This document shows, piece by piece, positions 1-64,000 of a stretch of 64,000 nucleotides of DNA (positions are counted from its first letter, which is position 1; each line of letters opens with the position of its first letter). The position numbers were made by a program, and so were the translations under genes. The stretch lies in contig CP133595.1 in NCBI GenBank assembly GCA_031200235.1, positions 1 to 64,000 of the forward strand. The letters run 5' to 3'. The stretch is from Cuniculiplasma divulgatum (GTDB lineage Archaea > Thermoplasmatota > Thermoplasmata > Thermoplasmatales > Thermoplasmataceae). The notes under the pieces were generated by a model, which was not told the origin of the DNA, made no database searches, and saw nothing but the letters and a program-made list of their open reading frames with translations.

Positions 1-198
1 GATCCATTTTATTTTCAGTGCTAACAGTTTCTGAAATGCCGAATCTACCGCTATCCGTATATTTTCACGGGAAGCTTGTCCCGGAACCGACATGAAGTTT
101 GACGCGGCTGAAATACCGGAAGCCATGAATTTGTGTGATTTCTCGTCGTATACTACGGCACAGGTCTTTGTCGCACCGCCATCAACCGATAAGATCAT
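1..198 (-). CDS. BadF/BadG-type sugar kinase, N-terminal part (cut by window edge)
   Basis: The first 66 residues are visible. They open with a phosphate-1 type ATP-binding loop, ILSVDGGATKTCAVVYD, typical of the BadF/BadG/BcrA/BcrD branch of the actin/hexokinase ATPase fold. In archaea this branch includes N-acetylglucosamine kinases and the Thermoplasma-type 2-keto-3-deoxygluconate kinase; the fragment is too short to choose between them. An SMP-30 gluconolactonase near 39 kb would fit an Entner-Doudoroff role, but that is only inference. A TATA-like AAATATATAA lies at about 216-225 (read on the minus strand), roughly 22 nt from the ATG at 198, so the message is probably leaderless. The remainder lies outside the window. 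Confidence 0.7.
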   Translation of the reverse strand, partial: MILSVDGGATKTCAVVYDEKSHKFMASGISAASNFMSVPGQASRENIRIAVDSAFQKLLALKIKWI

Positions 199-292
199 TC
201 GGTAGTATTATTCAAAAATATATAACTCTGCAACTAAGATAAATTGCCGATGCAAATAAGCTTGAAAAACGATCACATAAGGAAAACAGAGT

Positions 293-1843
293 TTAACTGC
301 CCATTATCTTTTCATCAGTATCTGTATCTTCTTCTTCGAATCTCTTTTTCACAGCAAAAGGACTGAAATTGTAAATAATTCTCCTGATTTCATCCAGGGT
401 CGTTTCCTTCATCAGTATAGCAACAATGAAGTATATGATAATGGAAGCAAGTGTTACCGGAATCAGCACAAGAATGTCCTTTGGCACAATAATAGTCTGA
501 ATCCAGAAAAGAAAGCCCGCCTGAACTCCAGCTGGCAATACCTGACGAAATATACCGTAGTTTGCCTTAATTCCTTCCATCTTTATTACAACAATCCGGT
601 ACACAACTGCTGAGATTATGCCTCCCACAAGCATAGCATAAGCGGCACCATAGGCACCCAGCGAAAAGAACGATATATTGAATATCTTGGGTGGCACAAG
701 TATCAGGATAAGGAATATATTCAGGAACACAAGAGTAGTATCAATCTTAGCAATGGTCATGGTTCTTGACCTGCTTACAATTGAAGAACTGTATGGGGTG
801 TTTATTGCACTGAAATATGCCCGCCAGGAAAGCAGAGATAGCATCAGGCTGAATTCAATGTAGCCGGCAGTGAATATATTCATTACGTACAGCGAAAGGA
901 TAGAGAGTGGTACCACAAGCGGGAGGGTATAAAGTGAAATGAGCCTCTCAAATTCATGTATGGACTGGTTGTGGACACTCTTGCCATGAAATTTCTGGTA
1001 TTTGATCAGCAGAGGAACGAAGAATGTGGACATTGAACCGCTAAGGGTTGTGATTATTGCTGCAATTGTCTGGCTTGTATAGAATGCCCCTGTGGCATCA
1101 GCATGCCAGAACAGCTGGATTACAACTTTATCAATATTGCCGCTGATTGTTCCCACTGAAGTGACCAGCATCAGTGGAAGTGCAATGAATGTATAAGCCC
1201 TGAACATTGTTCTTGTTGGCCTTGAAATCTTCCATGGCCTGCCCAGCATAAGACCAACTATGAAGTATATGGAATACGAAACACTGTATGTTGATGACAG
1301 GTAAAGTGCATCCATGTATCCGCCGCTACCTGAATATTTCACTATAAGGGCCAGAAAAATGAAAACGGAGTTTCTGAATACAGCTTCCACCAGAGGAGGA
1401 ATTGACGTCCTTACAGATTTCAGGGTTGCCCTGAAATAAGCATTTGGAAACGCAGTGAGATTCTGGAAAAAGAAGTACGGTATGAGGGCAAGTATGATCC
1501 AGTACTCTATTGGAGACTGGAACCCCCTGTGGAGAACAAGAGTCCAGAACTCAAGTGCTGCCACCACAAGTACCACGAATAAAAGACCGAGGACAACCTT
1601 GATAGTGAGGTATGTGCCGTTGCACGTTGCTATGTCCTCGCCAGCGGATATCTTTATTGTGTGTGCTGTGGAATACCCCAGATCTCCGATCAGTGAAAAT
1701 ATCCCCACAAATCCAATACCGAAGGCTACAAATCCCCAGTCTGTGGTACCAATATAACGCAATATGAAGAATAAGCCTACGAAACCCAGGATGGCACTGA
1801 GGACATTCTGGATGATCAGGACTGGAGATCTCTGGGCGAACAC
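293..1843 (-). CDS. Polysaccharide/lipid-linked oligosaccharide flippase (Wzx/MOP superfamily)
   Basis: A 516-residue polytopic protein with about 12-14 hydrophobic segments, opening with an amphipathic start and a first TM around residues 10-30, then a TM pair typical of the MOP flippase family (RYIGTTDWGFVAFG, the usual LG.xxxGxxxxx pattern). Proteins of this size and profile move lipid-linked sugars across the cytoplasmic membrane, which would serve S-layer or glycoprotein N-glycosylation; a sequon-rich surface protein is encoded at 5.1-7.6 kb and a GT2 enzyme at 8.7 kb. The start is GTG with GGGAG close upstream. The C-terminus is acidic (EEEDTDTDEK). It stands alone downstream of marR, with a palindrome in the intergenic gap. 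Specific substrate unknown. Confidence 0.75.
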   Translation of the reverse strand: MFAQRSPVLIIQNVLSAILGFVGLFFILRYIGTTDWGFVAFGIGFVGIFSLIGDLGYSTAHTIKISAGEDIATCNGTYLTIKVVLGLLFVVLVVAALEFWTLVLHRGFQSPIEYWIILALIPYFFFQNLTAFPNAYFRATLKSVRTSIPPLVEAVFRNSVFIFLALIVKYSGSGGYMDALYLSSTYSVSYSIYFIVGLMLGRPWKISRPTRTMFRAYTFIALPLMLVTSVGTISGNIDKVVIQLFWHADATGAFYTSQTIAAIITTLSGSMSTFFVPLLIKYQKFHGKSVHNQSIHEFERLISLYTLPLVVPLSILSLYVMNIFTAGYIEFSLMLSLLSWRAYFSAINTPYSSSIVSRSRTMTIAKIDTTLVFLNIFLILILVPPKIFNISFFSLGAYGAAYAMLVGGIISAVVYRIVVIKMEGIKANYGIFRQVLPAGVQAGFLFWIQTIIVPKDILVLIPVTLASIIIYFIVAILMKETTLDEIRRIIYNFSPFAVKKRFEEEDTDTDEKIMGS

Positions 1844-1885
1844 TTTCTCCCTAATCCAAACTGATCATTAAAACCTCTCTTAATG

Positions 1886-1905
1886 ACCAATCTATACAGA
1901 TTGGT
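1886..1905. promoter_or_regulatory. Perfect inverted repeat between marR and flippase gene (candidate MarR operator)
   Basis: ACCAATCT-ATAC-AGATTGGT: 8-bp arms around a 4-nt centre, the size and symmetry of a MarR-family dimer site. It lies 9 bp past the marR stop and 43 bp upstream of the flippase GTG, so it could be an operator for the flippase promoter. No T-run follows on the minus strand, so a terminator is less likely. No copy was seen before the exporter gene at 4192. Confidence 0.45.
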
Positions 1906-1913
1906 GGCTGCAA

Positions 1914-2399
1914 CTATTTTGGATCTGTGTCCGCCACGGCGACTGGTGACTGCCGTGAAACACTGGATGTGAGCTGCTCCTCAACCCGTGTGAGTATACA
2001 CTTCACGTTGTTCATTTCTTCCGGAGAGAGAAAATCCAGTGTATCTATGATGAATTTCTCATGCAGATCCTTGATTTCCCTGTAAAAAGAGCTACCACGG
2101 TCCGTGGTCACGATATTGATAACCCTCCTGTCGTCCTGGCTCCTCAGGCGGTGAACCAATCCCTTTTCCTCCAGTTTGTCAACAATATTTGTGACCCACC
2201 CCTGAGTGATCATGTTGGCTTCGGCCAGCCTTATCATGGGTTGTGGCCCCTGGTTATTGAGGGTTTTTAGAATCCTGAACTCCATTATTGACAGTCCATT
2301 GTCGGAGAGCCTCTTCTCAACCTGCCTTGACCATGTTTTGTTTATTGAGGTTATTAGCCTCCATAGCTCAAGACTTGACTGCTTTCTTTCTTCATCCAT
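1914..2399 (-). CDS. MarR-family transcriptional regulator
   Basis: A 161-residue winged-helix regulator. The central part shows the MarR layout: a helix SLELWRLITSINKTW, the recognition region MIRLAEANMITQGWVTNIVDKLEEKGLV, and the wing RSQDDRRVINIVTTDRG with the conserved D(D)RR. MarR proteins are dimeric repressors released by small aromatic or lipophilic ligands. It starts 5 bp after the stop of the drug exporter gene, so the two are almost certainly co-transcribed, with the regulator as second gene. The last ~15 residues are low in predicted structure. A perfect palindrome immediately downstream is a plausible binding site. Confidence 0.88.
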   Translation of the reverse strand: MDEERKQSSLELWRLITSINKTWSRQVEKRLSDNGLSIMEFRILKTLNNQGPQPMIRLAEANMITQGWVTNIVDKLEEKGLVHRLRSQDDRRVINIVTTDRGSSFYREIKDLHEKFIIDTLDFLSPEEMNNVKCILTRVEEQLTSSVSRQSPVAVADTDPK

Positions 2400-2404
2400 T
2401 TTAA

Positions 2405-4192
2405 TTACCTCCTCATGTTTGACGACTTTATTGTCGGCCCACCTGAAATCCCATCATCACGGGGTTGTACCTGAACTGTTCCGGATGAAGCAGAGGGGCC
2501 ATTTCCACGGTCATCGGAAACATAATGCGCCCCTTCATCCACATATTTCTTTCCCCTAAGCAGGGACACAACCGCAGCAACGAAGGACAAGGACATTCCA
2601 ACGTAGAATGCATCTCTAAGTGCACCTATGAATGCTGGAGCCAGAGCACTGGGGAACCAGTACTTTCCATACAGTACTGAAGTATAGCTGTGAAGGCCGC
2701 TCGCAAGGATGGGACTAGCAGATATTATTGTCTGCATTGGATTTTCTCCAAGGAAAGCTGAGAAGAGGGCTATGGTGGGGGGCTCTTTGCCCAGAATTGA
2801 GCCATAATAGGCCGCATTTGACACGCCAAGGGATGACAGAGCATTGGTGAACGACGCACCCATGCCAGCTGCCAAAGCAACTATCACTATTGTGAAGAAC
2901 ATCCCCATGCTTGCCGTCTGACCTGCATTCCGGAGTGTGGTCATCATGCCGGAGGCGGCCCCCCTTGATTCAGCTGGAACTGAATTCATTATGGCGGCCG
3001 TATTTGGGGCAGCAAACATTCCATTTCCCATTCCCATTATGAACAGAGCTATCCCGAATTCCACATAGTTGAAATTGTAGGGCATTGTGGACAGCACAAA
3101 GAACATGATTCCCACTATGAACATACCCGCAGTGGCAAGGACTCTTGCCCCATGCTTGTCAGAAATTGCGCCTGATAAAGGCCCCATTATCATAAATCCG
3201 GCAGTCATTGGAAGCATGGCTATCCCGGCCCAGAATGGCGTGGATGCATAGGAGTACCCGTGAAGCGGTAGCCAGATTCCCTGTAGAAGTATGACCAGCA
3301 TGATCATGACACCACCTCTTCCAACAGCGGAAAGAAGCGATGCAAAATTACCGGCAGAAAATGCCCTGCTCCTGAAAAGAGAGAGCCTGAACATGGGCTG
3401 CCTGACCCTTCTTTCAATGAAGGGAAACGCAACAAGCAGTGCCACACTGACCACCAGCGATGCAATGACAAGCGGATTTGACCAGCCGGTTGTGTCCTTC
3501 CCATATGGAAGGAGACCGTATGTCACAGCTACAAGCAGAATGGTGATGCCTGCGCCGAATGTGATATTTCCGGCGTAGTCTATTCTCTGGCCGGTCTCCT
3601 TCATTGCGGTGTCCTTGAGCTTAGCCATGCTCCAGATTGTCCCGAACAACCCAACTGGAACGCTTACAAGGAATATGTACCTCCAGTTGATAACGGAGAG
3701 CACTCCGCCAAGTATCAGCCCAATGAACGATCCACCCAGCGCAGCCACCTGATTGATACCAAGTGCCTTTCCCCTCTCATTGACAGGAAATGCATCCGTG
3801 ATTATTGCGGAGCTGTTCGAAAACAGGAAAGCCGCACCGACTCCCTGCACTATCCTCATTGCAACAAGATACTGGGCTGCCGCCACGCCGGTACCTGGCG
3901 TAAGGTAGAGCAGAACCGAACCGGCCGTGAATATTGCAAAACCAAAATTGAATAACCTGACCCTGCCGAAAATATCTGAGAGTCTTCCAAATGTCACCAG
4001 AAGAACTGCTGTGACAATGTTGAATCCCATGAGGATCCACAGCAGATAAATGAAAGACCCCGAGGCAAATGGGCTCAGATGTATTCCCTTGAATATTGCA
4101 GGTAATGATATGAGGGTGATGGTGCCGTTAATGGTGGCCATCAAAACACCCATTGTGGTGTTGGAAAGCGCAACCCACTTATATTTTACCAT
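2405..4192 (-). CDS. MFS multidrug exporter, DHA2 (EmrB/QacA-like) family
   Basis: 595 residues with about 14 TM segments. The motif between TM2 and TM3 is present as [13 protein letters not shown], and the family motif C region is recognisable in the fifth TM ([13 protein letters not shown]). The length and 14-TM count point to the DHA2 proton-antiport drug exporters rather than 12-TM MFS carriers. A long TM13-14 region is followed by a hydrophilic tail of about 50 residues. A TATA-like GATTTATATC (about 4210-4219) lies some 22 nt upstream of the ATG, so the mRNA is probably leaderless. It forms a two-gene operon with marR, the usual arrangement for self-regulated drug efflux. Substrate not predictable. 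Confidence 0.85.
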
Positions 4193-4322
4193 ATTCCGTG
4201 AAATTACCTTCAGATATAAATCCTTTACCTATAAACTATACAGACATAATTCAATGACAGACCATAAATTCTTTCTATTTCATCACATAATATCTGGCAA
4301 AATTGATCACGTTAAGCCTCTC

Positions 4323-4793
4323 TCAGAACAGTTTGGCACGTGAAATGTCCAGAAATTCGATCCCGAGGCGCCTTGCCATTTCCCCATCCACATCATCCCT
4401 ATCGCCCACCATCACTGAATGCTCCAGATCTATTGGAAAATCCTGCATTGCCTTTTCTATGAGCCCTGTCCCTGGCTTCCTGCATCTGCATCCCTCATCT
4501 GGCCTGTGCGGGCAGTAGTAAATGGCATCTATTCTGACACCCATGTGTGCCAGGCGCTTTATGAGGGCTGTGTTGAATCTCCCCAGATCATCTTCAGTGA
4601 AATAACCTCGATTCACGCCGGACTGGTTGGTTATAATGATAATAAAGAAACCTCTCTGCTGATAGTGTTTCATGACACGGACGGCATTTCTGAAAACGTG
4701 CAGCTGCGCTGGATCGTGGCAGTAAGGACAGTCCCTGTTGATTGTACCATCACGATCTATGAACAGGGCAGGCCTCAGGAAACCTGCTTCCAT
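4323..4793 (-). CDS. HAD-family D,D-heptose 1,7-bisphosphate phosphatase-like protein (GmhB/HisB-N type)
   Basis: 156 residues carrying the HAD motifs in order: DxDGT as FIDRDGTIN (Asp13, Asp15), motif II as ITNQSGVNRG, and motif III/IV as CRKPGTGL and VGDRDDVDGEMA. The loop YYCPHRPDEGCRCRKP is the zinc-binding C-x-H...C-x-C loop that marks the GmhB/histidinol-phosphatase subfamily. These enzymes remove a phosphate from heptose or related sugar bisphosphates, or from histidinol phosphate. The start codon overlaps the stop of the upstream thiamine-binding-family gene by one base (TGATG), so the two are translationally coupled. No heptose or histidine genes lie nearby, so the substrate stays open. 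Confidence 0.82.
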   Translation of the reverse strand: MEAGFLRPALFIDRDGTINRDCPYCHDPAQLHVFRNAVRVMKHYQQRGFFIIIITNQSGVNRGYFTEDDLGRFNTALIKRLAHMGVRIDAIYYCPHRPDEGCRCRKPGTGLIEKAMQDFPIDLEHSVMVGDRDDVDGEMARRLGIEFLDISRAKLF

Positions 4794-5095
4794 CAGTGGG
4801 AAACCCCTATGCGATCCAGTTTGTGCTTCACCGTGTTTTCCTTATCCGTCCTGTGGTCTATCTTTATTATGGTCTCCACCCGTTTGAACCCATTTCTGAG
4901 TATCTCGCTTTCAGCACTCTTTATGGCATTGAATATCTCATCCAGGGTGGCTGCTTCCAGGACTGTTGCCATGCTGTTTGGATAGCAGTGTACTCCTGAC
5001 TTTTCCATGATTTCTACGGCCCTGCGGATAGTATCCCCGGCTGATTCTCCTTTCCCTACCGGATAGAATGTGACATCTGCAATTATCATGAACAT
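4793..5095 (-). CDS. MTH1187/YkoF-family (thiamine-binding type) small protein
   Basis: 100 residues, close to the usual length of the MTH1187 family, with the family's start (MIIADVTFYPVGKGES), a central GVHCYPNSMATVLEA strand-helix and the conserved glutamate-rich helix. Family members are ferredoxin-like alpha-beta proteins that form tetramers; some relatives bind thiamine or hydroxymethylpyrimidine. No transporter or thiamine gene sits next to it. Its stop overlaps the start of the GmhB-like phosphatase. The start used is the first ATG; a second Met lies two codons in (MFMII) and could be used instead. Confidence 0.75.
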   Translation of the reverse strand: MFMIIADVTFYPVGKGESAGDTIRRAVEIMEKSGVHCYPNSMATVLEAATLDEIFNAIKSAESEILRNGFKRVETIIKIDHRTDKENTVKHKLDRIGVSH

Positions 5096-5128
5096 AGAAT
5101 TGCTTTTCCGGATAAAGCCTCTTTGATT

Positions 5129-7636
5129 CTATCTTCTCTCCCTTTCACATTTATCGCAATATTTCCTGCCTTTCTCCACTGAAACGCCACAGGACCTGCA
5201 GATGTACCATGAGCGTTTTTGCCGCATTGAAAAGCCTGTTACCATGATTCCAACCGCTGTTGCAAGGAAGGCGTAGAAAACAGTCTGCCTGGCCGCATTG
5301 GACAGAAAAGTGATGAGCGAGTAACTGTGGAAGAATGCTAACCTGACTGTGGTATTGGAATCAGTTATGTTAACTATGCCGGACGAATTCCTGACTGCCA
5401 TGCCGGCAGGCGCATTAACCTGATAATTATAGACACCTGGCTCCAGGCTCACGTTCAGCATTGAATCCGTGGTTGAAAAGTTCCTTCCTGCAAGAAGTAC
5501 TGACCATTGACGACCGGGCAGTGCAATATCCTCAACGAATGTGACAGTCTCTTTTATTTCGGAAAAGCTGATAACAATGAATTCAGTACGGTTAGCTTCG
5601 TAGGATATGGCTACATTGCTGGTTCGATATCCAGCTGGCGGTATTATGGTGGGTGTGAGGTTTGCCGAACTGTTGAAATTCAGTGACGAGGAATTTGAAA
5701 TGAAATATCTTTCGCCATATTCCAGTATCCATATGGTACCAGGTTCATATCCATTAACTGACACCTGTATCCGGATGGAACTGTTAGCCGGGTACTCAAC
5801 ATCTATGGAAGAGGATTCAACTGACAAACCGGAAATTGCATACATTTGATCCGACAAAAATTCTCCTCTGATCTGCACTGGATTCTGACCGTTGCCCATA
5901 TGATATTTCAGGGAAATGTTCTGGGACTCCAGACCGAAAATTGGTACCTGCCAAACATTATTTATGATACCGTTTTCATCCACTGCAAGAATCTCCACGG
6001 TTCCATTAAGTGACTGCCCCTGTCCGGCATAAGCACTGTATGTCATATTTACCGTCAGGTTACCACTGTACAGCATAGCCTTGCTAATCTTCAAGGTAAC
6101 AACAGGGGCAGGAACGCTTAGATTTATGCCGGCTGCACCATAAGGAAGTTCAGGAAAGGGTTCAAACGATATTGTGGTGTCATTCGTTCCCCAGTTCAGT
6201 TCATATCCCCCAGTGTACAGATATGAGGAGTTTACCTGTATTCCAGAGATGGCCATGAATGTGTTGCTGGACAGAGACCTGTACTGCGTTATATTTACGC
6301 CCCTGTTATCCAGCATGGAATACGGAAGAGGAGTCACCGGTGAGATGGAGTACCTGAAATTATTCACAATCGCCCCATGATTCTCTGGTATAACCCTGGC
6401 CAACCTGTACATGTAAACGGTGGAGTTGTTCAGCTGGAAAGGTGATGCATTATAATCATTATGGCCGGAGACTGATGAATCAGTCCAGATTATGGTGGAA
6501 TTTGTTGCAAGGATATGGTTTGCAATGAAGTCGGGAATACCAAGACCAACAGTGTTGCTCCTGAAATTCAGAGCAAGTGAGGTGTTCATGATTTCAGCTG
6601 TGCTGCTGTAAAGCATCAGGTCATATGCATTGTATCCCTTTGCATGAACAGTGTCATTGGATTCCAGCGTCAGTGTTACATTGGTTATTCCAATAGGATA
6701 AGGTGAGTTTTCCTGCAGAACAAGGCTGAAATTAGACCTGCTGCCGAACCACTGGGCTGTATGAACAAACATGCCTCCGTAAATGGTTTCAGACAATTCT
6801 GAGGCGTTTTCAGTATCATATGGCAGCAAATATTTCTGCACAACGTTTCCGTCAACCTCCAGTAACAGATCATCACTGGATTCGTTGCCTGTGCCCGTAT
6901 ACGAAACATCCAGATGAATGCCGTTCATCAGAACATCCCTGGAATAGAAGCTTACGGGGTTCTTCAGGGGAACAGTTCCATTGGCCGAAAACTCCTGGAA
7001 GTTGGCCTGATTCACGAACATACGGGCAGCAGGAAATTCATACGATTCACGCTGATGGATCAGCCCGGAGACAGAACTGTTCATGATGCTTACAGTTGAA
7101 TAGGAAAAATTCTCTCCCAGATATTTAGAAGCCAGAGGGTCTGAATTGTTAACAGAGGGATATTCAATAGTCGAATTATCAATTTCAATGTTCGATCTGT
7201 TTGCATCCAGCATACCGGGAAAATCTAAAGTTGAATTGTCAATCAGCAATGACGAACCGGCGTGAAGGATTATATTGATTGCGTACACAGTATTGTAGGT
7301 GGCATTGAGTATACCTAGGGTTGAATTTATTAGTTCAAATTTGCCGTAAACGCTTATGTTTATGGATGGCAATGATAGGGACTCAGCTAACACGCCATAA
7401 TCATTGAATGTATATGTGCTGTTGGCAGGAACCGACAGGTTTGAACCCAGATAGTAAACTGTGCGTGTTGGCTCCATACCTGTGGTATGTGCCGCCATGT
7501 AATTCGTGTTGTATATTACAGGAAAAGGACTTGCCTTATCTGTATTCAGCAAGCTGCCGGAATGAATCGGTATGACTGAAATGATCAGTATGATCACTAC
7601 AGCAAGATGTGCGGCACTGTGCTTAAAAATGGCCAT
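5129..7636 (-). CDS. Large sequon-rich surface protein with C-terminal membrane anchor and cytosolic zinc ribbon
   Basis: 835 residues. A signal peptide or N-terminal anchor covers about residues 5-28 (AAHLAVVIILIISVIPI). Residues 30-775 are an extracellular region, rich in Ser, Asn, Tyr and very rich in N-x-S/T sequons; repeated statements of NSTL, NNST and similar short strands suggest a beta-helix-like or beta-sandwich build. A TM helix lies at about 780-803 (FYAFLATAVGIMVTG), followed by Arg/Lys-rich MRQKRSW and a four-cysteine zinc ribbon (Cys813, 816, 827, 830). By the positive-inside rule the ribbon is cytosolic. GGAG 8 nt before the ATG and a TATA-like TTATTTAT further up support the start. 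I do not recognise the family; S-layer-associated or sensor roles are possible. Confidence 0.75.
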   Translation of the reverse strand: MAIFKHSAAHLAVVIILIISVIPIHSGSLLNTDKASPFPVIYNTNYMAAHTTGMEPTRTVYYLGSNLSVPANSTYTFNDYGVLAESLSLPSINISVYGKFELINSTLGILNATYNTVYAINIILHAGSSLLIDNSTLDFPGMLDANRSNIEIDNSTIEYPSVNNSDPLASKYLGENFSYSTVSIMNSSVSGLIHQRESYEFPAARMFVNQANFQEFSANGTVPLKNPVSFYSRDVLMNGIHLDVSYTGTGNESSDDLLLEVDGNVVQKYLLPYDTENASELSETIYGGMFVHTAQWFGSRSNFSLVLQENSPYPIGITNVTLTLESNDTVHAKGYNAYDLMLYSSTAEIMNTSLALNFRSNTVGLGIPDFIANHILATNSTIIWTDSSVSGHNDYNASPFQLNNSTVYMYRLARVIPENHGAIVNNFRYSISPVTPLPYSMLDNRGVNITQYRSLSSNTFMAISGIQVNSSYLYTGGYELNWGTNDTTISFEPFPELPYGAAGINLSVPAPVVTLKISKAMLYSGNLTVNMTYSAYAGQGQSLNGTVEILAVDENGIINNVWQVPIFGLESQNISLKYHMGNGQNPVQIRGEFLSDQMYAISGLSVESSSIDVEYPANSSIRIQVSVNGYEPGTIWILEYGERYFISNSSSLNFNSSANLTPTIIPPAGYRTSNVAISYEANRTEFIVISFSEIKETVTFVEDIALPGRQWSVLLAGRNFSTTDSMLNVSLEPGVYNYQVNAPAGMAVRNSSGIVNITDSNTTVRLAFFHSYSLITFLSNAARQTVFYAFLATAVGIMVTGFSMRQKRSWYICRSCGVSVEKGRKYCDKCERERR

Positions 7637-8213
7637 GTGTCGCTCCAGAAGGATGTAGCGGATAAATAATTAATGACTGAAAAAACGCCACAGTGCATAT
7701 ATTGTCATTAAGGAGTGTTAACAGTTTTTTGAGCATGGAGGCCACGATCCTGGAATGCGGTTAAACTGCAAGCGGGAAACATCCAGATAATAATGACAAT
7801 GAAACCTGCTATCGGGCAGCCTGTATTTCAATCAGGACAGACCTCTTAAGGAAACAGGAAACCCGGAGATAACATCAGATGTGTTGACGGAGGCACTGTA
7901 ATTGAAAGAATGCTCGGAAAACTGATGCAATTGAGACGGGCCAAAAAGATCAAGTTCACCGTTCCTTGATTCCAGTTTACCACGGTATTATGAAGAGTAG
8001 CCCAGTGACCGCAGAAGAATGTTATCCTAATCCACGGGATTCCAGTCATCTCTAGTACTTCATGAGGAGGAACAATCCATTTTGATTAAACCATAGTCTC
8101 TGCAGACAAAAACTATTTAAATTCCAACCATTCTCATCTTACGAATAAACTGCTGAATTAGTGAATCATAAGATTAATTCGCTACCAGCAGGAAAACTCT
8201 AGGATGTAGAATT
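7637..8213. other. 577-bp intergenic stretch without a convincing gene
   Basis: Contains the promoter of the surface-protein gene near its left end and, at about 8109-8118, a TATA-like TATTTAAAT upstream of the small membrane gene. A plus-strand open stretch at 7850-7969 translates to a protein-like 39-residue piece ending KKIKFTVP but has no ATG, GTG or TTG start near its beginning that fits a whole protein; it may be a gene remnant. A 67-codon minus-strand ORF at 7846-8049 has an unconvincing composition. Confidence 0.4.
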
Positions 8214-8357
8214 ATGAAAATCCGTTTCATGGTAGGGGGGATTGTCCTGGCAGCTATTGGTGCAATTCTTTTTCAGTATCGCGATCATCGTCTGAACTTC
8301 CTCATCCCTGTGGTGGTTGGCCTGTTCATATTTTTTTATGGAATGGTCAGCAAGTAA
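8214..8357 (+). CDS. Small two-TM membrane protein (47 residues)
   Basis: The ORF encodes 47 residues with two hydrophobic segments, roughly residues 5-20 (FMVGGIVLAAIGAILF) and 27-44 (FLIPVVVGLFIFFYGMV), separated by a charged turn QYRDHR. AGGATG lies 6-11 nt before the ATG, and the ORF is followed 8 bp later by a perfect GC hairpin. The N-terminal Gly-rich TM with a short polar turn resembles small archaeal membrane proteins, but I recognise no family. Confidence rests on composition, the hairpin and the otherwise empty surroundings. Confidence 0.5.
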   Translation: MKIRFMVGGIVLAAIGAILFQYRDHRLNFLIPVVVGLFIFFYGMVSK

Positions 8358-8365
8358 CAGAAGTT

Positions 8366-8381
8366 GCTCTCGTGTGAGAGC
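8366..8381 (+). terminator. Stem-loop after the small membrane gene
   Basis: GCTCTC-GTGT-GAGAGC, a perfect 6-bp stem with a tetraloop, begins 8 bp past the stop at 8357 and is followed by TTATTGTTGCATTTT. The T-rich tail is modest, so it may be a terminator or an mRNA 3'-end stabilising hairpin. Confidence 0.45.
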
Positions 8382-8683
8382 TTATTGTTGCATTTTCCAG
8401 CATGATTGAAAATTCATGGCAAATTTCAGAACTGTGAACTGAACGTGATATGCACATTGTGATGAGAAAAATCAGGCAACTGTCAAATTTAATAATTGCA
8501 CGAAATTCCCACTCCTGATCCTGTCACAAAGGGTTTGAAGCGTAATACTCGTCTGAAATCTATGGCTAACCTTCCGATCTGAAGGATTGGAGGTTATAAA
8601 ATCGCCAAGATACATAACTCTGCCTATCCATGGGAAAAAGTTTTACCTCTGAACGCCCCTGTGTCTGCATGGAGTGAAATTAC
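8382..8683. other. Intergenic stretch of about 300 bp, no gene seen
   Basis: Lies between the small-gene hairpin and the end of the glycosyltransferase gene. No ORF of protein-like composition was found on either strand. A weak stem CCTTC-CGATCT-GAAGG occurs near 8572-8587. Nothing else is supported. Confidence 0.4.
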
Positions 8684-9670
8684 TCATATCTGGTCCCTCA
8701 AAAAATAGTCAAGGGATGCCTTCATTTCCCGAAACATCTTGCTATGCTCAGTAAGGAACTCGATGTGCGTTCGGTCTATCTGCAGGAAAACGCGATCTTC
8801 CATCTCAGGAATCTTGAGATATTCCCTGAGGATGAGTGATTCCAGGACGGATTCCATTACCACAACAAGATTATTGCGGTTGTATGCCACCGGTTTTATG
8901 CTGGAGAGCCTGGAAGCCATATAAGCAGCAAACATAAGAAAGCTGCCCTTTGTGCCTTCCAGACTCCTTCTGATTCGAGACAGATCGAGGATCTCGCGCA
9001 GGGAAAGATTGCACGCAATGATGAGGTCCCTGATCATAGCCAGATTCTGGCCTCCTGAGGAAGGCGAAGGGTATCTCATGCCAAGAATCTCCTTTATGGT
9101 GATGTTGTCCTTCCACATCAGGTTTGTAGGGCAGGCCAGAATGCCAAAATTCACTGCCAACCTTGAGAAGAGGTCAACATCTTCCCCGTTGGAGAGGTGG
9201 CGCCACCCTCCCACTTCATTGATAAGATCCCTGTGAACCAGCGAGAGCTCCGAGAAGTAAAGCCGCTTCAGGCTGAATTCAAGAAATGAGTGAAGTATGT
9301 CTGCGTACTCCACCGGGTAAACAAGGTTGCTGTGGAATGGAACAATGAATTTCCCTGTGCTTGATCTGAAGGCAGTATCTTTTCCTTTTCCATATGATTC
9401 ACCATCAATCCTTATTACCATCAGGTTGTGGAATGTCTTCCTCATTGATCTTAGAATTGTATCTGAAACACCACGCTGGTGCGGACATGCCATTACAATC
9501 TCATAATCACGTCCGAGCTCATCTCCTATGAAATTTATGCTCTCAACAGACTTCACGGTTCGATTTGTGACTTCCATTGCAGTTGTTATGAAACTGATGC
9601 CGGAGAATGCCTCCTGAGTGCCTTCCCTGCTGTTTCTTTTCTGAAGCAGTGTCTGCACGGCATCATCCAT
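8684..9670 (-). CDS. GT2-like glycosyltransferase
   Basis: About 328 residues from the ATG at 9670. The GT-A fold begins at SGISFITTAMEVTNRTVKS; a GKGKDTAFRSSTGKFIVPF segment matches the position where GT2 enzymes recognise the nascent strand and nucleotide sugar, although the usual DxD is not seen there; the later EVGGWRHLSNGEDVDLFSRLA is the classic GT2 (G)ED..L..R motif. A predicted soluble or peripheral protein. The open frame extends upstream to 9823, but that extension overlaps a separate small gene in another frame and has poor composition, so an internal start was chosen. It could glycosylate lipid carrier or surface protein together with the flippase at 293-1843. Exact start uncertain. 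Confidence 0.65.
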   Translation of the reverse strand: MDDAVQTLLQKRNSREGTQEAFSGISFITTAMEVTNRTVKSVESINFIGDELGRDYEIVMACPHQRGVSDTILRSMRKTFHNLMVIRIDGESYGKGKDTAFRSSTGKFIVPFHSNLVYPVEYADILHSFLEFSLKRLYFSELSLVHRDLINEVGGWRHLSNGEDVDLFSRLAVNFGILACPTNLMWKDNITIKEILGMRYPSPSSGGQNLAMIRDLIIACNLSLREILDLSRIRRSLEGTKGSFLMFAAYMASRLSSIKPVAYNRNNLVVVMESVLESLILREYLKIPEMEDRVFLQIDRTHIEFLTEHSKMFREMKASLDYFLRDQI

Positions 9671-9729
9671 ACATGGATAAAGCAGAATTATGATATAATC
9701 ATGACTGAAACCGGCAGATTGAATTTCTG

Positions 9730-9885
9730 TCAGAACCTCAATCTCATCAGTTTTATGCCAGGATAAAGGGTTTCCCTGATTACCTCGTCCATGCTTTTCC
9801 CCTGTTCCATGGCCAGTTTGCAAGCCTCAACTGTTTTCTCATGGTCAATTTCAACAGTCCCGCCTTCCTTCAGGTACACGATCAT
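9730..9885 (-). CDS. Small hypothetical protein (51 residues)
   Basis: Starts MIVYLKEGGTVEID and continues as one amphipathic helix with a regular charged pattern (ACKLAMEQGKSMDEVIRETLYPG). The composition is that of a real folded small protein. The ATG at 9885 was preferred over an upstream ATG at 9915 because a TATA-like GGGTATAGA sits about 22-30 nt before it, fitting a leaderless message. It precedes the glycosyltransferase gene by about 60 bp and is likely in the same transcript. Family not recognised. Confidence 0.5.
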   Translation of the reverse strand: MIVYLKEGGTVEIDHEKTVEACKLAMEQGKSMDEVIRETLYPGIKLMRLRF

Positions 9886-10131
9886 GGTTCCAAGGGATTC
9901 GCAGTCTATACCCATCCAGTGGGTATATCACAACACATTTCAACCTTTCCGCTGAGTTTTGACAGTCCATCACAGAAGGGAGGAATATATAGAACAGGAC
10001 CGATTTCTTCTGCATCATCCTGGAATCTGAAAAGTTTACAGCCATCTCAGGATAAATTGACGGTTACCTCATGGTTAGCTTAATATGTTAGGATCAAGAG
10101 CTTAATACGTTTGTTCCTTCAATTTTAGATA

Positions 10132-11271
10132 ATGCAAAATAATGTAGGCCCATATGTTCCATCCCTGGTGTTCATTGAGACCACAAAGGCGTGCGAGTAT
10201 TCGTGCCGGCACTGCAGGGCCGAATCACAGAGTGAACCTCTTCCAGACGAACTTACAACGGCAGAACTCAAGGATACACTGGATCAGATCAGGGGGCTGT
10301 CCGATACCCCTCCTGAGGTGGTAATAACAGGCGGTGACTTTCTTCTCAGGAAAGATATCAGGGAGATAATATCCCATGCCAGCAGCATCAGCCTCCCATT
10401 TTCTGCCAGTCCTGCAGGTTCTCCTCTCCTTACCGGCGACTTCATGGAGTTTCTGAGGTCCCATGGAGTCCGATCAATGTCCCTAAGCCTTGATGGAATT
10501 GATGAAGGCACACACGACTGGCTGAGAAGAATTCCCGGGAGCTTTGATCTCACTCTGAATCTCATCATTGAGGCTAAGAGGATGGGGATTAACGCCCAGG
10601 TCAACACAACGGTCATCAAGAGAAATATCATGGAGCTTCCCAACCTTGTTTCCATCCTGAGGGATGTTGGAATAACCACGTGGGAAGTTTTCTTCCTCAT
10701 AAAGACAGGCAGGGGAATAAAGGTCGAAGATATTTCGCCAGATGAGTATATGCAGGTTAACAGGTGGCTTGCCGATCTCAGGGATTACGGGATCAATATC
10801 AGGACAGTTGAAGGGCCTGTATTCCGTGTGATCAAGAAGATACAGGAGATACAACCTGAAGCAGTTGGCATGGACCTTTACCAGAAACTCAGGAAAGCTA
10901 CAATTGATCTCATAGGGATGCCGGATCATGTCAGGCCATCGTCAGGCGCTGCGCCTCCACCCAGGCATTTCAGAGGGACACTTTTCATCGGATACAATGG
11001 GGATGTTTATCCATCCGGTCTGTTTACCGCAAAGCTTGGTAGCATAAGGAGATCAAGCCTGAGGGACATAATAAGCCAGGGTGTGGACTATCTTGACCCC
11101 AGAAACTCAGGGAAGCTTCAGGGCAGATGCGGAAGATGCGAATTCAGGGAAATGTGCGGTGGTTCACGGGCAAGAGCACTGGCATATACCGGAAACCCAT
11201 TTGCGGAAGACCCTGCATGCCTTTATGTGCCCGGAATGAAAATGAGGGAGGTGGAAGAACGCCAACATTAG
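10132..11271 (+). CDS. Radical SAM/SPASM-domain enzyme
   Basis: 379 residues. The radical SAM cluster motif is C-x3-C-x2-C at Cys21, 25, 28 (TKACEYSCRHCRAE), followed by the GGD motif VVITGGDFLLRKD and SLSLDG. The C-terminal auxiliary-cluster region has Cys333, 336, 342 and 363 (CGRCEFREMCGG...DPACLY), the pattern of a SPASM/Twitch domain. The ETTKACEYSCRHCRAESQ start and PGSFDLTLNLI segment closely resemble a group of archaeal and bacterial maturases annotated as TIGR04053-like, some near tungsten or haem enzymes; function is unproven. It stands alone on the plus strand. A small overlapping ORF follows. The start has no clear Shine-Dalgarno. Confidence 0.8.
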   Translation: MQNNVGPYVPSLVFIETTKACEYSCRHCRAESQSEPLPDELTTAELKDTLDQIRGLSDTPPEVVITGGDFLLRKDIREIISHASSISLPFSASPAGSPLLTGDFMEFLRSHGVRSMSLSLDGIDEGTHDWLRRIPGSFDLTLNLIIEAKRMGINAQVNTTVIKRNIMELPNLVSILRDVGITTWEVFFLIKTGRGIKVEDISPDEYMQVNRWLADLRDYGINIRTVEGPVFRVIKKIQEIQPEAVGMDLYQKLRKATIDLIGMPDHVRPSSGAAPPPRHFRGTLFIGYNGDVYPSGLFTAKLGSIRRSSLRDIISQGVDYLDPRNSGKLQGRCGRCEFREMCGGSRARALAYTGNPFAEDPACLYVPGMKMREVEERQH

Positions 11272-11474
11272 ACTGCGCACTGCAGCCGGCACCCGTTGAG
11301 AAGAGTCAGAGGAAACTGGGATTCGCCATTGCTGTGATTGCCATATTCCTCATGATCCGCACGGCCATCCGGCTGAAAATGAAGCCACATAAGAAAGAAG
11401 TCATCTCCACCGGTGATGCGTTCAGAGAACCGGTATTGCCACACCGTCTCCCCTCGGATCAGCACCGCCCATAA
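11217..11474 (+). CDS. Possible small single-TM protein overlapping the radical SAM gene
   Basis: An 85-residue open frame starts inside the last 55 bases of the radical SAM gene and ends inside the 3' end of the gamma-glutamyltransferase gene on the other strand. The middle is protein-like: a basic lead (EKSQRKLG), a hydrophobic helix FAIAVIAIFLMIRTAI, then a basic tail (RLKMKPHKKE). The 150 bp between the flanking genes carry no other candidate. It may be chance, because the ends overlap other coding sequence. Confidence 0.3.
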   Translation: MPLCARNENEGGGRTPTLDCALQPAPVEKSQRKLGFAIAVIAIFLMIRTAIRLKMKPHKKEVISTGDAFREPVLPHRLPSDQHRP

Positions 11475-12987
11475 TCACGCCGTCTCCCACAGACATGATT
11501 CCCTGAGCGTGCCCAAACTGTGATGACAGACCATTTACAGGGAGGGTGTCCATGATTCTTTTCAGTGCGTTGACCTTTTCATTGTCCATAGAATGTTCAT
11601 AAATAATGCTGGAGGGGTTTTCATAAATAGTATACGGAACAGCCCACCTTGGTGTATCAAGGGCAAGCTGCATATCCATATGGTCCAGCAGAATACTCTT
11701 CATCATCTGAACGTGAATCTGTGGCTGTATGTCTCCCCCCATTGTTCCCAGTGAGAAGGCGAGTCTTCCGTCCCTCTCACCCATTGAGGCACACAGAGTG
11801 TGGAAAGTCCGCTTCCCAGGAGCAAGCGCATTGTGATGTTCCCTGTTCAATGTGAAATATGCACCTCTATTCTGCATTACAAACCCCGTTCCGTCCGGAA
11901 CTATGCCTGACCCAAATCCCATGTAGTTGCTCTGTATCATTGAGACGGCATTCCCATCCGCATCAGCAACGGTGAAGTACGTGGTGTCACCCCTGTCTGA
12001 AACAGCATTGCCGGAAGGCCTGTCAGATCCTCGCTCAAGAACGTCCCTTGCAAATGATTGTGAGAGAAAACCGGGTGGAATTGCCCTGAAGGCCGGATCT
12101 GTTATCCACTTTGCCCTCTCTCCATATGCAATCAGGCCTGATTTTACCATGTCATCCATGCTTATCCTCTCTGGATCTTCCCGCATCTCCTTCAATATAT
12201 TGAGCCACAGAAGCACTGTTGCCCCCTGGCTGTTTGGGGAGGTTTCATATATCTTTGTACCGGCAAAGTCCGTTGAAAGAGGGTTTCCTATGGTTGTTCT
12301 GTGCTTGATGAAATCCTCCGTGTCAATGAGGGTCTCATGTTTTTCCAGCCCGGAAATGATCTTTTCCTGCAGGTGCCCGTCATAGAACGCTGACGGCCCG
12401 TCCGAGGCTATCTCACCAAGTGTGGATGCCAGATCCTTCTGCCTGAATATCTCTCCTGGCTCCGGAACTCCTCCATCAGGCATAAAGAGGTCCCGCCAGT
12501 TGTACTTTGCAAGAAGACGGGATGAAACTGCAATGGAAGCCGAATAATTATGGGTAACAGGAAAACCATCAGCTGCTAGTTTTATTGCAGGCATGATAAG
12601 GTCCCTGAATTCCATAGACCCGAATTTACTGTGGATGGCTTCCCAGCCACGGACAAGGCCTGGAACAGTGATTGCAGAATACTCACCCCTCTGTGGCATA
12701 TCTTTTATGCCCATGCTTTCATACAGGTCAATTGTGGCTCGTGATCCGGATGGCCCGCTGCCATTGACATCGGTGATTCCCTTCCCTTCGACCCTGACAA
12801 GTGCAAACATGTCCCCGCCAAGTCCGCAGAGGTTGTTCTGTGTAACTGCAAGAGCAGCACTTGTGGCGATTGCGGCATCCACAACGTTGCCCCCCCTTTC
12901 AAGAATCCTGGAGCCAATAATGGAGGCCTGAAGACTTGAGGAAGCTACGATGCCCTTTGAAGATATTGCATTTGGTCTGGTGCGCAT
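11422..12987 (-). CDS. ggt: Gamma-glutamyltransferase
   Basis: 521 residues, the normal length for the Ntn-hydrolase gamma-glutamyltransferases. The large-subunit part shows GGNVVDAAIATSAALAVTQNNLCGLGGDMF; the autocleavage/nucleophile motif is GDTTYFTVADADGNAVSM with catalytic Thr335, so maturation should cut before Thr335 into two chains. No signal peptide is visible at the start (MRTRPNAISSKG), so the enzyme is probably cytoplasmic, unlike bacterial periplasmic forms. It would cleave or transfer gamma-glutamyl groups from gamma-glutamyl compounds; Thermoplasmatales are not known for glutathione, so the natural substrate is uncertain. It is monocistronic and convergent with the radical SAM gene. 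Confidence 0.9.
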   Translation of the reverse strand: MRTRPNAISSKGIVASSSLQASIIGSRILERGGNVVDAAIATSAALAVTQNNLCGLGGDMFALVRVEGKGITDVNGSGPSGSRATIDLYESMGIKDMPQRGEYSAITVPGLVRGWEAIHSKFGSMEFRDLIMPAIKLAADGFPVTHNYSASIAVSSRLLAKYNWRDLFMPDGGVPEPGEIFRQKDLASTLGEIASDGPSAFYDGHLQEKIISGLEKHETLIDTEDFIKHRTTIGNPLSTDFAGTKIYETSPNSQGATVLLWLNILKEMREDPERISMDDMVKSGLIAYGERAKWITDPAFRAIPPGFLSQSFARDVLERGSDRPSGNAVSDRGDTTYFTVADADGNAVSMIQSNYMGFGSGIVPDGTGFVMQNRGAYFTLNREHHNALAPGKRTFHTLCASMGERDGRLAFSLGTMGGDIQPQIHVQMMKSILLDHMDMQLALDTPRWAVPYTIYENPSSIIYEHSMDNEKVNALKRIMDTLPVNGLSSQFGHAQGIMSVGDGVIMGGADPRGDGVAIPVL

Positions 12988-13209
12988 ATGATGACATGGC
13001 GATTCTTATATTTAAACAAAATTTGACAGCTTTCCTTAGCATGTTTCCAGTCCAGTGGAACTTCACTGATCTGTCATAATAATGTCGCTGTTCCGGGATG
13101 GCATCAGGAATTTGCTGCAGCAGGATATTTTATGGAATTGCCACACTGCTGAAGTCAGCTGCTCTGATCCAAAGCGTGGGAACATTCCAGGAAACCGGGT
13201 TGTGAAGCA

Positions 13210-14538
13210 TTAACGGGGAGATGCCGTCTGAGACTTGTGTGATACCAATCGTCTGATCCTGCGATATGAGAATAGATATCCGGCGAATATGAGGATGTTA
13301 CCGGCAAATGGGATATATTCCACAGGATTGAGAATGCCTATATGTATGGGATTGAGTGATATGTATCCATACGCAGGGAATCCTGAAGATAGCAGGATTG
13401 TACCTATGCCTGTTCCTATGGTGCGTATAGCCTGAAGGATATTATGGTATACCAGAGCGGCTCCGCCCGGGATAAAATAGGTAATAAGTGAGGTATTGAA
13501 CAGTATAAATCCACTCAGTATAAGGCCGCCGGCAATGGACAGGGCATACCCTGCGCGGCTACCAGATGGGGCAATCATCAGGGGGAACTTGGCGATGAAC
13601 ATGCCCAGGAACAGCAGTGATAGGATGAACAGCAGGAAATGATTCCTGTCCACAAGTTCCTTGAACGCGAGGGAATTGCTTCCGAAAATTGCAAACCCGA
13701 AAAGGAATATGAAGAATATCAGGGCAATGACTGTCCCCTTCTGCCCGGGCTGGTCAGCTCTGCCAAGGGACAGTGCCATGAAAGCGATGCCAAGGACAGT
13801 GAAAAGCACCATCATCACTTCTGCGATGAGAACAAAATCGCCCCAGTACAGTGCCGGCAGGATGTAAAATGGCAGAAAATTTGAGAGCGCACCCAGCAGG
13901 AACGATACAGAAATCATGAGAATTCCAAGGGCAGCATAGTTCAGGTTGCTGGTAGGGCGTTTCCTGGCTGTGGCATTAACAGCACTTGAGTTTGCCTCGG
14001 ACATCATCCGGCCCACTTCCGGTGATATTGTTTCGTAGAATGCGTCACTCACCAGAAGGATGACGTTCAGGTGGCTGAGGCCAGCAAGTGACGGGGAACT
14101 GAAAATTGATGGAAACGAAAATGACGATACCCCATCAGTGCCGCCACGGAAGAGGTCCTCCGCCATCACAAGAACAGTGGTCTTTTCATTGTATCCGGAT
14201 AGGACTGGCGCAGATAGATCGGCCGGAGTCAGAGCCCTAACTGTATACCCGTGCAGCTTCAGGATTCTTGCCACCTTTGAATAGAAAGATCTTGCATTGG
14301 AGATATCCCTGCTCTTTATGACATGAATATGGTACTTCCCGTGTGACGTGAATGAATTTTCCACAGCTGAAACAATACGAAGTTCTCTTGCGCCAATTGC
14401 CTCACCTTCATCAGGTTTTCCAGCCCCAAGGCTTCTTGTGGGCATCCTTCCTGAAGGAAGGCTGCGCGTCTCCGGGGAAACGTCCATTACATCAGAATCA
14501 TGATCAGTATTCAATCCTGAATCTCCGTCAACTTCCAA
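13210..14538 (-). CDS. Polytopic membrane protein with N-terminal soluble domain
   Basis: 442 residues. Residues 1-60 are polar and low in structure; 60-185 form an alpha/beta domain (KYHIHVIKSRDISNARSFYSK, TTVLVMAEDLFRG, LNVILLVSDAFYETI) that looks like a repeated Rossmann-like or receiver-like strand pattern; from about 200 on there are some 8 TM segments, ending with a basic tail (RRIRRLVSHKSQ). I do not recognise the family. A 222-bp gap separates it from ggt, where no gene was seen. It may be a membrane sensor or transporter with cytosolic regulatory domain, but this is only suggested by architecture. Confidence 0.6.
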   Translation of the reverse strand: MEVDGDSGLNTDHDSDVMDVSPETRSLPSGRMPTRSLGAGKPDEGEAIGARELRIVSAVENSFTSHGKYHIHVIKSRDISNARSFYSKVARILKLHGYTVRALTPADLSAPVLSGYNEKTTVLVMAEDLFRGGTDGVSSFSFPSIFSSPSLAGLSHLNVILLVSDAFYETISPEVGRMMSEANSSAVNATARKRPTSNLNYAALGILMISVSFLLGALSNFLPFYILPALYWGDFVLIAEVMMVLFTVLGIAFMALSLGRADQPGQKGTVIALIFFIFLFGFAIFGSNSLAFKELVDRNHFLLFILSLLFLGMFIAKFPLMIAPSGSRAGYALSIAGGLILSGFILFNTSLITYFIPGGAALVYHNILQAIRTIGTGIGTILLSSGFPAYGYISLNPIHIGILNPVEYIPFAGNILIFAGYLFSYRRIRRLVSHKSQTASPR

Positions 14539-14614
14539 AGTATAAATGAAATAATAAAGGATGTTAAATAGACTTTTGCGAAGACCAGAAATTTCGCAGG
14601 AGAAACATCACTGA

Positions 14615-15604
14615 TCAGGGAACCTTTGATTCCGGAACCCGTGGCTTGACGTTCTTCCAATCGTTTGCAACGGCCATTTTCCCCCGCTTTGATTGTATGT
14701 AGTTGAAAGCCGAGAGGGCAGCAGTTGCACCCTGGCCAGCGGAAATTACCGCCTGCTTGTAAGGTACATCGGTAACGTCTCCCGCTGCGAAAACTCCTTC
14801 AGTTGAGGTCCTGCCCAGCTTGTCCGTCACTACCTCCTTATTGCTGTTCAGCTTCACCAGGTCCTTGATGAAATCAGTTCTTGCAACGTAACCCATTTCC
14901 ACGAAGATGCCTCTGACCTTGATATCCCTGGATGTACCGCCGTTGATGGGTGTTACCTCTATTGAATCAACAGCAATGTCGCCCTTGATTCTGCTGACGG
15001 TGGAATTCATGTGGAATTCCACATTGGGCATTTCCTTGAGCTGGATGTAAAGTTCATCATCCTGTGGTACCCTGGAGCCCCTGTACACAACATGAAGCCG
15101 GGAGGCAAGGCTCGAAAGGTATGACGCTGCCTGAAGTACATGATCTCCAGAACCCACAACACCGATCTCAGAGTTCCTGAAAAGTGGGCCATCGCAGACG
15201 GCGCAATAGGAAACGCCGCGCCCCCTGAACTCCTCCTCTCCCGGAACATCCAGATTCCTGGGAGTTTTTCCGAATGCAAGAATCAGTGAAGTGGCAGTAA
15301 AGCTGCCAAGGGTAGTTGAAACCTTGAAATTCCCATCTGGAAGCTTCACGGCCTCGCGTACCTCATCATATTCGAACCTGGCGCCATAGGAGGCAGCCTG
15401 CTCCTGGAATTTGTTCATGAGATCAAAGCCGCCGATCTTCATGAACCCGGGATAATTCTGTATATCATCTGTAAGCAGAGCCTGCCCGCCGATATCCTTG
15501 GATATAACAAGCACGTTAAGCGACTGCCTCGCAAGGTACAGCGCAGCTGTTAACCCAGCCGAAGCTGCACCGATGACTATGATGTCATAATTGTTCTCAG
15601 GCAT
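14615..15604 (-). CDS. trxB: Thioredoxin-disulfide reductase-like flavoprotein
   Basis: 329 residues, the size of low-molecular-weight thioredoxin reductases. The FAD site is IIVIGAASAGLTAALYLAR, the redox-active pair is SYCAVCDGP (Cys134, Cys137), and the C-terminal FAD motif is GVFAAGDVTD. The second nucleotide-binding loop is VVGSGDHVLQAASYL and the following strand reads VVYRGSRVPQ; the usual HRR-x3-R NADPH motif is missing. The characterised Thermoplasma enzyme is known not to use NADPH well, so an altered electron donor is plausible. It lies directly downstream of thioredoxin (19 bp between the genes) and would reduce it. Confidence 0.9.
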   Translation of the reverse strand: MPENNYDIIVIGAASAGLTAALYLARQSLNVLVISKDIGGQALLTDDIQNYPGFMKIGGFDLMNKFQEQAASYGARFEYDEVREAVKLPDGNFKVSTTLGSFTATSLILAFGKTPRNLDVPGEEEFRGRGVSYCAVCDGPLFRNSEIGVVGSGDHVLQAASYLSSLASRLHVVYRGSRVPQDDELYIQLKEMPNVEFHMNSTVSRIKGDIAVDSIEVTPINGGTSRDIKVRGIFVEMGYVARTDFIKDLVKLNSNKEVVTDKLGRTSTEGVFAAGDVTDVPYKQAVISAGQGATAALSAFNYIQSKRGKMAVANDWKNVKPRVPESKVP

Positions 15605-15623
15605 AATCCAGGACCCCGGGAAT

Positions 15624-16040
15624 TCACTGGGCCATGTGTTTCTTTATCTTCTGGTCAAGGAACTGCTTCGGAACAGCACCGATCTGCATATCCACAAGCC
15701 TGCCCTTCTTGAAGAACATGATTGTTGGTATGCTCATTACCCTGAACTGTGTGGAAACCATGGGGTTGTCATCCACGTTAAGCTTGCCGAACGCAACTTT
15801 TCCTGCATAATCTCTTGCCAGCTCCTCCACTATGGGGGAAACGTACTGGCATGGCCCGCACCATGGTGCCCAGAAATCCACCACCATAAGGTCGTGCTTG
15901 GCAACCTCGCCCGTAAAGGTGCGATCATTGAGTTCAATTGGCTTTGTGTTGACAGGTGCCTTATCTCCATTTGAATTATTTGGTGTCATCATCTCTCTAA
16001 GCATTTTCTCCCTTATCTGATCTATGTTGTCAGTATCCAT
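15624..16040 (-). CDS. trxA: Thioredoxin
   Basis: 138 residues from the ATG at 16040, chosen because GGTGA sits 4 nt upstream and because the protein then starts MDTDNIDQIREKMLREMM, the common archaeal thioredoxin start. A charged N-terminal tail of about 35 residues precedes a standard thioredoxin fold with the active site FWAPWCGPC (Cys61, Cys64) and the cis-Pro loop SIPTIMFFKKG. It acts as a cytosolic dithiol reductant, reduced by the adjacent flavoprotein. A longer open frame to 16091 adds an Arg-rich piece of poor composition. The promoter region faces an HTH regulator gene across a perfect palindrome. Confidence 0.93.
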   Translation of the reverse strand: MDTDNIDQIREKMLREMMTPNNSNGDKAPVNTKPIELNDRTFTGEVAKHDLMVVDFWAPWCGPCQYVSPIVEELARDYAGKVAFGKLNVDDNPMVSTQFRVMSIPTIMFFKKGRLVDMQIGAVPKQFLDQKIKKHMAQ

Positions 16041-16120
16041 ACAATCACCATTTCTGTCTCTCCGGCAATTTCTCCGGAAAAACCTTGCCATTGTATTGTT
16101 TTCACGTATTTAAGAATTTC

Positions 16121-16149
16121 TCGATATTGGCATTTATGCACAATATCGA
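16121..16149. promoter_or_regulatory. Perfect 9-bp inverted repeat between trxA and a divergent HTH gene
   Basis: TCGATATTG and CAATATCGA are exact reverse complements separated by 11 nt, so the centres of the arms are about two helical turns apart, as expected for a dimeric winged-helix regulator. The site lies about 80 bp from the trxA ATG and 25 bp before the regulator ATG at 16174, suited to control both, or to autoregulation. Confidence 0.6.
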
Positions 16150-16173
16150 TATACCACCTCGTGATATCCATGC

Positions 16174-16563
16174 ATGGCGTCACTGATGTCCCTCACAAAA
16201 TCTTCAGCAAGATGTTCCGACCTTCTCTGCTGCTTCTATGATCTCAACGAGCTTGAATCAAGGCTGTTCTACACCGTGGCTGCGAGGCCTGGGATAACTC
16301 TCGATGATCTGTCTGTAAGGATGGGCAGAGACAGGAGCACAGTTTTTCGGTGCCTCCAGAAACTTTCTTCTGTGGGCCTCATTTACAGGGAGATGGATAG
16401 CCTTGACCGTGGAGGACGAATTTCAAGGTACTATCCCAGCGATTTTGGAGAAATACGAAAGATGGTTGAAGGGAGGATCGATGCCCTGAAGGCAAGCATG
16501 CAGAAGCTCCTGGACGACTTCGAAAAGCGTATGAAAATTGAGATGGAAATATTCTCCGAATGA
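16174..16563 (+). CDS. Winged-helix transcriptional regulator (TrmB/ArsR-like HTH)
   Basis: 129 residues. The HTH is at about 25-75: LNELESRLFYTVAARPGITLDDLSVRMGRDRSTVFRCLQ contains the helix-turn-helix, followed by a wing at DSLDRGGRISRYYPSD. The C-terminal helix (MVEGRIDALKASMQKLLDDFEKRMK) looks like a dimerising coiled coil. No ligand domain, so it may sense through the Cys residues near the N-terminus (Cys14, Cys19, Cys20), which would fit redox control of the adjacent thioredoxin genes; this is inference. An alternative start is the Met at 16186. It is divergent from trxA, with a perfect palindrome between. Confidence 0.75.
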   Translation: MASLMSLTKSSARCSDLLCCFYDLNELESRLFYTVAARPGITLDDLSVRMGRDRSTVFRCLQKLSSVGLIYREMDSLDRGGRISRYYPSDFGEIRKMVEGRIDALKASMQKLLDDFEKRMKIEMEIFSE

Positions 16564-16597
16564 GTTTTCTCTGCCGTTGGGGGTGGGAAATGAACTG

Positions 16598-17050
16598 CTA
16601 GATTGGATTTATTGCCCTGCCAATGCAGGACATTATTCTGCTGATATTCACCTCGGCAATTGATGCAATGTTCTTTTCTCCCATGACCTTCATGAGAATG
16701 CCGAAATCCACTGATGCTTTCCAGTATGCAATGGTTTTCTCCTCTGATTCACTGACGGATATGTCCAGAAGAATTTTAAGGGACGCACCGGCAACTCTTC
16801 CCGATGCTGAAATCACCACGTGATGGCTGTCAGAGTTCTCATAATGAGCCTTTATTCTTCCGCTGAGCGTTGATATGTAAGAATGTCCCATCTCACTGAC
16901 GTCAAACCTTATCTTTGTAACGCACTGGTTCCCCTGCATTTCCACGGATTCTACGCCCGGTAGGCATGCGGAAACCTTCCTGAAATCTGACAGGTATGCA
17001 GTGGTTTCTCCGGCGGAGAGGGAACTGTAAAAATTGCCTTCAAAGTCCAA
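16598..17050 (-). CDS. CoxG-like SRPBCC-fold protein
   Basis: 150 residues with the START/SRPBCC layout of the carbon-monoxide dehydrogenase subunit G family: an N-terminal strand FEGNFYSSLSAGETTAYLSDF, the LPGVESVEMQGNQ turn, and a C-terminal helix IMSCIGRAI closing the cavity. Such proteins bind hydrophobic ligands or help recruit membrane or molybdenum enzymes. No CO dehydrogenase genes are nearby. Its start is 6 bp from the end of the GlpA-like gene, so it is probably co-transcribed with that gene. Role unknown. Confidence 0.7.
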   Translation of the reverse strand: MDFEGNFYSSLSAGETTAYLSDFRKVSACLPGVESVEMQGNQCVTKIRFDVSEMGHSYISTLSGRIKAHYENSDSHHVVISASGRVAGASLKILLDISVSESEEKTIAYWKASVDFGILMKVMGEKNIASIAEVNISRIMSCIGRAINPI

Positions 17051-17056
17051 GCTGCA

Positions 17057-18337
17057 TCACTTCACATTTCTCCTGTTGCTGACTGATGCCATCACAGCAA
17101 GTGCCATTCCCGGGATGAGTCTCTCTGCATCCATTGTTCCTGACCTGGATTCAACCATGTCATAGACATCATCACGTAACATCATCCCGGAATCCCGGAA
17201 CCTCTGAAATGACGTATCCAGTTCAGGATTTCTGGGATTGAATTTTGACCCGAATACTTCGCATACCTTCCTGGCAGTTTCCTGGCCTATTATCCTGCCA
17301 GTGGTGTATTTGCCCCCAGTGATGGTCAGCAATCCTGAGTATCCGTCTCGGGAGTGGTCAAATATATCAAAGCTTCTTGATGCACTGCGGGGATCGCCGG
17401 ATCCGTCTGAGATAAGAGGCCGTACGGATGAATAAACGCGCTTCAGGGGCATCTTCTCTAGGGATGGCACCATCCTGTTTCCCTCCTCCTGCAGGGAATC
17501 AATCTCCTCCTGATCCACTGTATAACTGCTGGCATCCTCCACCACCGTTGCCATTGTGCCAAGAATTGAGGATGAACCATATGGCACTATTATGTCCCCA
17601 TCAGATGGCATGCGCATCCTGTTCAGAACGGAGTTGGTGACCCTACCGTCGTAGACAAGCATGGAACCCAGTGAAGGCATAATCTCGGGTGATGGAATCT
17701 TGCTTTCCCGGAGAACGTTCCAGGTGAACGGTCCGGCAGCATTTACTACCAGATCGAATTTTTCCCGGCTTTTTGCTCCATTTACGGACAGTTCCAGCCC
17801 GGTTACAGTGTTCTCGTCTGCAATGATCCTTGTCACTTCTGTGTTTGTTGCGATGGTTGCACCCAGCATTCTGGCCTCGGCTGCAACAGCCGCAGCAAAA
17901 TCAAATGCATGCACCACCTTGTCTGGAACCTTCATGACCCTCTTCAGATCCCTGTTTACATGCGGTTCCATTGAGAGGAATTCATCAACATCCTCCTCTG
18001 TGCATGGTATCCCTGCTGAATGGCATCCTGATTTCAGCCTGTCCCCAAACTCTGCCTCCTGATCACTCATGGCAAGGAAATATCCACCTGAACTGTCAAT
18101 GAATGAAGATGCTATTCCTGAAAGAATCCTGTTTTCAGATATGCACTCGCGGGCCGAAACCATATCATTCACGGCGTACCTAGCGCCACTGTGAATCATC
18201 CCGTGAAATTTGTCCGATGTTTCCGATGCCAGTTCCCCCTTTTCAAAAAGACTGGTTTCGAATCCTGCCTGAGCCAGATACATTGCACTGAACAGGCCTG
18301 TTATGCCTCCGCCGATTACGGCAATTCTTTCAGACAT
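17057..18337 (-). CDS. FAD-dependent glycerol-3-phosphate dehydrogenase-like oxidoreductase (GlpA/DAO type)
   Basis: 426 residues. The Rossmann FAD motif is IAVIGGGITGLFSAMYLAQAG; the DAO-family signature DKFHGMIHSGARYAVND, the central VVNAAGPFTWNVL and the C-terminal LLTITGGKYTTGRIIGQETA are the hallmarks of the glycerol-3-phosphate dehydrogenase (GlpA/GlpD) branch. It would oxidise glycerol 3-phosphate to dihydroxyacetone phosphate and pass electrons to the quinone pool or a partner; there is no clear TM helix. A second, different GlpD-like gene lies at 32505-33851. Here the partner is a CoxG-like protein. The substrate may therefore differ from glycerol 3-phosphate. Confidence 0.78.
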   Translation of the reverse strand: MSERIAVIGGGITGLFSAMYLAQAGFETSLFEKGELASETSDKFHGMIHSGARYAVNDMVSARECISENRILSGIASSFIDSSGGYFLAMSDQEAEFGDRLKSGCHSAGIPCTEEDVDEFLSMEPHVNRDLKRVMKVPDKVVHAFDFAAAVAAEARMLGATIATNTEVTRIIADENTVTGLELSVNGAKSREKFDLVVNAAGPFTWNVLRESKIPSPEIMPSLGSMLVYDGRVTNSVLNRMRMPSDGDIIVPYGSSSILGTMATVVEDASSYTVDQEEIDSLQEEGNRMVPSLEKMPLKRVYSSVRPLISDGSGDPRSASRSFDIFDHSRDGYSGLLTITGGKYTTGRIIGQETARKVCEVFGSKFNPRNPELDTSFQRFRDSGMMLRDDVYDMVESRSGTMDAERLIPGMALAVMASVSNRRNVK

Positions 18338-18483
18338 ATGCTGTTATATGCAATGAATGATGATAAACCTGTTCAACCAGACCTTTTCACAGGCACAGAA
18401 ACTCATATAGTTTTGAAGTATTTTTCCTAGCTCAGCAGAATAATCTGTGAAATGTTTATTTACTCAGTTCCGTTATTTTCATC

Positions 18484-18888
18484 ATGTCAAAATTTCCAAG
18501 CAATGAATGGGCAAAGGAATATGTGGAGAAGCTGAACAGCAATGAATCATACCAGGACGCTGGAAAACAGTGGGAAGGCGCCATCACCTTCGTAATCCAG
18601 CCGGATGGAGACTTCAAGGATACAGCATACCTATATCTTGATCTCTTTCACGGAAAATGCAGGGACTACAAATTCTCAATGTCAGCCGCCGACGTTCCTA
18701 AGTCCGAATTCAGCTACATAGGCAAATACGGGAACTGGAAAAGGCTCATCAACAGGGAGATTGACCCCATCCAGGGCGTTCTCACCGGGAAATTCAAGCT
18801 TGACGGATCAATGATGAAGATAATGAGGTTCACCAAGGCAGCCAAGGAAATGGTGAGCACAGCATCCCAGGTATCAACGGAGTTCTGA
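18484..18888 (+). CDS. SCP2 sterol-carrier-fold protein
   Basis: 134 residues with the SCP2 pattern: an N-terminal helix KEYVEKLNSNESYQDAGKQWEG, strands ITFVIQPDGDF and AYLYLDLFHGKCRDYKF, and the closing helix FKLDGSMMKIMRFTKAAKEMV, where the conserved G-x-L/M..DGSMMKIM signature is visible. SCP2-fold proteins hold long-chain lipids or acyl groups. It lies 3 bp before an iron-alcohol dehydrogenase gene, forming a clear operon, so it may deliver a hydrophobic alcohol or aldehyde. That link is inference from position. Confidence 0.75.
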   Translation: MSKFPSNEWAKEYVEKLNSNESYQDAGKQWEGAITFVIQPDGDFKDTAYLYLDLFHGKCRDYKFSMSAADVPKSEFSYIGKYGNWKRLINREIDPIQGVLTGKFKLDGSMMKIMRFTKAAKEMVSTASQVSTEF

Positions 18889-18891
18889 CCC

Positions 18892-20013
18892 ATGTGGTAC
18901 TTCCGGTCGCCCAGTATAGTGTATGGTGAGGATGCACTATCATTCCTCTCGGAACTTCCCTATGAAAGAATCCTAATAGTCACCGACAGGAACATCGCTA
19001 AAGCCGGACTTCTCAGCATACTCCATTCAAACCTGCCATCCGGATCGAAGAATCTTGTAATCGATAACATTCCGGAGGAACCAACAATATCCGATGTCAC
19101 AGATCGCTCGAAACAGGTGATGGAATTTGCCCCCGACCTGATAATTGGCATGGGGGGAGGTTCGTCAATGGATGCTGCAAAGGCCCTGTTTGTAATGTAT
19201 GAAAGGCCCGATCTTGATCTTTTTGACATTACACCGCTGGTCCATCTAGGACTCAGGAAGAAGTCCCGGCTCATACTTGTCCCCACCACAAGCGGAACTG
19301 GATCGGAATGCACATGGGCTGCTGTTCTCAGCGACAGAGATCATGGACGCAAGAACGAGCTGGCATCCCCTGAGATTATTGCAGACTATGCCATACTTGA
19401 TCCTGTGCTGGTAAGGAACCTCCCACAATCAATCACAAGGAACACAGCCGTGGATGCCATAACCCATGCCGTGGAGGGTCACAGCAGCCAGTGGAAAAAT
19501 CCATATTCCGAGGCCATGGCTGAAAAGGCACTCAGGCTCATAACACACAACCTTCCCGCGGTTCTCAGGGATGGGAACATGAAGTCCAGGGAACTGGTTC
19601 ACATTGGAGCATCCATGGCAGGCCTCTCATTTTCCAACTCCCAGATTGGACTCGCACATGCCTTGGGCCATTCCCTGGGGGCGCATTTCAGGATCGCCCA
19701 CGGCATGTCTGTAGGGCTTTATCTCCCATACGTTGTGGATTTCAACCAGGATTATTCTGTTGAAAGCTATGAGATACTCAGGCAGTGCTTCCCCGAAAAG
19801 TACCGGGGAGAAAACCTTGGAGAGACCATCCGCAGATTCTTCCGGGAAATAGGGCAACCCCTTGACCTGAAAGCAACCGGCATCGCCCGGGATGAGTACG
19901 ACCTGCACCTGAGTGGAATGGTTGGGCTGGCAGAGGAGTCCACAGGCATAATAACAAATCCACGGGAGGCCGACAGCCAGCAGATTCTTGAACTCTTTGA
20001 GGCAGTGGAATGA
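18892..20013 (+). CDS. Iron-containing alcohol dehydrogenase
   Basis: 373 residues, the usual size of family III alcohol dehydrogenases. The dinucleotide loop is IIGMGGGSSMDAAKAL; the metal and catalytic signature GLAHALGHSLGAHFRIAHGMSVGLYLPYV holds the three conserved His. The substrate of this family ranges from primary alcohols and diols to lactaldehyde; no choice is possible here. The N-terminus (WYFRSPSIVYGEDAL) is normal. It follows the SCP2 gene by 3 bp, and the gap to the next gene is 53 bp. Confidence 0.9.
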   Translation: MWYFRSPSIVYGEDALSFLSELPYERILIVTDRNIAKAGLLSILHSNLPSGSKNLVIDNIPEEPTISDVTDRSKQVMEFAPDLIIGMGGGSSMDAAKALFVMYERPDLDLFDITPLVHLGLRKKSRLILVPTTSGTGSECTWAAVLSDRDHGRKNELASPEIIADYAILDPVLVRNLPQSITRNTAVDAITHAVEGHSSQWKNPYSEAMAEKALRLITHNLPAVLRDGNMKSRELVHIGASMAGLSFSNSQIGLAHALGHSLGAHFRIAHGMSVGLYLPYVVDFNQDYSVESYEILRQCFPEKYRGENLGETIRRFFREIGQPLDLKATGIARDEYDLHLSGMVGLAEESTGIITNPREADSQQILELFEAVE

Positions 20014-20066
20014 AACTGCCAAAATGACAAATATCAATTTGGGATTAGCGGTATGATCTGGTAACA

Positions 20067-20741
20067 ATGAGTTTCCTCATGAGTTTTGCGTTCACTGTTT
20101 CCCTGACATCGGTTGTCTTCATCCTTTCACTGGGCCTCACAGTGGTAATGGGCCTGAAGGCGGCAAAGGTAAAGAGCAGGAGCCTGCAATTCTGGTTCAG
20201 CGGCATGGCAGTATTCACCCTCTCTGTACTTTTGGAGATCATATTTGCCATTGGCCATTATCCCGCATTGCTTCTGAAGTCCTATCTGTTTCTTGTTGCT
20301 GCAATAGTGGAGCTTCTTGCCCTGGGATCGGTATCTCTCGCACGAAGTGGAAGGAATACAATGATATACAGCATATATGTCCTCATAACAAGCATATTCC
20401 TCATTTACACACTTGCCTCCGGAACACTTGGAAAGATGATCATATCGCATGTGTTCTTTGGCCCTTTGCCCATACTTGTGACTGTAGCGTCCTCACTCAT
20501 AACATTCCCGGCTGCCGTTATCATACTGGTGAAGGCAGCGCTTGATTTCAGAAAAACACACAATCCCAGCATGATATCAATCATTGTGGGCGTGATTGTG
20601 GTATCAGTGGCAGGAACTCTCTACATCACAGGATTTCCCAGTTTCCTCTATCTTGCGGAATTCATCGGCATCTTCCTGCTGTGGTTCGGATTTGTGAGAA
20701 TTCCCAATCCCCTGAGGAGATCGCAGCCAGCTGGGACGTGA
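20067..20741 (+). CDS. Seven-TM membrane protein of unknown function
   Basis: 224 residues with about seven TM helices, the first at residues 5-30. Intracellular loops are basic (LKAAKVKSRSLQ, DFRKTHN) and the C-terminus is short and polar. There is no retinal-type lysine pattern that I can confirm, and no known family is recognised. The gap of 53 bp after the alcohol dehydrogenase gene has a TATA-like ACAAATATCA, so it may have its own promoter. Confidence 0.55.
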   Translation: MSFLMSFAFTVSLTSVVFILSLGLTVVMGLKAAKVKSRSLQFWFSGMAVFTLSVLLEIIFAIGHYPALLLKSYLFLVAAIVELLALGSVSLARSGRNTMIYSIYVLITSIFLIYTLASGTLGKMIISHVFFGPLPILVTVASSLITFPAAVIILVKAALDFRKTHNPSMISIIVGVIVVSVAGTLYITGFPSFLYLAEFIGIFLLWFGFVRIPNPLRRSQPAGT

Positions 20742-20778
20742 TGCGTGTTGGAAAAGATTTTATGCCTGCCGGGATTGG

Positions 20779-21144
20779 ATGGCTGTGCCTGAAGAACACC
20801 TGAAATGCCCAAAGTGCGGACATGAATTTGACTACTATTACAGTGTTTCGTATTCCCTTACTTCCCTGAAGATAAGCCAGTTCTTCCGGGCAAAATGCCC
20901 GAACTGCGGCAGGACTTCCATTTACCAGACTCATATTGATATAAAGAATCCAAGGCTCTACAGGGGAGGAATGATCGCCTCACTGATTCTTGTCATTTTC
21001 GGCATCGTATTTACGATTTTTTCGCTGATAATGCTCTCCCATACGGATGCACTTTATGGGGTTTTCACGGTTATTGCCGGCCTTGCTGTATCCTTTGCTC
21101 TCGACCTGAGAAACAGAAGCAGTGGTCGAACCAAGAGCAGATAA
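20779..21144 (+). CDS. Zinc-ribbon protein with two C-terminal TM helices
   Basis: 121 residues. The N-terminus has two Cys pairs, LKCPKCGHEF and AKCPNCGRTSIY, about 33 residues apart, forming a zinc ribbon; then two TM segments (MIASLILVIFGIVFTIFSLIML and a second ending SFALDL) and a basic tail RNRSSGRTKSR. The cytosolic ribbon plus membrane anchor echoes the surface protein at 5.1 kb, but no family is recognised. A TATA-like AGATTTTATG lies about 20-27 nt before the ATG. It ends 79 bp before the ABC ATPase start. Confidence 0.6.
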   Translation: MAVPEEHLKCPKCGHEFDYYYSVSYSLTSLKISQFFRAKCPNCGRTSIYQTHIDIKNPRLYRGGMIASLILVIFGIVFTIFSLIMLSHTDALYGVFTVIAGLAVSFALDLRNRSSGRTKSR

Positions 21145-21169
21145 ATGTGTGATTCTGTTCCACTATTGT

Positions 21170-21192
21170 TATATATTATACTCCGATATCGG
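21170..21192 (+). promoter_or_regulatory. Promoter and candidate PadR operator of the ABC exporter operon
   Basis: TATATATT at 21170-21177, five bases, then the perfect palindrome CCGATATCGG at 21183-21192. The palindrome sits between the TATA box and the expected start of transcription, where a repressor would block it. The same TATATATT-N5-CCGATATCG occurs at the padR promoter (58515-58536, minus strand). Confidence 0.7.
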
Positions 21193-21223
21193 AAAACGAA
21201 GTAACTGGTGGTGCCATAGCACA

Positions 21224-22141
21224 ATGATTACAATAGAAGGTTTAACCAAGGTCTACTCCAGGAAAGACCCTCCAGCTGTAAGTGATCTTACCCTTCAGAT
21301 AAATGACGGTGAGATACTTGGACTGGTGGGGCTCAATGGAGCAGGTAAAACGTCAACAATCCGCATGATATCCGGCATAATACTTCCCACTGCTGGAACC
21401 ATCAAGGTGGACGGTTTTGATATAGTAAAGGAAAAGGTCAAAGCATCGGCCAATGTGGGCTGGGTCCCGGAATTCCCAAATTTCGAGCTGAATGCAAATC
21501 CTGTGACACTGATGAAGTATTATGCTGGCTTTTATGACATTGACAGGAGCAATGAGGAAGAGCAGATCCTTTCCCTCCTGGATGAGGTTGGGCTGAAGCC
21601 CTATACAGACAGGAAACTCCGGAACTATTCCCAGGGAATGAAGAAGAGGTTTGCCATAGCCGAAACCCTTTTGGGGGACCCAAGGAATTTTCTGTTTGAT
21701 GAGACGCTGAACGGGCTTGACCCTGAAGGAGTGGTATTTGTCAGAAATCTCATACTGTCTCTCAAAAAGAGGGGTAAGGCAGTAATGCTGTCATCCCACA
21801 TACTGAGCGAGGTCGAGAACATAGCGGACAAGGTGGCAATCATCAGCCACGGCAAACTCCTGAAGGTTCTTACAAGAGACGAGTTGAGGAATCTGGGCAA
21901 AGTCGTCGTAAGAATCAGTGTTGACAACCCGGACGAGAAGCTGAAATCCATTCTTTCGGATTTCGGACATGTCATGGTGTCTGGCAGCGACGTAACAATC
22001 TCCGAACTGTCAATTGACGTGAAGAGGGTTCCGGAAATTGCTTCCAGAATAGTTGCATCCGGATACAGCCTGAGAAAATTTGAGACATCTGGAGAAAGCC
22101 TCGAGGAGTATTTCTTCAGCATCATAGGTGAGAAGGCATGA
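21224..22141 (+). CDS. ABC transporter ATP-binding protein (ABC-2 / drug-export type)
   Basis: 305 residues from the ATG at 21224, where the ABC domain begins (MITIEGLTKVYSR); the open frame to 21122 is an artefact. Walker A GLNGAGKTS, signature motif NYSQGMKKRF (LSGGQ variant), Walker B FLFDETLNGLDPEG, and the switch His in LSSHILSEV are all present; the D of Walker B is Asp followed by Glu. A C-terminal region of about 80 residues follows the nucleotide-binding domain, as in the DrrA/CcmA group. It overlaps the permease start by 4 nt (ATGA). The pair would export a small molecule or peptide. Confidence 0.93.
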   Translation: MITIEGLTKVYSRKDPPAVSDLTLQINDGEILGLVGLNGAGKTSTIRMISGIILPTAGTIKVDGFDIVKEKVKASANVGWVPEFPNFELNANPVTLMKYYAGFYDIDRSNEEEQILSLLDEVGLKPYTDRKLRNYSQGMKKRFAIAETLLGDPRNFLFDETLNGLDPEGVVFVRNLILSLKKRGKAVMLSSHILSEVENIADKVAIISHGKLLKVLTRDELRNLGKVVVRISVDNPDEKLKSILSDFGHVMVSGSDVTISELSIDVKRVPEIASRIVASGYSLRKFETSGESLEEYFFSIIGEKA

Positions 22142-23586
22142 GACCAATAGTTTACGAGGTCAGGAGAACACTTACCAGCAAGTTTGTCATAATAATGATA
22201 ATAGCCATTGTGGGACTCTCATCCCTGCTGGCTTACGAAGCGGGATCGACATATTCTCCCTCCCCAGTATCATCAGCTCCCCAGCTCAGCACTGGATTTT
22301 ACATGGGCGGATCAAACGTTACGGTGGTGGGATATGCCCATGACGCATACGGTAACCCCGTTTCCGGCATCAAGGTCAGTTACGATTACAATGGTACTAT
22401 ATACAATGCCACGTCTGCCTCAAACGGGTTTGCCAATTCTACCATACCAATAGGGAGCGCAGACTCAGGAGAAGTCCATGTGAGTTATACCCATACGACT
22501 CTTAGAAAATCCATAACGGTTCATTCCAGCCCGGTATTATTTTCATCATTGCTCAAGTCGTCTGGATTACAGGTTTTCTCTGGTATGGTAGATCCGTCAA
22601 ACAGTACCAGGTTCGGCCTTGAGCTTTTCTATGTTGGAACAAACGGAACCGTATCCCCGTCCCTTGACTTATATGTTTACAACTACAGTCTGCCAGCATC
22701 AGACATTAGTACAAATTATTCCTACAAGCACAGCTTTTCCGGATTCACCGTTCTCAATATTTTTCCCACCGTAACTGGAGCAAACAGGACAGACTTATAT
22801 AGAGTGGAGGTAACCAACAGCACTGGTATAATATACCCTCCACACTCCTCACAGGCCCCTCCATTTACACTGACGGACTATACTCCAATGACGCAGAGCA
22901 CACTTCAATCGCTTGTTTATGCCGGAACATCTGAGATACTGGGTTTCCTGATACCCATACTGGCTGTTTTCGCCGCGTACCTGACATATGGCAAGGACAG
23001 GACAAACGGAGTTCTGGAATCTGTACTTAAAAGACCAGTGACAAGAGGAGGCCTCATAACATCCAGATTCCTTTCTAACTCTGTGTCAATCGTGATTGCC
23101 GTTGGTCTTTCAATGATTTTCTCTGACCTCATAATACATCACTACTTTGGAATGTACCTGTCCACAACCTTCAGCCTTTACTTTGTGTGGACCTATGTAG
23201 TTGAGGGAGTCTCATTCCTGGCACTTGTCTATATGTTTTCGCACATTGCAAAGTCACAGGGTGCTGTCCTGGGTGCAGCCATTGCCCTCTTCGTGGTTCT
23301 GGACATGTTCTGGAGCATAATACCAATAGCCATACTGGCCGCCCTGAAAATATCCACAAGCAGCACTGCCTACGTGAGTGCCAGTGTAGGATTTGACTAT
23401 GCCAGCCCTGCAGGCTATTCCATGCTGGTGCAGACCATGTTCACAGATAAGTTCGGCGTGATATCATCTTCCACCATTGATCCCTCGGCATTTGGAATCA
23501 TAGCGCCGTTCCTCATAATTGCAGGAATACTGTGGATGGCCGTGCCATTCGTCATAGCTTACTACCTGGCAAAGAACAGGGATTGA
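22138..23586 (+). CDS. ABC-2 permease with large extracytoplasmic insert
   Basis: 482 residues. A first TM at about 18-38 is followed by an outside domain of some 230 residues, in which residues 60-125 look like an immunoglobulin-like or carboxypeptidase-regulatory-like beta sandwich (VTVVGYAHDAYGNPVSGIKV) and which carries many N-x-S/T sequons. Five or six further TMs follow, including the ABC-2 type stretch with cytosolic TYGKDRTNGVLESVLKRPVTRGG. The layout TM1 - large outside domain - TM2-6 is that of ABC-2 exporters (LolE-like or NatB-like). Coupled to the ATPase by a 4-nt overlap. Substrate unknown. Confidence 0.85.
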   Translation: MRPIVYEVRRTLTSKFVIIMIIAIVGLSSLLAYEAGSTYSPSPVSSAPQLSTGFYMGGSNVTVVGYAHDAYGNPVSGIKVSYDYNGTIYNATSASNGFANSTIPIGSADSGEVHVSYTHTTLRKSITVHSSPVLFSSLLKSSGLQVFSGMVDPSNSTRFGLELFYVGTNGTVSPSLDLYVYNYSLPASDISTNYSYKHSFSGFTVLNIFPTVTGANRTDLYRVEVTNSTGIIYPPHSSQAPPFTLTDYTPMTQSTLQSLVYAGTSEILGFLIPILAVFAAYLTYGKDRTNGVLESVLKRPVTRGGLITSRFLSNSVSIVIAVGLSMIFSDLIIHHYFGMYLSTTFSLYFVWTYVVEGVSFLALVYMFSHIAKSQGAVLGAAIALFVVLDMFWSIIPIAILAALKISTSSTAYVSASVGFDYASPAGYSMLVQTMFTDKFGVISSSTIDPSAFGIIAPFLIIAGILWMAVPFVIAYYLAKNRD

Positions 23587-23592
23587 GCGGCA

Positions 23593-24786
23593 TCAGGTAG
23601 CCGTCTCAACAACATCTTCTTTTTTATATTTCCTGAAGAAGTAGACGTAGAGAATAGGATCGAAGAGTGACACAATGCCGGCGAACGAGAACATGAAAAC
23701 TATGGCCCCTGCAGATAGGAGAAAACTGCCAAAGGTTGTTGATACTCCATATGGAAGACGCCTTGCTATTCCCGTAAGGCTGTTTCCCCTTGCTCTCTCC
23801 CCCGGGTCCAGGATTGTCATCTGGAAATTCTGCCTGATTGGAAGCGCAAGCTGGTAAAGGCCAGTCCGGATAGCGTATATGGCTCCTGCCACCATGGGAG
23901 GGACAAATGGCATAAGAATGAAGAGACCTGAGCCCAGACCCCGAAATATCCCGATTGCATATATTGCGCCCAGCCATCTTTCCACGGTGGATGCAAATAA
24001 GACACCAACTCCTGATGCCACATATGATGCCGTGAATATAAGGGAAATAACGTATGTGGGCACGCCTATCTGGTGGAACCAGAGTGATATTATTGGCGTA
24101 ATCACCCCCAGGCCCACGCTGCCCATTGCTCCTGATAGCCCTATTTTCGCGATATTCCGACCTGAATTTTTCGGCATTATCTGGGTCTTCTTACCCTTGA
24201 CCCTCTTGATCTTCGTATCCTCCAGAAGAAGCGTGAGGAACAGTGATGCAATATTCAGGATGAGGGCTATTGCAAAAAGATCCGTATAATAGTCTGAGAC
24301 ATATTTTTCAAACACGGCAGATGTTGAACTGCCTGCAATGGCAGATATTATGGATACAAGCATCAGGGCCGAGTAAATCCAGGTTCTGGATGCTGATGAG
24401 ACCTTGTCAGCCACAAATGCGGTCAGTATTGGCGCAACCGGGCCGCCGCCAGCACCGCCGCCTATTGCACTGAAGGTTATTCCAAGGACGGAAGTTAGGA
24501 ACAGCAGGACAAAATTATGTGTGAGAAGGAATGTGACGAATATAAAGGCCGGCAAGCCAGACATTATGAGCAGTGTCTTCTTCTTGCTGTAAAGATCTCC
24601 CATGAAACCTGACAGCAGAACCAGGCCGGAACTTGCAATGGTTGCAACAAGGGCATAAATTCCAATTTCAACAACGGAGAAACCAACCTGTTTCAGAAAC
24701 AGGGGAATAAGGAAGGCTATGTAGCCGAAATAAAAGCTCCTCAGGCCTCTTATGGCGCCCAGTAGGGGAATTTGCCTCAATACCAC
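23593..24786 (-). CDS. MFS transporter
   Basis: 397 residues with 12 likely TMs. The motif between TM2 and TM3 reads SGFMGDLYSKKKTLL, a form of the MFS motif A; a glycine-rich stretch AIGGGAGGGPVAPI is in TM4. The central loop is basic (IKRVKGKKTQIMPK). The start is GTG with a TATA-like TTTTTTATAG 15-20 nt upstream. A perfect palindrome overlaps that promoter. It converges with the ABC permease gene, with a 6-bp gap. Substrate unknown. Confidence 0.8.
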   Translation of the reverse strand: MVLRQIPLLGAIRGLRSFYFGYIAFLIPLFLKQVGFSVVEIGIYALVATIASSGLVLLSGFMGDLYSKKKTLLIMSGLPAFIFVTFLLTHNFVLLFLTSVLGITFSAIGGGAGGGPVAPILTAFVADKVSSASRTWIYSALMLVSIISAIAGSSTSAVFEKYVSDYYTDLFAIALILNIASLFLTLLLEDTKIKRVKGKKTQIMPKNSGRNIAKIGLSGAMGSVGLGVITPIISLWFHQIGVPTYVISLIFTASYVASGVGVLFASTVERWLGAIYAIGIFRGLGSGLFILMPFVPPMVAGAIYAIRTGLYQLALPIRQNFQMTILDPGERARGNSLTGIARRLPYGVSTTFGSFLLSAGAIVFMFSFAGIVSLFDPILYVYFFRKYKKEDVVETAT

Positions 24787-24806
24787 TGAATATCCTGAAT
24801 CTATAA

Positions 24807-24825
24807 AAAATAGATATTCTATTTT
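24807..24825. promoter_or_regulatory. Perfect palindrome in an MFS promoter
   Basis: AAAATAGA-TAT-TCTATTTT: exact 8-bp arms with a 3-nt centre, lying over the TATA/BRE region of the MFS gene that starts at 24786. It could be a regulator site, although an AT-rich hairpin ending the APC permease transcript from the right is also possible. Confidence 0.35.
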
Positions 24826-24854
24826 CCACTAAATAGTTGAATGGGAAAAACACT

Positions 24855-26255
24855 TCATTCAGCTATTGGCCCATCAAGATCAGGAAGTATCATTCCCGGG
24901 TTCCTCCTCTTGTACATGACATACGCCAGGCTTATGATGATCCATGCTGCAAATGCTACTGTTCCGGATTCAAGTCCCGGTTCCGGAACTATGAATGTGC
25001 TGATAAATATGAAACCGAATAAAATCACCGAGACTACAGTTGCAGCGAGGCTGCTCCGCTGAATGCCAGAGGGGTTCTTTCTCTCAAGCGAAGGCAGAGA
25101 TACGTTCACAAGCGCATGCACAAGTATGACACCCAATGTGGCAGCAGTGGCGGCCATGAGGAAAGCGGTGAAACCGCCCAGGAACAGCACACCCAGAGCG
25201 GCTATTGCAAATGCCGCAGAGACAACCATTGCAGCTGATACCGAAGGGGTAAGCCTCACAGGATGTATCCGGGAAAGGCCCTTTGGAATCATCCCTTCTC
25301 TTGACATGGAATACATCACCCTTGAAGTCCCATTTGTTATGACCACGGTTCCCGTAAGAAGGCTGTTGATGAAGAGTGCGGTCACCAGGATTGCCATTCC
25401 TGTTCCCATGTAATTTTTGATGATGAAGATCCCCGGAACAAGATTTCCAGCATAATTCAGCATCTGGGACGGCCCCCAGGCAACAGTGAAAACGTATGCT
25501 GTGAACACGTAGAATGTCCCCAGTACCAGTATTGCCAGTACCACAGAGAGGCCTACTGTCCTCCTTGCATCCCTTGATTCCTCTCCCAGTGGTGTGGATG
25601 CGCCAAATCCGGAGAATGCAGTGTACATGAACAGCATGCCTATGCCAATGCCTGAAATGCCTCCTTTCGCAAGCCCCGGGCTGAATACAGCCGTTGTGTT
25701 GATTGAAGGATGCACCAGTATTATTATAATCCCGGAAACTGCAATCACTCCGATCTCAACCATAGCCATAATGGTGGTGTAGCCTGTAGACTGCCTTATG
25801 CCTGCCCGTGAAACGGCGAAACCGAACAGAATGGATGCAGCAAGGATTGGCAACCACGCAAATGTGGGCATCTGGACCCCGAATACATTGGAAAGAATCG
25901 CCGGAACAAAGACGGCGAGGCTCAGTCCCATAAAAGCAAGGGCAAACACCTGGTAGAAGATATAGAAGAAACCGGAAAAGAGCGCAGGTGATGATCCCAG
26001 GCCACCCTGCACATATGAATAGTAGCCACCTGCTCCAGCAATTCTCCGGGATATGCGCCTTATTATATACGCATTGAGCAGAACAACCAGGAAAGCCAGC
26101 AGAGCCGTAAGCGGCAGTGCGCCCAGTGCAAATGCAGCCGCTCCGGTGAACGTTGCTACTGCCGCCCCGGCAGGTGCAGATCCTGCGATGCCCTGGAATG
26201 TGCCCTGCAGGAGGCCGATGGAGTTTTTCTTCAGGCCTGGCACTTCAGGCACCAC
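24855..26255 (-). CDS. APC-superfamily amino-acid/polyamine permease
   Basis: 466 residues with 12 TMs. TM1 carries the APC unwound helix motif GIAGSAPAGAAVATFTG, and residues 70-80 show RISRRIAGAGGYYSYVQGGLG, the hallmark following TM2 (the family's GG-Y-x-Y motif). The substrate-facing TM6 contains TAFSGFGASTPLGEESRD, also typical of APC proteins. Substrate is an amino acid or a related amine; sequence alone does not tell. A second APC gene lies at 58741-60234 with a related architecture. Independent transcription is likely, with 158 bp to the next gene. Confidence 0.87.
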   Translation of the reverse strand: MVPEVPGLKKNSIGLLQGTFQGIAGSAPAGAAVATFTGAAAFALGALPLTALLAFLVVLLNAYIIRRISRRIAGAGGYYSYVQGGLGSSPALFSGFFYIFYQVFALAFMGLSLAVFVPAILSNVFGVQMPTFAWLPILAASILFGFAVSRAGIRQSTGYTTIMAMVEIGVIAVSGIIIILVHPSINTTAVFSPGLAKGGISGIGIGMLFMYTAFSGFGASTPLGEESRDARRTVGLSVVLAILVLGTFYVFTAYVFTVAWGPSQMLNYAGNLVPGIFIIKNYMGTGMAILVTALFINSLLTGTVVITNGTSRVMYSMSREGMIPKGLSRIHPVRLTPSVSAAMVVSAAFAIAALGVLFLGGFTAFLMAATAATLGVILVHALVNVSLPSLERKNPSGIQRSSLAATVVSVILFGFIFISTFIVPEPGLESGTVAFAAWIIISLAYVMYKRRNPGMILPDLDGPIAE

Positions 26256-26413
26256 CTTTTCTTATGGACTGCCCAAAAATGACTTCTCTAACGAATTTTG
26301 CACTATTAACGTTGATGGACATTTTATCACGGTAATGTAAGTTTTCTTACATCACTGTATGCTACTGTGCAATTTAAAATTTGCCGGAACATGGATGGGC
26401 AATATATTGAGCA

Positions 26414-27727
26414 TTAAGCCTTTACTCCAGGCGTTATTGCCTCCAGGCTTTTTCTCCTTGTTTCTGGAGCCAGGACTACCGAGATTACCAGGCCTGTTAT
26501 GGAAAGTGCAGCGAATATATAGAGTGAACTGAACACCGGAAACAGGGGAAATATGACTATGCCCATGATGGCACCCGCCCTGGACACGGCTGTGGCGACA
26601 CCCTGGGCAGTTGCCCTGATGCCGGTGGGATAGAGTTCTGTAGGATAGAACAGCGTCACGGCACCTATCCACTGCTCAAAGAGCACGTAAACAAAGAAAT
26701 ATGGAACCAGCACTGCTCCTGATATTCGTATTATTGACCCTGCAAGAAGCACAACTGACATTACAGTGAAGCCGGCAATTGTGAGAAATCTTCTGCCCAG
26801 CCTGTCGGCAAATGGAAGCCCTATGGCATAGCCAGCGATACCTCCAATATCAATAATTATCCCGCTTTCTGCAGTGAGCCTGAGATTCCCTGCGAAACCT
26901 ATTGTGCTTATGACCCTGGGAAAGTAAAAGCCCATTCCGTATGCGGCAACATCAAAGAGAAACCATGCGGAAAGGATGAAGAATGTTGTCATGGCGTACT
27001 TCCTGCTGAAAATCCCGTTCCTGTCGGGCTTCATATCAGCCTGCTCATGCATGGGGGGGCTGGGTGCACCAGAGAATTCCTGCATGGCTTTCTCCGCTTC
27101 CTGGACCCTTCCCCTAGATATGAGCCACCTTGGGCTTTCCGGAATGGAAAGGCGTACCAGTATGACGGGGACTGCAATGAGGCCGCCTATTATGAAGGTG
27201 TATCTCCAGAAGTACGGATTGCTGATGAATGTGACATTCATCAGGCTTGAGAACAGGGCACCTACCCAGTACATTGCAACCATCCCCAGCAGGAATTTTC
27301 CACGTGGTCGGGTTGGAGAGAATTCTGAGACCATGGTGGAGCTAACGGGATAGTCGCCGCCAATGCCAAGCCCCAGCATGAAACGGAATGAGAAAAGTTC
27401 AAGGAAATTCGTTGACAATCCTGAAAGGATTGCAAACACCACGAAAAGTATGAGATCGAGCCCGAATATCCTTCTTCTGCCAATTCTGTCTGCAAGCCTG
27501 CCGATTAGAGGTGCACCCATGAGCATGCCTGCAAATGCCGAAGCATTGACTGCCAGGTACTGTTCAGTGCTCAGGCCAATCTGGTGTGGAATCACCACCA
27601 TTGCAAGGGTGATGACTGAAAGATCGTAGCCGTTCAGGAACATGCCCATCGATGATATTGTGAAAATCTTCCAGTGTGATCGGGTCACAGGTGATCTGTC
27701 CATGGAGCCAAAGGGGAGCTGATCCAT
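26414..27727 (-). CDS. MFS sugar-porter-type transporter
   Basis: 437 residues from the ATG at 27727, chosen because TTTTATACCC lies about 20 nt upstream and because the longer frame would run into the divergent gene at 27827. Twelve TMs. Sugar-porter hallmarks are present: GRLADRIGRRRIFG after TM2, PESPRWLISRGR at the end of TM6, and FPTELYPTGIRATAQG in the C-terminal half (the family's PTE-YP-R motif). This places it among sugar/organic acid porters (e.g. the niacin/aromatic acid or sugar group). It is divergent from the tandem MFS pair at 27827 and 29112. Confidence 0.85.
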   Translation of the reverse strand: MDQLPFGSMDRSPVTRSHWKIFTISSMGMFLNGYDLSVITLAMVVIPHQIGLSTEQYLAVNASAFAGMLMGAPLIGRLADRIGRRRIFGLDLILFVVFAILSGLSTNFLELFSFRFMLGLGIGGDYPVSSTMVSEFSPTRPRGKFLLGMVAMYWVGALFSSLMNVTFISNPYFWRYTFIIGGLIAVPVILVRLSIPESPRWLISRGRVQEAEKAMQEFSGAPSPPMHEQADMKPDRNGIFSRKYAMTTFFILSAWFLFDVAAYGMGFYFPRVISTIGFAGNLRLTAESGIIIDIGGIAGYAIGLPFADRLGRRFLTIAGFTVMSVVLLAGSIIRISGAVLVPYFFVYVLFEQWIGAVTLFYPTELYPTGIRATAQGVATAVSRAGAIMGIVIFPLFPVFSSLYIFAALSITGLVISVVLAPETRRKSLEAITPGVKA

Positions 27728-27826
27728 GCTGACCGTAATCACGGGTATAAAAAAAGCTTTGTTTCCTGACTCTCGGCAATCATCGGATCTGCAATGTCTT
27801 ATTATTAACATCGGCATATTTGACCA

Positions 27827-29053
27827 TTGTACAGGAAAAGAAGCAGGGGGTACCTCCTTCAGCTCAATGCGGTCCACCTGGGGACAAATTATCTCTGGAT
27901 ATCATTCGAGAGCCTCATACTTCCAATCCAGCTCGAGCGCGTAACCGGCAACGATTCCACGAGCCTGCTGCTGGGTATCATAGCTTTCATAGGAATTTCC
28001 GTCGGCGTTGTTGTGAGCCTGTTCTTCGGTGTGCTGAGCGACAGCCGGAGCATCCTTTGGGGGAAACGCGGGCCGTACATAATAATCGGTTCTGTTGCTG
28101 CCTCCATAAGCATTGCAGTGGATATTTTGCTCCAGAACTACATATACGGCATCCTGCTTGGTTACATTTTTGTGCAGACCGGCACAAACGTTTCTTCAGC
28201 AGCATATCAGCCCCTCTTCCGTGACCTTGTGCCTGAAGACCAGAGGGGGCTTGCTTCCGGAATAAACGGAATTTACACTCTCCTTGGAAATGCCCTTGGC
28301 CTTGGGCTCTCTGGATACCTCATGTCCCTGAAAATGGATACGCCTGCCCTTGGAATCATGGGGGTTACCCTGCTGATTACATCTGTCATAACAACACACA
28401 CCATACGGCATGAGGATACACCCGTCCATGTGCCTGGCACTTCACTGTTTGGAACTTTCCTTGAGATCTTCAACCCTGGCGGGAAGTCTGAGGGGTTTTT
28501 CTGGCTTGTGGGATCCGCCTTTCTGGTATTTCTGGGCGTCACCGGCCTGAGCTTCTTTGAACTTTACTATTTCGAGGACGTGCTGAAATCCGCCAATCCT
28601 GCTGAACTTGTGGCCGTTTCCGGCATCTTTGTGCTGCTGTTCTCTGCCATAGGGACTGCCATTTTCGGCTTTCTCTCCGACAGGTATGGAAGATGGAGGA
28701 TGCTCCTGGCCGCTGCTGTTATGGGTGGAACTGCCACTGCACTGATTCCCTTCTTCCCGAAGTTTGATATATTTGTGATCCTGGGCATATTCATTGCCAC
28801 AGCTTACGGCATTTATTTCAGCGTATCAAAGGCTCTGGCAAGCGATCTTTCACCCAAAGAGGATGCAGGGAAATACATGGCCTACTTCAATATAGGAATA
28901 GGCGGATCATCGGCATTCTCTCCGCTGTTTTACGGCATCATACTGGACTATTTCGGAACAAGTTACCGCACTGGATTCACATATCTCTTTGAAATCGCAG
29001 CATCATTCTATTTCTTCAGCCTCATCTTTCTTGCTCTTGTTCCAAGGAAATAG
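27827..29053 (+). CDS. MFS transporter (GPH/SLC45-like), first of tandem pair
   Basis: 408 residues, 12 TMs. The start MYRKRSRGYLLQL is a TTG codon with a TATA-like TTATTATTAA about 27 nt upstream, and agrees with the shared start of the paralogue at 29112 (both contain NYLWISFESLILP). The GVLSDSRSI-GKRGPYII segment resembles the sugar-transporting GPH/SLC45 group, where R-GP-Y follows the TM2 loop; DRYGRWRMLL occurs at the second motif A. It may carry sugars or glycosides, but substrate is inferred only by family resemblance. Confidence 0.8.
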   Translation: MYRKRSRGYLLQLNAVHLGTNYLWISFESLILPIQLERVTGNDSTSLLLGIIAFIGISVGVVVSLFFGVLSDSRSILWGKRGPYIIIGSVAASISIAVDILLQNYIYGILLGYIFVQTGTNVSSAAYQPLFRDLVPEDQRGLASGINGIYTLLGNALGLGLSGYLMSLKMDTPALGIMGVTLLITSVITTHTIRHEDTPVHVPGTSLFGTFLEIFNPGGKSEGFFWLVGSAFLVFLGVTGLSFFELYYFEDVLKSANPAELVAVSGIFVLLFSAIGTAIFGFLSDRYGRWRMLLAAAVMGGTATALIPFFPKFDIFVILGIFIATAYGIYFSVSKALASDLSPKEDAGKYMAYFNIGIGGSSAFSPLFYGIILDYFGTSYRTGFTYLFEIAASFYFFSLIFLALVPRK

Positions 29054-29111
29054 CACTGTTACACTGGGAATGTTCGGAGAACCTTAAGATAATCATGAAG
29101 AATACAGAATC

Positions 29112-30365
29112 ATGGAAAGGGGCCACCGCCTTTCACTGCTGTTCCTGATTGGATTTAACTCCATATATCTGGGGGTCAACTACCTCTGGATATCCTTTGA
29201 GAGCCTCATACTGCCAACGGAAATAGGCGGGGTGGTGCCCGTGGGACAGATGGGGCTCTATCTTGGCGTCATAGCGGCAGTAGGCGCCGGCTCAGGCATA
29301 GCCGGAAACCTCGGGTCCGGATTTCTGGGCGACAGGATACATATTGGCGGTGCCAGGAGATATCCATACATAGCCATAGGCGTAGGAATGACAGTCCTTG
29401 CTGTCCTCCTGCAGCACTTCGTGACACTTTCGGTTTATGTCATAACTGCAGGATACGTTCTTCTTCAGGTGTTCTCAAACATTGCAATAGGATCTGTGCA
29501 GCCAGTTGTTGCTGAAACTGTAAGGAGTGAGCAGAGAGGGATTTCTGCTGGCATGAATGGCCTCTTCACGCTTACCGGCTCTGCCCTTGGCTTTGGCATA
29601 ACGGGATACCTGATGACCTATCATACGGAAGCTCTGGCCATATATGCAATTGCAGCCGGTGTGGCTTTCACCGGCATTGCCTCAATACTCACCCTTGCCC
29701 TTGGGAGAATTCCGGTGGCCCGTGCTGAACATATCCGTATATCATCTCTTCGGCACGTTCCGGCAGATATGAGGTCATTCCAGAGACTTGTGGGCGGAGC
29801 CTTCATGGTCTTCATGGGAATAACCGGCCTAACCTATTTCGAGCTCTATTTCTTCAGGCAGGTTCTCCTTGTCAGTGATCCGCAGCTTTATGTTGCCATC
29901 GCCGGAATAGTAGTTCTTGCCATATCGGCTGTGGCAAGCATAGTCCTGGGTCATTTCTCCGACAGAATTGGAAGATGGCGAATCCTCATTCTTGATTCTG
30001 CACTTGCCGCCATACCCACCGCAATGATTCCGTACTTCAGGTCATTCTATATATTCCTCATACTGGGGGCATTTATAGGATCCGCCTACGGAACCTTTTA
30101 CAGCGTATCATCAGCAATGGCAGGAGATCTTGTTCCAAAGAATGAAGCAGGAAAGTACATGGCTCTGTTCAATCTTGCCCTGGCCGGAGCGTCCACCGTA
30201 TCCCCGCTTATTTATGGGACACTCCTCTTTCTTTTCAGGAATACTGTCCACACGGGCTATGTGGCCTTATTCTCAACATCAGCTCTATTCTATCTTCTTG
30301 GATCATTCATCATTGTTCTGGCCTCCAGGGTATCCGGCAGCATTGGACATGGGATTCGGGCATAA
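29112..30365 (+). CDS. MFS transporter (GPH/SLC45-like), second of tandem pair
   Basis: 417 residues, 12 TMs, clearly homologous to the gene just upstream: shared NYLWISFESLILP near the start, matching RRYPYIAIG and DRIGRWRILI motifs, and KNEAGKYMALFN beside KEDAGKYMAYFN. The 58-bp gap and same direction suggest an old tandem duplication now diverged. Substrate unknown; the pair could transport related sugars. Confidence 0.82.
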   Translation: MERGHRLSLLFLIGFNSIYLGVNYLWISFESLILPTEIGGVVPVGQMGLYLGVIAAVGAGSGIAGNLGSGFLGDRIHIGGARRYPYIAIGVGMTVLAVLLQHFVTLSVYVITAGYVLLQVFSNIAIGSVQPVVAETVRSEQRGISAGMNGLFTLTGSALGFGITGYLMTYHTEALAIYAIAAGVAFTGIASILTLALGRIPVARAEHIRISSLRHVPADMRSFQRLVGGAFMVFMGITGLTYFELYFFRQVLLVSDPQLYVAIAGIVVLAISAVASIVLGHFSDRIGRWRILILDSALAAIPTAMIPYFRSFYIFLILGAFIGSAYGTFYSVSSAMAGDLVPKNEAGKYMALFNLALAGASTVSPLIYGTLLFLFRNTVHTGYVALFSTSALFYLLGSFIIVLASRVSGSIGHGIRA

Positions 30366-30380
30366 AGAATGCCCGCTTTA

Positions 30381-30938
30381 TCACGGATAAACGACAATGT
30401 ATGCCATCAGGCCTATGATTGCAATCTGGAAAACCATCTGAACAAGAGCTCCGGCGGATATGATTCTCAGGTATCTGGGCAGTCTTCCTTCGCCGGTTCC
30501 TCCATTGATGGATTTAACGATTTTGAGGGAATAAGGCACAATGGTTGAAAAGCCAGTTCCCACCAGGAGAAAACCCATTATGATTATCGCCCTGAACAGC
30601 CATGTTGAAAGGGTGAATATACCTTCACTGGACGCCAGCAGATAACCAGCTAACGGTACTGCTATGGAAACTGATGGGATGAAGAAGAGCGTCATGGGGA
30701 GAATCCTTACGGCAACATTCCTCCTGGTCTCCATTGGGGCATTGACCATCACAGTTGAAAACAGCAGTCCCAGGAAAACGTCAACCCCTGTCCATATGGC
30801 GCCAAGCAGAACATGGACATAGTCCAGGGCAAGTATGCTTCCCCACAGGTAAGCTATGGCAAGTGCAACAAATGGTACAGCAAAGGCAGTCAGTCCTGCA
30901 GGTGACAGACCGATTCTGAGAGCACTGGATTCTGTCAA
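30381..30938 (-). CDS. Small multi-TM membrane protein (copy B of paralogous pair)
   Basis: 185 residues with about five TM helices. The core LDYVHVLLGAIWTGVDVFLG has a conserved His and a H-V-L-x-G-x-x-W-T-G pattern, resembling CopD/DUF2269-type membrane proteins that bind haem or copper. It is a paralogue of the next gene upstream (30935-31522), which overlaps its start by 4 nt (ATGA). Both end with a similar helix QMVFQIAIIGLMAYIV. They could form a heterodimer. I cannot name the function. Confidence 0.65.
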   Translation of the reverse strand: MTESSALRIGLSPAGLTAFAVPFVALAIAYLWGSILALDYVHVLLGAIWTGVDVFLGLLFSTVMVNAPMETRRNVAVRILPMTLFFIPSVSIAVPLAGYLLASSEGIFTLSTWLFRAIIIMGFLLVGTGFSTIVPYSLKIVKSINGGTGEGRLPRYLRIISAGALVQMVFQIAIIGLMAYIVVYP

Positions 30939-31522
30939 AGCGGATACCCCGTTGCAAAATGTGCCATAAACACTATTATGGTTATCTGAAGTACAAGCTG
31001 AACAAGCGATATCCGTATATTCATCATTGTTAGCCTGACAATTTTCCGTATATCCTTCCCTCCACGAAGAAGTTCGAGATACACTCTTGCCTCATTTGGA
31101 AGGAAGATAACCAGCCCCTGAACAGTAAGTATTATGGCTATTACTGCCACGATTATGAAATACGGCGATAGGAATGATATGTGAAGAGAAAGCGCAAGAT
31201 ATATTCCGGCAGTAACTGTTGTTGTGGATATGGCGGGCATGAAGAAGAGCATGACCGGGGTAAGCCTCTTTGAGACCTCGGCTCTGTCCTGGTTTCCAAG
31301 TCCCTTCATTATGTATGCGAAGAAGATGCCCATGACCAGGTCCATCCCTGTCCATGCAGATCCTGACAGTACATGGAAATATTCAAGGAAATAGAAACTG
31401 CGGCTAGCAATTATTATGGCAAGAAGAGCTGGGGGTATTATGAGCATTGGAAGCCCACGCTTCAGTGAACCTGAAATGGAATAGTTGATCTTCACAGCAT
31501 CCGTCGTGCTTACTTCTGTCAA
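30935..31522 (-). CDS. Small multi-TM membrane protein (copy A of paralogous pair)
   Basis: 195 residues, about five TMs, with LEYFHVLSGSAWTGMDLVMG matching the other copy, then a K/R-rich cytosolic loop (NQDRAEVSKRLTP) before RLTPVMLFFMPAIS, which pairs with RILPMTLFFIPSVS in copy B. The conserved His and Trp sit in the second TM. First gene of a two-gene operon. The likely metal- or haem-binding His suggests a redox role in the membrane, which is inference from the CopD/DUF2269-like pattern. Confidence 0.65.
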   Translation of the reverse strand: MTEVSTTDAVKINYSISGSLKRGLPMLIIPPALLAIIIASRSFYFLEYFHVLSGSAWTGMDLVMGIFFAYIMKGLGNQDRAEVSKRLTPVMLFFMPAISTTTVTAGIYLALSLHISFLSPYFIIVAVIAIILTVQGLVIFLPNEARVYLELLRGGKDIRKIVRLTMMNIRISLVQLVLQITIIVFMAHFATGYPL

Positions 31523-31615
31523 TGTTCATGATTATGTGCTGGCATTAATAAATAAATTTCCCTGCACAATTTTGACCGAAATCCCATGGCAGCAGTTGAT
31601 ACTTCCGGTCCACTG

Positions 31616-32512
31616 TCATGATTCTGCTCCGGAATTGCCTGAAATTTTCCCGGCTATGCTCAGTGAGTGAGGTACTGCCCTGACAGTGACAGGAAGTGTT
31701 CCCATATTTTCACCGTCTGCCTCCATGGGTGCATTGCCTTCCATTGATAACTCCCATAGGTGATACGTATTCACCTTCCTGTCGGATATATACGTTCCAT
31801 TCCTCAGCTTCCCAAGCTTGGAAAGAAGCTCCATTCTTCCCATACCTCCAACTATGTGGATGTCAAGCATTCCATCAGTCAGGGATGAATCTGGGGAAGC
31901 CAGCATTCCCCCGCCGAAATATCTCCCATTGGCCACTACAACTTCCACAGTTTCAAGTTCCAGCACAGATGTGCCGTACCGCAGGGTGATACCATATGTC
32001 CTGAGTTTCCAAAGTGACCTGATTACCCCGGTATTGAAAGCCCCTCTGCTCCTTCTGTGTGAATTTACATAAAGCATAACCTCCGCCCCGAATCCTGCCT
32101 CCATTATGTTGAGAAAACGCCTCTGTCTGTTTCCATATTCCATTAGACCCGAATCGATCCTAGTGAAAATGCCTGAGGCAAGCGATTCAAGAATCTCATG
32201 AGCATCAGGCAGCCCCAGGCTCCGCATGAAGTCGGATCCAGTCCCTGATGAAAGCGGGGCAATAATAATGTCCCTTTCGGCTGTGGCCTGCACTACCTCA
32301 TTTATTGTACCATCACCACCAACTATTATGATTCCGTCAAACCCTGCCGAAACTGCCTCAGCAGCAAGCAGTGTCGCATGTCCCGGTGAAGTCGTGTATG
32401 AAATGTCACTGGTTATTTTCTGGACCATATCCTTTATTTCAGGCCACCTGTGAAGTGACGAACCTGATCCTGCCACCGGATTCACTATTGCCTTGAACCT
32501 GATTTCAGGCAC
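31616..32512 (-). CDS. Diacylglycerol-kinase-type lipid kinase (YegS/DgkB family)
   Basis: 298 residues. The kinase signature is FDGIIIVGGDGTINEVVQATA (GGDGT loop), with PLSSGTGSDFMRSLG and an EAGFGAEV segment, all standard for the DAGK catalytic domain of the NAD-kinase-like fold. The enzyme transfers phosphate from ATP to a lipid alcohol; relatives act on diacylglycerol, sphingosine or undecaprenol. It overlaps the upstream FAD glycerol-3-phosphate dehydrogenase gene by 8 bp, and is the last gene of a three-gene operon with an AGPS-like gene. In an archaeon the acceptor may be an ether-lipid alcohol. Specific substrate not shown. Confidence 0.85.
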   Translation of the reverse strand: MPEIRFKAIVNPVAGSGSSLHRWPEIKDMVQKITSDISYTTSPGHATLLAAEAVSAGFDGIIIVGGDGTINEVVQATAERDIIIAPLSSGTGSDFMRSLGLPDAHEILESLASGIFTRIDSGLMEYGNRQRRFLNIMEAGFGAEVMLYVNSHRRSRGAFNTGVIRSLWKLRTYGITLRYGTSVLELETVEVVVANGRYFGGGMLASPDSSLTDGMLDIHIVGGMGRMELLSKLGKLRNGTYISDRKVNTYHLWELSMEGNAPMEADGENMGTLPVTVRAVPHSLSIAGKISGNSGAES

Positions 32513-33851
32513 CCCCTCCTGCCAGGTGTGTTTCAGCTTTCCTTTTCATGGAAGCACCAGCATCCATACTGTATATGGAAGAACCTTCCCTTCTCCTGAC
32601 AATATCATCAACTGTAATGGCACACTCATAGTCAAGATCATACTGCACCGGATCATCCACGGCATGGCGATCATAATCAATAACTGGAAGCTTTTCCAAG
32701 TCTGTACTGATTCCAAGATGCCGGGCAACTATTCCTGCCACTTTCCTAGAAGCTATGCGGTAATCCGTCAGTTTGCCCCCAAGCACATGTATGATGCCAT
32801 TTTCCTGGATAACGGAAAACTCCCTTGTTGCTTTTCCCGGATCGCTGCTCTCAGAAACAAGTGGCCTTATTCCGCTGAATGTTGTTATTATGGATCCTCT
32901 GTCAATTTTGCCAAAGATGGCTGATGTGCTCTCAATCAGGTAACTGATCTCCTCCTGGCTTACTTCCCTGTCCTCTGGGGATTCAACAAAGTTGTCTGTG
33001 GTGCCCAGGTGGACCACCTCGCCACGGGGAATTATGAAGAGCTGCCTTCCATCCAGCCGCGATCGGAAGGCAATTGCATTTTTAAAGGGAAACATTTCAG
33101 CAGGAAGTACAAGATGAATGCCTTTGCTTAGCCGTATCCCGGGCATACTGCCAGTTCCAGCTAATTTCATGACCTCTGCAGCCCAAGGTCCGGTGCAGTT
33201 GACAACCATTCTGGCATGCACCACATATTCCTTACCTGTCAGGCTGTCAGATACCTTTGCCGAAAATCCGTGTTCGTTTTTTTCAACCCCCATGAGCCTG
33301 ACATAATTCAGGCATAGGGCACCATGGTTGTGTGCAGAACATATGTTGCTCATGACAAGCCTTGCATCATCGGTCATGGCATCAAGGTATGAAAAATACC
33401 CTTTCACAGAGGAAGGATATTCTCCCCGGTTCCTGTGAAATACCGGAAATGTGATCCTCTGGCCCAGGAGATTGTAAATCACAAGGCCGAGCCTGATTTC
33501 CCATTTACGCCATGAATCAGGGGTAATAAGTATGTGAAACTCGATGTCCCTTACAATATGTGTATTTCGCCTCAGGTAATCCCGTTCCTTTATGAGATTC
33601 CTTACCTCACGAATCCTGCCCTGCTGCAGGTATCTGAGCCCGCCATGTATCAGCTTTGATGAAGCGGAGCTTGTTCCTGATGCAAAATCATTGGCCTCCA
33701 CCAGAACAGTGCTGATTCCAGCCTGGGCTAGAGTGTTGGCCACTCCCGATCCATTGATTCCTCCACCTATGACCAGTACATCAAATTTCCTGTTTTCAAG
33801 ATCATTTAGATCTGCCGCTCTTGTCTTTGCTGAGAATTCAAGATTTTCCAT
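32505..33851 (-). CDS. glpD: FAD-dependent glycerol-3-phosphate dehydrogenase
   Basis: 448 residues. FAD motif VLVIGGGINGSGVANTLAQAG, the family signature ASGTSSASSKLIHGGLRYLQQG, the NCTGPWAAEVM centre and IIHVLGGKLTDYRIASRKVA near the C-terminus are the GlpD/GlpA hallmarks. It converts glycerol 3-phosphate to dihydroxyacetone phosphate and hands electrons to the membrane. Its ATG immediately follows the stop of the AGPS-like gene (TGA|ATG, no gap), and its end overlaps the lipid kinase gene. Compared with the GlpA-like gene at 17 kb, this one is a much better match to true GlpD. The product dihydroxyacetone phosphate is the scaffold used by AGPS enzymes. Confidence 0.88.
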   Translation of the reverse strand: MENLEFSAKTRAADLNDLENRKFDVLVIGGGINGSGVANTLAQAGISTVLVEANDFASGTSSASSKLIHGGLRYLQQGRIREVRNLIKERDYLRRNTHIVRDIEFHILITPDSWRKWEIRLGLVIYNLLGQRITFPVFHRNRGEYPSSVKGYFSYLDAMTDDARLVMSNICSAHNHGALCLNYVRLMGVEKNEHGFSAKVSDSLTGKEYVVHARMVVNCTGPWAAEVMKLAGTGSMPGIRLSKGIHLVLPAEMFPFKNAIAFRSRLDGRQLFIIPRGEVVHLGTTDNFVESPEDREVSQEEISYLIESTSAIFGKIDRGSIITTFSGIRPLVSESSDPGKATREFSVIQENGIIHVLGGKLTDYRIASRKVAGIVARHLGISTDLEKLPVIDYDRHAVDDPVQYDLDYECAITVDDIVRRREGSSIYSMDAGASMKRKAETHLAGGGA

Positions 33852-35351
33852 TCAGACACCCCCATACATTGGATCCCTGACCAATTTCATTAAATCCAAA
33901 TGGTGACTATCCAGATATGGCCTGAACAGGGCGCCCATACCGTGATGATGGGTGATTGCGCCATGATTCCTGATGAATGCCTTAATTATGCCGTCCCTGA
34001 CGGCATCAAGGGTTTCCATTTCCTGTTTGAATTCTGTTGAAATGACGAATGTGAAGTAGATGCAGGCCCCAGATCGGTAAAGGTGCGAAATGTGGGCCAT
34101 AATGACGCCGTTGAAGCCATGTTCCTTCTTCATTTCATAGAAAGATTCTTTCACATCCCGGTACAGTCCCGGCAGATATTCCCAGTTGGCAGCCGTTTCC
34201 AGAGTGTCAGGAATGTATCCGGCCTTCCACAGCAGGTTCGCAAGCCCCGGCCTGAGATACCTGTCCCGCTCCCACATCCTTGCCGGGATTCCGCCGGCAT
34301 AAACAGATCCAGACATGCCCATTCTCCACGGCTCTTCATTGTTGACAACGATGAGAATTGCTCCATTACCTACACCCCTGATGTCCAGATAGCTTCGGAA
34401 AAGCTTTTGAACAGTGTCTGCAGAATTAGCCCGTATTGCAAATTCCGTCTCAGTTTCGTCGGAAAGACGGGCAACTGTCGGAAACTTTTCACTTTCCTGC
34501 AGGACCCGCAGACCGTCTTCAAATGACCTGAAAAAATAACTGTGGTAATATCTTCTGCGAGGTATCCTGAATGTCTTGAGAGTAACATCTGTTATTATCC
34601 CTGTGCCTCCTGCCGATCCCAGTGAAATGTCCAGTGCTGTTGTGCCTGCAGACTGGCTGGGAACATTGATGTCCTCTATTCGCCCTGATGATGTAAGAAG
34701 TGAGATTGAAATGGCAATCTCCCGGATCCCGCCGTACTGGTTGGATTCCTGGCCAACGGCACCGGTGGCAACCCAGCCTCCCACAGTGGAATACCTGAAG
34801 GATTCAGGGAAATTGCCGCAGGTGTATCCTGCCTTCCACAGTGCTGCCTCCAGATCAGAGCCGGTCACCCCTGCTCCTGCCCGGACAAAATTCTTCCCTA
34901 TGCTTATGGAAGAGAAGTTCCTCATGTCTACGGAAACCGTTTCATGGCCAGCCTCAGGCATCAGCGATCCATTTACGGAACTGCCGCCTCCATAGGGTAT
35001 CACCCTCAGGCCACTTTCTACAAGCATTCTGACTGAGGATTCAAGTGATCCTGCGTCAGGATACAGCACGCCACCAACAATCTGCCCAAAATTACCGTGC
35101 TTGGCGGCCAGTATCTCGGGAGAGGACTTGCCCATGGAATGAAGCACTCGATGGTCCAGATCGGTAGAAATGCCGGTTGCAGCAACAATATTCTCCGGTA
35201 TTTGCCGAGAATCTTTCAGGACTGAATCTGATGGTAAACTGAAATTGCCGTCCCAAGCTGCTCCAGGCTTTCCAATTCTCCCGGTAGCGAAGTTGAATTC
35301 CATGGTAAAATCTTTGCTTATATCGCGCCCATAGAGAACAGATATGGACAT
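33852..35351 (-). CDS. Alkylglycerone-phosphate synthase-like FAD enzyme (AGPS/VAO family)
   Basis: 499 residues. An FAD-binding PCMH domain covers about 85-260 (VIPYGGGSSVNGSLMPE, NFPESFRYSTVGGWVATGAVGQES) and the C-terminal region shows features typical of AGPS: DTLETAANWEYLPGLY, then HLYRSGACIYFTFV and the triple His at 468-470 (AITHHHGMGAL). AGPS forms the ether bond of alkyl-dihydroxyacetone phosphate in eukaryotes and some bacteria; related archaeal proteins are usually uncharacterised. The usual final DP-x-x-I-x-NP end is short and altered here (RDPMYGGV). First gene of an operon with GlpD and a lipid kinase. Confidence 0.8.
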   Translation of the reverse strand: MSISVLYGRDISKDFTMEFNFATGRIGKPGAAWDGNFSLPSDSVLKDSRQIPENIVAATGISTDLDHRVLHSMGKSSPEILAAKHGNFGQIVGGVLYPDAGSLESSVRMLVESGLRVIPYGGGSSVNGSLMPEAGHETVSVDMRNFSSISIGKNFVRAGAGVTGSDLEAALWKAGYTCGNFPESFRYSTVGGWVATGAVGQESNQYGGIREIAISISLLTSSGRIEDINVPSQSAGTTALDISLGSAGGTGIITDVTLKTFRIPRRRYYHSYFFRSFEDGLRVLQESEKFPTVARLSDETETEFAIRANSADTVQKLFRSYLDIRGVGNGAILIVVNNEEPWRMGMSGSVYAGGIPARMWERDRYLRPGLANLLWKAGYIPDTLETAANWEYLPGLYRDVKESFYEMKKEHGFNGVIMAHISHLYRSGACIYFTFVISTEFKQEMETLDAVRDGIIKAFIRNHGAITHHHGMGALFRPYLDSHHLDLMKLVRDPMYGGV

Positions 35352-35500
35352 TATTACTATCAGCCTTTGGAGTCATATTAATTTTTAATCAATGGTTTGC
35401 ATACTCAATATGGATGATTTTTTTCGATTTTCTCCAGACCGAAATGGTGCATAAAAGACTCATTTTCATTCCATTCAGGCTTATTTGAAGTTCTTCTGCA

Positions 35501-36325
35501 TCAGAAGAGTGTTGTCTGTTTTCCTTTTACTGCATCTGAAAGCATGTTCTCCCATCCAACCTGCTTGATGCCCGATAATTCCCCAAACATTCTGGCAGTG
35601 GCCGGACCAAATCCAGCATAATGATTGTTAGCGAAGACGAAGGCTCTGTCCACATCATCCCTGTGATCAAGCAGGTTGATAGACCATCTTCTCATGTCGG
35701 AAGATCTATCAGAAATCACCTTACCAAATGATGACTCGCTTATGCTCCTGTCTCCCACAAGCCTGAGATATATGTGTCGTGCGGTGCACCAGTGAAAAGC
35801 TGGAGTGTGGGGGTTGTCAGACCATGCCACTGAAATATTTCTCTTCCTCATCTCTTCCAGTATGACAGAATTATACCAGTCGCCGTTCCTGAACTCCACT
35901 GAAAAGTCAGGTTTATCCGGAAGATTCTTGATGAACTTCAGGAAGCTGTCCCCTGAATTCCTGTATGATACAGTTGGGGGAAGCTGGAATAGCAGGCATC
36001 CGAGCTTTTTCCCCAACAGTGTCATCACGGAAATGAATTCATTGAATATTCCTTCAACGCCGGTAAAGGAGTTTTCATGCGTGATTGCTTTAGGAATCTT
36101 TGCAGTGAACAGGAAGTTTTCAGGAGTAACGCTGGCCCATTTCTTCACCGTTTCAGGGGAAGGTATTGCGTAAAATGTTGAATCAATCTCCACCGCCGTA
36201 AAAATCCTGGAATACAGAGAAAGCATTCTGTCGCTTGTTGTTCCACGAGGGTAGAAAGGTCCAATCCATCTGCTGTAGTTCCACCCGGATGTTCCATTCA
36301 GGATTTCCATGAACAGCTTACCCAT
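35501..36325 (-). CDS. DUF72 (YecE-family) protein
   Basis: 274 residues of a TIM-barrel-like DUF72 protein: GTSGWNYSRWIGPFYPRG at the start, FTAVEIDSTFYAIPSPETVKKW, the FLFTAKIPKAITHE strand and the late FVFANNHYAGFGPATARMF are the family's conserved blocks. Biochemical function is unknown, although these proteins resemble endonuclease IV-type barrels. The ATG at 36325 was preferred: a TATA-like TATTATAAATAT lies about 20 nt upstream and the longer frame from 36337 would start too near it. An internal Met at 36310 is an alternative. Confidence 0.82.
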   Translation of the reverse strand: MGKLFMEILNGTSGWNYSRWIGPFYPRGTTSDRMLSLYSRIFTAVEIDSTFYAIPSPETVKKWASVTPENFLFTAKIPKAITHENSFTGVEGIFNEFISVMTLLGKKLGCLLFQLPPTVSYRNSGDSFLKFIKNLPDKPDFSVEFRNGDWYNSVILEEMRKRNISVAWSDNPHTPAFHWCTARHIYLRLVGDRSISESSFGKVISDRSSDMRRWSINLLDHRDDVDRAFVFANNHYAGFGPATARMFGELSGIKQVGWENMLSDAVKGKQTTLF

Positions 36326-36689
36326 CACGCATTTCAAATGTATTATAAATATATTGGAACCGTATTTTTCCCAGAATTCTGTTGTTGGGATGCTTCATCA
36401 CAATCCCTGCATCATAATTTGGCAACTGCAGGATAATGGATCTGGTTCATGAACTGCAAAGGTTCTTCCGGTGTTTACAAGGCATAATTTGACTGAAAAA
36501 GGAATATCTTGATTCAACCTTGGAATCTCTGTGCACGAAGATGAAAAATGGCTAGGTGATGAACAGATCATCCACATCATCCGGAAGCACTGCCATGAGA
36601 ATGGCCTCCGATGAAGTAAGTGGTTGCTGCCCATAAGTACCTCTGCGTGGAATAACAAACTTTATTGAGTGTGCAATGATCTTTCAATC
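36326..36689. other. Intergenic stretch of about 360 bp with promoters and one doubtful mini-ORF
   Basis: Holds the DUF72 promoter at the left and, at the right, a TATA-like AACTTTATTGA some 25-30 nt before the peptidase start. A 27-codon plus-strand frame at 36531-36614, beginning with GTG, is protein-like (VHEDEKWLGDEQIIHIIRK) but short; it could be a remnant or a real mini-protein. No other gene seen. Confidence 0.4.
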
Positions 36690-38450
36690 ATGAACGCCAC
36701 GGAAGCTTACTCCATAAAATTTGCAACTGATCTCAGCGTTTCAGGTGATACCCTGTTCTTTGTGCAGAAATACATAAAGAACGGAGAGTATAAATCCTGC
36801 ATTTATAGAATTTCAGGCAGTTCGGATCCAGAGCAGATCACATTTGGAGAATCGGAACGATCTCCCAGGCTGGTGGATGGCGTCCTCTATTACATCAGGT
36901 ATGAGAAAGAGAAAGAGACCCTGATGTCCATGGGACAAGGTAAGGAACCAAGGGAGATTGCATCCTTTGCCAAGATCGTGGACTTCTCCATTTCCGGGAG
37001 CGACATACTCGTGGTCGCCGCAGAAAAGGCTGACGGTGAACTCCCATTCTACGCCGACAGGCTGAAGTACAGGTTCAACGGCCGTGGCCTGCTTCGCAGT
37101 TATTACAACCTTTACAGGATTGGGGAAAATCCGGTTAAGATTTATGGAGGAAAGTTTGACGTGCTTGGGGTCAAGAGGAATGGGGGACGCATTGTCATAG
37201 AAACTTCAGAATTCGGCGATGATTATTCCCTGAGTGATCTTCTGGAGATTGACTCCGGCGGCAAAGTCGTGAAGAGAATAACGGGTGAATCTGCCGAAAT
37301 CAACGATTATGACATATCGGAGAAAGGAAGAATAGCATTTTCCGGCCACTACGGTCTGAAGCCATGGGAGATTAGCAGTATAATTTTCCCGGAGGAAGGC
37401 AGAAATATCGTTCTGGGCAATGATTCGGCCAACACAGTTATTTCGGATTCCTTTGCCGGTGCGAAGTATTCCGTCAGATTCCATGGGAATGATCTTTACG
37501 CCATTGGGCGGGAGAAATCCTCTTCATTCATATACCGCATTAGTAACGCGGTGACCAGATTGACTGAGGAGCACAGGAATATCACAGATTATGACGTTTC
37601 CGGGGTGCTGGCTTTTGCATATTCCACCCAGGAACATCCCTCCATTATTCACTTCAACAGGGAATATGACATGAATCCTGGGGTGCTGGGCAAGAAAGCG
37701 GATGTGATGGATATGGATGGAGGCGAAGGTTTTGTAATGTTTCGTTCGAAGGATTCACCTTCACTGGTTTTTATCCATGGGGGACCCCATGATGCCTATG
37801 GGCATTCTTACTTCATGGAATTCCAGTATATGTTCCAGAACGGATACAACATAATTTTCACAAATCCGCCTGGAAGCACAGGTTATGGACAGGAGTATGC
37901 CAGGGCCTGCGTGGGAGACTGGGGCGGTTCCGCATACAACTACGTTAAGAAATTTATCGGCGTTATTCGAGAGAAGTATGGAATCAATGAAAAACTTGGC
38001 CTGACGGGAGGATCATACGGCGGTTTCATGACAAACTGGATAGTCACGCAGACAGAAATGTTCAGGGCAGCGATTTCAGAGAGATCAATATCCAACCTCC
38101 TGAGCATGGTGGGCACCAGCGACATAGGCTTCTGGTTCAACACATTGGAACTGAATATCGAGAGGCCATATTCCATGGACGGCATGAGGAAACTGATGGA
38201 ACTCTCCCCAATCAGCTATGCTGAGAAGGTGAAAACCCCAACCATGCTCATAACAGGTGAGGAGGATTATCGCTGCCCAATTGAACAAGCCGAACAGTTC
38301 TATGTGGCCCTGAAGCTTAACAACGTTGAGACCGAACTGGTAAGATACCAGGGCGACAATCATGAACATGCCAGGAGTGGAGTACCAAAGAACATGGTTG
38401 ACAGACTGGAAATCAAACTGAAGTGGTTCGACAGATACCTGAAGAACTGA
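36690..38450 (+). CDS. S9-family serine peptidase (acylaminoacyl/prolyl oligopeptidase type)
   Basis: 586 residues from the ATG at 36690, chosen because a TATA-like sequence lies 25-30 nt upstream. An N-terminal seven-bladed-propeller-type beta domain (about 10-320) precedes an alpha/beta hydrolase domain. Catalytic triad: Ser442 in GGSYGGFM, Asp526 in GEEDYRCP and His558 in DNHEHARSG. The oxyanion loop FIHGGPHDAYGHS and TNPPGSTGYGQEY are standard for S9 acylaminoacyl peptidases. No signal peptide, so a cytosolic peptidase that trims short peptides, probably acting downstream of proteasome or VAT pathways; this is consistent with the archaeal peptide salvage role. Confidence 0.92.
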   Translation: MNATEAYSIKFATDLSVSGDTLFFVQKYIKNGEYKSCIYRISGSSDPEQITFGESERSPRLVDGVLYYIRYEKEKETLMSMGQGKEPREIASFAKIVDFSISGSDILVVAAEKADGELPFYADRLKYRFNGRGLLRSYYNLYRIGENPVKIYGGKFDVLGVKRNGGRIVIETSEFGDDYSLSDLLEIDSGGKVVKRITGESAEINDYDISEKGRIAFSGHYGLKPWEISSIIFPEEGRNIVLGNDSANTVISDSFAGAKYSVRFHGNDLYAIGREKSSSFIYRISNAVTRLTEEHRNITDYDVSGVLAFAYSTQEHPSIIHFNREYDMNPGVLGKKADVMDMDGGEGFVMFRSKDSPSLVFIHGGPHDAYGHSYFMEFQYMFQNGYNIIFTNPPGSTGYGQEYARACVGDWGGSAYNYVKKFIGVIREKYGINEKLGLTGGSYGGFMTNWIVTQTEMFRAAISERSISNLLSMVGTSDIGFWFNTLELNIERPYSMDGMRKLMELSPISYAEKVKTPTMLITGEEDYRCPIEQAEQFYVALKLNNVETELVRYQGDNHEHARSGVPKNMVDRLEIKLKWFDRYLKN

Positions 38451-38629
38451 CGAATGAAATTATCCCCGCCTCCCACCATGTCTGGGTCTGACTGCCAGTG
38501 TAAATGTGGTTCCATTATTTCTGCAAATACTCCTGGTTCAAAATGATAGGATCAGGTTTCTGAGCTCCTGGTCATTTAATGCCGATGTTAAAAAGGAAAT
38601 TCTATGGTGAAATACAGCCAGGTCGAAGT

Positions 38630-39478
38630 TCATACTACGTGATACTCATAGGTTTTGCCACCCGTAATGCCGGTGTGAACAACGAACAGTGAACCACCCA
38701 TGTCACCCGGTTCACCTGTGGATGCCGATGTCACATACAGGTCAGTCAGATCATCGCCTGCAAATGTGCAGGAAGTTATATTGATAGCCGGGAAGCGTAT
38801 CTCGTCAACCTTTCTTCCGCTATCTGGTTCGAATACTGAAATCTGGCCACCACCCCAGTGTGCCACCCATAGTCTGCCATCAGCATCTATGACCATGCCA
38901 TCCGGATTCCCCGGGAGATCCTTGAATTCAGCTGCCACCCCTATCCTTTCCAGATTCAGGGAAGAATCGTATGAATACGCATCCACCCTCCTTCTGGGCG
39001 TGTCAATATGATAAAAAATTCGCTTCCCGATGTCCCATGCTATACCGTTTGATATGGTTAGATTCACCAGCATCATTTTTGGCGACTTTCCCTTAAGACC
39101 ATAAAGGCTGCCAATCGGTTTACTCTCGTTCAGATCCATTGTTCCGGCCACGTAATTTCCGAAAGGATCAGCTTTTCCGTCATTGAATCTGCAACCGTCA
39201 TTCCCGCTCCCGATCTCTGTAATGAGCTCATGATTGCCATTGCTGTCAACAAGATAATAACCGTGATCAACTGTAGCCGCCATGTAGTTTCCATCAGTTG
39301 GAACGATTGACGAGATCATTCCAATTGAGTTGAATGTGCTTATCTTTCCTGACTCCAAGTCCATGGAATGATACCTTCTCCCCTTGATGTCGACCCAGTA
39401 GATTTTACGGGTTCTGCCGGCCCACGTTGGACCCTCTCCAAGAATGTCAAGACTGGGAGCAACTATTACAGGTTCCAT
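38630..39478 (-). CDS. SMP-30/gluconolactonase-family lactonase
   Basis: 282 residues from the Met at 39478, because a TATA-like AAATATTAAAATATG occupies 39493-39510 and an earlier Met would lie inside it. Beta-propeller with SMP-30 motifs: LGEGPTWAGRTRKIYWVDIKG near the start (metal Glu), CRFNDGKADPFGNYVAGTM, NGIAWDIGKRIFYHIDT, and the metal-binding NPDGMVIDADGRLWVAHWGGG. It hydrolyses sugar lactones such as gluconolactone, a step of the non-phosphorylative Entner-Doudoroff route used by Thermoplasmatales. Single gene. Confidence 0.85.
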   Translation of the reverse strand: MEPVIVAPSLDILGEGPTWAGRTRKIYWVDIKGRRYHSMDLESGKISTFNSIGMISSIVPTDGNYMAATVDHGYYLVDSNGNHELITEIGSGNDGCRFNDGKADPFGNYVAGTMDLNESKPIGSLYGLKGKSPKMMLVNLTISNGIAWDIGKRIFYHIDTPRRRVDAYSYDSSLNLERIGVAAEFKDLPGNPDGMVIDADGRLWVAHWGGGQISVFEPDSGRKVDEIRFPAINITSCTFAGDDLTDLYVTSASTGEPGDMGGSLFVVHTGITGGKTYEYHVV

Positions 39479-39631
39479 TTCTATTGATTGAAGGAGCATA
39501 TTTTAATATTTACCGAGCCATAGACGCTTCCAGGCTCAGGTTATAACAGTCAGGCAGATTTTAAACCGAAACTTTACACGGGAACAAGTAGAGTTCTTCC
39601 ACAGATATGAAATTCCGATGAGCGAAATTTT

Positions 39632-39655
39632 AAAATATAGACCTTTCTATATTTT
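39632..39655. promoter_or_regulatory. Perfect palindrome over the promoter of the exported protein gene
   Basis: AAAATATAG-ACCTTT-CTATATTTT: exact 9-bp arms, 6-nt spacer, ending 6 bp before the ATG at 39662. The right arm contains a TATA-like sequence too close to the ATG for usual spacing; the left arm's TATAG is nearer the expected distance. A regulator site is plausible. Confidence 0.4.
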
Positions 39656-39661
39656 ACAAAC

Positions 39662-40363
39662 ATGAGAAGACACCTCAAGGTCATAATTGCTGCCATACTG
39701 ATCTCTTCAGTAATCGTGGCTTCGATGTTTGTGTATGTAACAGGAGACCATTTCAGCAAAGATATATTTGTGAATACCGGTCAAAAGACATTCTATGTTG
39801 ATCCTTATAACAACTCAACAGGTGCAGTTTTTGTGATCAATTTCAGCCTCGAACATTATTCTGGTGGCCCAATAGCTTTTGCACCTCTTTTTACCGTGAA
39901 TTCTTCACCACAAAATATTACTGAAACTGATCTTATAACAAATCTTACCACTACCACGCAAAATGGTACGTATTTTTCACTTTATTATTCAATGTTTTCA
40001 ATGAAAGTAATGATCTCACCAGCAGCAAATAATCTAGGGTATGGCAATTTTAATTATTTACAGGAACCTGCTGGCATATCTGGACCTATGGGCTACAGTG
40101 GTGTGGGAACTGCCGTGGTTCTGTGGAATGAATTCTCGAGGGATAGATTATCGGTTGTGATGTCCCCTATAAACATACCTCAGGGAAACTACAATGTCAG
40201 TGTAACTTTAATGCTGTACAGTCATCAACCTTCACAGGCACTGCTTAATCTGAAGAATGTGAGCGCTTGGGTCAATCTGACCTCTTTGAAGATAATGTCG
40301 CAGACTACGTTCAATGGTGTCCTCAAGGTTTTTAATTTAACTGTCTCATCAGGAAAATTATAA
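39662..40363 (+). CDS. Exported or membrane-anchored hypothetical protein
   Basis: 233 residues. A basic MRRHLK start is followed by one hydrophobic helix (VIIAAILISSVIVASMFVYV, residues 7-26), then a polar extracytoplasmic region with several N-x-S/T sequons and beta-rich content. The base composition is AT-richer than that of the neighbours on the left, in keeping with the accessory-like stretch that follows. Family not recognised. It is next to, and upstream of, the tRNA-Leu gene. Confidence 0.55.
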   Translation: MRRHLKVIIAAILISSVIVASMFVYVTGDHFSKDIFVNTGQKTFYVDPYNNSTGAVFVINFSLEHYSGGPIAFAPLFTVNSSPQNITETDLITNLTTTTQNGTYFSLYYSMFSMKVMISPAANNLGYGNFNYLQEPAGISGPMGYSGVGTAVVLWNEFSRDRLSVVMSPINIPQGNYNVSVTLMLYSHQPSQALLNLKNVSAWVNLTSLKIMSQTTFNGVLKVFNLTVSSGKL

Positions 40364-40454
40364 TCATACAAATTATGGTTAACATAACCTTGAGAAAATT
40401 TGAGGTGTTAAACAATAAACACCCTCAAAAGCATTATGTAAATTTTGGTTTTTA

Positions 40455-40539
40455 TGCGGAGGGAGGGATTCGAACCCTCGGACCCCTACGGGAATGGACC
40501 CTAAATCCATCGCCTTTAACCTAGCTCGACAACCTCCGC
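40455..40539 (-). tRNA. tRNA-Leu (anticodon UAG)
   Basis: 85 nt, minus strand, 5' end at 40539. Acceptor stem GCGGAGG pairs with CCTCCGC, discriminator A at 40455, CCA not encoded. The D-arm holds GTCGAGC...GG, the anticodon stem is ATGGA/TCCAT with loop TTTAGGG (anticodon TAG), there is a long class II variable arm (about CCCGTAGGGG) and a T-arm with GGTTCGAATCC. It reads CUA/CUN leucine codons. No intron. Confidence 0.95.
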
Positions 40540-40763
40540 AATGTAATAAGGGATTAACCGGGAATATATGAAAGATGCTAAAAATTGTATAAAAGTGAGT
40601 AAGTAGTCTTTCTCTAAGAAGTGTGACTGGAAGAAGTTTGGATTAACTCTAAATGCAAATTTTTTGAATAATAATCTAAAACTGTGTTACATGGTTCTCC
40701 TGTACAGTGAAATTCATGGTGATGATGCCACACACTCCATCGCATTATTTGTGGCTTACTAAA

Positions 40764-40786
40764 ATGTATAAATATAAGTTATACAT
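40764..40786. promoter_or_regulatory. Perfect palindrome before vapB (candidate autoregulatory operator)
   Basis: ATGTATAA-ATATAAG-TTATACAT: exact 8-bp arms with a 7-nt centre, ending 11 bp before the vapB ATG and overlapping a TATA box. AbrB-type antitoxins repress their own operons from such sites. Confidence 0.6.
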
Positions 40787-40797
40787 ATAAACAGTAT

Positions 40798-41052
40798 ATG
40801 GAAAAGAAAACAACAGTAGGACCTAAAGGTCAGGTAGTCATACCAAAAGACATCAGGGATAAAATCGGAATCAAGGAATATTCTGAAGTTATTGTTGATA
40901 TTATGGATGATTCGGTTATAATACGAAAACTAAAACCAGAATCAGTAACTTATGTAGATTATTATTGTACAACCTATTCAAAGAAGCTCACGAAGAGGGC
41001 TGATATTAAGAAAATAACCGAGGAACAATATGAAAGAAACGTTTTACATTGA
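40798..41052 (+). CDS. vapB: AbrB/SpoVT-type antitoxin (VapB)
   Basis: 84 residues. The first 45 form a swapped-hairpin AbrB DNA-binding domain (TTVGPKGQVVIPKDIRDKIGIKEYSEVIVDIMDDSVIIRKL), a standard archaeal antitoxin N-terminus; the C-terminal tail (VTYVDYYCTTYSKKLTKRADIKKITEEQYERN) would bind and block the toxin. It overlaps the PIN gene by 23 bp, as in many vapBC operons. A perfect palindrome lies at its promoter. Confidence 0.88.
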   Translation: MEKKTTVGPKGQVVIPKDIRDKIGIKEYSEVIVDIMDDSVIIRKLKPESVTYVDYYCTTYSKKLTKRADIKKITEEQYERNVLH

Positions 41053-41446
41053 TTCCAACGTTTTCTTATACCCGGTACTTTACGGTGATCTTAAAGAGTC
41101 TGAAAGAGCAAGGGAGATATTATCACAAATAGAGAGAAAAGATATACAAGCATACACTTCAACTTTAACTTGGGATGAAGTCTCTTATGTTATTGAACGA
41201 ACCTTGGGGAAAACCGATGCTATTGAGATTGGCAAAAAGTTCCTGAATTTTCCATTCCTGCGATTTATAGCAGTAGACGATGAGGTCATAAGGAGAAGCC
41301 AAGCCCTCCGTGAAAAATACAACCTGAAACCTAGGGATTCTATTCACCTGTCTTGTGCAATTGAGCGAAATATCTTTAAAATTATAACAGATGATGCGGA
41401 TTTCGATGAAATCAAAGAGATCCAAAGAATACCTATTAGACGTTAA
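41030..41446 (+). CDS. vapC: PIN-domain ribonuclease toxin (VapC)
   Basis: 138 residues. FYIDSNVFLYPVLYG holds the first catalytic Asp (Asp8), TSTLTWDEVSYVI the conserved Glu, and the C-terminal RDSIHLSCAIERN and ITDDADFDEI carry the remaining acidic residues of the PIN Mg site. VapC toxins cut specific RNAs, often tRNA anticodon loops or rRNA. It shares an operon with vapB. Remarkably, its stop is followed eight bases later by a tRNA-Leu-like 5' half in the opposite direction. Confidence 0.88.
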   Translation: MKETFYIDSNVFLYPVLYGDLKESERAREILSQIERKDIQAYTSTLTWDEVSYVIERTLGKTDAIEIGKKFLNFPFLRFIAVDDEVIRRSQALREKYNLKPRDSIHLSCAIERNIFKIITDDADFDEIKEIQRIPIRR

Positions 41447-41454
41447 AGTGGCTT

Positions 41455-41497
41455 GACCCTGAATCCATTGCCTTTGATCTAACTGGACCGGGTCAGC
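41455..41497 (-). pseudogene. 5' half of a tRNA-Leu (CAG-like), truncated
   Basis: 43 nt on the minus strand align without gaps to bases 1-43 of the tRNA-Leu at 40455-40539: 32 of 43 match overall, 28 of 34 from base 10. In the anticodon loop the sequence is TTCAGGG, giving anticodon CAG (leucine CUG). The similarity stops right after GGGTC, two bases into the 3' anticodon stem; no 3' half follows. It looks like an attachment-site remnant or decayed tRNA gene. Confidence 0.75.
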
Positions 41498-41818
41498 AAA
41501 GATATCCTGTCTTTTTTACAGGAATAATTAGGACAGCATCGACAATGATCTCCTCCCCTATCTTTCGAAAGGGGATTTCCCGCTCAATTTCGTTAAAATA
41601 ATGGTTGAAATTACACTTATAAATATTATCATCTGGCAAGAGAAATGCCTGCAAAAGAGAGGGAAGAGCAAGTATCGGCAAGGAGAAAGATTAGTGATGA
41701 ATAGACCCTATAGATACGTAGCTCATTGAGATGGTCCACAAGTTGGAGACAAAGAGCCATTGATAAAGACCTGTTTTTCCAGTCTTGCCCTAAATGCGAA
41801 GTTTATAAACTTTAGTTC
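41498..41818. other. AT-rich stretch with hairpin and remnants
   Basis: TCCTGT-CTTTTTT-ACAGGA (41505-41523) is a perfect stem just after the tRNA half, perhaps a terminator for vapBC. A TATA-like CTTATAAATATT near 41610-41621 is followed about 25 nt on by an ATG (41644) whose frame stops after 19 codons (MPAKEREEQVSARRKISDE). A protein-like piece in a different frame continues to about 41820. This resembles decayed coding sequence. Confidence 0.4.
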
Positions 41819-42439
41819 TTAACATCGTGGTTCAGAATCATCTTTACTATCTGGGCCAGGCCATAATGGGTTCTTGATTTTGAAACCTTGGAAGAACCCT
41901 TTCTCAACGACATTATTGTCCATGTCCAATATAGAGAGATCAGGCATCTTAATTTTTTGCCAATCTCCATAACCTTTGGAAACCCCGAGGAGATGACTGT
42001 AAAGTATTGAAATAATCATTCCGTGAGAGACGATTAATATGGATTTACCAGGACCCCCTGCTATAAGACTTTTCAAACATGAAATTATCCTGTCTCTGGC
42101 AGTACTATAACTTTCAAAATTCTGATCATCACACCCGGAAAAATATTCCAGAACGCGTGTCCTGAAAGTCTCCTCATCTATAAATCCAAAGTATCTTTCA
42201 ACTTCTCTCAAGCATTGACGTTCTTCTAATGCAATGCCGAAAAACTCACTAATGATCAGTGCCGTATGTTTTGCCTTGACAAGCGGGCTGTAATATATGG
42301 TTTGGACATCGGTGATATCTACGCCCTTCATCATTGTTTTTATAGCATCAAACGAACCATCCTTGAGCTTCCACTGATCAGCAGGTATGTTTGGTACAGC
42401 CTCTGTTTCAGCATGCCTTACAACAAAAATTTTTGCCAT
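41819..42439 (-). CDS. Histidine phosphatase (phosphoglycerate mutase-like)
   Basis: 206 residues. The catalytic RHG-type motif is FVVRHAETEA (His9) near the start, with the second His in LIVSHGMIISIL, and ERYFGFIDEE carries the acid Glu. Such enzymes remove phosphates from small molecules or act as mutases; substrate unknown. The base composition is AT-richer than most of the window. The ATG at 42439 is supported by a TATA-like TTAATTATAA just upstream on the minus strand. It lies within the accessory-like stretch between tRNA-Leu and the mevalonate-type genes. Confidence 0.82.
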   Translation of the reverse strand: MAKIFVVRHAETEAVPNIPADQWKLKDGSFDAIKTMMKGVDITDVQTIYYSPLVKAKHTALIISEFFGIALEERQCLREVERYFGFIDEETFRTRVLEYFSGCDDQNFESYSTARDRIISCLKSLIAGGPGKSILIVSHGMIISILYSHLLGVSKGYGDWQKIKMPDLSILDMDNNVVEKGFFQGFKIKNPLWPGPDSKDDSEPRC

Positions 42440-42507
42440 TAATTTAAATTTGGATGGAACCTTTAATTATAAAAATTCGTTTCCCAATGTTAAAGAATCT
42501 AACAGAT

Positions 42508-42854
42508 TTAGTGAGAAAACATAAGCTGGATTAGTTCAGAGAGTATTGGCTTTCCTCATTCTAAGTGCGATAGGCCTATGTTTTTGGCATATGCCTAGAC
42601 CGCATAGTTGTCGCCGTCTTGTATCTCCAGTATAAAATCTCGAACGAAGCTTGGTAATTTCCCAATTACTTACTTCCTCTCCATGCTAAAGTATCGGGGG
42701 TTCCTGCTTCACCTATGGTGCCTTCATCATCATATCCAAAGGTCTTATTCCATTTCACACCCTTATTATCGGGTTTATGAGGCTTAAATTCCCCACTGCC
42801 CTTGGGTTTGCCCCATGCATATGGTCGTTTCCAATAGATTCTTCGTTTGCAAAT
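42508..42854 (-). pseudogene. Decayed or fragmentary coding sequence
   Basis: On the minus strand, 42854-42666 reads as 62 protein-like residues (RRIYWKRPYAWGKPKG ... TPDTLAWRGSK) without a normal start codon. Then, in another frame, 42660-42508 gives KLPSFVRDFILEIQDGDNYAV, stop, AYAKNIGLSHLE, stop, GKPILSELIQLMFSH, stop. The repeated in-frame stops with otherwise good protein-like composition suggest gene remnants. I do not recognise the source protein. A longer ORF on the same strand to 43094 is antisense to a real gene and was not used. Confidence 0.35.
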
Positions 42855-42914
42855 CTTCTCCTCTCTGAAGATTACAAAAGAAATTATAAAATTCAGTCGC
42901 AGTATCCGGTGGTC

Positions 42915-43520
42915 ATGGCAGAGATTGGTACTGATTTCAATATTGTCCAGCATATTACTCCAGCAGACACTGCCATTGTTGCCATAAATCTCACACCGGA
43001 CCACTTCAGGGATGTGTTCAGCAAACTTGAATTCCTGAATGCTGCGACCTACCTGCATAATCTTGCAGAAAAAAATAAAATTCCCGTGATTCACGTCTTA
43101 ACGTCCAATCCTCAGGACGGTTTCAAGACATACAGACAGATGAAGGCAGAAAGGAGACTGCAAAGAAAGGCACCAAAATCTGTTCTTGACCGAGATTTTG
43201 ATTCACAGTTTGCGTCAATGTTGGGAAGAATCAGTGATTCAATAAGAACAGAAAACGACGATATCTTCAGCAGCTCTACCCTCCTTGATCTTCTTGGTAG
43301 AAATCAGACAACGTATGCCCTAATTATGGGTTTTCACACTGAAACAGCAATATTGAGGAGTGCCCTGTCCGGCCTTGATCACGGAATAATGCCCATTGTG
43401 GTTTCAGATGCCGTTTCCAGTTACTCTGAGAGAATTTATTATGAGGCACTTGACATTATCTCCCAGTCAACAGAGATAATAGATTCAAGGGATTTGATGA
43501 AAAGATGGCCGGATCAATGA
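42915..43520 (+). CDS. Isochorismatase-fold protein lacking the usual catalytic cysteine
   Basis: 201 residues from the ATG at 42915, preceded at once by GGTGGTC. The fold is recognisable: TAIVAINLTPDHFRDVF (position of the catalytic Asp, here Asn), IPVIHVLTSNPQDGF, and YALIMGFHTETAILRSALSGLDHGIMPIVVSDAVSSY. In isochorismatases and nicotinamidases the last motif has a Cys (GxxTxxCV); here the position is Ala/Ile, so hydrolytic chemistry is unlikely or altered. It overlaps the next gene by 16 bp, and begins an operon with the P-loop kinase and decarboxylase-like genes. Role unclear. Confidence 0.7.
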   Translation: MAEIGTDFNIVQHITPADTAIVAINLTPDHFRDVFSKLEFLNAATYLHNLAEKNKIPVIHVLTSNPQDGFKTYRQMKAERRLQRKAPKSVLDRDFDSQFASMLGRISDSIRTENDDIFSSSTLLDLLGRNQTTYALIMGFHTETAILRSALSGLDHGIMPIVVSDAVSSYSERIYYEALDIISQSTEIIDSRDLMKRWPDQ

Positions 43521-44122
43521 ATCATTCAGACAGGAGAGCAAAGATCATCCTTATGGGAGGTATACCGGGTGTTGGAAAATCCAGCATATCCGGATACATT
43601 GCAAGAGAACTTGGCATTGACCTTGTACTTTCCGGTGACTATCTTCGGGAATTTGTCAGGCCGGTTTGCCCCGATCTTGAGGTTCTGCAGGTCAGTGTTT
43701 ATGATGCATGGAAGACCTATGGGTCGGAATCACAGAATACAGTTCTGAAAGGGTTCCTTGACCAGGCTAGAGTTATCAACAGTGGGACAAACGCAGTGCT
43801 GAAGCGCGCCATTGCCAATGGCGAGTCCCTCATACTTGAAACCCTGTATTTTGTACCCTCGCAACTTGATGAAAATGTTCTTTCGGAAATCACCCCGCTC
43901 TACATATACATCTCTGATAGGGACCTGAATGCAAAGCGCCTCAATGAGAGACAGCAATATACACATTTCAATTCCCCCGGAAAGAGACTGGCCGACCAGC
44001 TGGACCGTTACAGGATAATGATGTCTTACTCTTTAGAGGAGTGTGGAAAATTTGGTATCAGAGCCTTCGATAATCTGGATTATACGAAAACAAGGGAACA
44101 AATACTTGATTACGTTAAGTAA
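43505..44122 (+). CDS. P-loop kinase of the 2-phosphoglycerate kinase type
   Basis: 205 residues with Walker A GGIPGVGKSS (residues 18-27), an LSGDYLREFVRP acceptor helix like that of 2-phosphoglycerate kinases, and a lid rich in Arg (SDRDLNAKRLNERQQYTHF). Thermoplasmatales do not generally make cyclic 2,3-diphosphoglycerate, and the gene directly abuts a mevalonate-diphosphate-decarboxylase homologue (stop at 44122, start at 44123). A kinase role in the Thermoplasma-type mevalonate route (mevalonate 3-phosphate 5-kinase) is therefore an attractive alternative; this is inference from position. A second possible start is the Met five codons in. Confidence 0.75.
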   Translation: MAGSMNHSDRRAKIILMGGIPGVGKSSISGYIARELGIDLVLSGDYLREFVRPVCPDLEVLQVSVYDAWKTYGSESQNTVLKGFLDQARVINSGTNAVLKRAIANGESLILETLYFVPSQLDENVLSEITPLYIYISDRDLNAKRLNERQQYTHFNSPGKRLADQLDRYRIMMSYSLEECGKFGIRAFDNLDYTKTREQILDYVK

Positions 44123-45226
44123 ATGATAAGCATGTCCGATCCTAAGGAACTGGGAGACCTGATTCACCGGGAACTTATCAGGCTTGGCATATGGCGGGAA
44201 GCTGCAGTAGGTACCGCAAATCTGGAATCGGAAAAGACTGGTGTGGGCTACGGTTATCCCATAATAGGTCTTGAGAAGTTCCTGGGCTATTTCGACCGAT
44301 CACTGAATATTGCAAATTTTCCTTCTATATCATTGCTCACCGATTTCAGTTACGCTGTATCATACTGCAAATACATCGAGAAACCTGCATCAGACCTGGT
44401 TTCCCTTGATGGTTCCACCGACAGGAAGTATCAGGATCGTGCACGAAAGGCACTTTCGTTCTTCAAGAGCCTTTACGGTATAACAGGTTCATTCCTTTTC
44501 TATATCAGAAGAATAAGAAAATATGATAATGCAAAGGGTCTGGGAGAATCAGCAGCGGTGGCTGCAGCCGTGGCGAGATCGATCACATCCTGTGCACTGG
44601 AAGAAACCGCTGCCAGGAATGATGAACTTGTATCCAGGCTGGCAAGGCTTGTTTCCGGGTCCGGAACCAGATCGGTCACGGGTGGCGTGTCCATGTGGTT
44701 ATCGTATCCCTATATAAACGAGAAAGAATGCCATGGCATCCGGCTTCCCGTTGACCAGAAGAAGATCCACTTCGGCGCATTCCCCATGCCCTCAGGTTGG
44801 CTTACGGATGATGCCCACACGCTGGCAGAATCATCCCCTTTTTACGGCAGGTGGGAGGCTGAGAAATTTGACAGGATTCTTGAGGAAATACAGAATGGAT
44901 TCTCCATTGAAAATCTCCTGACCAGGGCACAGGATGAAATGTTCAAACTCAACTCCGTTATCCTCTCCACCGGGAACTTTATACAGATACCTGAAAGTCT
45001 TTCCATAATCAACGACCTGAAGGAATTCACGCAAAAGAATTCTGCACTGCATTATACTGCGGATACCGGCCCCAGCATAGTACTCATGAGCCAGGATCGA
45101 TCCGTCATAGAGGAATTCACTGAGGGAAGAAAGGAGAAATTTATCTGGGGAAAAAGCCCGGAAAAGTTGCCTGATGGTGACAGATTCGGCAAGGAGGCCC
45201 AGGAATTCTTCATGGAAAACGCTTAA
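44123..45226 (+). CDS. Mevalonate diphosphate decarboxylase homologue (probable bisphosphomevalonate decarboxylase)
   Basis: 367 residues of a GHMP-fold protein. The ATP loop reads NAKGLGESAAVAAAVARS (family form GLGSSAA), followed by VSRLARLVSGSGTRSVTGGVSMW, which matches the decarboxylase ARLGSGSACRS..GG block, and the late ADTGPS segment (Asp314), where decarboxylases carry DAGPN. Thermoplasma uses two homologues of this family: a mevalonate 3-kinase that lacks this Asp and a bisphosphomevalonate decarboxylase. The retained Asp favours the decarboxylase. It would release CO2 from mevalonate 3,5-bisphosphate to make isopentenyl phosphate. The upstream P-loop kinase supports a pathway module. 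Confidence 0.75.
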   Translation: MISMSDPKELGDLIHRELIRLGIWREAAVGTANLESEKTGVGYGYPIIGLEKFLGYFDRSLNIANFPSISLLTDFSYAVSYCKYIEKPASDLVSLDGSTDRKYQDRARKALSFFKSLYGITGSFLFYIRRIRKYDNAKGLGESAAVAAAVARSITSCALEETAARNDELVSRLARLVSGSGTRSVTGGVSMWLSYPYINEKECHGIRLPVDQKKIHFGAFPMPSGWLTDDAHTLAESSPFYGRWEAEKFDRILEEIQNGFSIENLLTRAQDEMFKLNSVILSTGNFIQIPESLSIINDLKEFTQKNSALHYTADTGPSIVLMSQDRSVIEEFTEGRKEKFIWGKSPEKLPDGDRFGKEAQEFFMENA

Positions 45227-45252
45227 TTGCCGTAATGCCATAGGAAAGAGTA

Positions 45253-45981
45253 ATGCTAGAACATCCAGCCCTGCAGGAGAGTGTTTTTAAGGATATTCCG
45301 AGGCTTCCCCATGTACGCCTGATGGATGTTTCCAGCATGTTCAGGATTGCGCAGGTTGAGGATTTTGATCCCAGAGGGGAAAGCAGGGGAAAGAACGTAC
45401 CATGGCAGACTATTTCAAAAGCAGTCCTGTTGAGGGACGATTACCGATGCAGGGTCTGTGGAAAAGGCACATTCACCCAGGTTGATTCTGCAGATCTTTA
45501 CAATAAGGTGCATTTTGATCTCGAAGTGCATCACATTGTGCCAAGAAAGGACGGCGGGAACGATTCCTTCAAAAATCTCATATCATTGTGCAGCGCCTGC
45601 CATCACGTAACATTCTCAAATCGGTATACAGGCGTACCTGTCAGGAACAGCATGGATCTATTCTCTTTCGAGAGAAAGATATTCCTGGCCATCCCGCCGG
45701 ATGAGACTCAAAATTTCTCAGGGCAACTGGAAAAAGGCACCCTGCGTGATTACCAGCGCGTATTTGATCAGGAGAACATGCGGCACGTGGTTGTACCCAT
45801 GAGGGGGGCAAGACTTGAGTTTTCAGCACTCAGGATTACTCTTGAGGAATACAGGAAAATTGTGTCCGGAATGATCCATTCCCTTGACATTGCTGACTAT
45901 TCAACATATGCTTCCGTAATATCAGGCAGCGATGAGAAATGCAGGTTCCTTACAGATTCCAACGGGTCGATCATTGCCTAG
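45253..45981 (+). CDS. HNH endonuclease-domain protein
   Basis: 242 residues. The HNH core is at about 60-120: RDDYRCRVCGKG (first Cys pair), LEVHHIVPRKDGGND (His-His), NLISLCSACHHVTF (Asn and second Cys pair), a complete zinc-bound beta-beta-alpha metal nuclease motif. The N- and C-terminal parts have no familiar domain. It follows the decarboxylase gene by 26 bp and might be in the same transcript, although no functional link is known. It could be a restriction-type or repair nuclease, or a solo element gene. Confidence 0.8.
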   Translation: MLEHPALQESVFKDIPRLPHVRLMDVSSMFRIAQVEDFDPRGESRGKNVPWQTISKAVLLRDDYRCRVCGKGTFTQVDSADLYNKVHFDLEVHHIVPRKDGGNDSFKNLISLCSACHHVTFSNRYTGVPVRNSMDLFSFERKIFLAIPPDETQNFSGQLEKGTLRDYQRVFDQENMRHVVVPMRGARLEFSALRITLEEYRKIVSGMIHSLDIADYSTYASVISGSDEKCRFLTDSNGSIIA

Positions 45982-47252
45982 AGAACCAGATTTTCGCTTG
46001 CCGCGCTGCGATTGTGCACCCCAAGGGATTCAACTTTAATTTCTTGCCCTCCATGAAGCCTGGCAGTTTCCTTCCCGGAATAGAGAGCCGATACAACACG
46101 CCCTATGGCATCCCCCTTCAGTATGCCACTGCCGCTGGTTCCAGTTGCCACAATTATGTTCAGGTCCCGGAATATGTATGGCGTCTTATCCACGGTATTG
46201 TATGAATAATACCCGGCCCACATTCCAGTAACCTTCTGTTCTGTAAGGGAGGGGAAGTAGGAAGTGATGATCTGTGATACGCTGTAATCGTAGAAACTTC
46301 TCTCAGCCTCGGGATTCTCAGTGAATGAAAAATCCCTGTTATAATCATCCGCAACCCCCAGCCAGAGTGAACGGAATCTTGGGGCTGGCCTGATGTATAC
46401 TCCACGGGAAGGGACAATTGTGAATGGAAGCACACCGTCACTGTTTCTCTCCCATCCGAAGAGGACTTTCTCCACCTCCTTCCCTCCAGTCTGAAATATC
46501 TGCCTTTTCTTTGGCCTGATGTGGCAGTCAATGCCGGTTGGATCAAGAAGCGCCGTTGTCCATGCGTCTGTGGCTGCTATGAATATGTCTGCTGTGAAAT
46601 TCCCACGGTTTGTTTCGATTGTCCTGAGTATCTTGTCCTGCCAGAGGAACGGCTCACCGGGGAAATCAAGAGGGTTGACAGGCTGGAGCCTGAATGATGC
46701 AACCTCTGTGGAAAAACTGAATTCAACGCCGATCCTGACACATTCATCATAGTAGTACTGTGCTATCAGTTCAGGCTCTATTATTCCGCAATTCTTGCCA
46801 ATGGCCGCAGATTCAATACTGGGCAGATTCATTATACCGGCAGATTCTCCTGAGGGCTTCAGGGAGAGATACGGGTAGGATGCAAGTTCATCCCTGTCAA
46901 GGAATTCAATTTTTGTACGACCACTCAGCTCCATCAGCAGATCCTTCCTCGGATCATTGGGGCCCATCAGGAACATATATCCCACAAAATTCATCCCAAG
47001 GTCAAATTTACCTGAATCCTGTATGCTCCTGTACTGTGAAATTGTGGATGAGGAAAGTTTAAAATTCTCGTCGGAAGAGAAAAGGTCCCTGAATCCGGCG
47101 GCGCTTTTTGCAGTATTTCCCTGGGCAAATGTGGGTGCACGGTCAACCACAAGAATCTTCAGGTCTGGATTATCCAGTTTCAGATGATACGCAGAAGTCA
47201 AACCTACAATTCCAGCTCCTACTACAATGACATCATATTTTGAGAGCGGCAC
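45978..47252 (-). CDS. FAD-dependent amino-acid/sarcosine oxidase-like oxidoreductase (DAO family)
   Basis: 424 residues. FAD motif YDVIVVGAGIVGLTSAYHLKLD and the tail TGTSGSGILKGDAIGRVVSAL are typical of the DAO superfamily branch with glycine or sarcosine oxidase and dimethylglycine-type enzymes. Ser/Ala-rich AKSAAGFRDLF follows the first FAD block. No TM segment. It converges with the HNH gene (4-bp overlap of ends). The substrate is probably a secondary or D-amino acid; not decided by sequence. Confidence 0.78.
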   Translation of the reverse strand: MPLSKYDVIVVGAGIVGLTSAYHLKLDNPDLKILVVDRAPTFAQGNTAKSAAGFRDLFSSDENFKLSSSTISQYRSIQDSGKFDLGMNFVGYMFLMGPNDPRKDLLMELSGRTKIEFLDRDELASYPYLSLKPSGESAGIMNLPSIESAAIGKNCGIIEPELIAQYYYDECVRIGVEFSFSTEVASFRLQPVNPLDFPGEPFLWQDKILRTIETNRGNFTADIFIAATDAWTTALLDPTGIDCHIRPKKRQIFQTGGKEVEKVLFGWERNSDGVLPFTIVPSRGVYIRPAPRFRSLWLGVADDYNRDFSFTENPEAERSFYDYSVSQIITSYFPSLTEQKVTGMWAGYYSYNTVDKTPYIFRDLNIIVATGTSGSGILKGDAIGRVVSALYSGKETARLHGGQEIKVESLGVHNRSAASENLVL

Positions 47253-47318
47253 CAGTGGTAAGCGCCTGAAAAATAATAAATGTTCCCAGACGCAATGAAA
47301 AAGCCAGAGGATATCCCA

Positions 47319-48251
47319 TCACGGTGCATGCCCAAGGTCTTCAAACAGTTCTGTGGAGAGATACTTCAATCCGTTGTCGGGAAAGAGAGTGACAACGTTC
47401 TTTCCCCTGCCAATCTTCGCTGCCACATCCAGGGAGACGTGGAGTGCGCAGGCAGAGCTCATGCCCAGCAGAAGACCCTCTTCCCTGGCTGCCCTCCTGC
47501 CAGTCTCGAAGCACATTGCTTTCTGAATATCGTCGATCTCAATGACCTCATCCATGAGATCAAGACGCACATTTCTGGATGGGTTGGGTTCAGCAGGATT
47601 CCTTATGCCGTCTATCCTCACTCCTACCTTCGGCGTTACCCCTATGATTTTCACGGAAGGGAGTGCCTCCCGGAGCCTGAGGGCTATTCCTGTGCTTGTT
47701 CCGCCTGTTCCTATTGTCATTACCATGGCATCGATCTTCCAGTTCATCTGGCGCAGGATTTCCCGTGCCGTGGTGTTGAAGTGCACGTAGGGGTTGGCAG
47801 GATCATGGAACTGGTCAAGGGAAACGAATTTCCCGGGGTTTTCCCTGATGAGGCGTTCTTTCTGCTCTATTGCACCTGCGGTTCCCTTTGAAACGGGTGT
47901 CAGAACAAGATCGGCTCCATATGCTGAGATCAGCTTCCTTCGCTCTATGCTTGCTCCCTCGGACATGACGATTGTTACACCGTAACCCTTGGCCGCCCCC
48001 AGCATCGCAAGAGCGATCCCTGTATTTCCAGATGTTGCCTCGATAATTGTCTTTCCCTTCCTCAGTACCCCCGCTGCTTCGGCTGTTTCTATCAGTGACA
48101 GGGCAGTCCTGTCCTTTACAGACCCACCGATATTGAACCATTCCAGTTTGGCATAGACGTCCGCAGATCTGGGCTTCAGCAGCTTTCTGATCCTGATCAT
48201 TGGTGTATTGCCTATCATTTCAGTGATTGATTGGAACGGTTCCGAATTCAT
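47319..48251 (-). CDS. cysK: Cysteine synthase (O-acetylserine/O-phosphoserine sulfhydrylase)
   Basis: 310 residues. PLP-dependent fold type II enzyme with Lys46 in NIGGSVKDRTA as the Schiff-base lysine, EATSGNTGIALAM as the substrate-binding loop, and TIGTGGTSTGIALRL as the phosphate-binding loop. Residues match cysteine synthases of the CysK/CysM type, making cysteine from sulfide and an activated serine. A rhodanese gene starts divergently 88 bp away and could supply sulfur, which is inference from position. Confidence 0.92.
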   Translation of the reverse strand: MNSEPFQSITEMIGNTPMIRIRKLLKPRSADVYAKLEWFNIGGSVKDRTALSLIETAEAAGVLRKGKTIIEATSGNTGIALAMLGAAKGYGVTIVMSEGASIERRKLISAYGADLVLTPVSKGTAGAIEQKERLIRENPGKFVSLDQFHDPANPYVHFNTTAREILRQMNWKIDAMVMTIGTGGTSTGIALRLREALPSVKIIGVTPKVGVRIDGIRNPAEPNPSRNVRLDLMDEVIEIDDIQKAMCFETGRRAAREEGLLLGMSSACALHVSLDVAAKIGRGKNVVTLFPDNGLKYLSTELFEDLGHAP

Positions 48252-48339
48252 GCACGTGCATAGATTATTGAGATATTACACTTTCAATTTCTCCTGCAGG
48301 CATTATCATGTCAGATCAAACATTTATAGCAATTATTTC

Positions 48340-49191
48340 ATGTATGGTGATATGACAGGGTACAAAGACATATTTGTGACACCCAACTGGCTTCACGAAA
48401 ATATGGGGAACCGCAGCGTAGTGGTGATTGACTGCAGGTATGACCTTGGCAATCCGGAGAAGGCCATGGAAAGGTATCGGGAAGGCCACATACCCGGTTC
48501 ATTCAGGCTTGACATGGAAGCAGATCTGTCAGGCAGCAGATCAGAGCATGGCGGCAGGCACCCACTTCCGGATTTCACCGTTCTTGCAATGAAACTCAGG
48601 AATTTCGGCATCTCTTCCGATTCCATGATCATATGTTACGATGACGATCTTTCAGGGGCATCAAGGCTCTGGTTCCTCATGAACTGCATGGGGCATGAAA
48701 ACACAAGAATACTTGACGGTGGAATAACCGGCTGGATAGAGTGCGGTTACCAGCTTTCCACGCTTCCAGGAGTCGCACGAGACAAGGGTACATTTCTCCC
48801 AACAGCCGGGAAATTCCTGACCAGAATAGCAGATATGGATGAAATAAGGAGAAATCTTGAATCCCTGGAGATCATAGATTCAAGGGCCAGGCCAAGATAC
48901 CTGGGTGAATTTGAGCCCATTGATTCCAGAGCCGGGCACATTCCAGGGGCAATAAACATCCAATACACCACGGTGCAGGAGAGACCCGGAAAAATCCGCA
49001 ATACTGTTGATCTGGAAAGGATCTATGCCGGAATTGCCAGGGAACCTGTGGTCTACTGTGGTTCCGGAGTAACATCATGCGTAAATTTTGTTGCCCTGAT
49101 CCTGACAGGAAGGTCCCCCAGGCTGTATGCCGGTAGCTGGAGCGACTGGATAAGCTACGGAACAAATCCTGTTGCCTCAGGAGAGGAATAA
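48340..49191 (+). CDS. Thiosulfate/3-mercaptopyruvate sulfurtransferase (two-domain rhodanese)
   Basis: 283 residues from the ATG at 48340, chosen because a TATA-like ACATTTATAG lies about 15-25 nt before it; an ATG at 48352 preceded by GGTGAT is an alternative. Two rhodanese domains: the first (DCRYDLGN...GHIPGSFRLDMEADLSG) lacks the catalytic Cys, the second has VVYCGSGVTSCVN with Cys240. The CGSGVT loop suggests 3-mercaptopyruvate sulfurtransferase or rhodanese activity. Divergent from cysteine synthase, so the two may share sulfur handling. Confidence 0.88.
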   Translation: MYGDMTGYKDIFVTPNWLHENMGNRSVVVIDCRYDLGNPEKAMERYREGHIPGSFRLDMEADLSGSRSEHGGRHPLPDFTVLAMKLRNFGISSDSMIICYDDDLSGASRLWFLMNCMGHENTRILDGGITGWIECGYQLSTLPGVARDKGTFLPTAGKFLTRIADMDEIRRNLESLEIIDSRARPRYLGEFEPIDSRAGHIPGAINIQYTTVQERPGKIRNTVDLERIYAGIAREPVVYCGSGVTSCVNFVALILTGRSPRLYAGSWSDWISYGTNPVASGEE

Positions 49192-49258
49192 TATGCAAAT
49201 ATCCGCACACCTTTAATATCTGCATCGACCGTCTTTGGGAATTTTCTTATACTGTTGA

Positions 49259-51511
<2,253 letters not shown>

Positions 51512-51540
51512 TCCCCATCCGTGCACAAAAAAACTTAAGC

Positions 51541-51834
51541 ATGATTGACATGGAAGAGCATATGTCCATGCGCAAATTTTCCTCCGATCTTATGAAGAAG
51601 TCTGTCATGACCGTGGAGGGGGAGCTTATAGGCACAGTGGACAACATCATTGTTGACACAGAGACCGGCATAATAAAAAGCGTTCTTGTGAAGCCGTCAG
51701 GCGCCAACAGGTATGGTGATTTCCCTCTAGATAAGGAGGGAAGATACATGATCCCGTTGAGATCCATGAAATCTTTAAAGGATGTCTTTGTTGTGGACAT
51801 AGCCAGTGGGCAGAAGATGAGGACTTCTTCCTGA
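51541..51834 (+). CDS. PRC-barrel domain protein
   Basis: 97 residues. The PRC-barrel beta fold is visible in MTVEGELIGTVDNIIVDTETGIIKSVLVKP and YMIPLRSMKSLKDVFVVD. Small PRC-barrel proteins of archaea bind RNA, cofactors or other proteins; this one lacks a second domain. Its start may be any of three Met (51541, 51550, 51562). Probably co-transcribed with vat and the phosphorylase gene (13 bp before the latter). Role unknown. Confidence 0.75.
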   Translation: MIDMEEHMSMRKFSSDLMKKSVMTVEGELIGTVDNIIVDTETGIIKSVLVKPSGANRYGDFPLDKEGRYMIPLRSMKSLKDVFVVDIASGQKMRTSS

Positions 51835-51847
51835 TTTCGGTGAATTC

Positions 51848-52624
51848 ATGGCCAGGATAAGCCCCAGGAAATTTCCGAAGTATTCAAGGAAGCATGCAGA
51901 GCACCCTCTTTTTGCGGCATCAGAATTCACTGCAGGAATGCCGGCCTCACCTGCAAATGTCATATTTGTTTACAGTAAAACCCTTGCAGAAATGATCGCC
52001 GAAGATCTTGGGCTGACGCCCGTAAGTGAACCGTATGGTGAAAAGAATGCAGTCAGCGTAAGTAACTATTCAGATTCTGCACGATCACTGTATCTGATGA
52101 TGCCTGGAGCAGGAGCCGCCATGACTGCGACCGTTGCAGATGAACTTCACAGCCTTGGGGCAGTTAATTTCCTAATTCTTGGAATTGCCGGCGGCCTGTC
52201 CCTGAAGATGAACGTAAATGACATTGTCCTTTGCCGGAAAGCCGTGAGGGATGAGGGCGTTTCCCATCACATACTTCCTCCGGCACTCTATGACTATCCC
52301 AGCCCTGACCTTGTTAATTTTCTTCGAAATGGCATGAGAAGCGCAGGCATGAAATTTATGGCAGGACCAACCTGGACAATCGATTTCCCCTATGCCGAGA
52401 CTGTTGAGGAAGTGAGGGAATACAGATCCATGGGTGTCCTGACAGTTGAGATGGAGGCTGCGGCACTGTTTGCAGTGGGCAAGGCCAGAAGATTCAGGAC
52501 TGCAGCAGTATTCACAGTTTCAGATATTCTTGATGAGGAGAAATGGAGCGGCATCCATAGCCCTGATGAAGGAATGAGACAGCTCACCAGGGTTGCAGGA
52601 ATATTCTCCCAGTTCCACGGCTAG
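51848..52624 (+). CDS. Nucleoside phosphorylase (uridine/purine type, PNP-UDP family)
   Basis: 258 residues. Signature blocks of the PNP/UDP family: SLYLMMPGAGAAMTATVADELHSLG, FLILGIAGGLSLKMNVNDIVL, and the Glu-rich TVEMEAAALFAVGKARR, where Met-Glu binds ribose. The enzyme cleaves a nucleoside with phosphate to a base and ribose 1-phosphate. Substrate choice between uridine and purine nucleosides is not clear. It follows the PRC-barrel gene by 13 bp and ends 2 bp from the end of the release factor gene (convergent). Confidence 0.85.
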   Translation: MARISPRKFPKYSRKHAEHPLFAASEFTAGMPASPANVIFVYSKTLAEMIAEDLGLTPVSEPYGEKNAVSVSNYSDSARSLYLMMPGAGAAMTATVADELHSLGAVNFLILGIAGGLSLKMNVNDIVLCRKAVRDEGVSHHILPPALYDYPSPDLVNFLRNGMRSAGMKFMAGPTWTIDFPYAETVEEVREYRSMGVLTVEMEAAALFAVGKARRFRTAAVFTVSDILDEEKWSGIHSPDEGMRQLTRVAGIFSQFHG

Positions 52625-52626
52625 GT

Positions 52627-53877
52627 CTACTGCTGCGGCGGATTTGCCGCCTTTGGAACATACCGCAGAATGCCCGCCATTCCGCCGAATGCTTTTTGCA
52701 GTAGCTTCCCTTCGTCGCTGTTTCCGGATATTATCTCAACTTTTGCACCTGAAGCGTCCGCAAGCCTGTAGAAAACCTCCACAAGATCTTCTTCCTCCTC
52801 AAGTACCATTGGCGTTGAACACTTGTCGCAGATGACATTTCCGTCCGGCTTGGTCATAAGTTCGCGGGTGTTTCCGCATTGCGGACATCGGTACCTGTAG
52901 TGAACCTTGTTGAGATCCTCTGAAATAATAAGCAGATCAAGGGACTTCTGCTCAAGTGCATTCTTGATGGCCGTCTCTCCGTAGACACCAAGCCCGCCAT
53001 CGGGTTTCCTGATTTCCATCATGAACCTGTTCATGAGGTCTTTTTCCTTTGCTATTCGCATCTCCTTCATTGTTTCAGAAGCTTTTTCAACAATTTCCCT
53101 GAGCCCTGTTTCATCAGTATATCCAATATCCAGCAGGTCCTTCACCTTGGCCTTGACCTCGTTCCGGAGGTAATCCTTTTCAAAGAAGTACTCCTTAGTT
53201 GCACCGGGGCCACCAATGAACACAGCCTTGATGTCCTTTATGAGCGGCATAAAGGCGTTGTTTGCGATTTCTCCAACCTTCTTGAAAAACTCATGGGCCG
53301 CGATCTCTATGAGCCGCTCATACCGTCGCGATGACTGCCCCCCCTGATGATGCTTGCTTGGAACAAGGGACTGCTCGTTGGAGACGACCTGTATGGTCGT
53401 GCCGTTGAGGAAACCAACAGTGGCCTCCTTCCTGTCCATGACTATGAGGCCGTATATCTCCTTCTCAACCAGGAACTGCTTGAGCTGTTCAAGGTGAAAA
53501 TAGGAATCGCATGTATACATGAAGGTCTGTATGGGCTCGGGTGGTTCAATAATCTTCACGTACATCTCGGTCTGATCGCCCCTGGTTGCCACGTGACCGA
53601 CAAAGAACACCAGTCCTGTTTCAGGCGCAAACCTGTAGGACTTCAGCCTTGACATTATTGATTCTATTGCCGCCAGCACATTTTTCCTGGTGGACTTGGA
53701 CTTGATGTTTGATGATGTTGAATATTCTTCTCGCAGATACTGCACCACATCGGATATCTGCTTGTTTGGTGGAATATACAGTGAAACGAGTTCCGTTCCC
53801 CTGCCCTTGAGGGTCTCAAGCTCCTGCAGAGCTTTCTTGAACTCGTACCTCCGTATCTGCATATCGTCTGTTGCCAT
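52627..53877 (-). CDS. prf1: Peptide chain release factor aRF1
   Basis: 416 residues, standard archaeal length. Domain 1 has the stop-codon-reading NIKS motif at 57-60, domain 2 the GGQ at 179-181 ([10 protein letters not shown]) that triggers peptidyl-tRNA hydrolysis, and the C-terminal domain carries a four-Cys zinc ribbon (CPQCGNTRE...CDKC). It recognises all three stops. The ATG at 53877 is 47 bp from the divergent UMP kinase start, with TATA-like boxes in between. Confidence 0.97.
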
Positions 53878-53924
53878 CCCTCAGAAAATTTATAATCGTA
53901 TATAACCTTAATTGGCGTTTTGAA

Positions 53925-54602
53925 ATGGAATCAGTAGTTATTTCGCTTGGTGGGTCAATAATCTCAACTGAGGGGTTGAATCTGGCATTCATGGAGAGTT
54001 TCGCCCGGGAATTGCAGAAATTCGGTGAAGGTTACAGGTTTGGCATCGTTGTTGGCGGCGGGTCTCTTGCCCGATCATATATCTCTGAACTCAGGAAATA
54101 TGGAGTGAACGATAATGTCCTGGATGAAATTGGCATTAATGCAACAAGGATGAACGCCCTTGCCCTTTCCACATTCTTCGAGGATTCAAATTCCAAGATA
54201 CCCACCACGGTAAACGATGCTGCGGAACTGGCCAGGATATACCGGTTCACAGTCATGGGGGGCACTGAGCCCGGGCATACCACGGACACTGTTTCCACGC
54301 TCCTTGCAGAGAGGATAAATGCGCGCATAATGATCAACGCAACTTCAGTGGATGGCGTATATACTGATGATCCAAGAAAGCACAGCGATGCAAGGAAAAT
54401 CCCATCACTGACATATGATGAGGCAATCAGCCTTGCCATAGGGAAATCCATCGGCGCCGGGCCCAATGTTTTTATGGATCTGACAGCCCTCAACATTGCA
54501 AAGAGATCCGGCATACGCATCTATGTTACACACGGCACAGAACTCTCCGAATATGGAAATATCATCAGGAACAGGAAAACAGCAGGATCAGTTATAGGGT
54601 GA
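53925..54602 (+). CDS. pyrH: Uridylate kinase, archaeal type
   Basis: 225 residues from the ATG at 53925 ([11 protein letters not shown] at the start), which matches the standard size of archaeal UMP kinases; a longer frame to 53871 overlaps the aRF1 gene. Amino-acid kinase fold: [12 protein letters not shown], and the late [19 protein letters not shown] and [11 protein letters not shown] blocks for UMP and ATP binding. It phosphorylates UMP to UDP. A TATA-like TATATAACC lies about 25 nt upstream, so the mRNA is likely leaderless. Confidence 0.95.
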
Positions 54603-54715
54603 CCGGCCCTCGATCTGTAGACCGGCCTGAGCTGCAGAAAATAGTCAATAAGTCAAAACATGAAGGTACGCGATCCGGAGAAATAACCCATCTGCTGCCC
54701 TCTGTTATGAAAATT

Positions 54716-55888
54716 TTAAAGGGCTGATTCCCTGAGGTCGTACTTAATAATGGGTATATCCATGTCCCTGCCGTTGACATCCCTGAATGCATCCCTTATT
54801 GATGATGTAAGATCGTCCATCTGCGCGTACTTTTCCTGCAATGACATATCAGAAAGTCCTTCTTTGCTGGAGATATCAAGATAATTTGAGTCATCGGATT
54901 CTATTATTGGGGACAGTATGACAGAATCGCCCTTATTTAGGGCAAGCTGCGATATGATGTTTGCAGTGGCCTCAACATGATCCCTGCTGTATTTCTTTCC
55001 ACCAATGCCAGCCATTACCACTATGGTTACACCGATACCGTGATCCTTGATGTTGTTAACCAGATTCATCGTCTCCGTCACATTGATATGCTTGTTGAAG
55101 AGACGTATAACCCTGTAGCTCCCGCTTTCCAGGAATACATATACTCGATCCAGTCCGTGATCCTTCAGATCGCGGTAGTTTATCATGTTCTTCTTTTTTG
55201 GAGTGGTGAATATATCAAATGCTGTAAATACTGGAATGTTCAGCTTTTCCTTAATGCTATCAAGGATATCAAGAAGCATCTTCTGGTCAATATCAAGTGC
55301 ATTGACGTCACCGAGGAAAACAGATTTGTGATATGACAATCCTGAGCCATAATGACCCTTTACGGTCTCCAGGTGGGAGAAAAATTCATCCATTGATTTT
55401 ATGGTGTAGTCCCTTGTCTCATATCCTCTGCAGAGGGTGCATCTGTTCCATTTGCATCCACTGGTTATTTCCAAAAACAATGCACTGGGCTGGTCTGGAG
55501 GAATTACTGGAATCGCTGAATACAATGAAAGAAGACTTTTGGAATCAGACTCTGCCCATTGCAAATCCCTGGATGCCACTCTCCTGGCAACGTCAACGTC
55601 ATGGGCAACATTACCAACATTCACTGCTTCTCTGGCCAGATTGTATGATCCTTCCAGAATGGATGACCCATCGGCATGAGAAACGGAATCAATCACTTTC
55701 AAATTCCCCTCGATTCGAATTTTATAGAACGTATTGGCTATTGTTCTCCTGTAGGCAATTCCATTTTTTGTGAAGGATATCAAGCGACCCTCAAGATCGA
55801 AATTTGCAATCTCAGTATTTCCATTTGAAAAGGTAGCTACACCGTCATTTACCTTGAAATTTATTGTACTGCTGGCTCCAGTATCCAT
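54716..55888 (-). CDS. Radical SAM protein with C-x4-C-x2-C cluster motif
   Basis: 390 residues. The Fe-S motif GCKWNRCTLCRG has Cys145, 150, 153: spacing is four residues between the first two Cys instead of the common three. An N-terminal domain of about 120 residues precedes it, with a beta-rich NFKVNDGVATFSNG start. After the cluster the barrel continues (VFLGDVNALDID, LDRVYVFLESGS, GVTIVVMAGIGG). A family of such archaeal and bacterial proteins exists, often annotated HemN-like or Elp3-like; function unknown. Single gene between UMP kinase and the padR operon. Confidence 0.75.
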   Translation of the reverse strand: MDTGASSTINFKVNDGVATFSNGNTEIANFDLEGRLISFTKNGIAYRRTIANTFYKIRIEGNLKVIDSVSHADGSSILEGSYNLAREAVNVGNVAHDVDVARRVASRDLQWAESDSKSLLSLYSAIPVIPPDQPSALFLEITSGCKWNRCTLCRGYETRDYTIKSMDEFFSHLETVKGHYGSGLSYHKSVFLGDVNALDIDQKMLLDILDSIKEKLNIPVFTAFDIFTTPKKKNMINYRDLKDHGLDRVYVFLESGSYRVIRLFNKHINVTETMNLVNNIKDHGIGVTIVVMAGIGGKKYSRDHVEATANIISQLALNKGDSVILSPIIESDDSNYLDISSKEGLSDMSLQEKYAQMDDLTSSIRDAFRDVNGRDMDIPIIKYDLRESAL

Positions 55889-55966
55889 GGATATTCCTCA
55901 CCACATGATCGCCACCCATATGTATAAATTTCTTGCTTTGTCATCATAAAGGGTGACTTAGGAAGC

Positions 55967-56065
55967 GTGAATCAGAGGCTGTTTACAAAGGTGATGGAAG
56001 TTCAGTTGAAGATATTCTTTGGAGAGCGGGAAACCAGCCCGGCAGGATTTCCATTCATAATCTGA
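55967..56065 (+). CDS. Possible mini-ORF in the 345-bp gap before the ABC permease end
   Basis: GTG start with GGTGA ten bases upstream and a TATA-like TATAAATTT before it (near 55923-55931). It encodes 32 residues with a good helical pattern (RLFTKVMEVQLKIFFGERETS). The rest of the gap 55889-56233 has no gene, only the operon terminator at its right end. May be chance. Confidence 0.25.
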   Translation: MNQRLFTKVMEVQLKIFFGERETSPAGFPFII

Positions 56066-56204
56066 AGATCTTATTTCTTTCAGCCCCTGGGTGCATATAC
56101 CGTCATCTCACACAATACAGCAAGATTATGGTTGCGTCAATGAAGAATATGACAGATTGCCATATGCAGGTTAAAAACAACTGGTCTGAATTTTTTGGTA
56201 ATTT

Positions 56205-56231
56205 AAAAAAATCTGTGGCAGAATTGCCACA
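56205..56231 (-). terminator. Stem-loop terminator of the padR-ABC operon
   Basis: On the minus strand TGTGGCA-ATTC-TGCCACA (7-bp perfect stem) is followed by GATTTTTTTAAA. It overlaps the last bases of the permease gene region and resembles an intrinsic terminator. Confidence 0.7.
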
Positions 56232-56233
56232 AC

Positions 56234-57028
56234 TCACTCTCTTATCTCTTTCTCTGAAACAAAGTATGCCATAAGCAGGAGAATGGTAGCAAGTATTGCC
56301 AGTCCTCCAAGCCACAGTTCTATGCTGCCCATCTGCGATGCCGTCAGGGTTCCGTTGATCACCACGGTTCTTATTGTCTCCGCACTCCATGAAACAGGAT
56401 TGTACTTTGCGGCGTCGCTGAGCCATCCAGCCATGAGTCCGGGAGGGAACATGGCATAGCTCACGAAGAGGAGAGGCAGGTTGACCAAGTTTATCACGCC
56501 GAAGATTGTGTCTGGCCTAGTTATCCTCACTGCAAGAGTGGTGAATATGGATGTAAAGATCAGGGCAACCAGCATCACAGCTGCTATGAGGATAAGGGCA
56601 TCCAGAACGGTGAATCCGTGCTTGAATTCAAGTCCATTGGGTATCAGAAGAGCAGCAAGGATAAGGATCCCAACCTGCACAAGAATCCTTGCACTGGATG
56701 CAAATATCTTGGAAAACACAATGGAACTCCTTCTGATTGGGGCAATGAGAAATCTTCCGAGAACTCCAAGCCTCCGGTCAAATATGAGATTCACTCCAGA
56801 GAACAGTGCAGTGAAGAGCCCGATGATTGTCAGGACGCCACCAAGAATGTAGGTTATGTAGTTGGGAGCACCATCAAGAAGGGTCGGGCCAAATGCTGAG
56901 ATTTTGCTGAAAGCACTTCCAAAGAGTGCCAGCCAGAAGAACGGTTGTATGAGACCTGTCAGAAGAGAAACAGGATTCCTGTACCATTTCTTGAGTTCCC
57001 GTGATGTAAGTGGTCCAAGTCCGCTCAT
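56234..57028 (-). CDS. ABC-2 type permease
   Basis: 264 residues with six TMs, the standard DrrB/ABC-2 layout: an amphipathic start (GPLTSRELKKWYRNPVS), a TM2-3 loop with FDRRLGVLGRFLIAPIRRSSIVFSKI (coupling helix) and the late PVSWSAETIRTV stretch. Overlaps the ATPase gene by 4 nt. Works with it to export a lipophilic substrate. Third gene of the padR operon. Confidence 0.9.
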   Translation of the reverse strand: MSGLGPLTSRELKKWYRNPVSLLTGLIQPFFWLALFGSAFSKISAFGPTLLDGAPNYITYILGGVLTIIGLFTALFSGVNLIFDRRLGVLGRFLIAPIRRSSIVFSKIFASSARILVQVGILILAALLIPNGLEFKHGFTVLDALILIAAVMLVALIFTSIFTTLAVRITRPDTIFGVINLVNLPLLFVSYAMFPPGLMAGWLSDAAKYNPVSWSAETIRTVVINGTLTASQMGSIELWLGGLAILATILLLMAYFVSEKEIRE

Positions 57029-58017
57029 CTTCTCAGCCTCCTGAGATTCATCATTTCCTGTCTTGAATCCGTGGGCTCTTCGCTCCTTATTTCATTTCCG
57101 GTATATTCCAGGAATACGTCATCCAGGGTTGGTTTCTGCACCGTCAGTCTTGTGATTGAAAGGGAGTTACCGGAAATGTACTGAATGATCTTAGGCAGTT
57201 CCTCATCGGAGTTCTGCACTTTCAGTCGCACTGCCCGGGGACCATTCTCCTTAGCCTCAATAGCTCCCGGGTACTTCATCAGGGTTTCTGCATCCCTGTC
57301 AGTCTTCATTGTAGCCAGTATGATATCGCCCTTAAGATTTGATTTAAGTTCCTCAGAAGTTCCGGTGGCCAGCACCTTTCCATGATCTATGATTGATATG
57401 CGGTTTGCAAGAGCATCAACCTCCTCCAGATAATGGCTTGTGAGGATTATTGTGACATCAAGTTTTTCCTGAATTTCCCTGACGTACTTCCACATCTGCG
57501 TCCTGGTAGTAACGTCAAGTCCCAGCGTTGGTTCATCCAGGAAAAGGATCTTGGGATCGTGCACCAGTCCTGCTATGAGCTCAAGACGCTTTCGCATTCC
57601 ACCCGAGTACTGCCTTACAAGCCTGTCCTTAACATCATCCAGACTTACCATTGAGAGTAGCTTGTGTATGCGTTCCTTTGCCTCCTCGGCAGGCACATCA
57701 TAAAACTGGGATACCATCTTCAGGTTCTCGAATCCTGAAAGATCCTCGTCTGTAGTGAGATCCTGCGGCACAACCCCTATGGATTTTCTGACTTCAAGCG
57801 AATTCTTCACTATGTCAAATCCATTCACTATTGCAGTTCCTGATGTTGGCGCAATCCTGGTCACCAGCAGGTTTATGGTTGTGGTCTTGCCAGCTCCATT
57901 GGGCCCCAGCAGCCCGTAGACTTCTCCTTCCTCTATGCTTATGTTCAGATCATCAAGTGCCTTTACCTTTCCACCGTATATTTTTGTCAGATTTCTTGTC
58001 TCGATTATTGCCGCCAA
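57025..58017 (-). CDS. ABC transporter ATP-binding protein (DrrA type)
   Basis: 330 residues. Walker A GPNGAGKTTT, Q-loop VVPQDLTTDEDLSG, signature QYSGGMRKRLELI, Walker B ILFLDEPTLGLDVTTR, and switch His in LTSHYLEEVD. A C-terminal extension with KTDRDAETLMKYPG belongs to the DrrA group. Start is 1 bp after the padR stop; overlaps the permease gene by 4 nt. Confidence 0.95.
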   Translation of the reverse strand: MAAIIETRNLTKIYGGKVKALDDLNISIEEGEVYGLLGPNGAGKTTTINLLVTRIAPTSGTAIVNGFDIVKNSLEVRKSIGVVPQDLTTDEDLSGFENLKMVSQFYDVPAEEAKERIHKLLSMVSLDDVKDRLVRQYSGGMRKRLELIAGLVHDPKILFLDEPTLGLDVTTRTQMWKYVREIQEKLDVTIILTSHYLEEVDALANRISIIDHGKVLATGTSEELKSNLKGDIILATMKTDRDAETLMKYPGAIEAKENGPRAVRLKVQNSDEELPKIIQYISGNSLSITRLTVQKPTLDDVFLEYTGNEIRSEEPTDSRQEMMNLRRLRR

Positions 58018-58018
58018 A

Positions 58019-58501
58019 TCATTTCACCTTCCTCAACTCTTCCGTGATTTTCAATATTCTTTTTGCTGTTGCCTCAATCCTGTCAAGATAGGGCAGAGCC
58101 GAATCCCTTTCCTCCTCCAGATAGTCTGAATATCCTTCCAGATCTGCAACCAGCCTCTCCATTGGAATGTTTTGGGCCGCCTGTCCTGTTCCCACACCCA
58201 CCTCATTCCTGCCAGCTGTCGTCAGTTCATACCTGAGGTCCGGAAGCCTTGTTATAAGGCCTTCCTTCTCCATATTGCTAAGAAGCGGGTATATTGTTCC
58301 AGGACTTGGGCGCCACCATCCCATGGTATCTTTCTGGATCTGATCCATTAATTCAGAACCCTTCATGGGTCCGTTCGTTAGGAGCCAGATAACGTAGTAG
58401 CGCATACCCCCATGTCGTCTGAACGATTTTGCAAATGTAAATGCAGGTGCATCTTCTCCGGGAAAGCTGTGCATCCTTTCCTTCATACTATCATCGCCCA
58501 C
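58019..58501 (-). CDS. PadR-family transcriptional regulator
   Basis: 160 residues. The PadR winged helix begins at RYYVIWLLTNGPMKGSELMDQIQKD, with the wing at WWRPSPGTIYPLLSNMEKEGLITR and a C-terminal helical dimerisation segment (LPYLDRIEATAKRILKITEELRK). PadR proteins repress export or phenolic acid genes and are released by small ligands. Here it heads an operon with the two ABC genes. The GTG at 58501 is 28 nt from the TATA box; an ATG at 58486 is an alternative start. A palindromic operator overlaps its promoter, and the same site lies before a second ABC operon. Confidence 0.88.
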   Translation of the reverse strand: MGDDSMKERMHSFPGEDAPAFTFAKSFRRHGGMRYYVIWLLTNGPMKGSELMDQIQKDTMGWWRPSPGTIYPLLSNMEKEGLITRLPDLRYELTTAGRNEVGVGTGQAAQNIPMERLVADLEGYSDYLEEERDSALPYLDRIEATAKRILKITEELRKVK

Positions 58502-58514
58502 TTTATATCGAAAT

Positions 58515-58536
58515 CGATATCGGAATTCAATATATA
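58515..58536 (-). promoter_or_regulatory. Promoter and candidate operator of the padR-ABC operon
   Basis: On the minus strand TATATATT (58536-58529), AATTC-type 5-base spacer, then CCGATATCG (58523-58515), with a further TTTCGATAT half-site 1 bp beyond (58513-58505). Identical in layout to the promoter at 21170-21192, pointing to PadR autoregulation and control of both exporters. Confidence 0.7.
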
Positions 58537-58740
58537 AATACTATCAAGCTACATAAAAAACAAATTAGATTCACCGGACCTGACTTTACTGCAAAAATCT
58601 TTCTTCCCATAGATTAACACAATGCCTAATTCTAATGATGTGTCTCTAGAGAAAAACACATCTTCCACAGGAGCTTTGTGTAATAGGGATTATGAATAGT
58701 CGCAAGGCATTTACTTATGCACAAAATAGGAAGAGAGTTC

Positions 58741-60234
58741 TCAGAGCGAGAAGTCCCCAATCAGTTCGAGCTTGTCCTTCCTTTTGAGGCTGACGTAAAG
58801 TGTCAGCCCTATGATTGCCACAACCCATACCAGTGCACCATAGACCCCGTAGATATACGGAGCGCTTAGGTTGAAATAGACTGCAACAAATATGGCGAAT
58901 AACAGCGTCACCGTTGAGATGGCTGGAATGAGGACATGCTTTACAATGCTCACTTTCTTTTTGTTCTTCTTCAGGAACCTGTAAAGCGAGGTGTTTGTCA
59001 GTATGTGTATCATGTATGATATGGGGCTTTCAAGTATAAGCAAGAACAGTGAAGCATAGGTGAGGGCATTGAACGGCTGGTTGGGATAGAGCCTTTCGAA
59101 CACAAGGCCAGCAGAAATGACAACAACCATGGATATGGCGGCAACTATAAGAATTGCAATTTTTGGTACTCCGGTACGGTGATCGAGATCAGATATGCTC
59201 TTATGGATCACATTCTCCCTTGAAAGCGAAAACAGCACCCTGCTGGCATTTGTGCCCAGAGATACAGTGGCAGTGAAATAGGAATTGGCAACCAGAATGA
59301 TCATCAGGATCATTATGAGCGGACTCAGAATTCCAAAGTCGTGCTGATATATGAGCAGCACAGGATAAGGTGTGCTGGTACCGAAGGTGGACATGTTGAG
59401 ATGCCCCCAAGCAATTACCTGGGAATATGCGGAGAGGATAATTGTAACTCCCAGGATTGCTATGGTGGCGAGAATGGCTATTGGCACATTCCTCTTGGGC
59501 CTGCTGGTTTCTTCCGCAATTGGAAGGGCACCGCCTATACCAACGAATGTGCCAATTGCGTATATCATCATGGTGCTCACAAGAAGGGGATCGTTACCCA
59601 CAGGTGCAGCGGTGAAAGGTGCAGATGACAGGGTCCCGTGAAATCTCACAAGAAGCGCGATTGATGTTACAATGAAGAAGGTTACCTCAATTATGATGGC
59701 ATAAAAGACGTACTTGAGTGAGGGCTTGATTCCTGCATAAATAAGAGCGGTTACAAAAACGGTGAAGGCCACGATAATAGGAATCCACAGATAATTGGAA
59801 AATGGAAGGCTGACGCCAAGTTCAGGCAGTATGCCATAAATGAACCCGATGAAACCAAGCAGGCCAAATCCCGTGAAACTGAGCATCTGGTATGTGACAT
59901 ACGATATTGCTGTAAAATAACCGGCAGAACTGCCAAGCCCCCTTGAAACGAAGGTATAATAGCCTCCGGAACTTGAGATTTCCTTGGAGAATTCATACAT
60001 GGAGAAACTCATCAGCCCATATACCACAAGTGAAAGCAGCAGCACCAGTGGAATAGCAAATGCACCGTTAGGATATGTGCTGCCGTACGTAAAATACATC
60101 AGAGCTGCTGTGGAAGTAACATACAAAACTATTGTCCCTGCAGGAGCGTTTAAAGCTACAGCCTGTGAAATAGCGTGTCTCAGGCCAAGCTGATCTTTCT
60201 TCAAGTGCTTTAGAACTGTCCCGGTCTCTTGCAC
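58741..60234 (-). CDS. APC-superfamily amino-acid permease
   Basis: 497 residues with 12-14 TMs. The first TM has VALNAPAGTIVLYVTSTAAL (APC unwound helix), TM2 loop has KEISSSGGYYTFVSRGLGSS with the family's GG-Y-Y, and TM6 has FVGIGGALPIAEETSRPKRNVP. These are the same landmarks as in the permease at 24.8 kb, so the two are distant paralogues. Amino acid substrate not determined. The 239-bp gap at its right and 273-bp gap at the left carry no gene. Confidence 0.87.
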   Translation of the reverse strand: MQETGTVLKHLKKDQLGLRHAISQAVALNAPAGTIVLYVTSTAALMYFTYGSTYPNGAFAIPLVLLLSLVVYGLMSFSMYEFSKEISSSGGYYTFVSRGLGSSAGYFTAISYVTYQMLSFTGFGLLGFIGFIYGILPELGVSLPFSNYLWIPIIVAFTVFVTALIYAGIKPSLKYVFYAIIIEVTFFIVTSIALLVRFHGTLSSAPFTAAPVGNDPLLVSTMMIYAIGTFVGIGGALPIAEETSRPKRNVPIAILATIAILGVTIILSAYSQVIAWGHLNMSTFGTSTPYPVLLIYQHDFGILSPLIMILMIILVANSYFTATVSLGTNASRVLFSLSRENVIHKSISDLDHRTGVPKIAILIVAAISMVVVISAGLVFERLYPNQPFNALTYASLFLLILESPISYMIHILTNTSLYRFLKKNKKKVSIVKHVLIPAISTVTLLFAIFVAVYFNLSAPYIYGVYGALVWVVAIIGLTLYVSLKRKDKLELIGDFSL

Positions 60235-60507
60235 TTTTGGGTTTATGGTTGCTGGATATTTGAAAGTATGTTTCAGGTCAGTAAAATATCGTTGATATCA
60301 TATACTAAATGCATCGCTATACGGTATATATTGTAAATATGCATTATTCCGGTTTCCCTGAATTTCTTAGCTAAAAATTATGATTTGAAAATTGGGTTCG
60401 TTTTCACTGTGAAAATGAAAATCCCTGTCTGACATTTTGTAATGACCTGATTTTGATGCAATTCAGCTAGAAAAAGCTTAATTAATCGGTACTCATATTA
60501 AATTATA
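60235..60507. promoter_or_regulatory. Divergent promoter region between the APC permease and moaA
   Basis: AT-rich 273 bp. TTTTCACTGTGAAAA at 60401-60415 is a perfect palindrome (6-bp arms with a 3-base centre). A second AT-rich part holds ATATCGTTGATATC (60287-60300), a near-palindrome. On the moaA side, ATATTAAATTATAATG leads into the start codon. No gene seen. Which gene each site serves is unclear. Confidence 0.4.
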
Positions 60508-61488
60508 ATGCCAGTGGTAAAAGATAATTTTGACCGGCTTGTATACAGTATGAGAATACAGGTCAACACCACATGCAATTTCAAGTGCTTCTTCTGCCAT
60601 ATGGAAGGAACTGGAGTGCACTCCGAATTCATGTCTCCTGAAGAGATCGAGAAGGTGGTGGAAACTGCTCACAGGTGGGGTGTTAACAAGATCAAACTGA
60701 CTGGTGGTGAACCAACCCTGAGGCGGGACATCATAGAAATCATCCAGAGAATAAGGAAGCACATTACCGGAAATATCTCCATGACAACCAACGGAATAAT
60801 GCTGTCCAGGATAGCAAATGAACTCAAGGAAGCGGGGCTTGATCGGGTCAATATTTCCCTGCATTCCATTGATAGGGAAAAATTTGAATTCATAACAGGC
60901 GTCGACGCCATTGATACAGTTATTGATGGCATAAGGGCTGCCCGCAGTGCAGGCCTCTCCCCTGTCAAGGTTAATTTCGTTGTGTTGAAGGACCTGAACG
61001 TGGATCAGATTCCCCGGATGATGGAACTTGCAGCAAGGGAAAAGTTCGTTCTTCAGCTCATTGAGTTTGAGACAACCAGAGAACTTGAGGATTCTGAGGA
61101 GTTCGTGAAATATCATATGCCCCTGGATGAGATCGAAAAGGGCATGGCTGATCGATCCGTACGGATAGAATTCAATGATCTTCATCACAGGCCGAAGTAT
61201 CTTGTCCCAGTAAGTGACATGTTCGCCGAAGTGGAGTTTGTGAAACCCATGAGAAATGCTGAATTCTGCGCTAATTGCACAAGGATAAGGCTTACCTCCA
61301 CAGGTATGCTGAAGCCATGCCTCATGAGGAGTGACAATTACAGGAATATCATATCCCCCCTGAGGAACGGCGTTTCCCAGGAGAAACTTGACAGAATTTT
61401 CATTGGCTCTGTGAAGGACAGAGAACCATACTGGAAAAAGGAAGATGAAGATGAGATTAAGAATCAGATATTTCGGATCAGCAAGTGA
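60508..61488 (+). CDS. moaA: GTP 3',8-cyclase (molybdenum cofactor biosynthesis)
   Basis: 326 residues. N-terminal radical SAM cluster at Cys23, 27, 30 ([14 protein letters not shown]), GGEPTLRRD, and C-terminal auxiliary cluster at Cys254, 257, 271 ([18 protein letters not shown]). This two-cluster layout is specific to MoaA. It makes the first intermediate of molybdopterin from GTP. The usual C-terminal GG is replaced by a longer charged tail ([17 protein letters not shown]), whose coding end overlaps moaD. It would supply cofactor to the formate dehydrogenase encoded downstream. Confidence 0.93.
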
Positions 61489-61696
61489 TGATGCCGGAAC
61501 CTCTGAGGAAACCATTGAGATCCCGGATGGGACTGGCATAAAGTCCGTGCATGATAAACTCTCAGAAATGCATCCAGCCATTGGGAAGAGATGGAACAAC
61601 CTCCTTATTGCCGTGAACCAGTCTTATGTTTCCGGAGACGCAGCAGTCAAAAATGGGGATGAAATAGCAATATTCCCTGCAGTGAGTGGAGGATAA
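61445..61696 (+). CDS. moaD: Molybdopterin synthase sulfur carrier subunit
   Basis: 83 residues, beta-grasp fold: [18 protein letters not shown] start, and terminal AIFPAVSGG, where the Gly-Gly end is thiocarboxylated. It provides sulfur for molybdopterin. The start used overlaps moaA by 44 nt; a Met at 61451 is the likely alternative. Ends 3 bp from the end of the convergent fdhD gene. Confidence 0.92.
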
Positions 61697-61699
61697 CTG

Positions 61700-62542
61700 T
61701 CATACGATTATTCGCTGAGTACCGGAATAGATGTTGAAGCTTTTGCCCCGGACGAAGCCCAGCAGTGTCATTCCCAGTGTTTCACAGGTTTCCACTGCAA
61801 GGCTTGAGGGAGCTGATATTGATCCAATGATGGGTATGCCTGCAACGGCAGCTTTCTCTATGATCTCAAAACCGGCACGCCCGCTGACCTGAAGGATCAT
61901 ATGATCAAATGCACAGCCGTTCATCAGCGAACGGCCGATAACCTTGTCCACGGCATTGTGGCGCCCCACGTCCTCAGCAGAGCAGACAACAGACCCGTCG
62001 CCACTGAAAAGGCCCGCCGCGTGTAGGCCTCCTGTACTGGAGAATATCCCCTGCGTTCCCCAGAGTGAATCTGGCAGAGAAGCAATGACCGAAGCTCTGA
62101 CCCTGAAATCAGATCTTTGGATTTTTCCCACTCTCATGAACACCTGATCTATGCTTCCCTTTCCGCACACACCGCATGATGAATTGATGTACCTTCTGCC
62201 ACCCATGTTGGCAGGCTGCAACTGTACGTTTTCGGCAAGGGTAACATTTATCCTGTTGCTGTGGGATATGCCGTCACAATCAATACCTTCCATGGCTGAG
62301 ATATCGTTTATGCTGCGGATAATGCCCTCCGTGAACAGGAATCCAGCCGCAAGGCAGTCATCCATCACTGGAGTGCGCATGATTATTCCTGCGCTCACTT
62401 CATGACCATGCTTATCTGAAACAATTATTTCCAGAGGCTCCTCAACTGTTATTGTATCTGTGGATTGGGTTGTTCCATTCCCCACAGTAACTTTAAAGGC
62501 TTCCTTTCTGGCAACTCCCGGACGTGAAAAACCAGCTATCAC
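61700..62542 (-). CDS. fdhD: FdhD, sulfurtransferase for formate dehydrogenase maturation
   Basis: 280 residues. VEEPLEIIVSDKHG start, the Cys pair in SSCGVCGKGS (conserved FdhD sulfur-carrying cysteines), and GLHAAGLFSGDGSVVCSAEDVGRHNAVDKVIG and LQVSGRAGFEII are the diagnostic blocks. It transfers sulfur to the bis-MGD cofactor of formate dehydrogenase. Overlaps the DUF1641 gene by 4 nt. Part of a formate dehydrogenase operon on the minus strand. Confidence 0.95.
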   Translation of the reverse strand: MIAGFSRPGVARKEAFKVTVGNGTTQSTDTITVEEPLEIIVSDKHGHEVSAGIIMRTPVMDDCLAAGFLFTEGIIRSINDISAMEGIDCDGISHSNRINVTLAENVQLQPANMGGRRYINSSCGVCGKGSIDQVFMRVGKIQRSDFRVRASVIASLPDSLWGTQGIFSSTGGLHAAGLFSGDGSVVCSAEDVGRHNAVDKVIGRSLMNGCAFDHMILQVSGRAGFEIIEKAAVAGIPIIGSISAPSSLAVETCETLGMTLLGFVRGKSFNIYSGTQRIIV

Positions 62543-63006
62543 TTATCCTTCCTTCCTGCAGTGAAGCCTCTGGCTACAGACAGCAGCACCCTTACGCCAG
62601 CGCTGACATCAGGATCCTTGAGCTGTGATCCGATCTTCAGCAGCCCCAGAGGCCCATTGGCTTTCAGGCGATCTGCGGCCGCTATTGAATCGGCAGCATT
62701 CTCCATGAAGGGCCTCAGTCTTTCAGGATCTATGCGGGAGAGCATTGTGTAAACAGAAAGAAGGTTTCTCATAAAACGCATGTTGCTCTGGCTTGTGGCT
62801 TCCTCTACAACAACATCTGTGACATCCTGGTGATTCTCAACCAGCGCCCTCAGGAAGCCAATAACACCGGTTCTGTTTGCAGCCGCAATGAGATCAAGCA
62901 CTGCCGAAATATCAGATGCGTGATTCATAATCTCTTCCATCACTGCGTCGGGAGAAGCAGTGCCTGATTTCTTATCCTCTTCTATTTCCTCAATCATCTT
63001 TGCCAT
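62539..63006 (-). CDS. DUF1641 protein associated with formate dehydrogenase
   Basis: 155 residues, helical. The conserved part LGLLKIGSQLKDPDVSAGVRVLLSVARGF, with NGPLG and DP, is the DUF1641 signature. Family members are commonly found next to fdhA/fdhD in bacteria and archaea, and are thought to help assembly or electron transfer. Starts 4 bp after the fdhA stop; overlaps fdhD by 4 nt. Confidence 0.82.
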   Translation of the reverse strand: MAKMIEEIEEDKKSGTASPDAVMEEIMNHASDISAVLDLIAAANRTGVIGFLRALVENHQDVTDVVVEEATSQSNMRFMRNLLSVYTMLSRIDPERLRPFMENAADSIAAADRLKANGPLGLLKIGSQLKDPDVSAGVRVLLSVARGFTAGRKDK

Positions 63007-63010
63007 TTTC

Positions 63011-64000
63011 TCACTCCGTTGTCAGTTTCTCATAATCCGCCCTTTCCCATTTCTTCTCCACAAGAACCCCTTTCTGGGGATTTCCAGAAAAGTTCCTGGG
63101 GTTTGATGCCGGAAGCGGCGAGATGCCTTTCTTTCCGGGAATCTTTTCAATCTTTACCGGGAGCTCCTTATAAGCAGGAGTATGGGCAGTGCTGTCCATG
63201 TACCTGCTTGTTAGCCTGTTTATGGCTGAATCGCCTGAGGCGTTCATGGGCATGTACATTTCCCTGCCTGAAACTCTATCTGAAACAAGCACTGTCACCC
63301 GGAGGCTGCCCCACTTTGAGATGACCCTGACACTGTCTCCTGTCTCTATGCCGCGTTCCTTGGAAAGCTCAGGCGAGATCTCAATGAATGTACCCGGAAC
63401 CTTCTCCTTTATGCCCGGAGATTTATAGGTCTCATTGCCTTCGTGGAAATGCTCCATGAGCCGCCCATTATTGAGATGCAGATCGTATTCCTCATCCAGG
63501 GACAGTGGTGGCGTATATTGCACAGGATAAAACCTGGCCTTTCCATCCGGGAAATGGAATTCCTTTTCGTACAGGAAAGGGGAATCTGAACCATCCGGAA
63601 ACACTGGCCACTGCTGGCTGTTAAATCCCTCCAGCCTGTCATATCTGACCCCTGAGAACATTGGTGCCAGGGAAGCGGCCTCCTTCATGATCTCGGACGG
63701 GTGTGAGTAATTCCAGTTTGCGCCCAGCCTGCGTGCAATGTCCTGTACGATGATCCAGTCCGGTCTTGTGCCTTCCAGTGGCTTCATTACCTCATATATG
63801 CGCTGTATCCTCCTCTCGGTATTCACGAATGTCCCTTCTTTTTCAAGGCTCGCAGACGCAGGCAGGACTACATCAGCAAACTTTGCAGTCTCTGACAGGA
63901 AGAGATCCTCCACAACAAGGAAATCAAGCTTTTCAAGCTGCTCCTGGATGAAATTTGAATCCGACCCGGTCTCAACCAGCTCTTCTCCGATGACGTACAT
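63011..64000 (-). CDS. fdhA: Formate dehydrogenase catalytic subunit, C-terminal part (cut by window edge)
   Basis: The 330 visible codons correspond to the C-terminal third of a molybdopterin oxidoreductase. EDLFLSETAKFADVVLPASASLEKEGTFVNTERRIQ is the classic end of the bis-MGD-binding domain; the molydop-binding domain follows with NNGRLMEHFHEGNETYKSPG and MYMPMNASGDSAINRLTS. The active-site residue (Cys or SeCys) would lie outside the window. Assigned to formate dehydrogenase by its neighbours fdhD and DUF1641; the N-terminal part is needed to tell it from nitrate reductase or related enzymes. Confidence 0.85.
   Translation of the reverse strand: MYVIGEELVETGSDSNFIQEQLEKLDFLVVEDLFLSETAKFADVVLPASASLEKEGTFVNTERRIQRIYEVMKPLEGTRPDWIIVQDIARRLGANWNYSHPSEIMKEAASLAPMFSGVRYDRLEGFNSQQWPVFPDGSDSPFLYEKEFHFPDGKARFYPVQYTPPLSLDEEYDLHLNNGRLMEHFHEGNETYKSPGIKEKVPGTFIEISPELSKERGIETGDSVRVISKWGSLRVTVLVSDRVSGREMYMPMNASGDSAINRLTSRYMDSTAHTPAYKELPVKIEKIPGKKGISPLPASNPRNFSGNPQKGVLVEKKWERADYEKLTTE

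Follow-up and report, generated by a model that had tools for sequence, protein, structure and literature searches.

A vapBC toxin–antitoxin cassette, probably integrated, and a displaced tRNA-Leu 5' half at the tRNA-Leu(UAG) gene of Cuniculiplasma divulgatum, with related cassette arrays in its family

Analysis of a 64,000-nucleotide stretch of the Cuniculiplasma divulgatum genome (GCA_031200235.1, contig CP133595.1, positions 1 to 64,000; hereafter the window) demonstrated that an intact tRNA-Leu(UAG) gene is followed by the toxin–antitoxin genes vapBC and then by a degenerate 43-nt copy of a tRNA-Leu 5' half (Table 1). ARAGORN and Rfam placed these features at the positions given in a preliminary description of the sequence, and the description of the region as AT-richer was also correct, the G + C content being 34% in 40540–41454 versus 47% in the whole window. 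No integrase gene was found between the tRNA and the half.

Table 1. Features at the tRNA-Leu(UAG) locus of the window (positions in the window; +, plus strand; -, minus strand;., no strand assigned).
Feature	Position	Strand	Remarks
Left flank: S9 peptidase, SGL lactonase, 233-aa ORF	36669..40363	.	
tRNA-Leu(UAG), intact	40455..40539	-	ARAGORN and Rfam; putative integration target
Putative cassette right end: tRNA promoter and conserved upstream arm	40540..40685	-	Promoter of CATATATTCCCGGTTAATCCC type
vapB, predicted antitoxin	40798..41052	+	84 aa; AbrB/MazE-type DNA-binding domain (PF04014)
vapC, predicted toxin	41030..41446	+	138 aa; PIN domain (PF01850)
Junction from vapC stop to half	41447..41454	.	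8 bp; putative cassette left end
tRNA-Leu 5' half, nt 1–43	41455..41497	-	Displaced, degenerate; putative attachment-site scar
Histidine-phosphatase gene	41819..42439	-	Without counterpart in congeners
Right flank: isochorismatase, AAA kinase, MVD-like, HNH	42777..45981	+	

The two genes overlap by 23 bp with vapB upstream, which is the arrangement of type II VapBC modules, in which an AbrB/MazE-type antitoxin gene likewise overlaps the gene of a PIN toxin; the proteins themselves are nothing unusual. The domain assignments had E values of 2e-11 for VapB and 6e-21 for VapC, and no solved homologue was found by sequence. The conserved acidic residues are present in VapC and are kept in the orthologues read. 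VapC is under strong purifying selection; the dN/dS of vapC was 0.05–0.07 against orthologues with estimable dS, and synonymous sites were saturated in the other comparisons, so that most of the vapC divergence is old. Broken copies of vapC were observed in four genomes (G015, G024, G025, and G006), and in G012 a transposase gene separates vapB from vapC (L079 11139–13046). VapC had no match in IMG/VR and none in plasmids.

The half and the intact tRNA gene share one strand. Alignment to the genome's own tRNA-Leu(CAG) agreed with the likeness claimed for it at the outset, 28 of 34 positions from base 10, and its score against tRNA-Leu(UAG) was 22, the best of 2000 shuffles being 14; Rfam did not score the half as a tRNA. 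All five Leu isoacceptors are present as intact genes in this genome, including tRNA-Leu(CAG) at 1595255–1595339, and the half is thus not a missing gene. The CAG anticodon highlighted in the preliminary description is present in the half but is a weak clue, as the CAG and UAG genes are one base apart within this stretch and the half has many other changes. Because other halves adjacent to vapC carry different triplets, CAG is probably a later mutation. A search for a second half at 41500 to 42900 yielded nothing above shuffles. A maintained attachment site with a preferentially conserved core was rejected, since nt 22–43 of the half are only 75% identical compared with 70% for nt 1–21. An ancestral promoter upstream of the half was also rejected: the host type was the best match, yet 302 of 2000 shuffles did as well, which is not significant, and the flank upstream of the half is too decayed for assignment to the ancestral type.

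To place the locus in context, 76 genomes of the same taxonomic family were compared with the window genome. Most of them are draft assemblies in which repeat breaks truncate several arrays; the assemblies of the window genome and of G012 each consist of one contig. Synteny with relatives had been set beforehand as a check, and the relatives are not all alike, as a site without vapBC exists in the congener G004. On its contig C27, the HNH, MVD-like, AAA, and isochorismatase genes lead straight into an intact tRNA-Leu(UAG) gene that is 100% identical to that of the window. Contig C46, which overlaps C27, starts within the 3' half of this tRNA and leads on to the SGL and peptidase genes, the left-flank genes adjoining the tRNA 3' half here as in the window. 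The empty site therefore consists of an unbroken tRNA-Leu(UAG) between the same flanks, on two overlapping contigs. Empty sites were also found in other genera (G016 and G020), where the tRNA is directly beside isochorismatase. The right flank is kept beside tRNA-Leu, whole or partial, in G003, G004, G016, G020, and G063; of its genes, isochorismatase alone was seen near tRNA-Leu in G067.

In another congener, G003, this right flank borders a tRNA-Leu 5' half that is 98% identical over nt 1–44, and past this half lies a complete tyrosine recombinase within an element of at least 17 kb that reaches the contig end. The recombinase matched PF16795 (archaeal phage integrase; E value, 5e-42) and a solved SSV-type integrase domain, and more distantly related proteins occur in SSV viruses and in plasmids of the pT26-2 type. 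At E 1e-5, this integrase has no homologue in the window genome, and IMG/VR gave no match for the integrase or for the left-end pattern described below; degraded integrase remnants are present in G067, G012, and G084. The integration scar suspected from the window alone was supported by the empty site in G004, the integrase element in G003, and the layout of half, cargo, and intact tRNA in other genera. Judged by this sequence context, the half of the window is the displaced end of a tRNA gene and a presumptive scar of integration. Such halves are a general signature of elements using tRNA-Leu and are not private to vapBC.

The histidine-phosphatase gene beyond the half is present in 8 of 77 family genomes. 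The distance to isochorismatase minus the 621 bp of this gene is 658 bp, compared with 662 bp in the empty site. Because the gap without the gene equals that of the empty site, the gene probably represents another foreign insertion into the same hotspot. A 160-nt stretch of the window (41596–41752) is 68% identical to sequence near tRNA-Lys in G083 (L268) and also partly resembles sequence upstream of the G012 half (L079 6129–6206); this repeat is unexplained.

In other genera, between one and three small cassettes without an integrase are present, each with a toxin–antitoxin module (vapBC, MazEF, or RHH-PIN) and bounded by tRNA-Leu 5' halves. Written along the tRNA strand, the array of G019 reads half, vapBC, half, methyltransferase with MazEF, half, RHH/PIN, and intact UAG gene, and that of G063, at the isochorismatase locus, reads half, MazEF, degenerate half, vapBC, and intact UAG gene. 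Shorter arrays end on the intact UAG gene in G023 (degenerate half, vapBC, MazEF), G065 (half, vapBC), and G012 (half, MazEF; on a single contig). G020 has a half, MazEF, and the intact gene at tRNA-Leu(UAA), and in G024 vapBC and MazEF lie beside tRNA-Leu(CAA) with no half detected. The order of the vapBC, MazEF, and RHH-PIN cassettes varies. The spacing between vapC and the half is 8 bp in both the window and G019. The halves adjacent to vapC are degenerate throughout, even in G063 with its fresher outer half, and the vapBC cassettes may for this reason be old and now immobile. Over nt 1–32, the half of G005 agrees with the tRNA-Leu found in the genus of G005 itself. G019 also contains a full-length decayed tRNA-Leu pseudogene (L078 11758–11841), the 5' part of which is almost identical to the vapC-adjacent half.

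A left end, GACTTACTTCTGGAAGCATTTCTGACTGATTTGTCCAACGATTATTACA, follows the half in both the integrase element and the MazEF cassettes, and 35 nt of it are retained in the RHH-PIN cassette of G019. The same left end also follows a reverse-complement 3' half of tRNA-Lys(CUU), the anticodon being read by eye, in G088, G084, G019, and G012. An order-wide search found this left end only in the family of the window. The junctions adjacent to vapBC are without a long left end, and the approximately 80-bp left end of the integrase elements is not recognisable beside vapC of the window. The tRNA-Lys(CUU) elements (L173, L175, L176, and L177) are reversed and lie on the 3' half, with tRNA copies 1.4 kb (G088) and 2.8 kb (G019) apart; in G019, a small hydrophobic protein of 69 aa (64%) is common to the tRNA-Leu vapBC cassette (L078 3704–3910) and the tRNA-Lys element (L176 8354–8554).

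The right end of the window cassette showed 72–96% identity over 47–149 nt to regions upstream of tRNA-Leu genes or halves in G019, G035, G063, and G067, and cassettes of different genera thus have this arm in common. A promoter of the CATATATTCCCGGTTAATCCC type was found at occupied sites (G000, G019, G035, and G063), and the TTTTAATATACTCYCCGTAAATGTAGGAT type was found at the empty sites of G016 and G020 and at the displaced half of G003, with a variant of TTTTAATATACTCYCCGTAAATGTAGGAT in G004. This split is not absolute, as the occupied sites of G012 and G083 carry the TTTTAATATACTCYCCGTAAATGTAGGAT type at the intact gene. The tRNA-Leu(CAG) promoter of the window genome resembles the CATATATTCCCGGTTAATCCC type. 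The tRNA promoter of the window would have arrived with the cassette, a claim that therefore rests mainly on comparison with the congeners.

None of the four congeners has vapBC, and its distribution in the family is patchy (26 of 77 genomes, with distant homologues counted). In the vapBC nucleotide tree, monophyly of the genera was rejected (p-AU 6e-7 for g12 and 1e-5 for g3), and G031 (g12) was paired with G024 (g3) at 92% identity. The variable cassette order and the rejection of grouping by genus indicate that vapBC has been transferred from one genus to another. A tRNA-Leu gene or half is present within 4 kb of 13 of the 18 close vapC copies, compared with an expectation of approximately 2.5% per locus, assuming five Leu genes per 1.6 Mb; in four of these 13 cases, the count was of a half only, or the intact gene was truncated or farther off, and in G012 vapBC is 3' of the tRNA. 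Among the more distant copies of vapBC or MazEF, some were observed approximately 150–400 bp from tRNA-Val(UAC) or tRNA-Arg(UCG) (L082, L246, and L256), which suggests these genes as further docking sites.

Overall, the locus is very probably an integrated toxin–antitoxin cassette with an attachment-site scar. A tyrosine recombinase would cut the anticodon stem-loop of tRNA-Leu(UAG) and join the tRNA gene of the chromosome to a circular DNA, which would have carried vapBC along with a 5' half of tRNA-Leu and a tRNA promoter. The intact tRNA would now be driven by the element's promoter and 5' half, only its 3' half being host-borne, and the old chromosomal 5' half would have been displaced to the opposite end of the insert to decay there. 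As the vapBC cassette has no integrase of its own, it would have been mobilised in trans by the integrase of a larger element. Mobilisation in trans appears most likely because the cassettes share left ends, right ends, or both with each other or with integrase elements.

The preliminary description had proposed an element that kept only its toxin–antitoxin genes; the scar of an integrated element stands, but the modules recur as stand-alone units with element ends. In its full form, this explanation holds that one large integrase element at tRNA-Leu(UAG) was deleted down to vapBC, which was kept by addiction, with no mobile cassette involved. The site does host large integrase elements, as in G003, toxin–antitoxin genes are the expected survivors of such decay, and the integrase remnants in G067, G012, and G084 fit the same course. 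We nevertheless consider it unlikely, though deserving of attention: a small set of modules recurs compactly across genera in differing order, some with the left end of the element, and they occur at tRNA-Leu(UAA) as well as UAG. Independent decay would need to leave this same set of compact units every time. Since stand-alone modules recur, several of them with the end sequence of the integrase element, single toxin–antitoxin modules resemble cassettes more than they do the products of independent decay.

It is somewhat more doubtful that vapBC spread by homologous recombination between tRNA-Leu flanks after a single ancestral insertion. The flanking tRNA sequences would supply the homology, and the near-constant spacing between vapC and the half, together with the degeneracy of the vapC-adjacent halves everywhere, agrees with such a history. 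However, the G005 half matches the tRNA-Leu of its own genus, the neighbours of the cassettes differ, and a MazEF cassette is also present at tRNA-Leu(UAA) in G020. A functional RNA, either the tRNA decoy raised in the preliminary description or an antisense regulator of vapC, is very improbable. The half is antisense at the 3' end of vapC, and a tRNA-type promoter is still found upstream of the half in G019 and G035, but none is recognisable upstream of the half in the window. The vapC-adjacent halves have decayed to about 70–75% identity, those that were folded showed no common structure (z of -1.7, 0.6, and 0.0), their anticodon is not conserved, and like halves adjoin unrelated cargo. The decoy and the antisense RNA were accordingly rejected for want of a conserved fold, anticodon, or promoter. 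A chance likeness or a local duplication of the intact tRNA-Leu gene, less than 1 kb off, has a negligible probability and was refuted by genome comparison, as the alignment score was never reached by shuffles, the end at nt 1–43 recurs in several genomes with different cargo, and an empty site exists.

The cassette can be compared with several known systems. For the pTN3 integrase of Thermococcus nautili, which acts on tRNA-Leu, the minimal recombination site is nt 2–44 (PMC5495485), and pTN3 integration separates the tRNA from its original promoter (PMC5495485; PMC8371274). Both systems use the tRNA-Leu 5' half; the halves described here end at nt 43–44, and the 43-bp half of the window matches the pTN3 site in size and position. 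In contrast, the plasmid pTN3 encodes a suicidal integrase that is split on integration, whereas the G003 integrase is complete and lies inside the element beside the half, and the window cassette, with vapBC as its sole cargo, lacks an integrase. In Caldiarchaeum, a 1.8-kb recombinase element that varies in the population separates a tRNA-Thr 5' fragment from the intact gene downstream of it (PMC3293823). A 5' fragment parted from the intact tRNA by a small mobile element is common to both cases, but the Caldiarchaeum element carries a recombinase gene, with tRNA introns involved, whereas the cargo here is toxin–antitoxin genes.

The Islander survey required an integrase for each island and reported 159 islands with a 5' fragment among 3919 and only four arrays of three or more (PMC4383910). 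The tRNA islands, a well-known class when marked by a displaced fragment, resemble the present arrays in the regenerated tRNA and displaced fragment at their ends, the crossover in the anticodon loop, and the tandem arrangement (PMC4383910). The window has the intact tRNA with a displaced fragment in the same orientation, and empty sites exist (G004; G016 and G020), but it has no internal integrase; Islander would miss such integrase-less toxin–antitoxin cassettes. The arrays are also alike in outline to integron arrays, with single-function cassettes stacked, each with a recombination-site border, and toxin–antitoxin cargo. Unlike in integrons, the border is a tRNA-Leu 5' half rather than attC and the recombinase found (PF16795) is of the SSV/pT26-2 type rather than IntI, and the system is not a member of that class.

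Family-wide arrays of integrase-less toxin–antitoxin cassettes, by which a tRNA gene has its promoter and 5' half replaced, are apparently new; no account of such cassettes stacked at a tRNA gene was found in the open-access literature. We tentatively propose, with less confidence than in the integration itself, an integron-like system of the family, in which toxin–antitoxin cassettes dock at tRNA-Leu and are moved in trans by SSV-type integrases, each insertion swapping the promoter and anticodon-bearing 5' half of a needed tRNA. Island finders that demand an integrase would overlook such units. As the promoter and anticodon half of the tRNA would come from the element, insertion could alter tRNA expression. 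If this proposal is true, toxin–antitoxin modules spread among archaea as near-minimal units without an integrase of their own, and part of the clustering of toxin–antitoxin genes beside tRNA genes would be explained.
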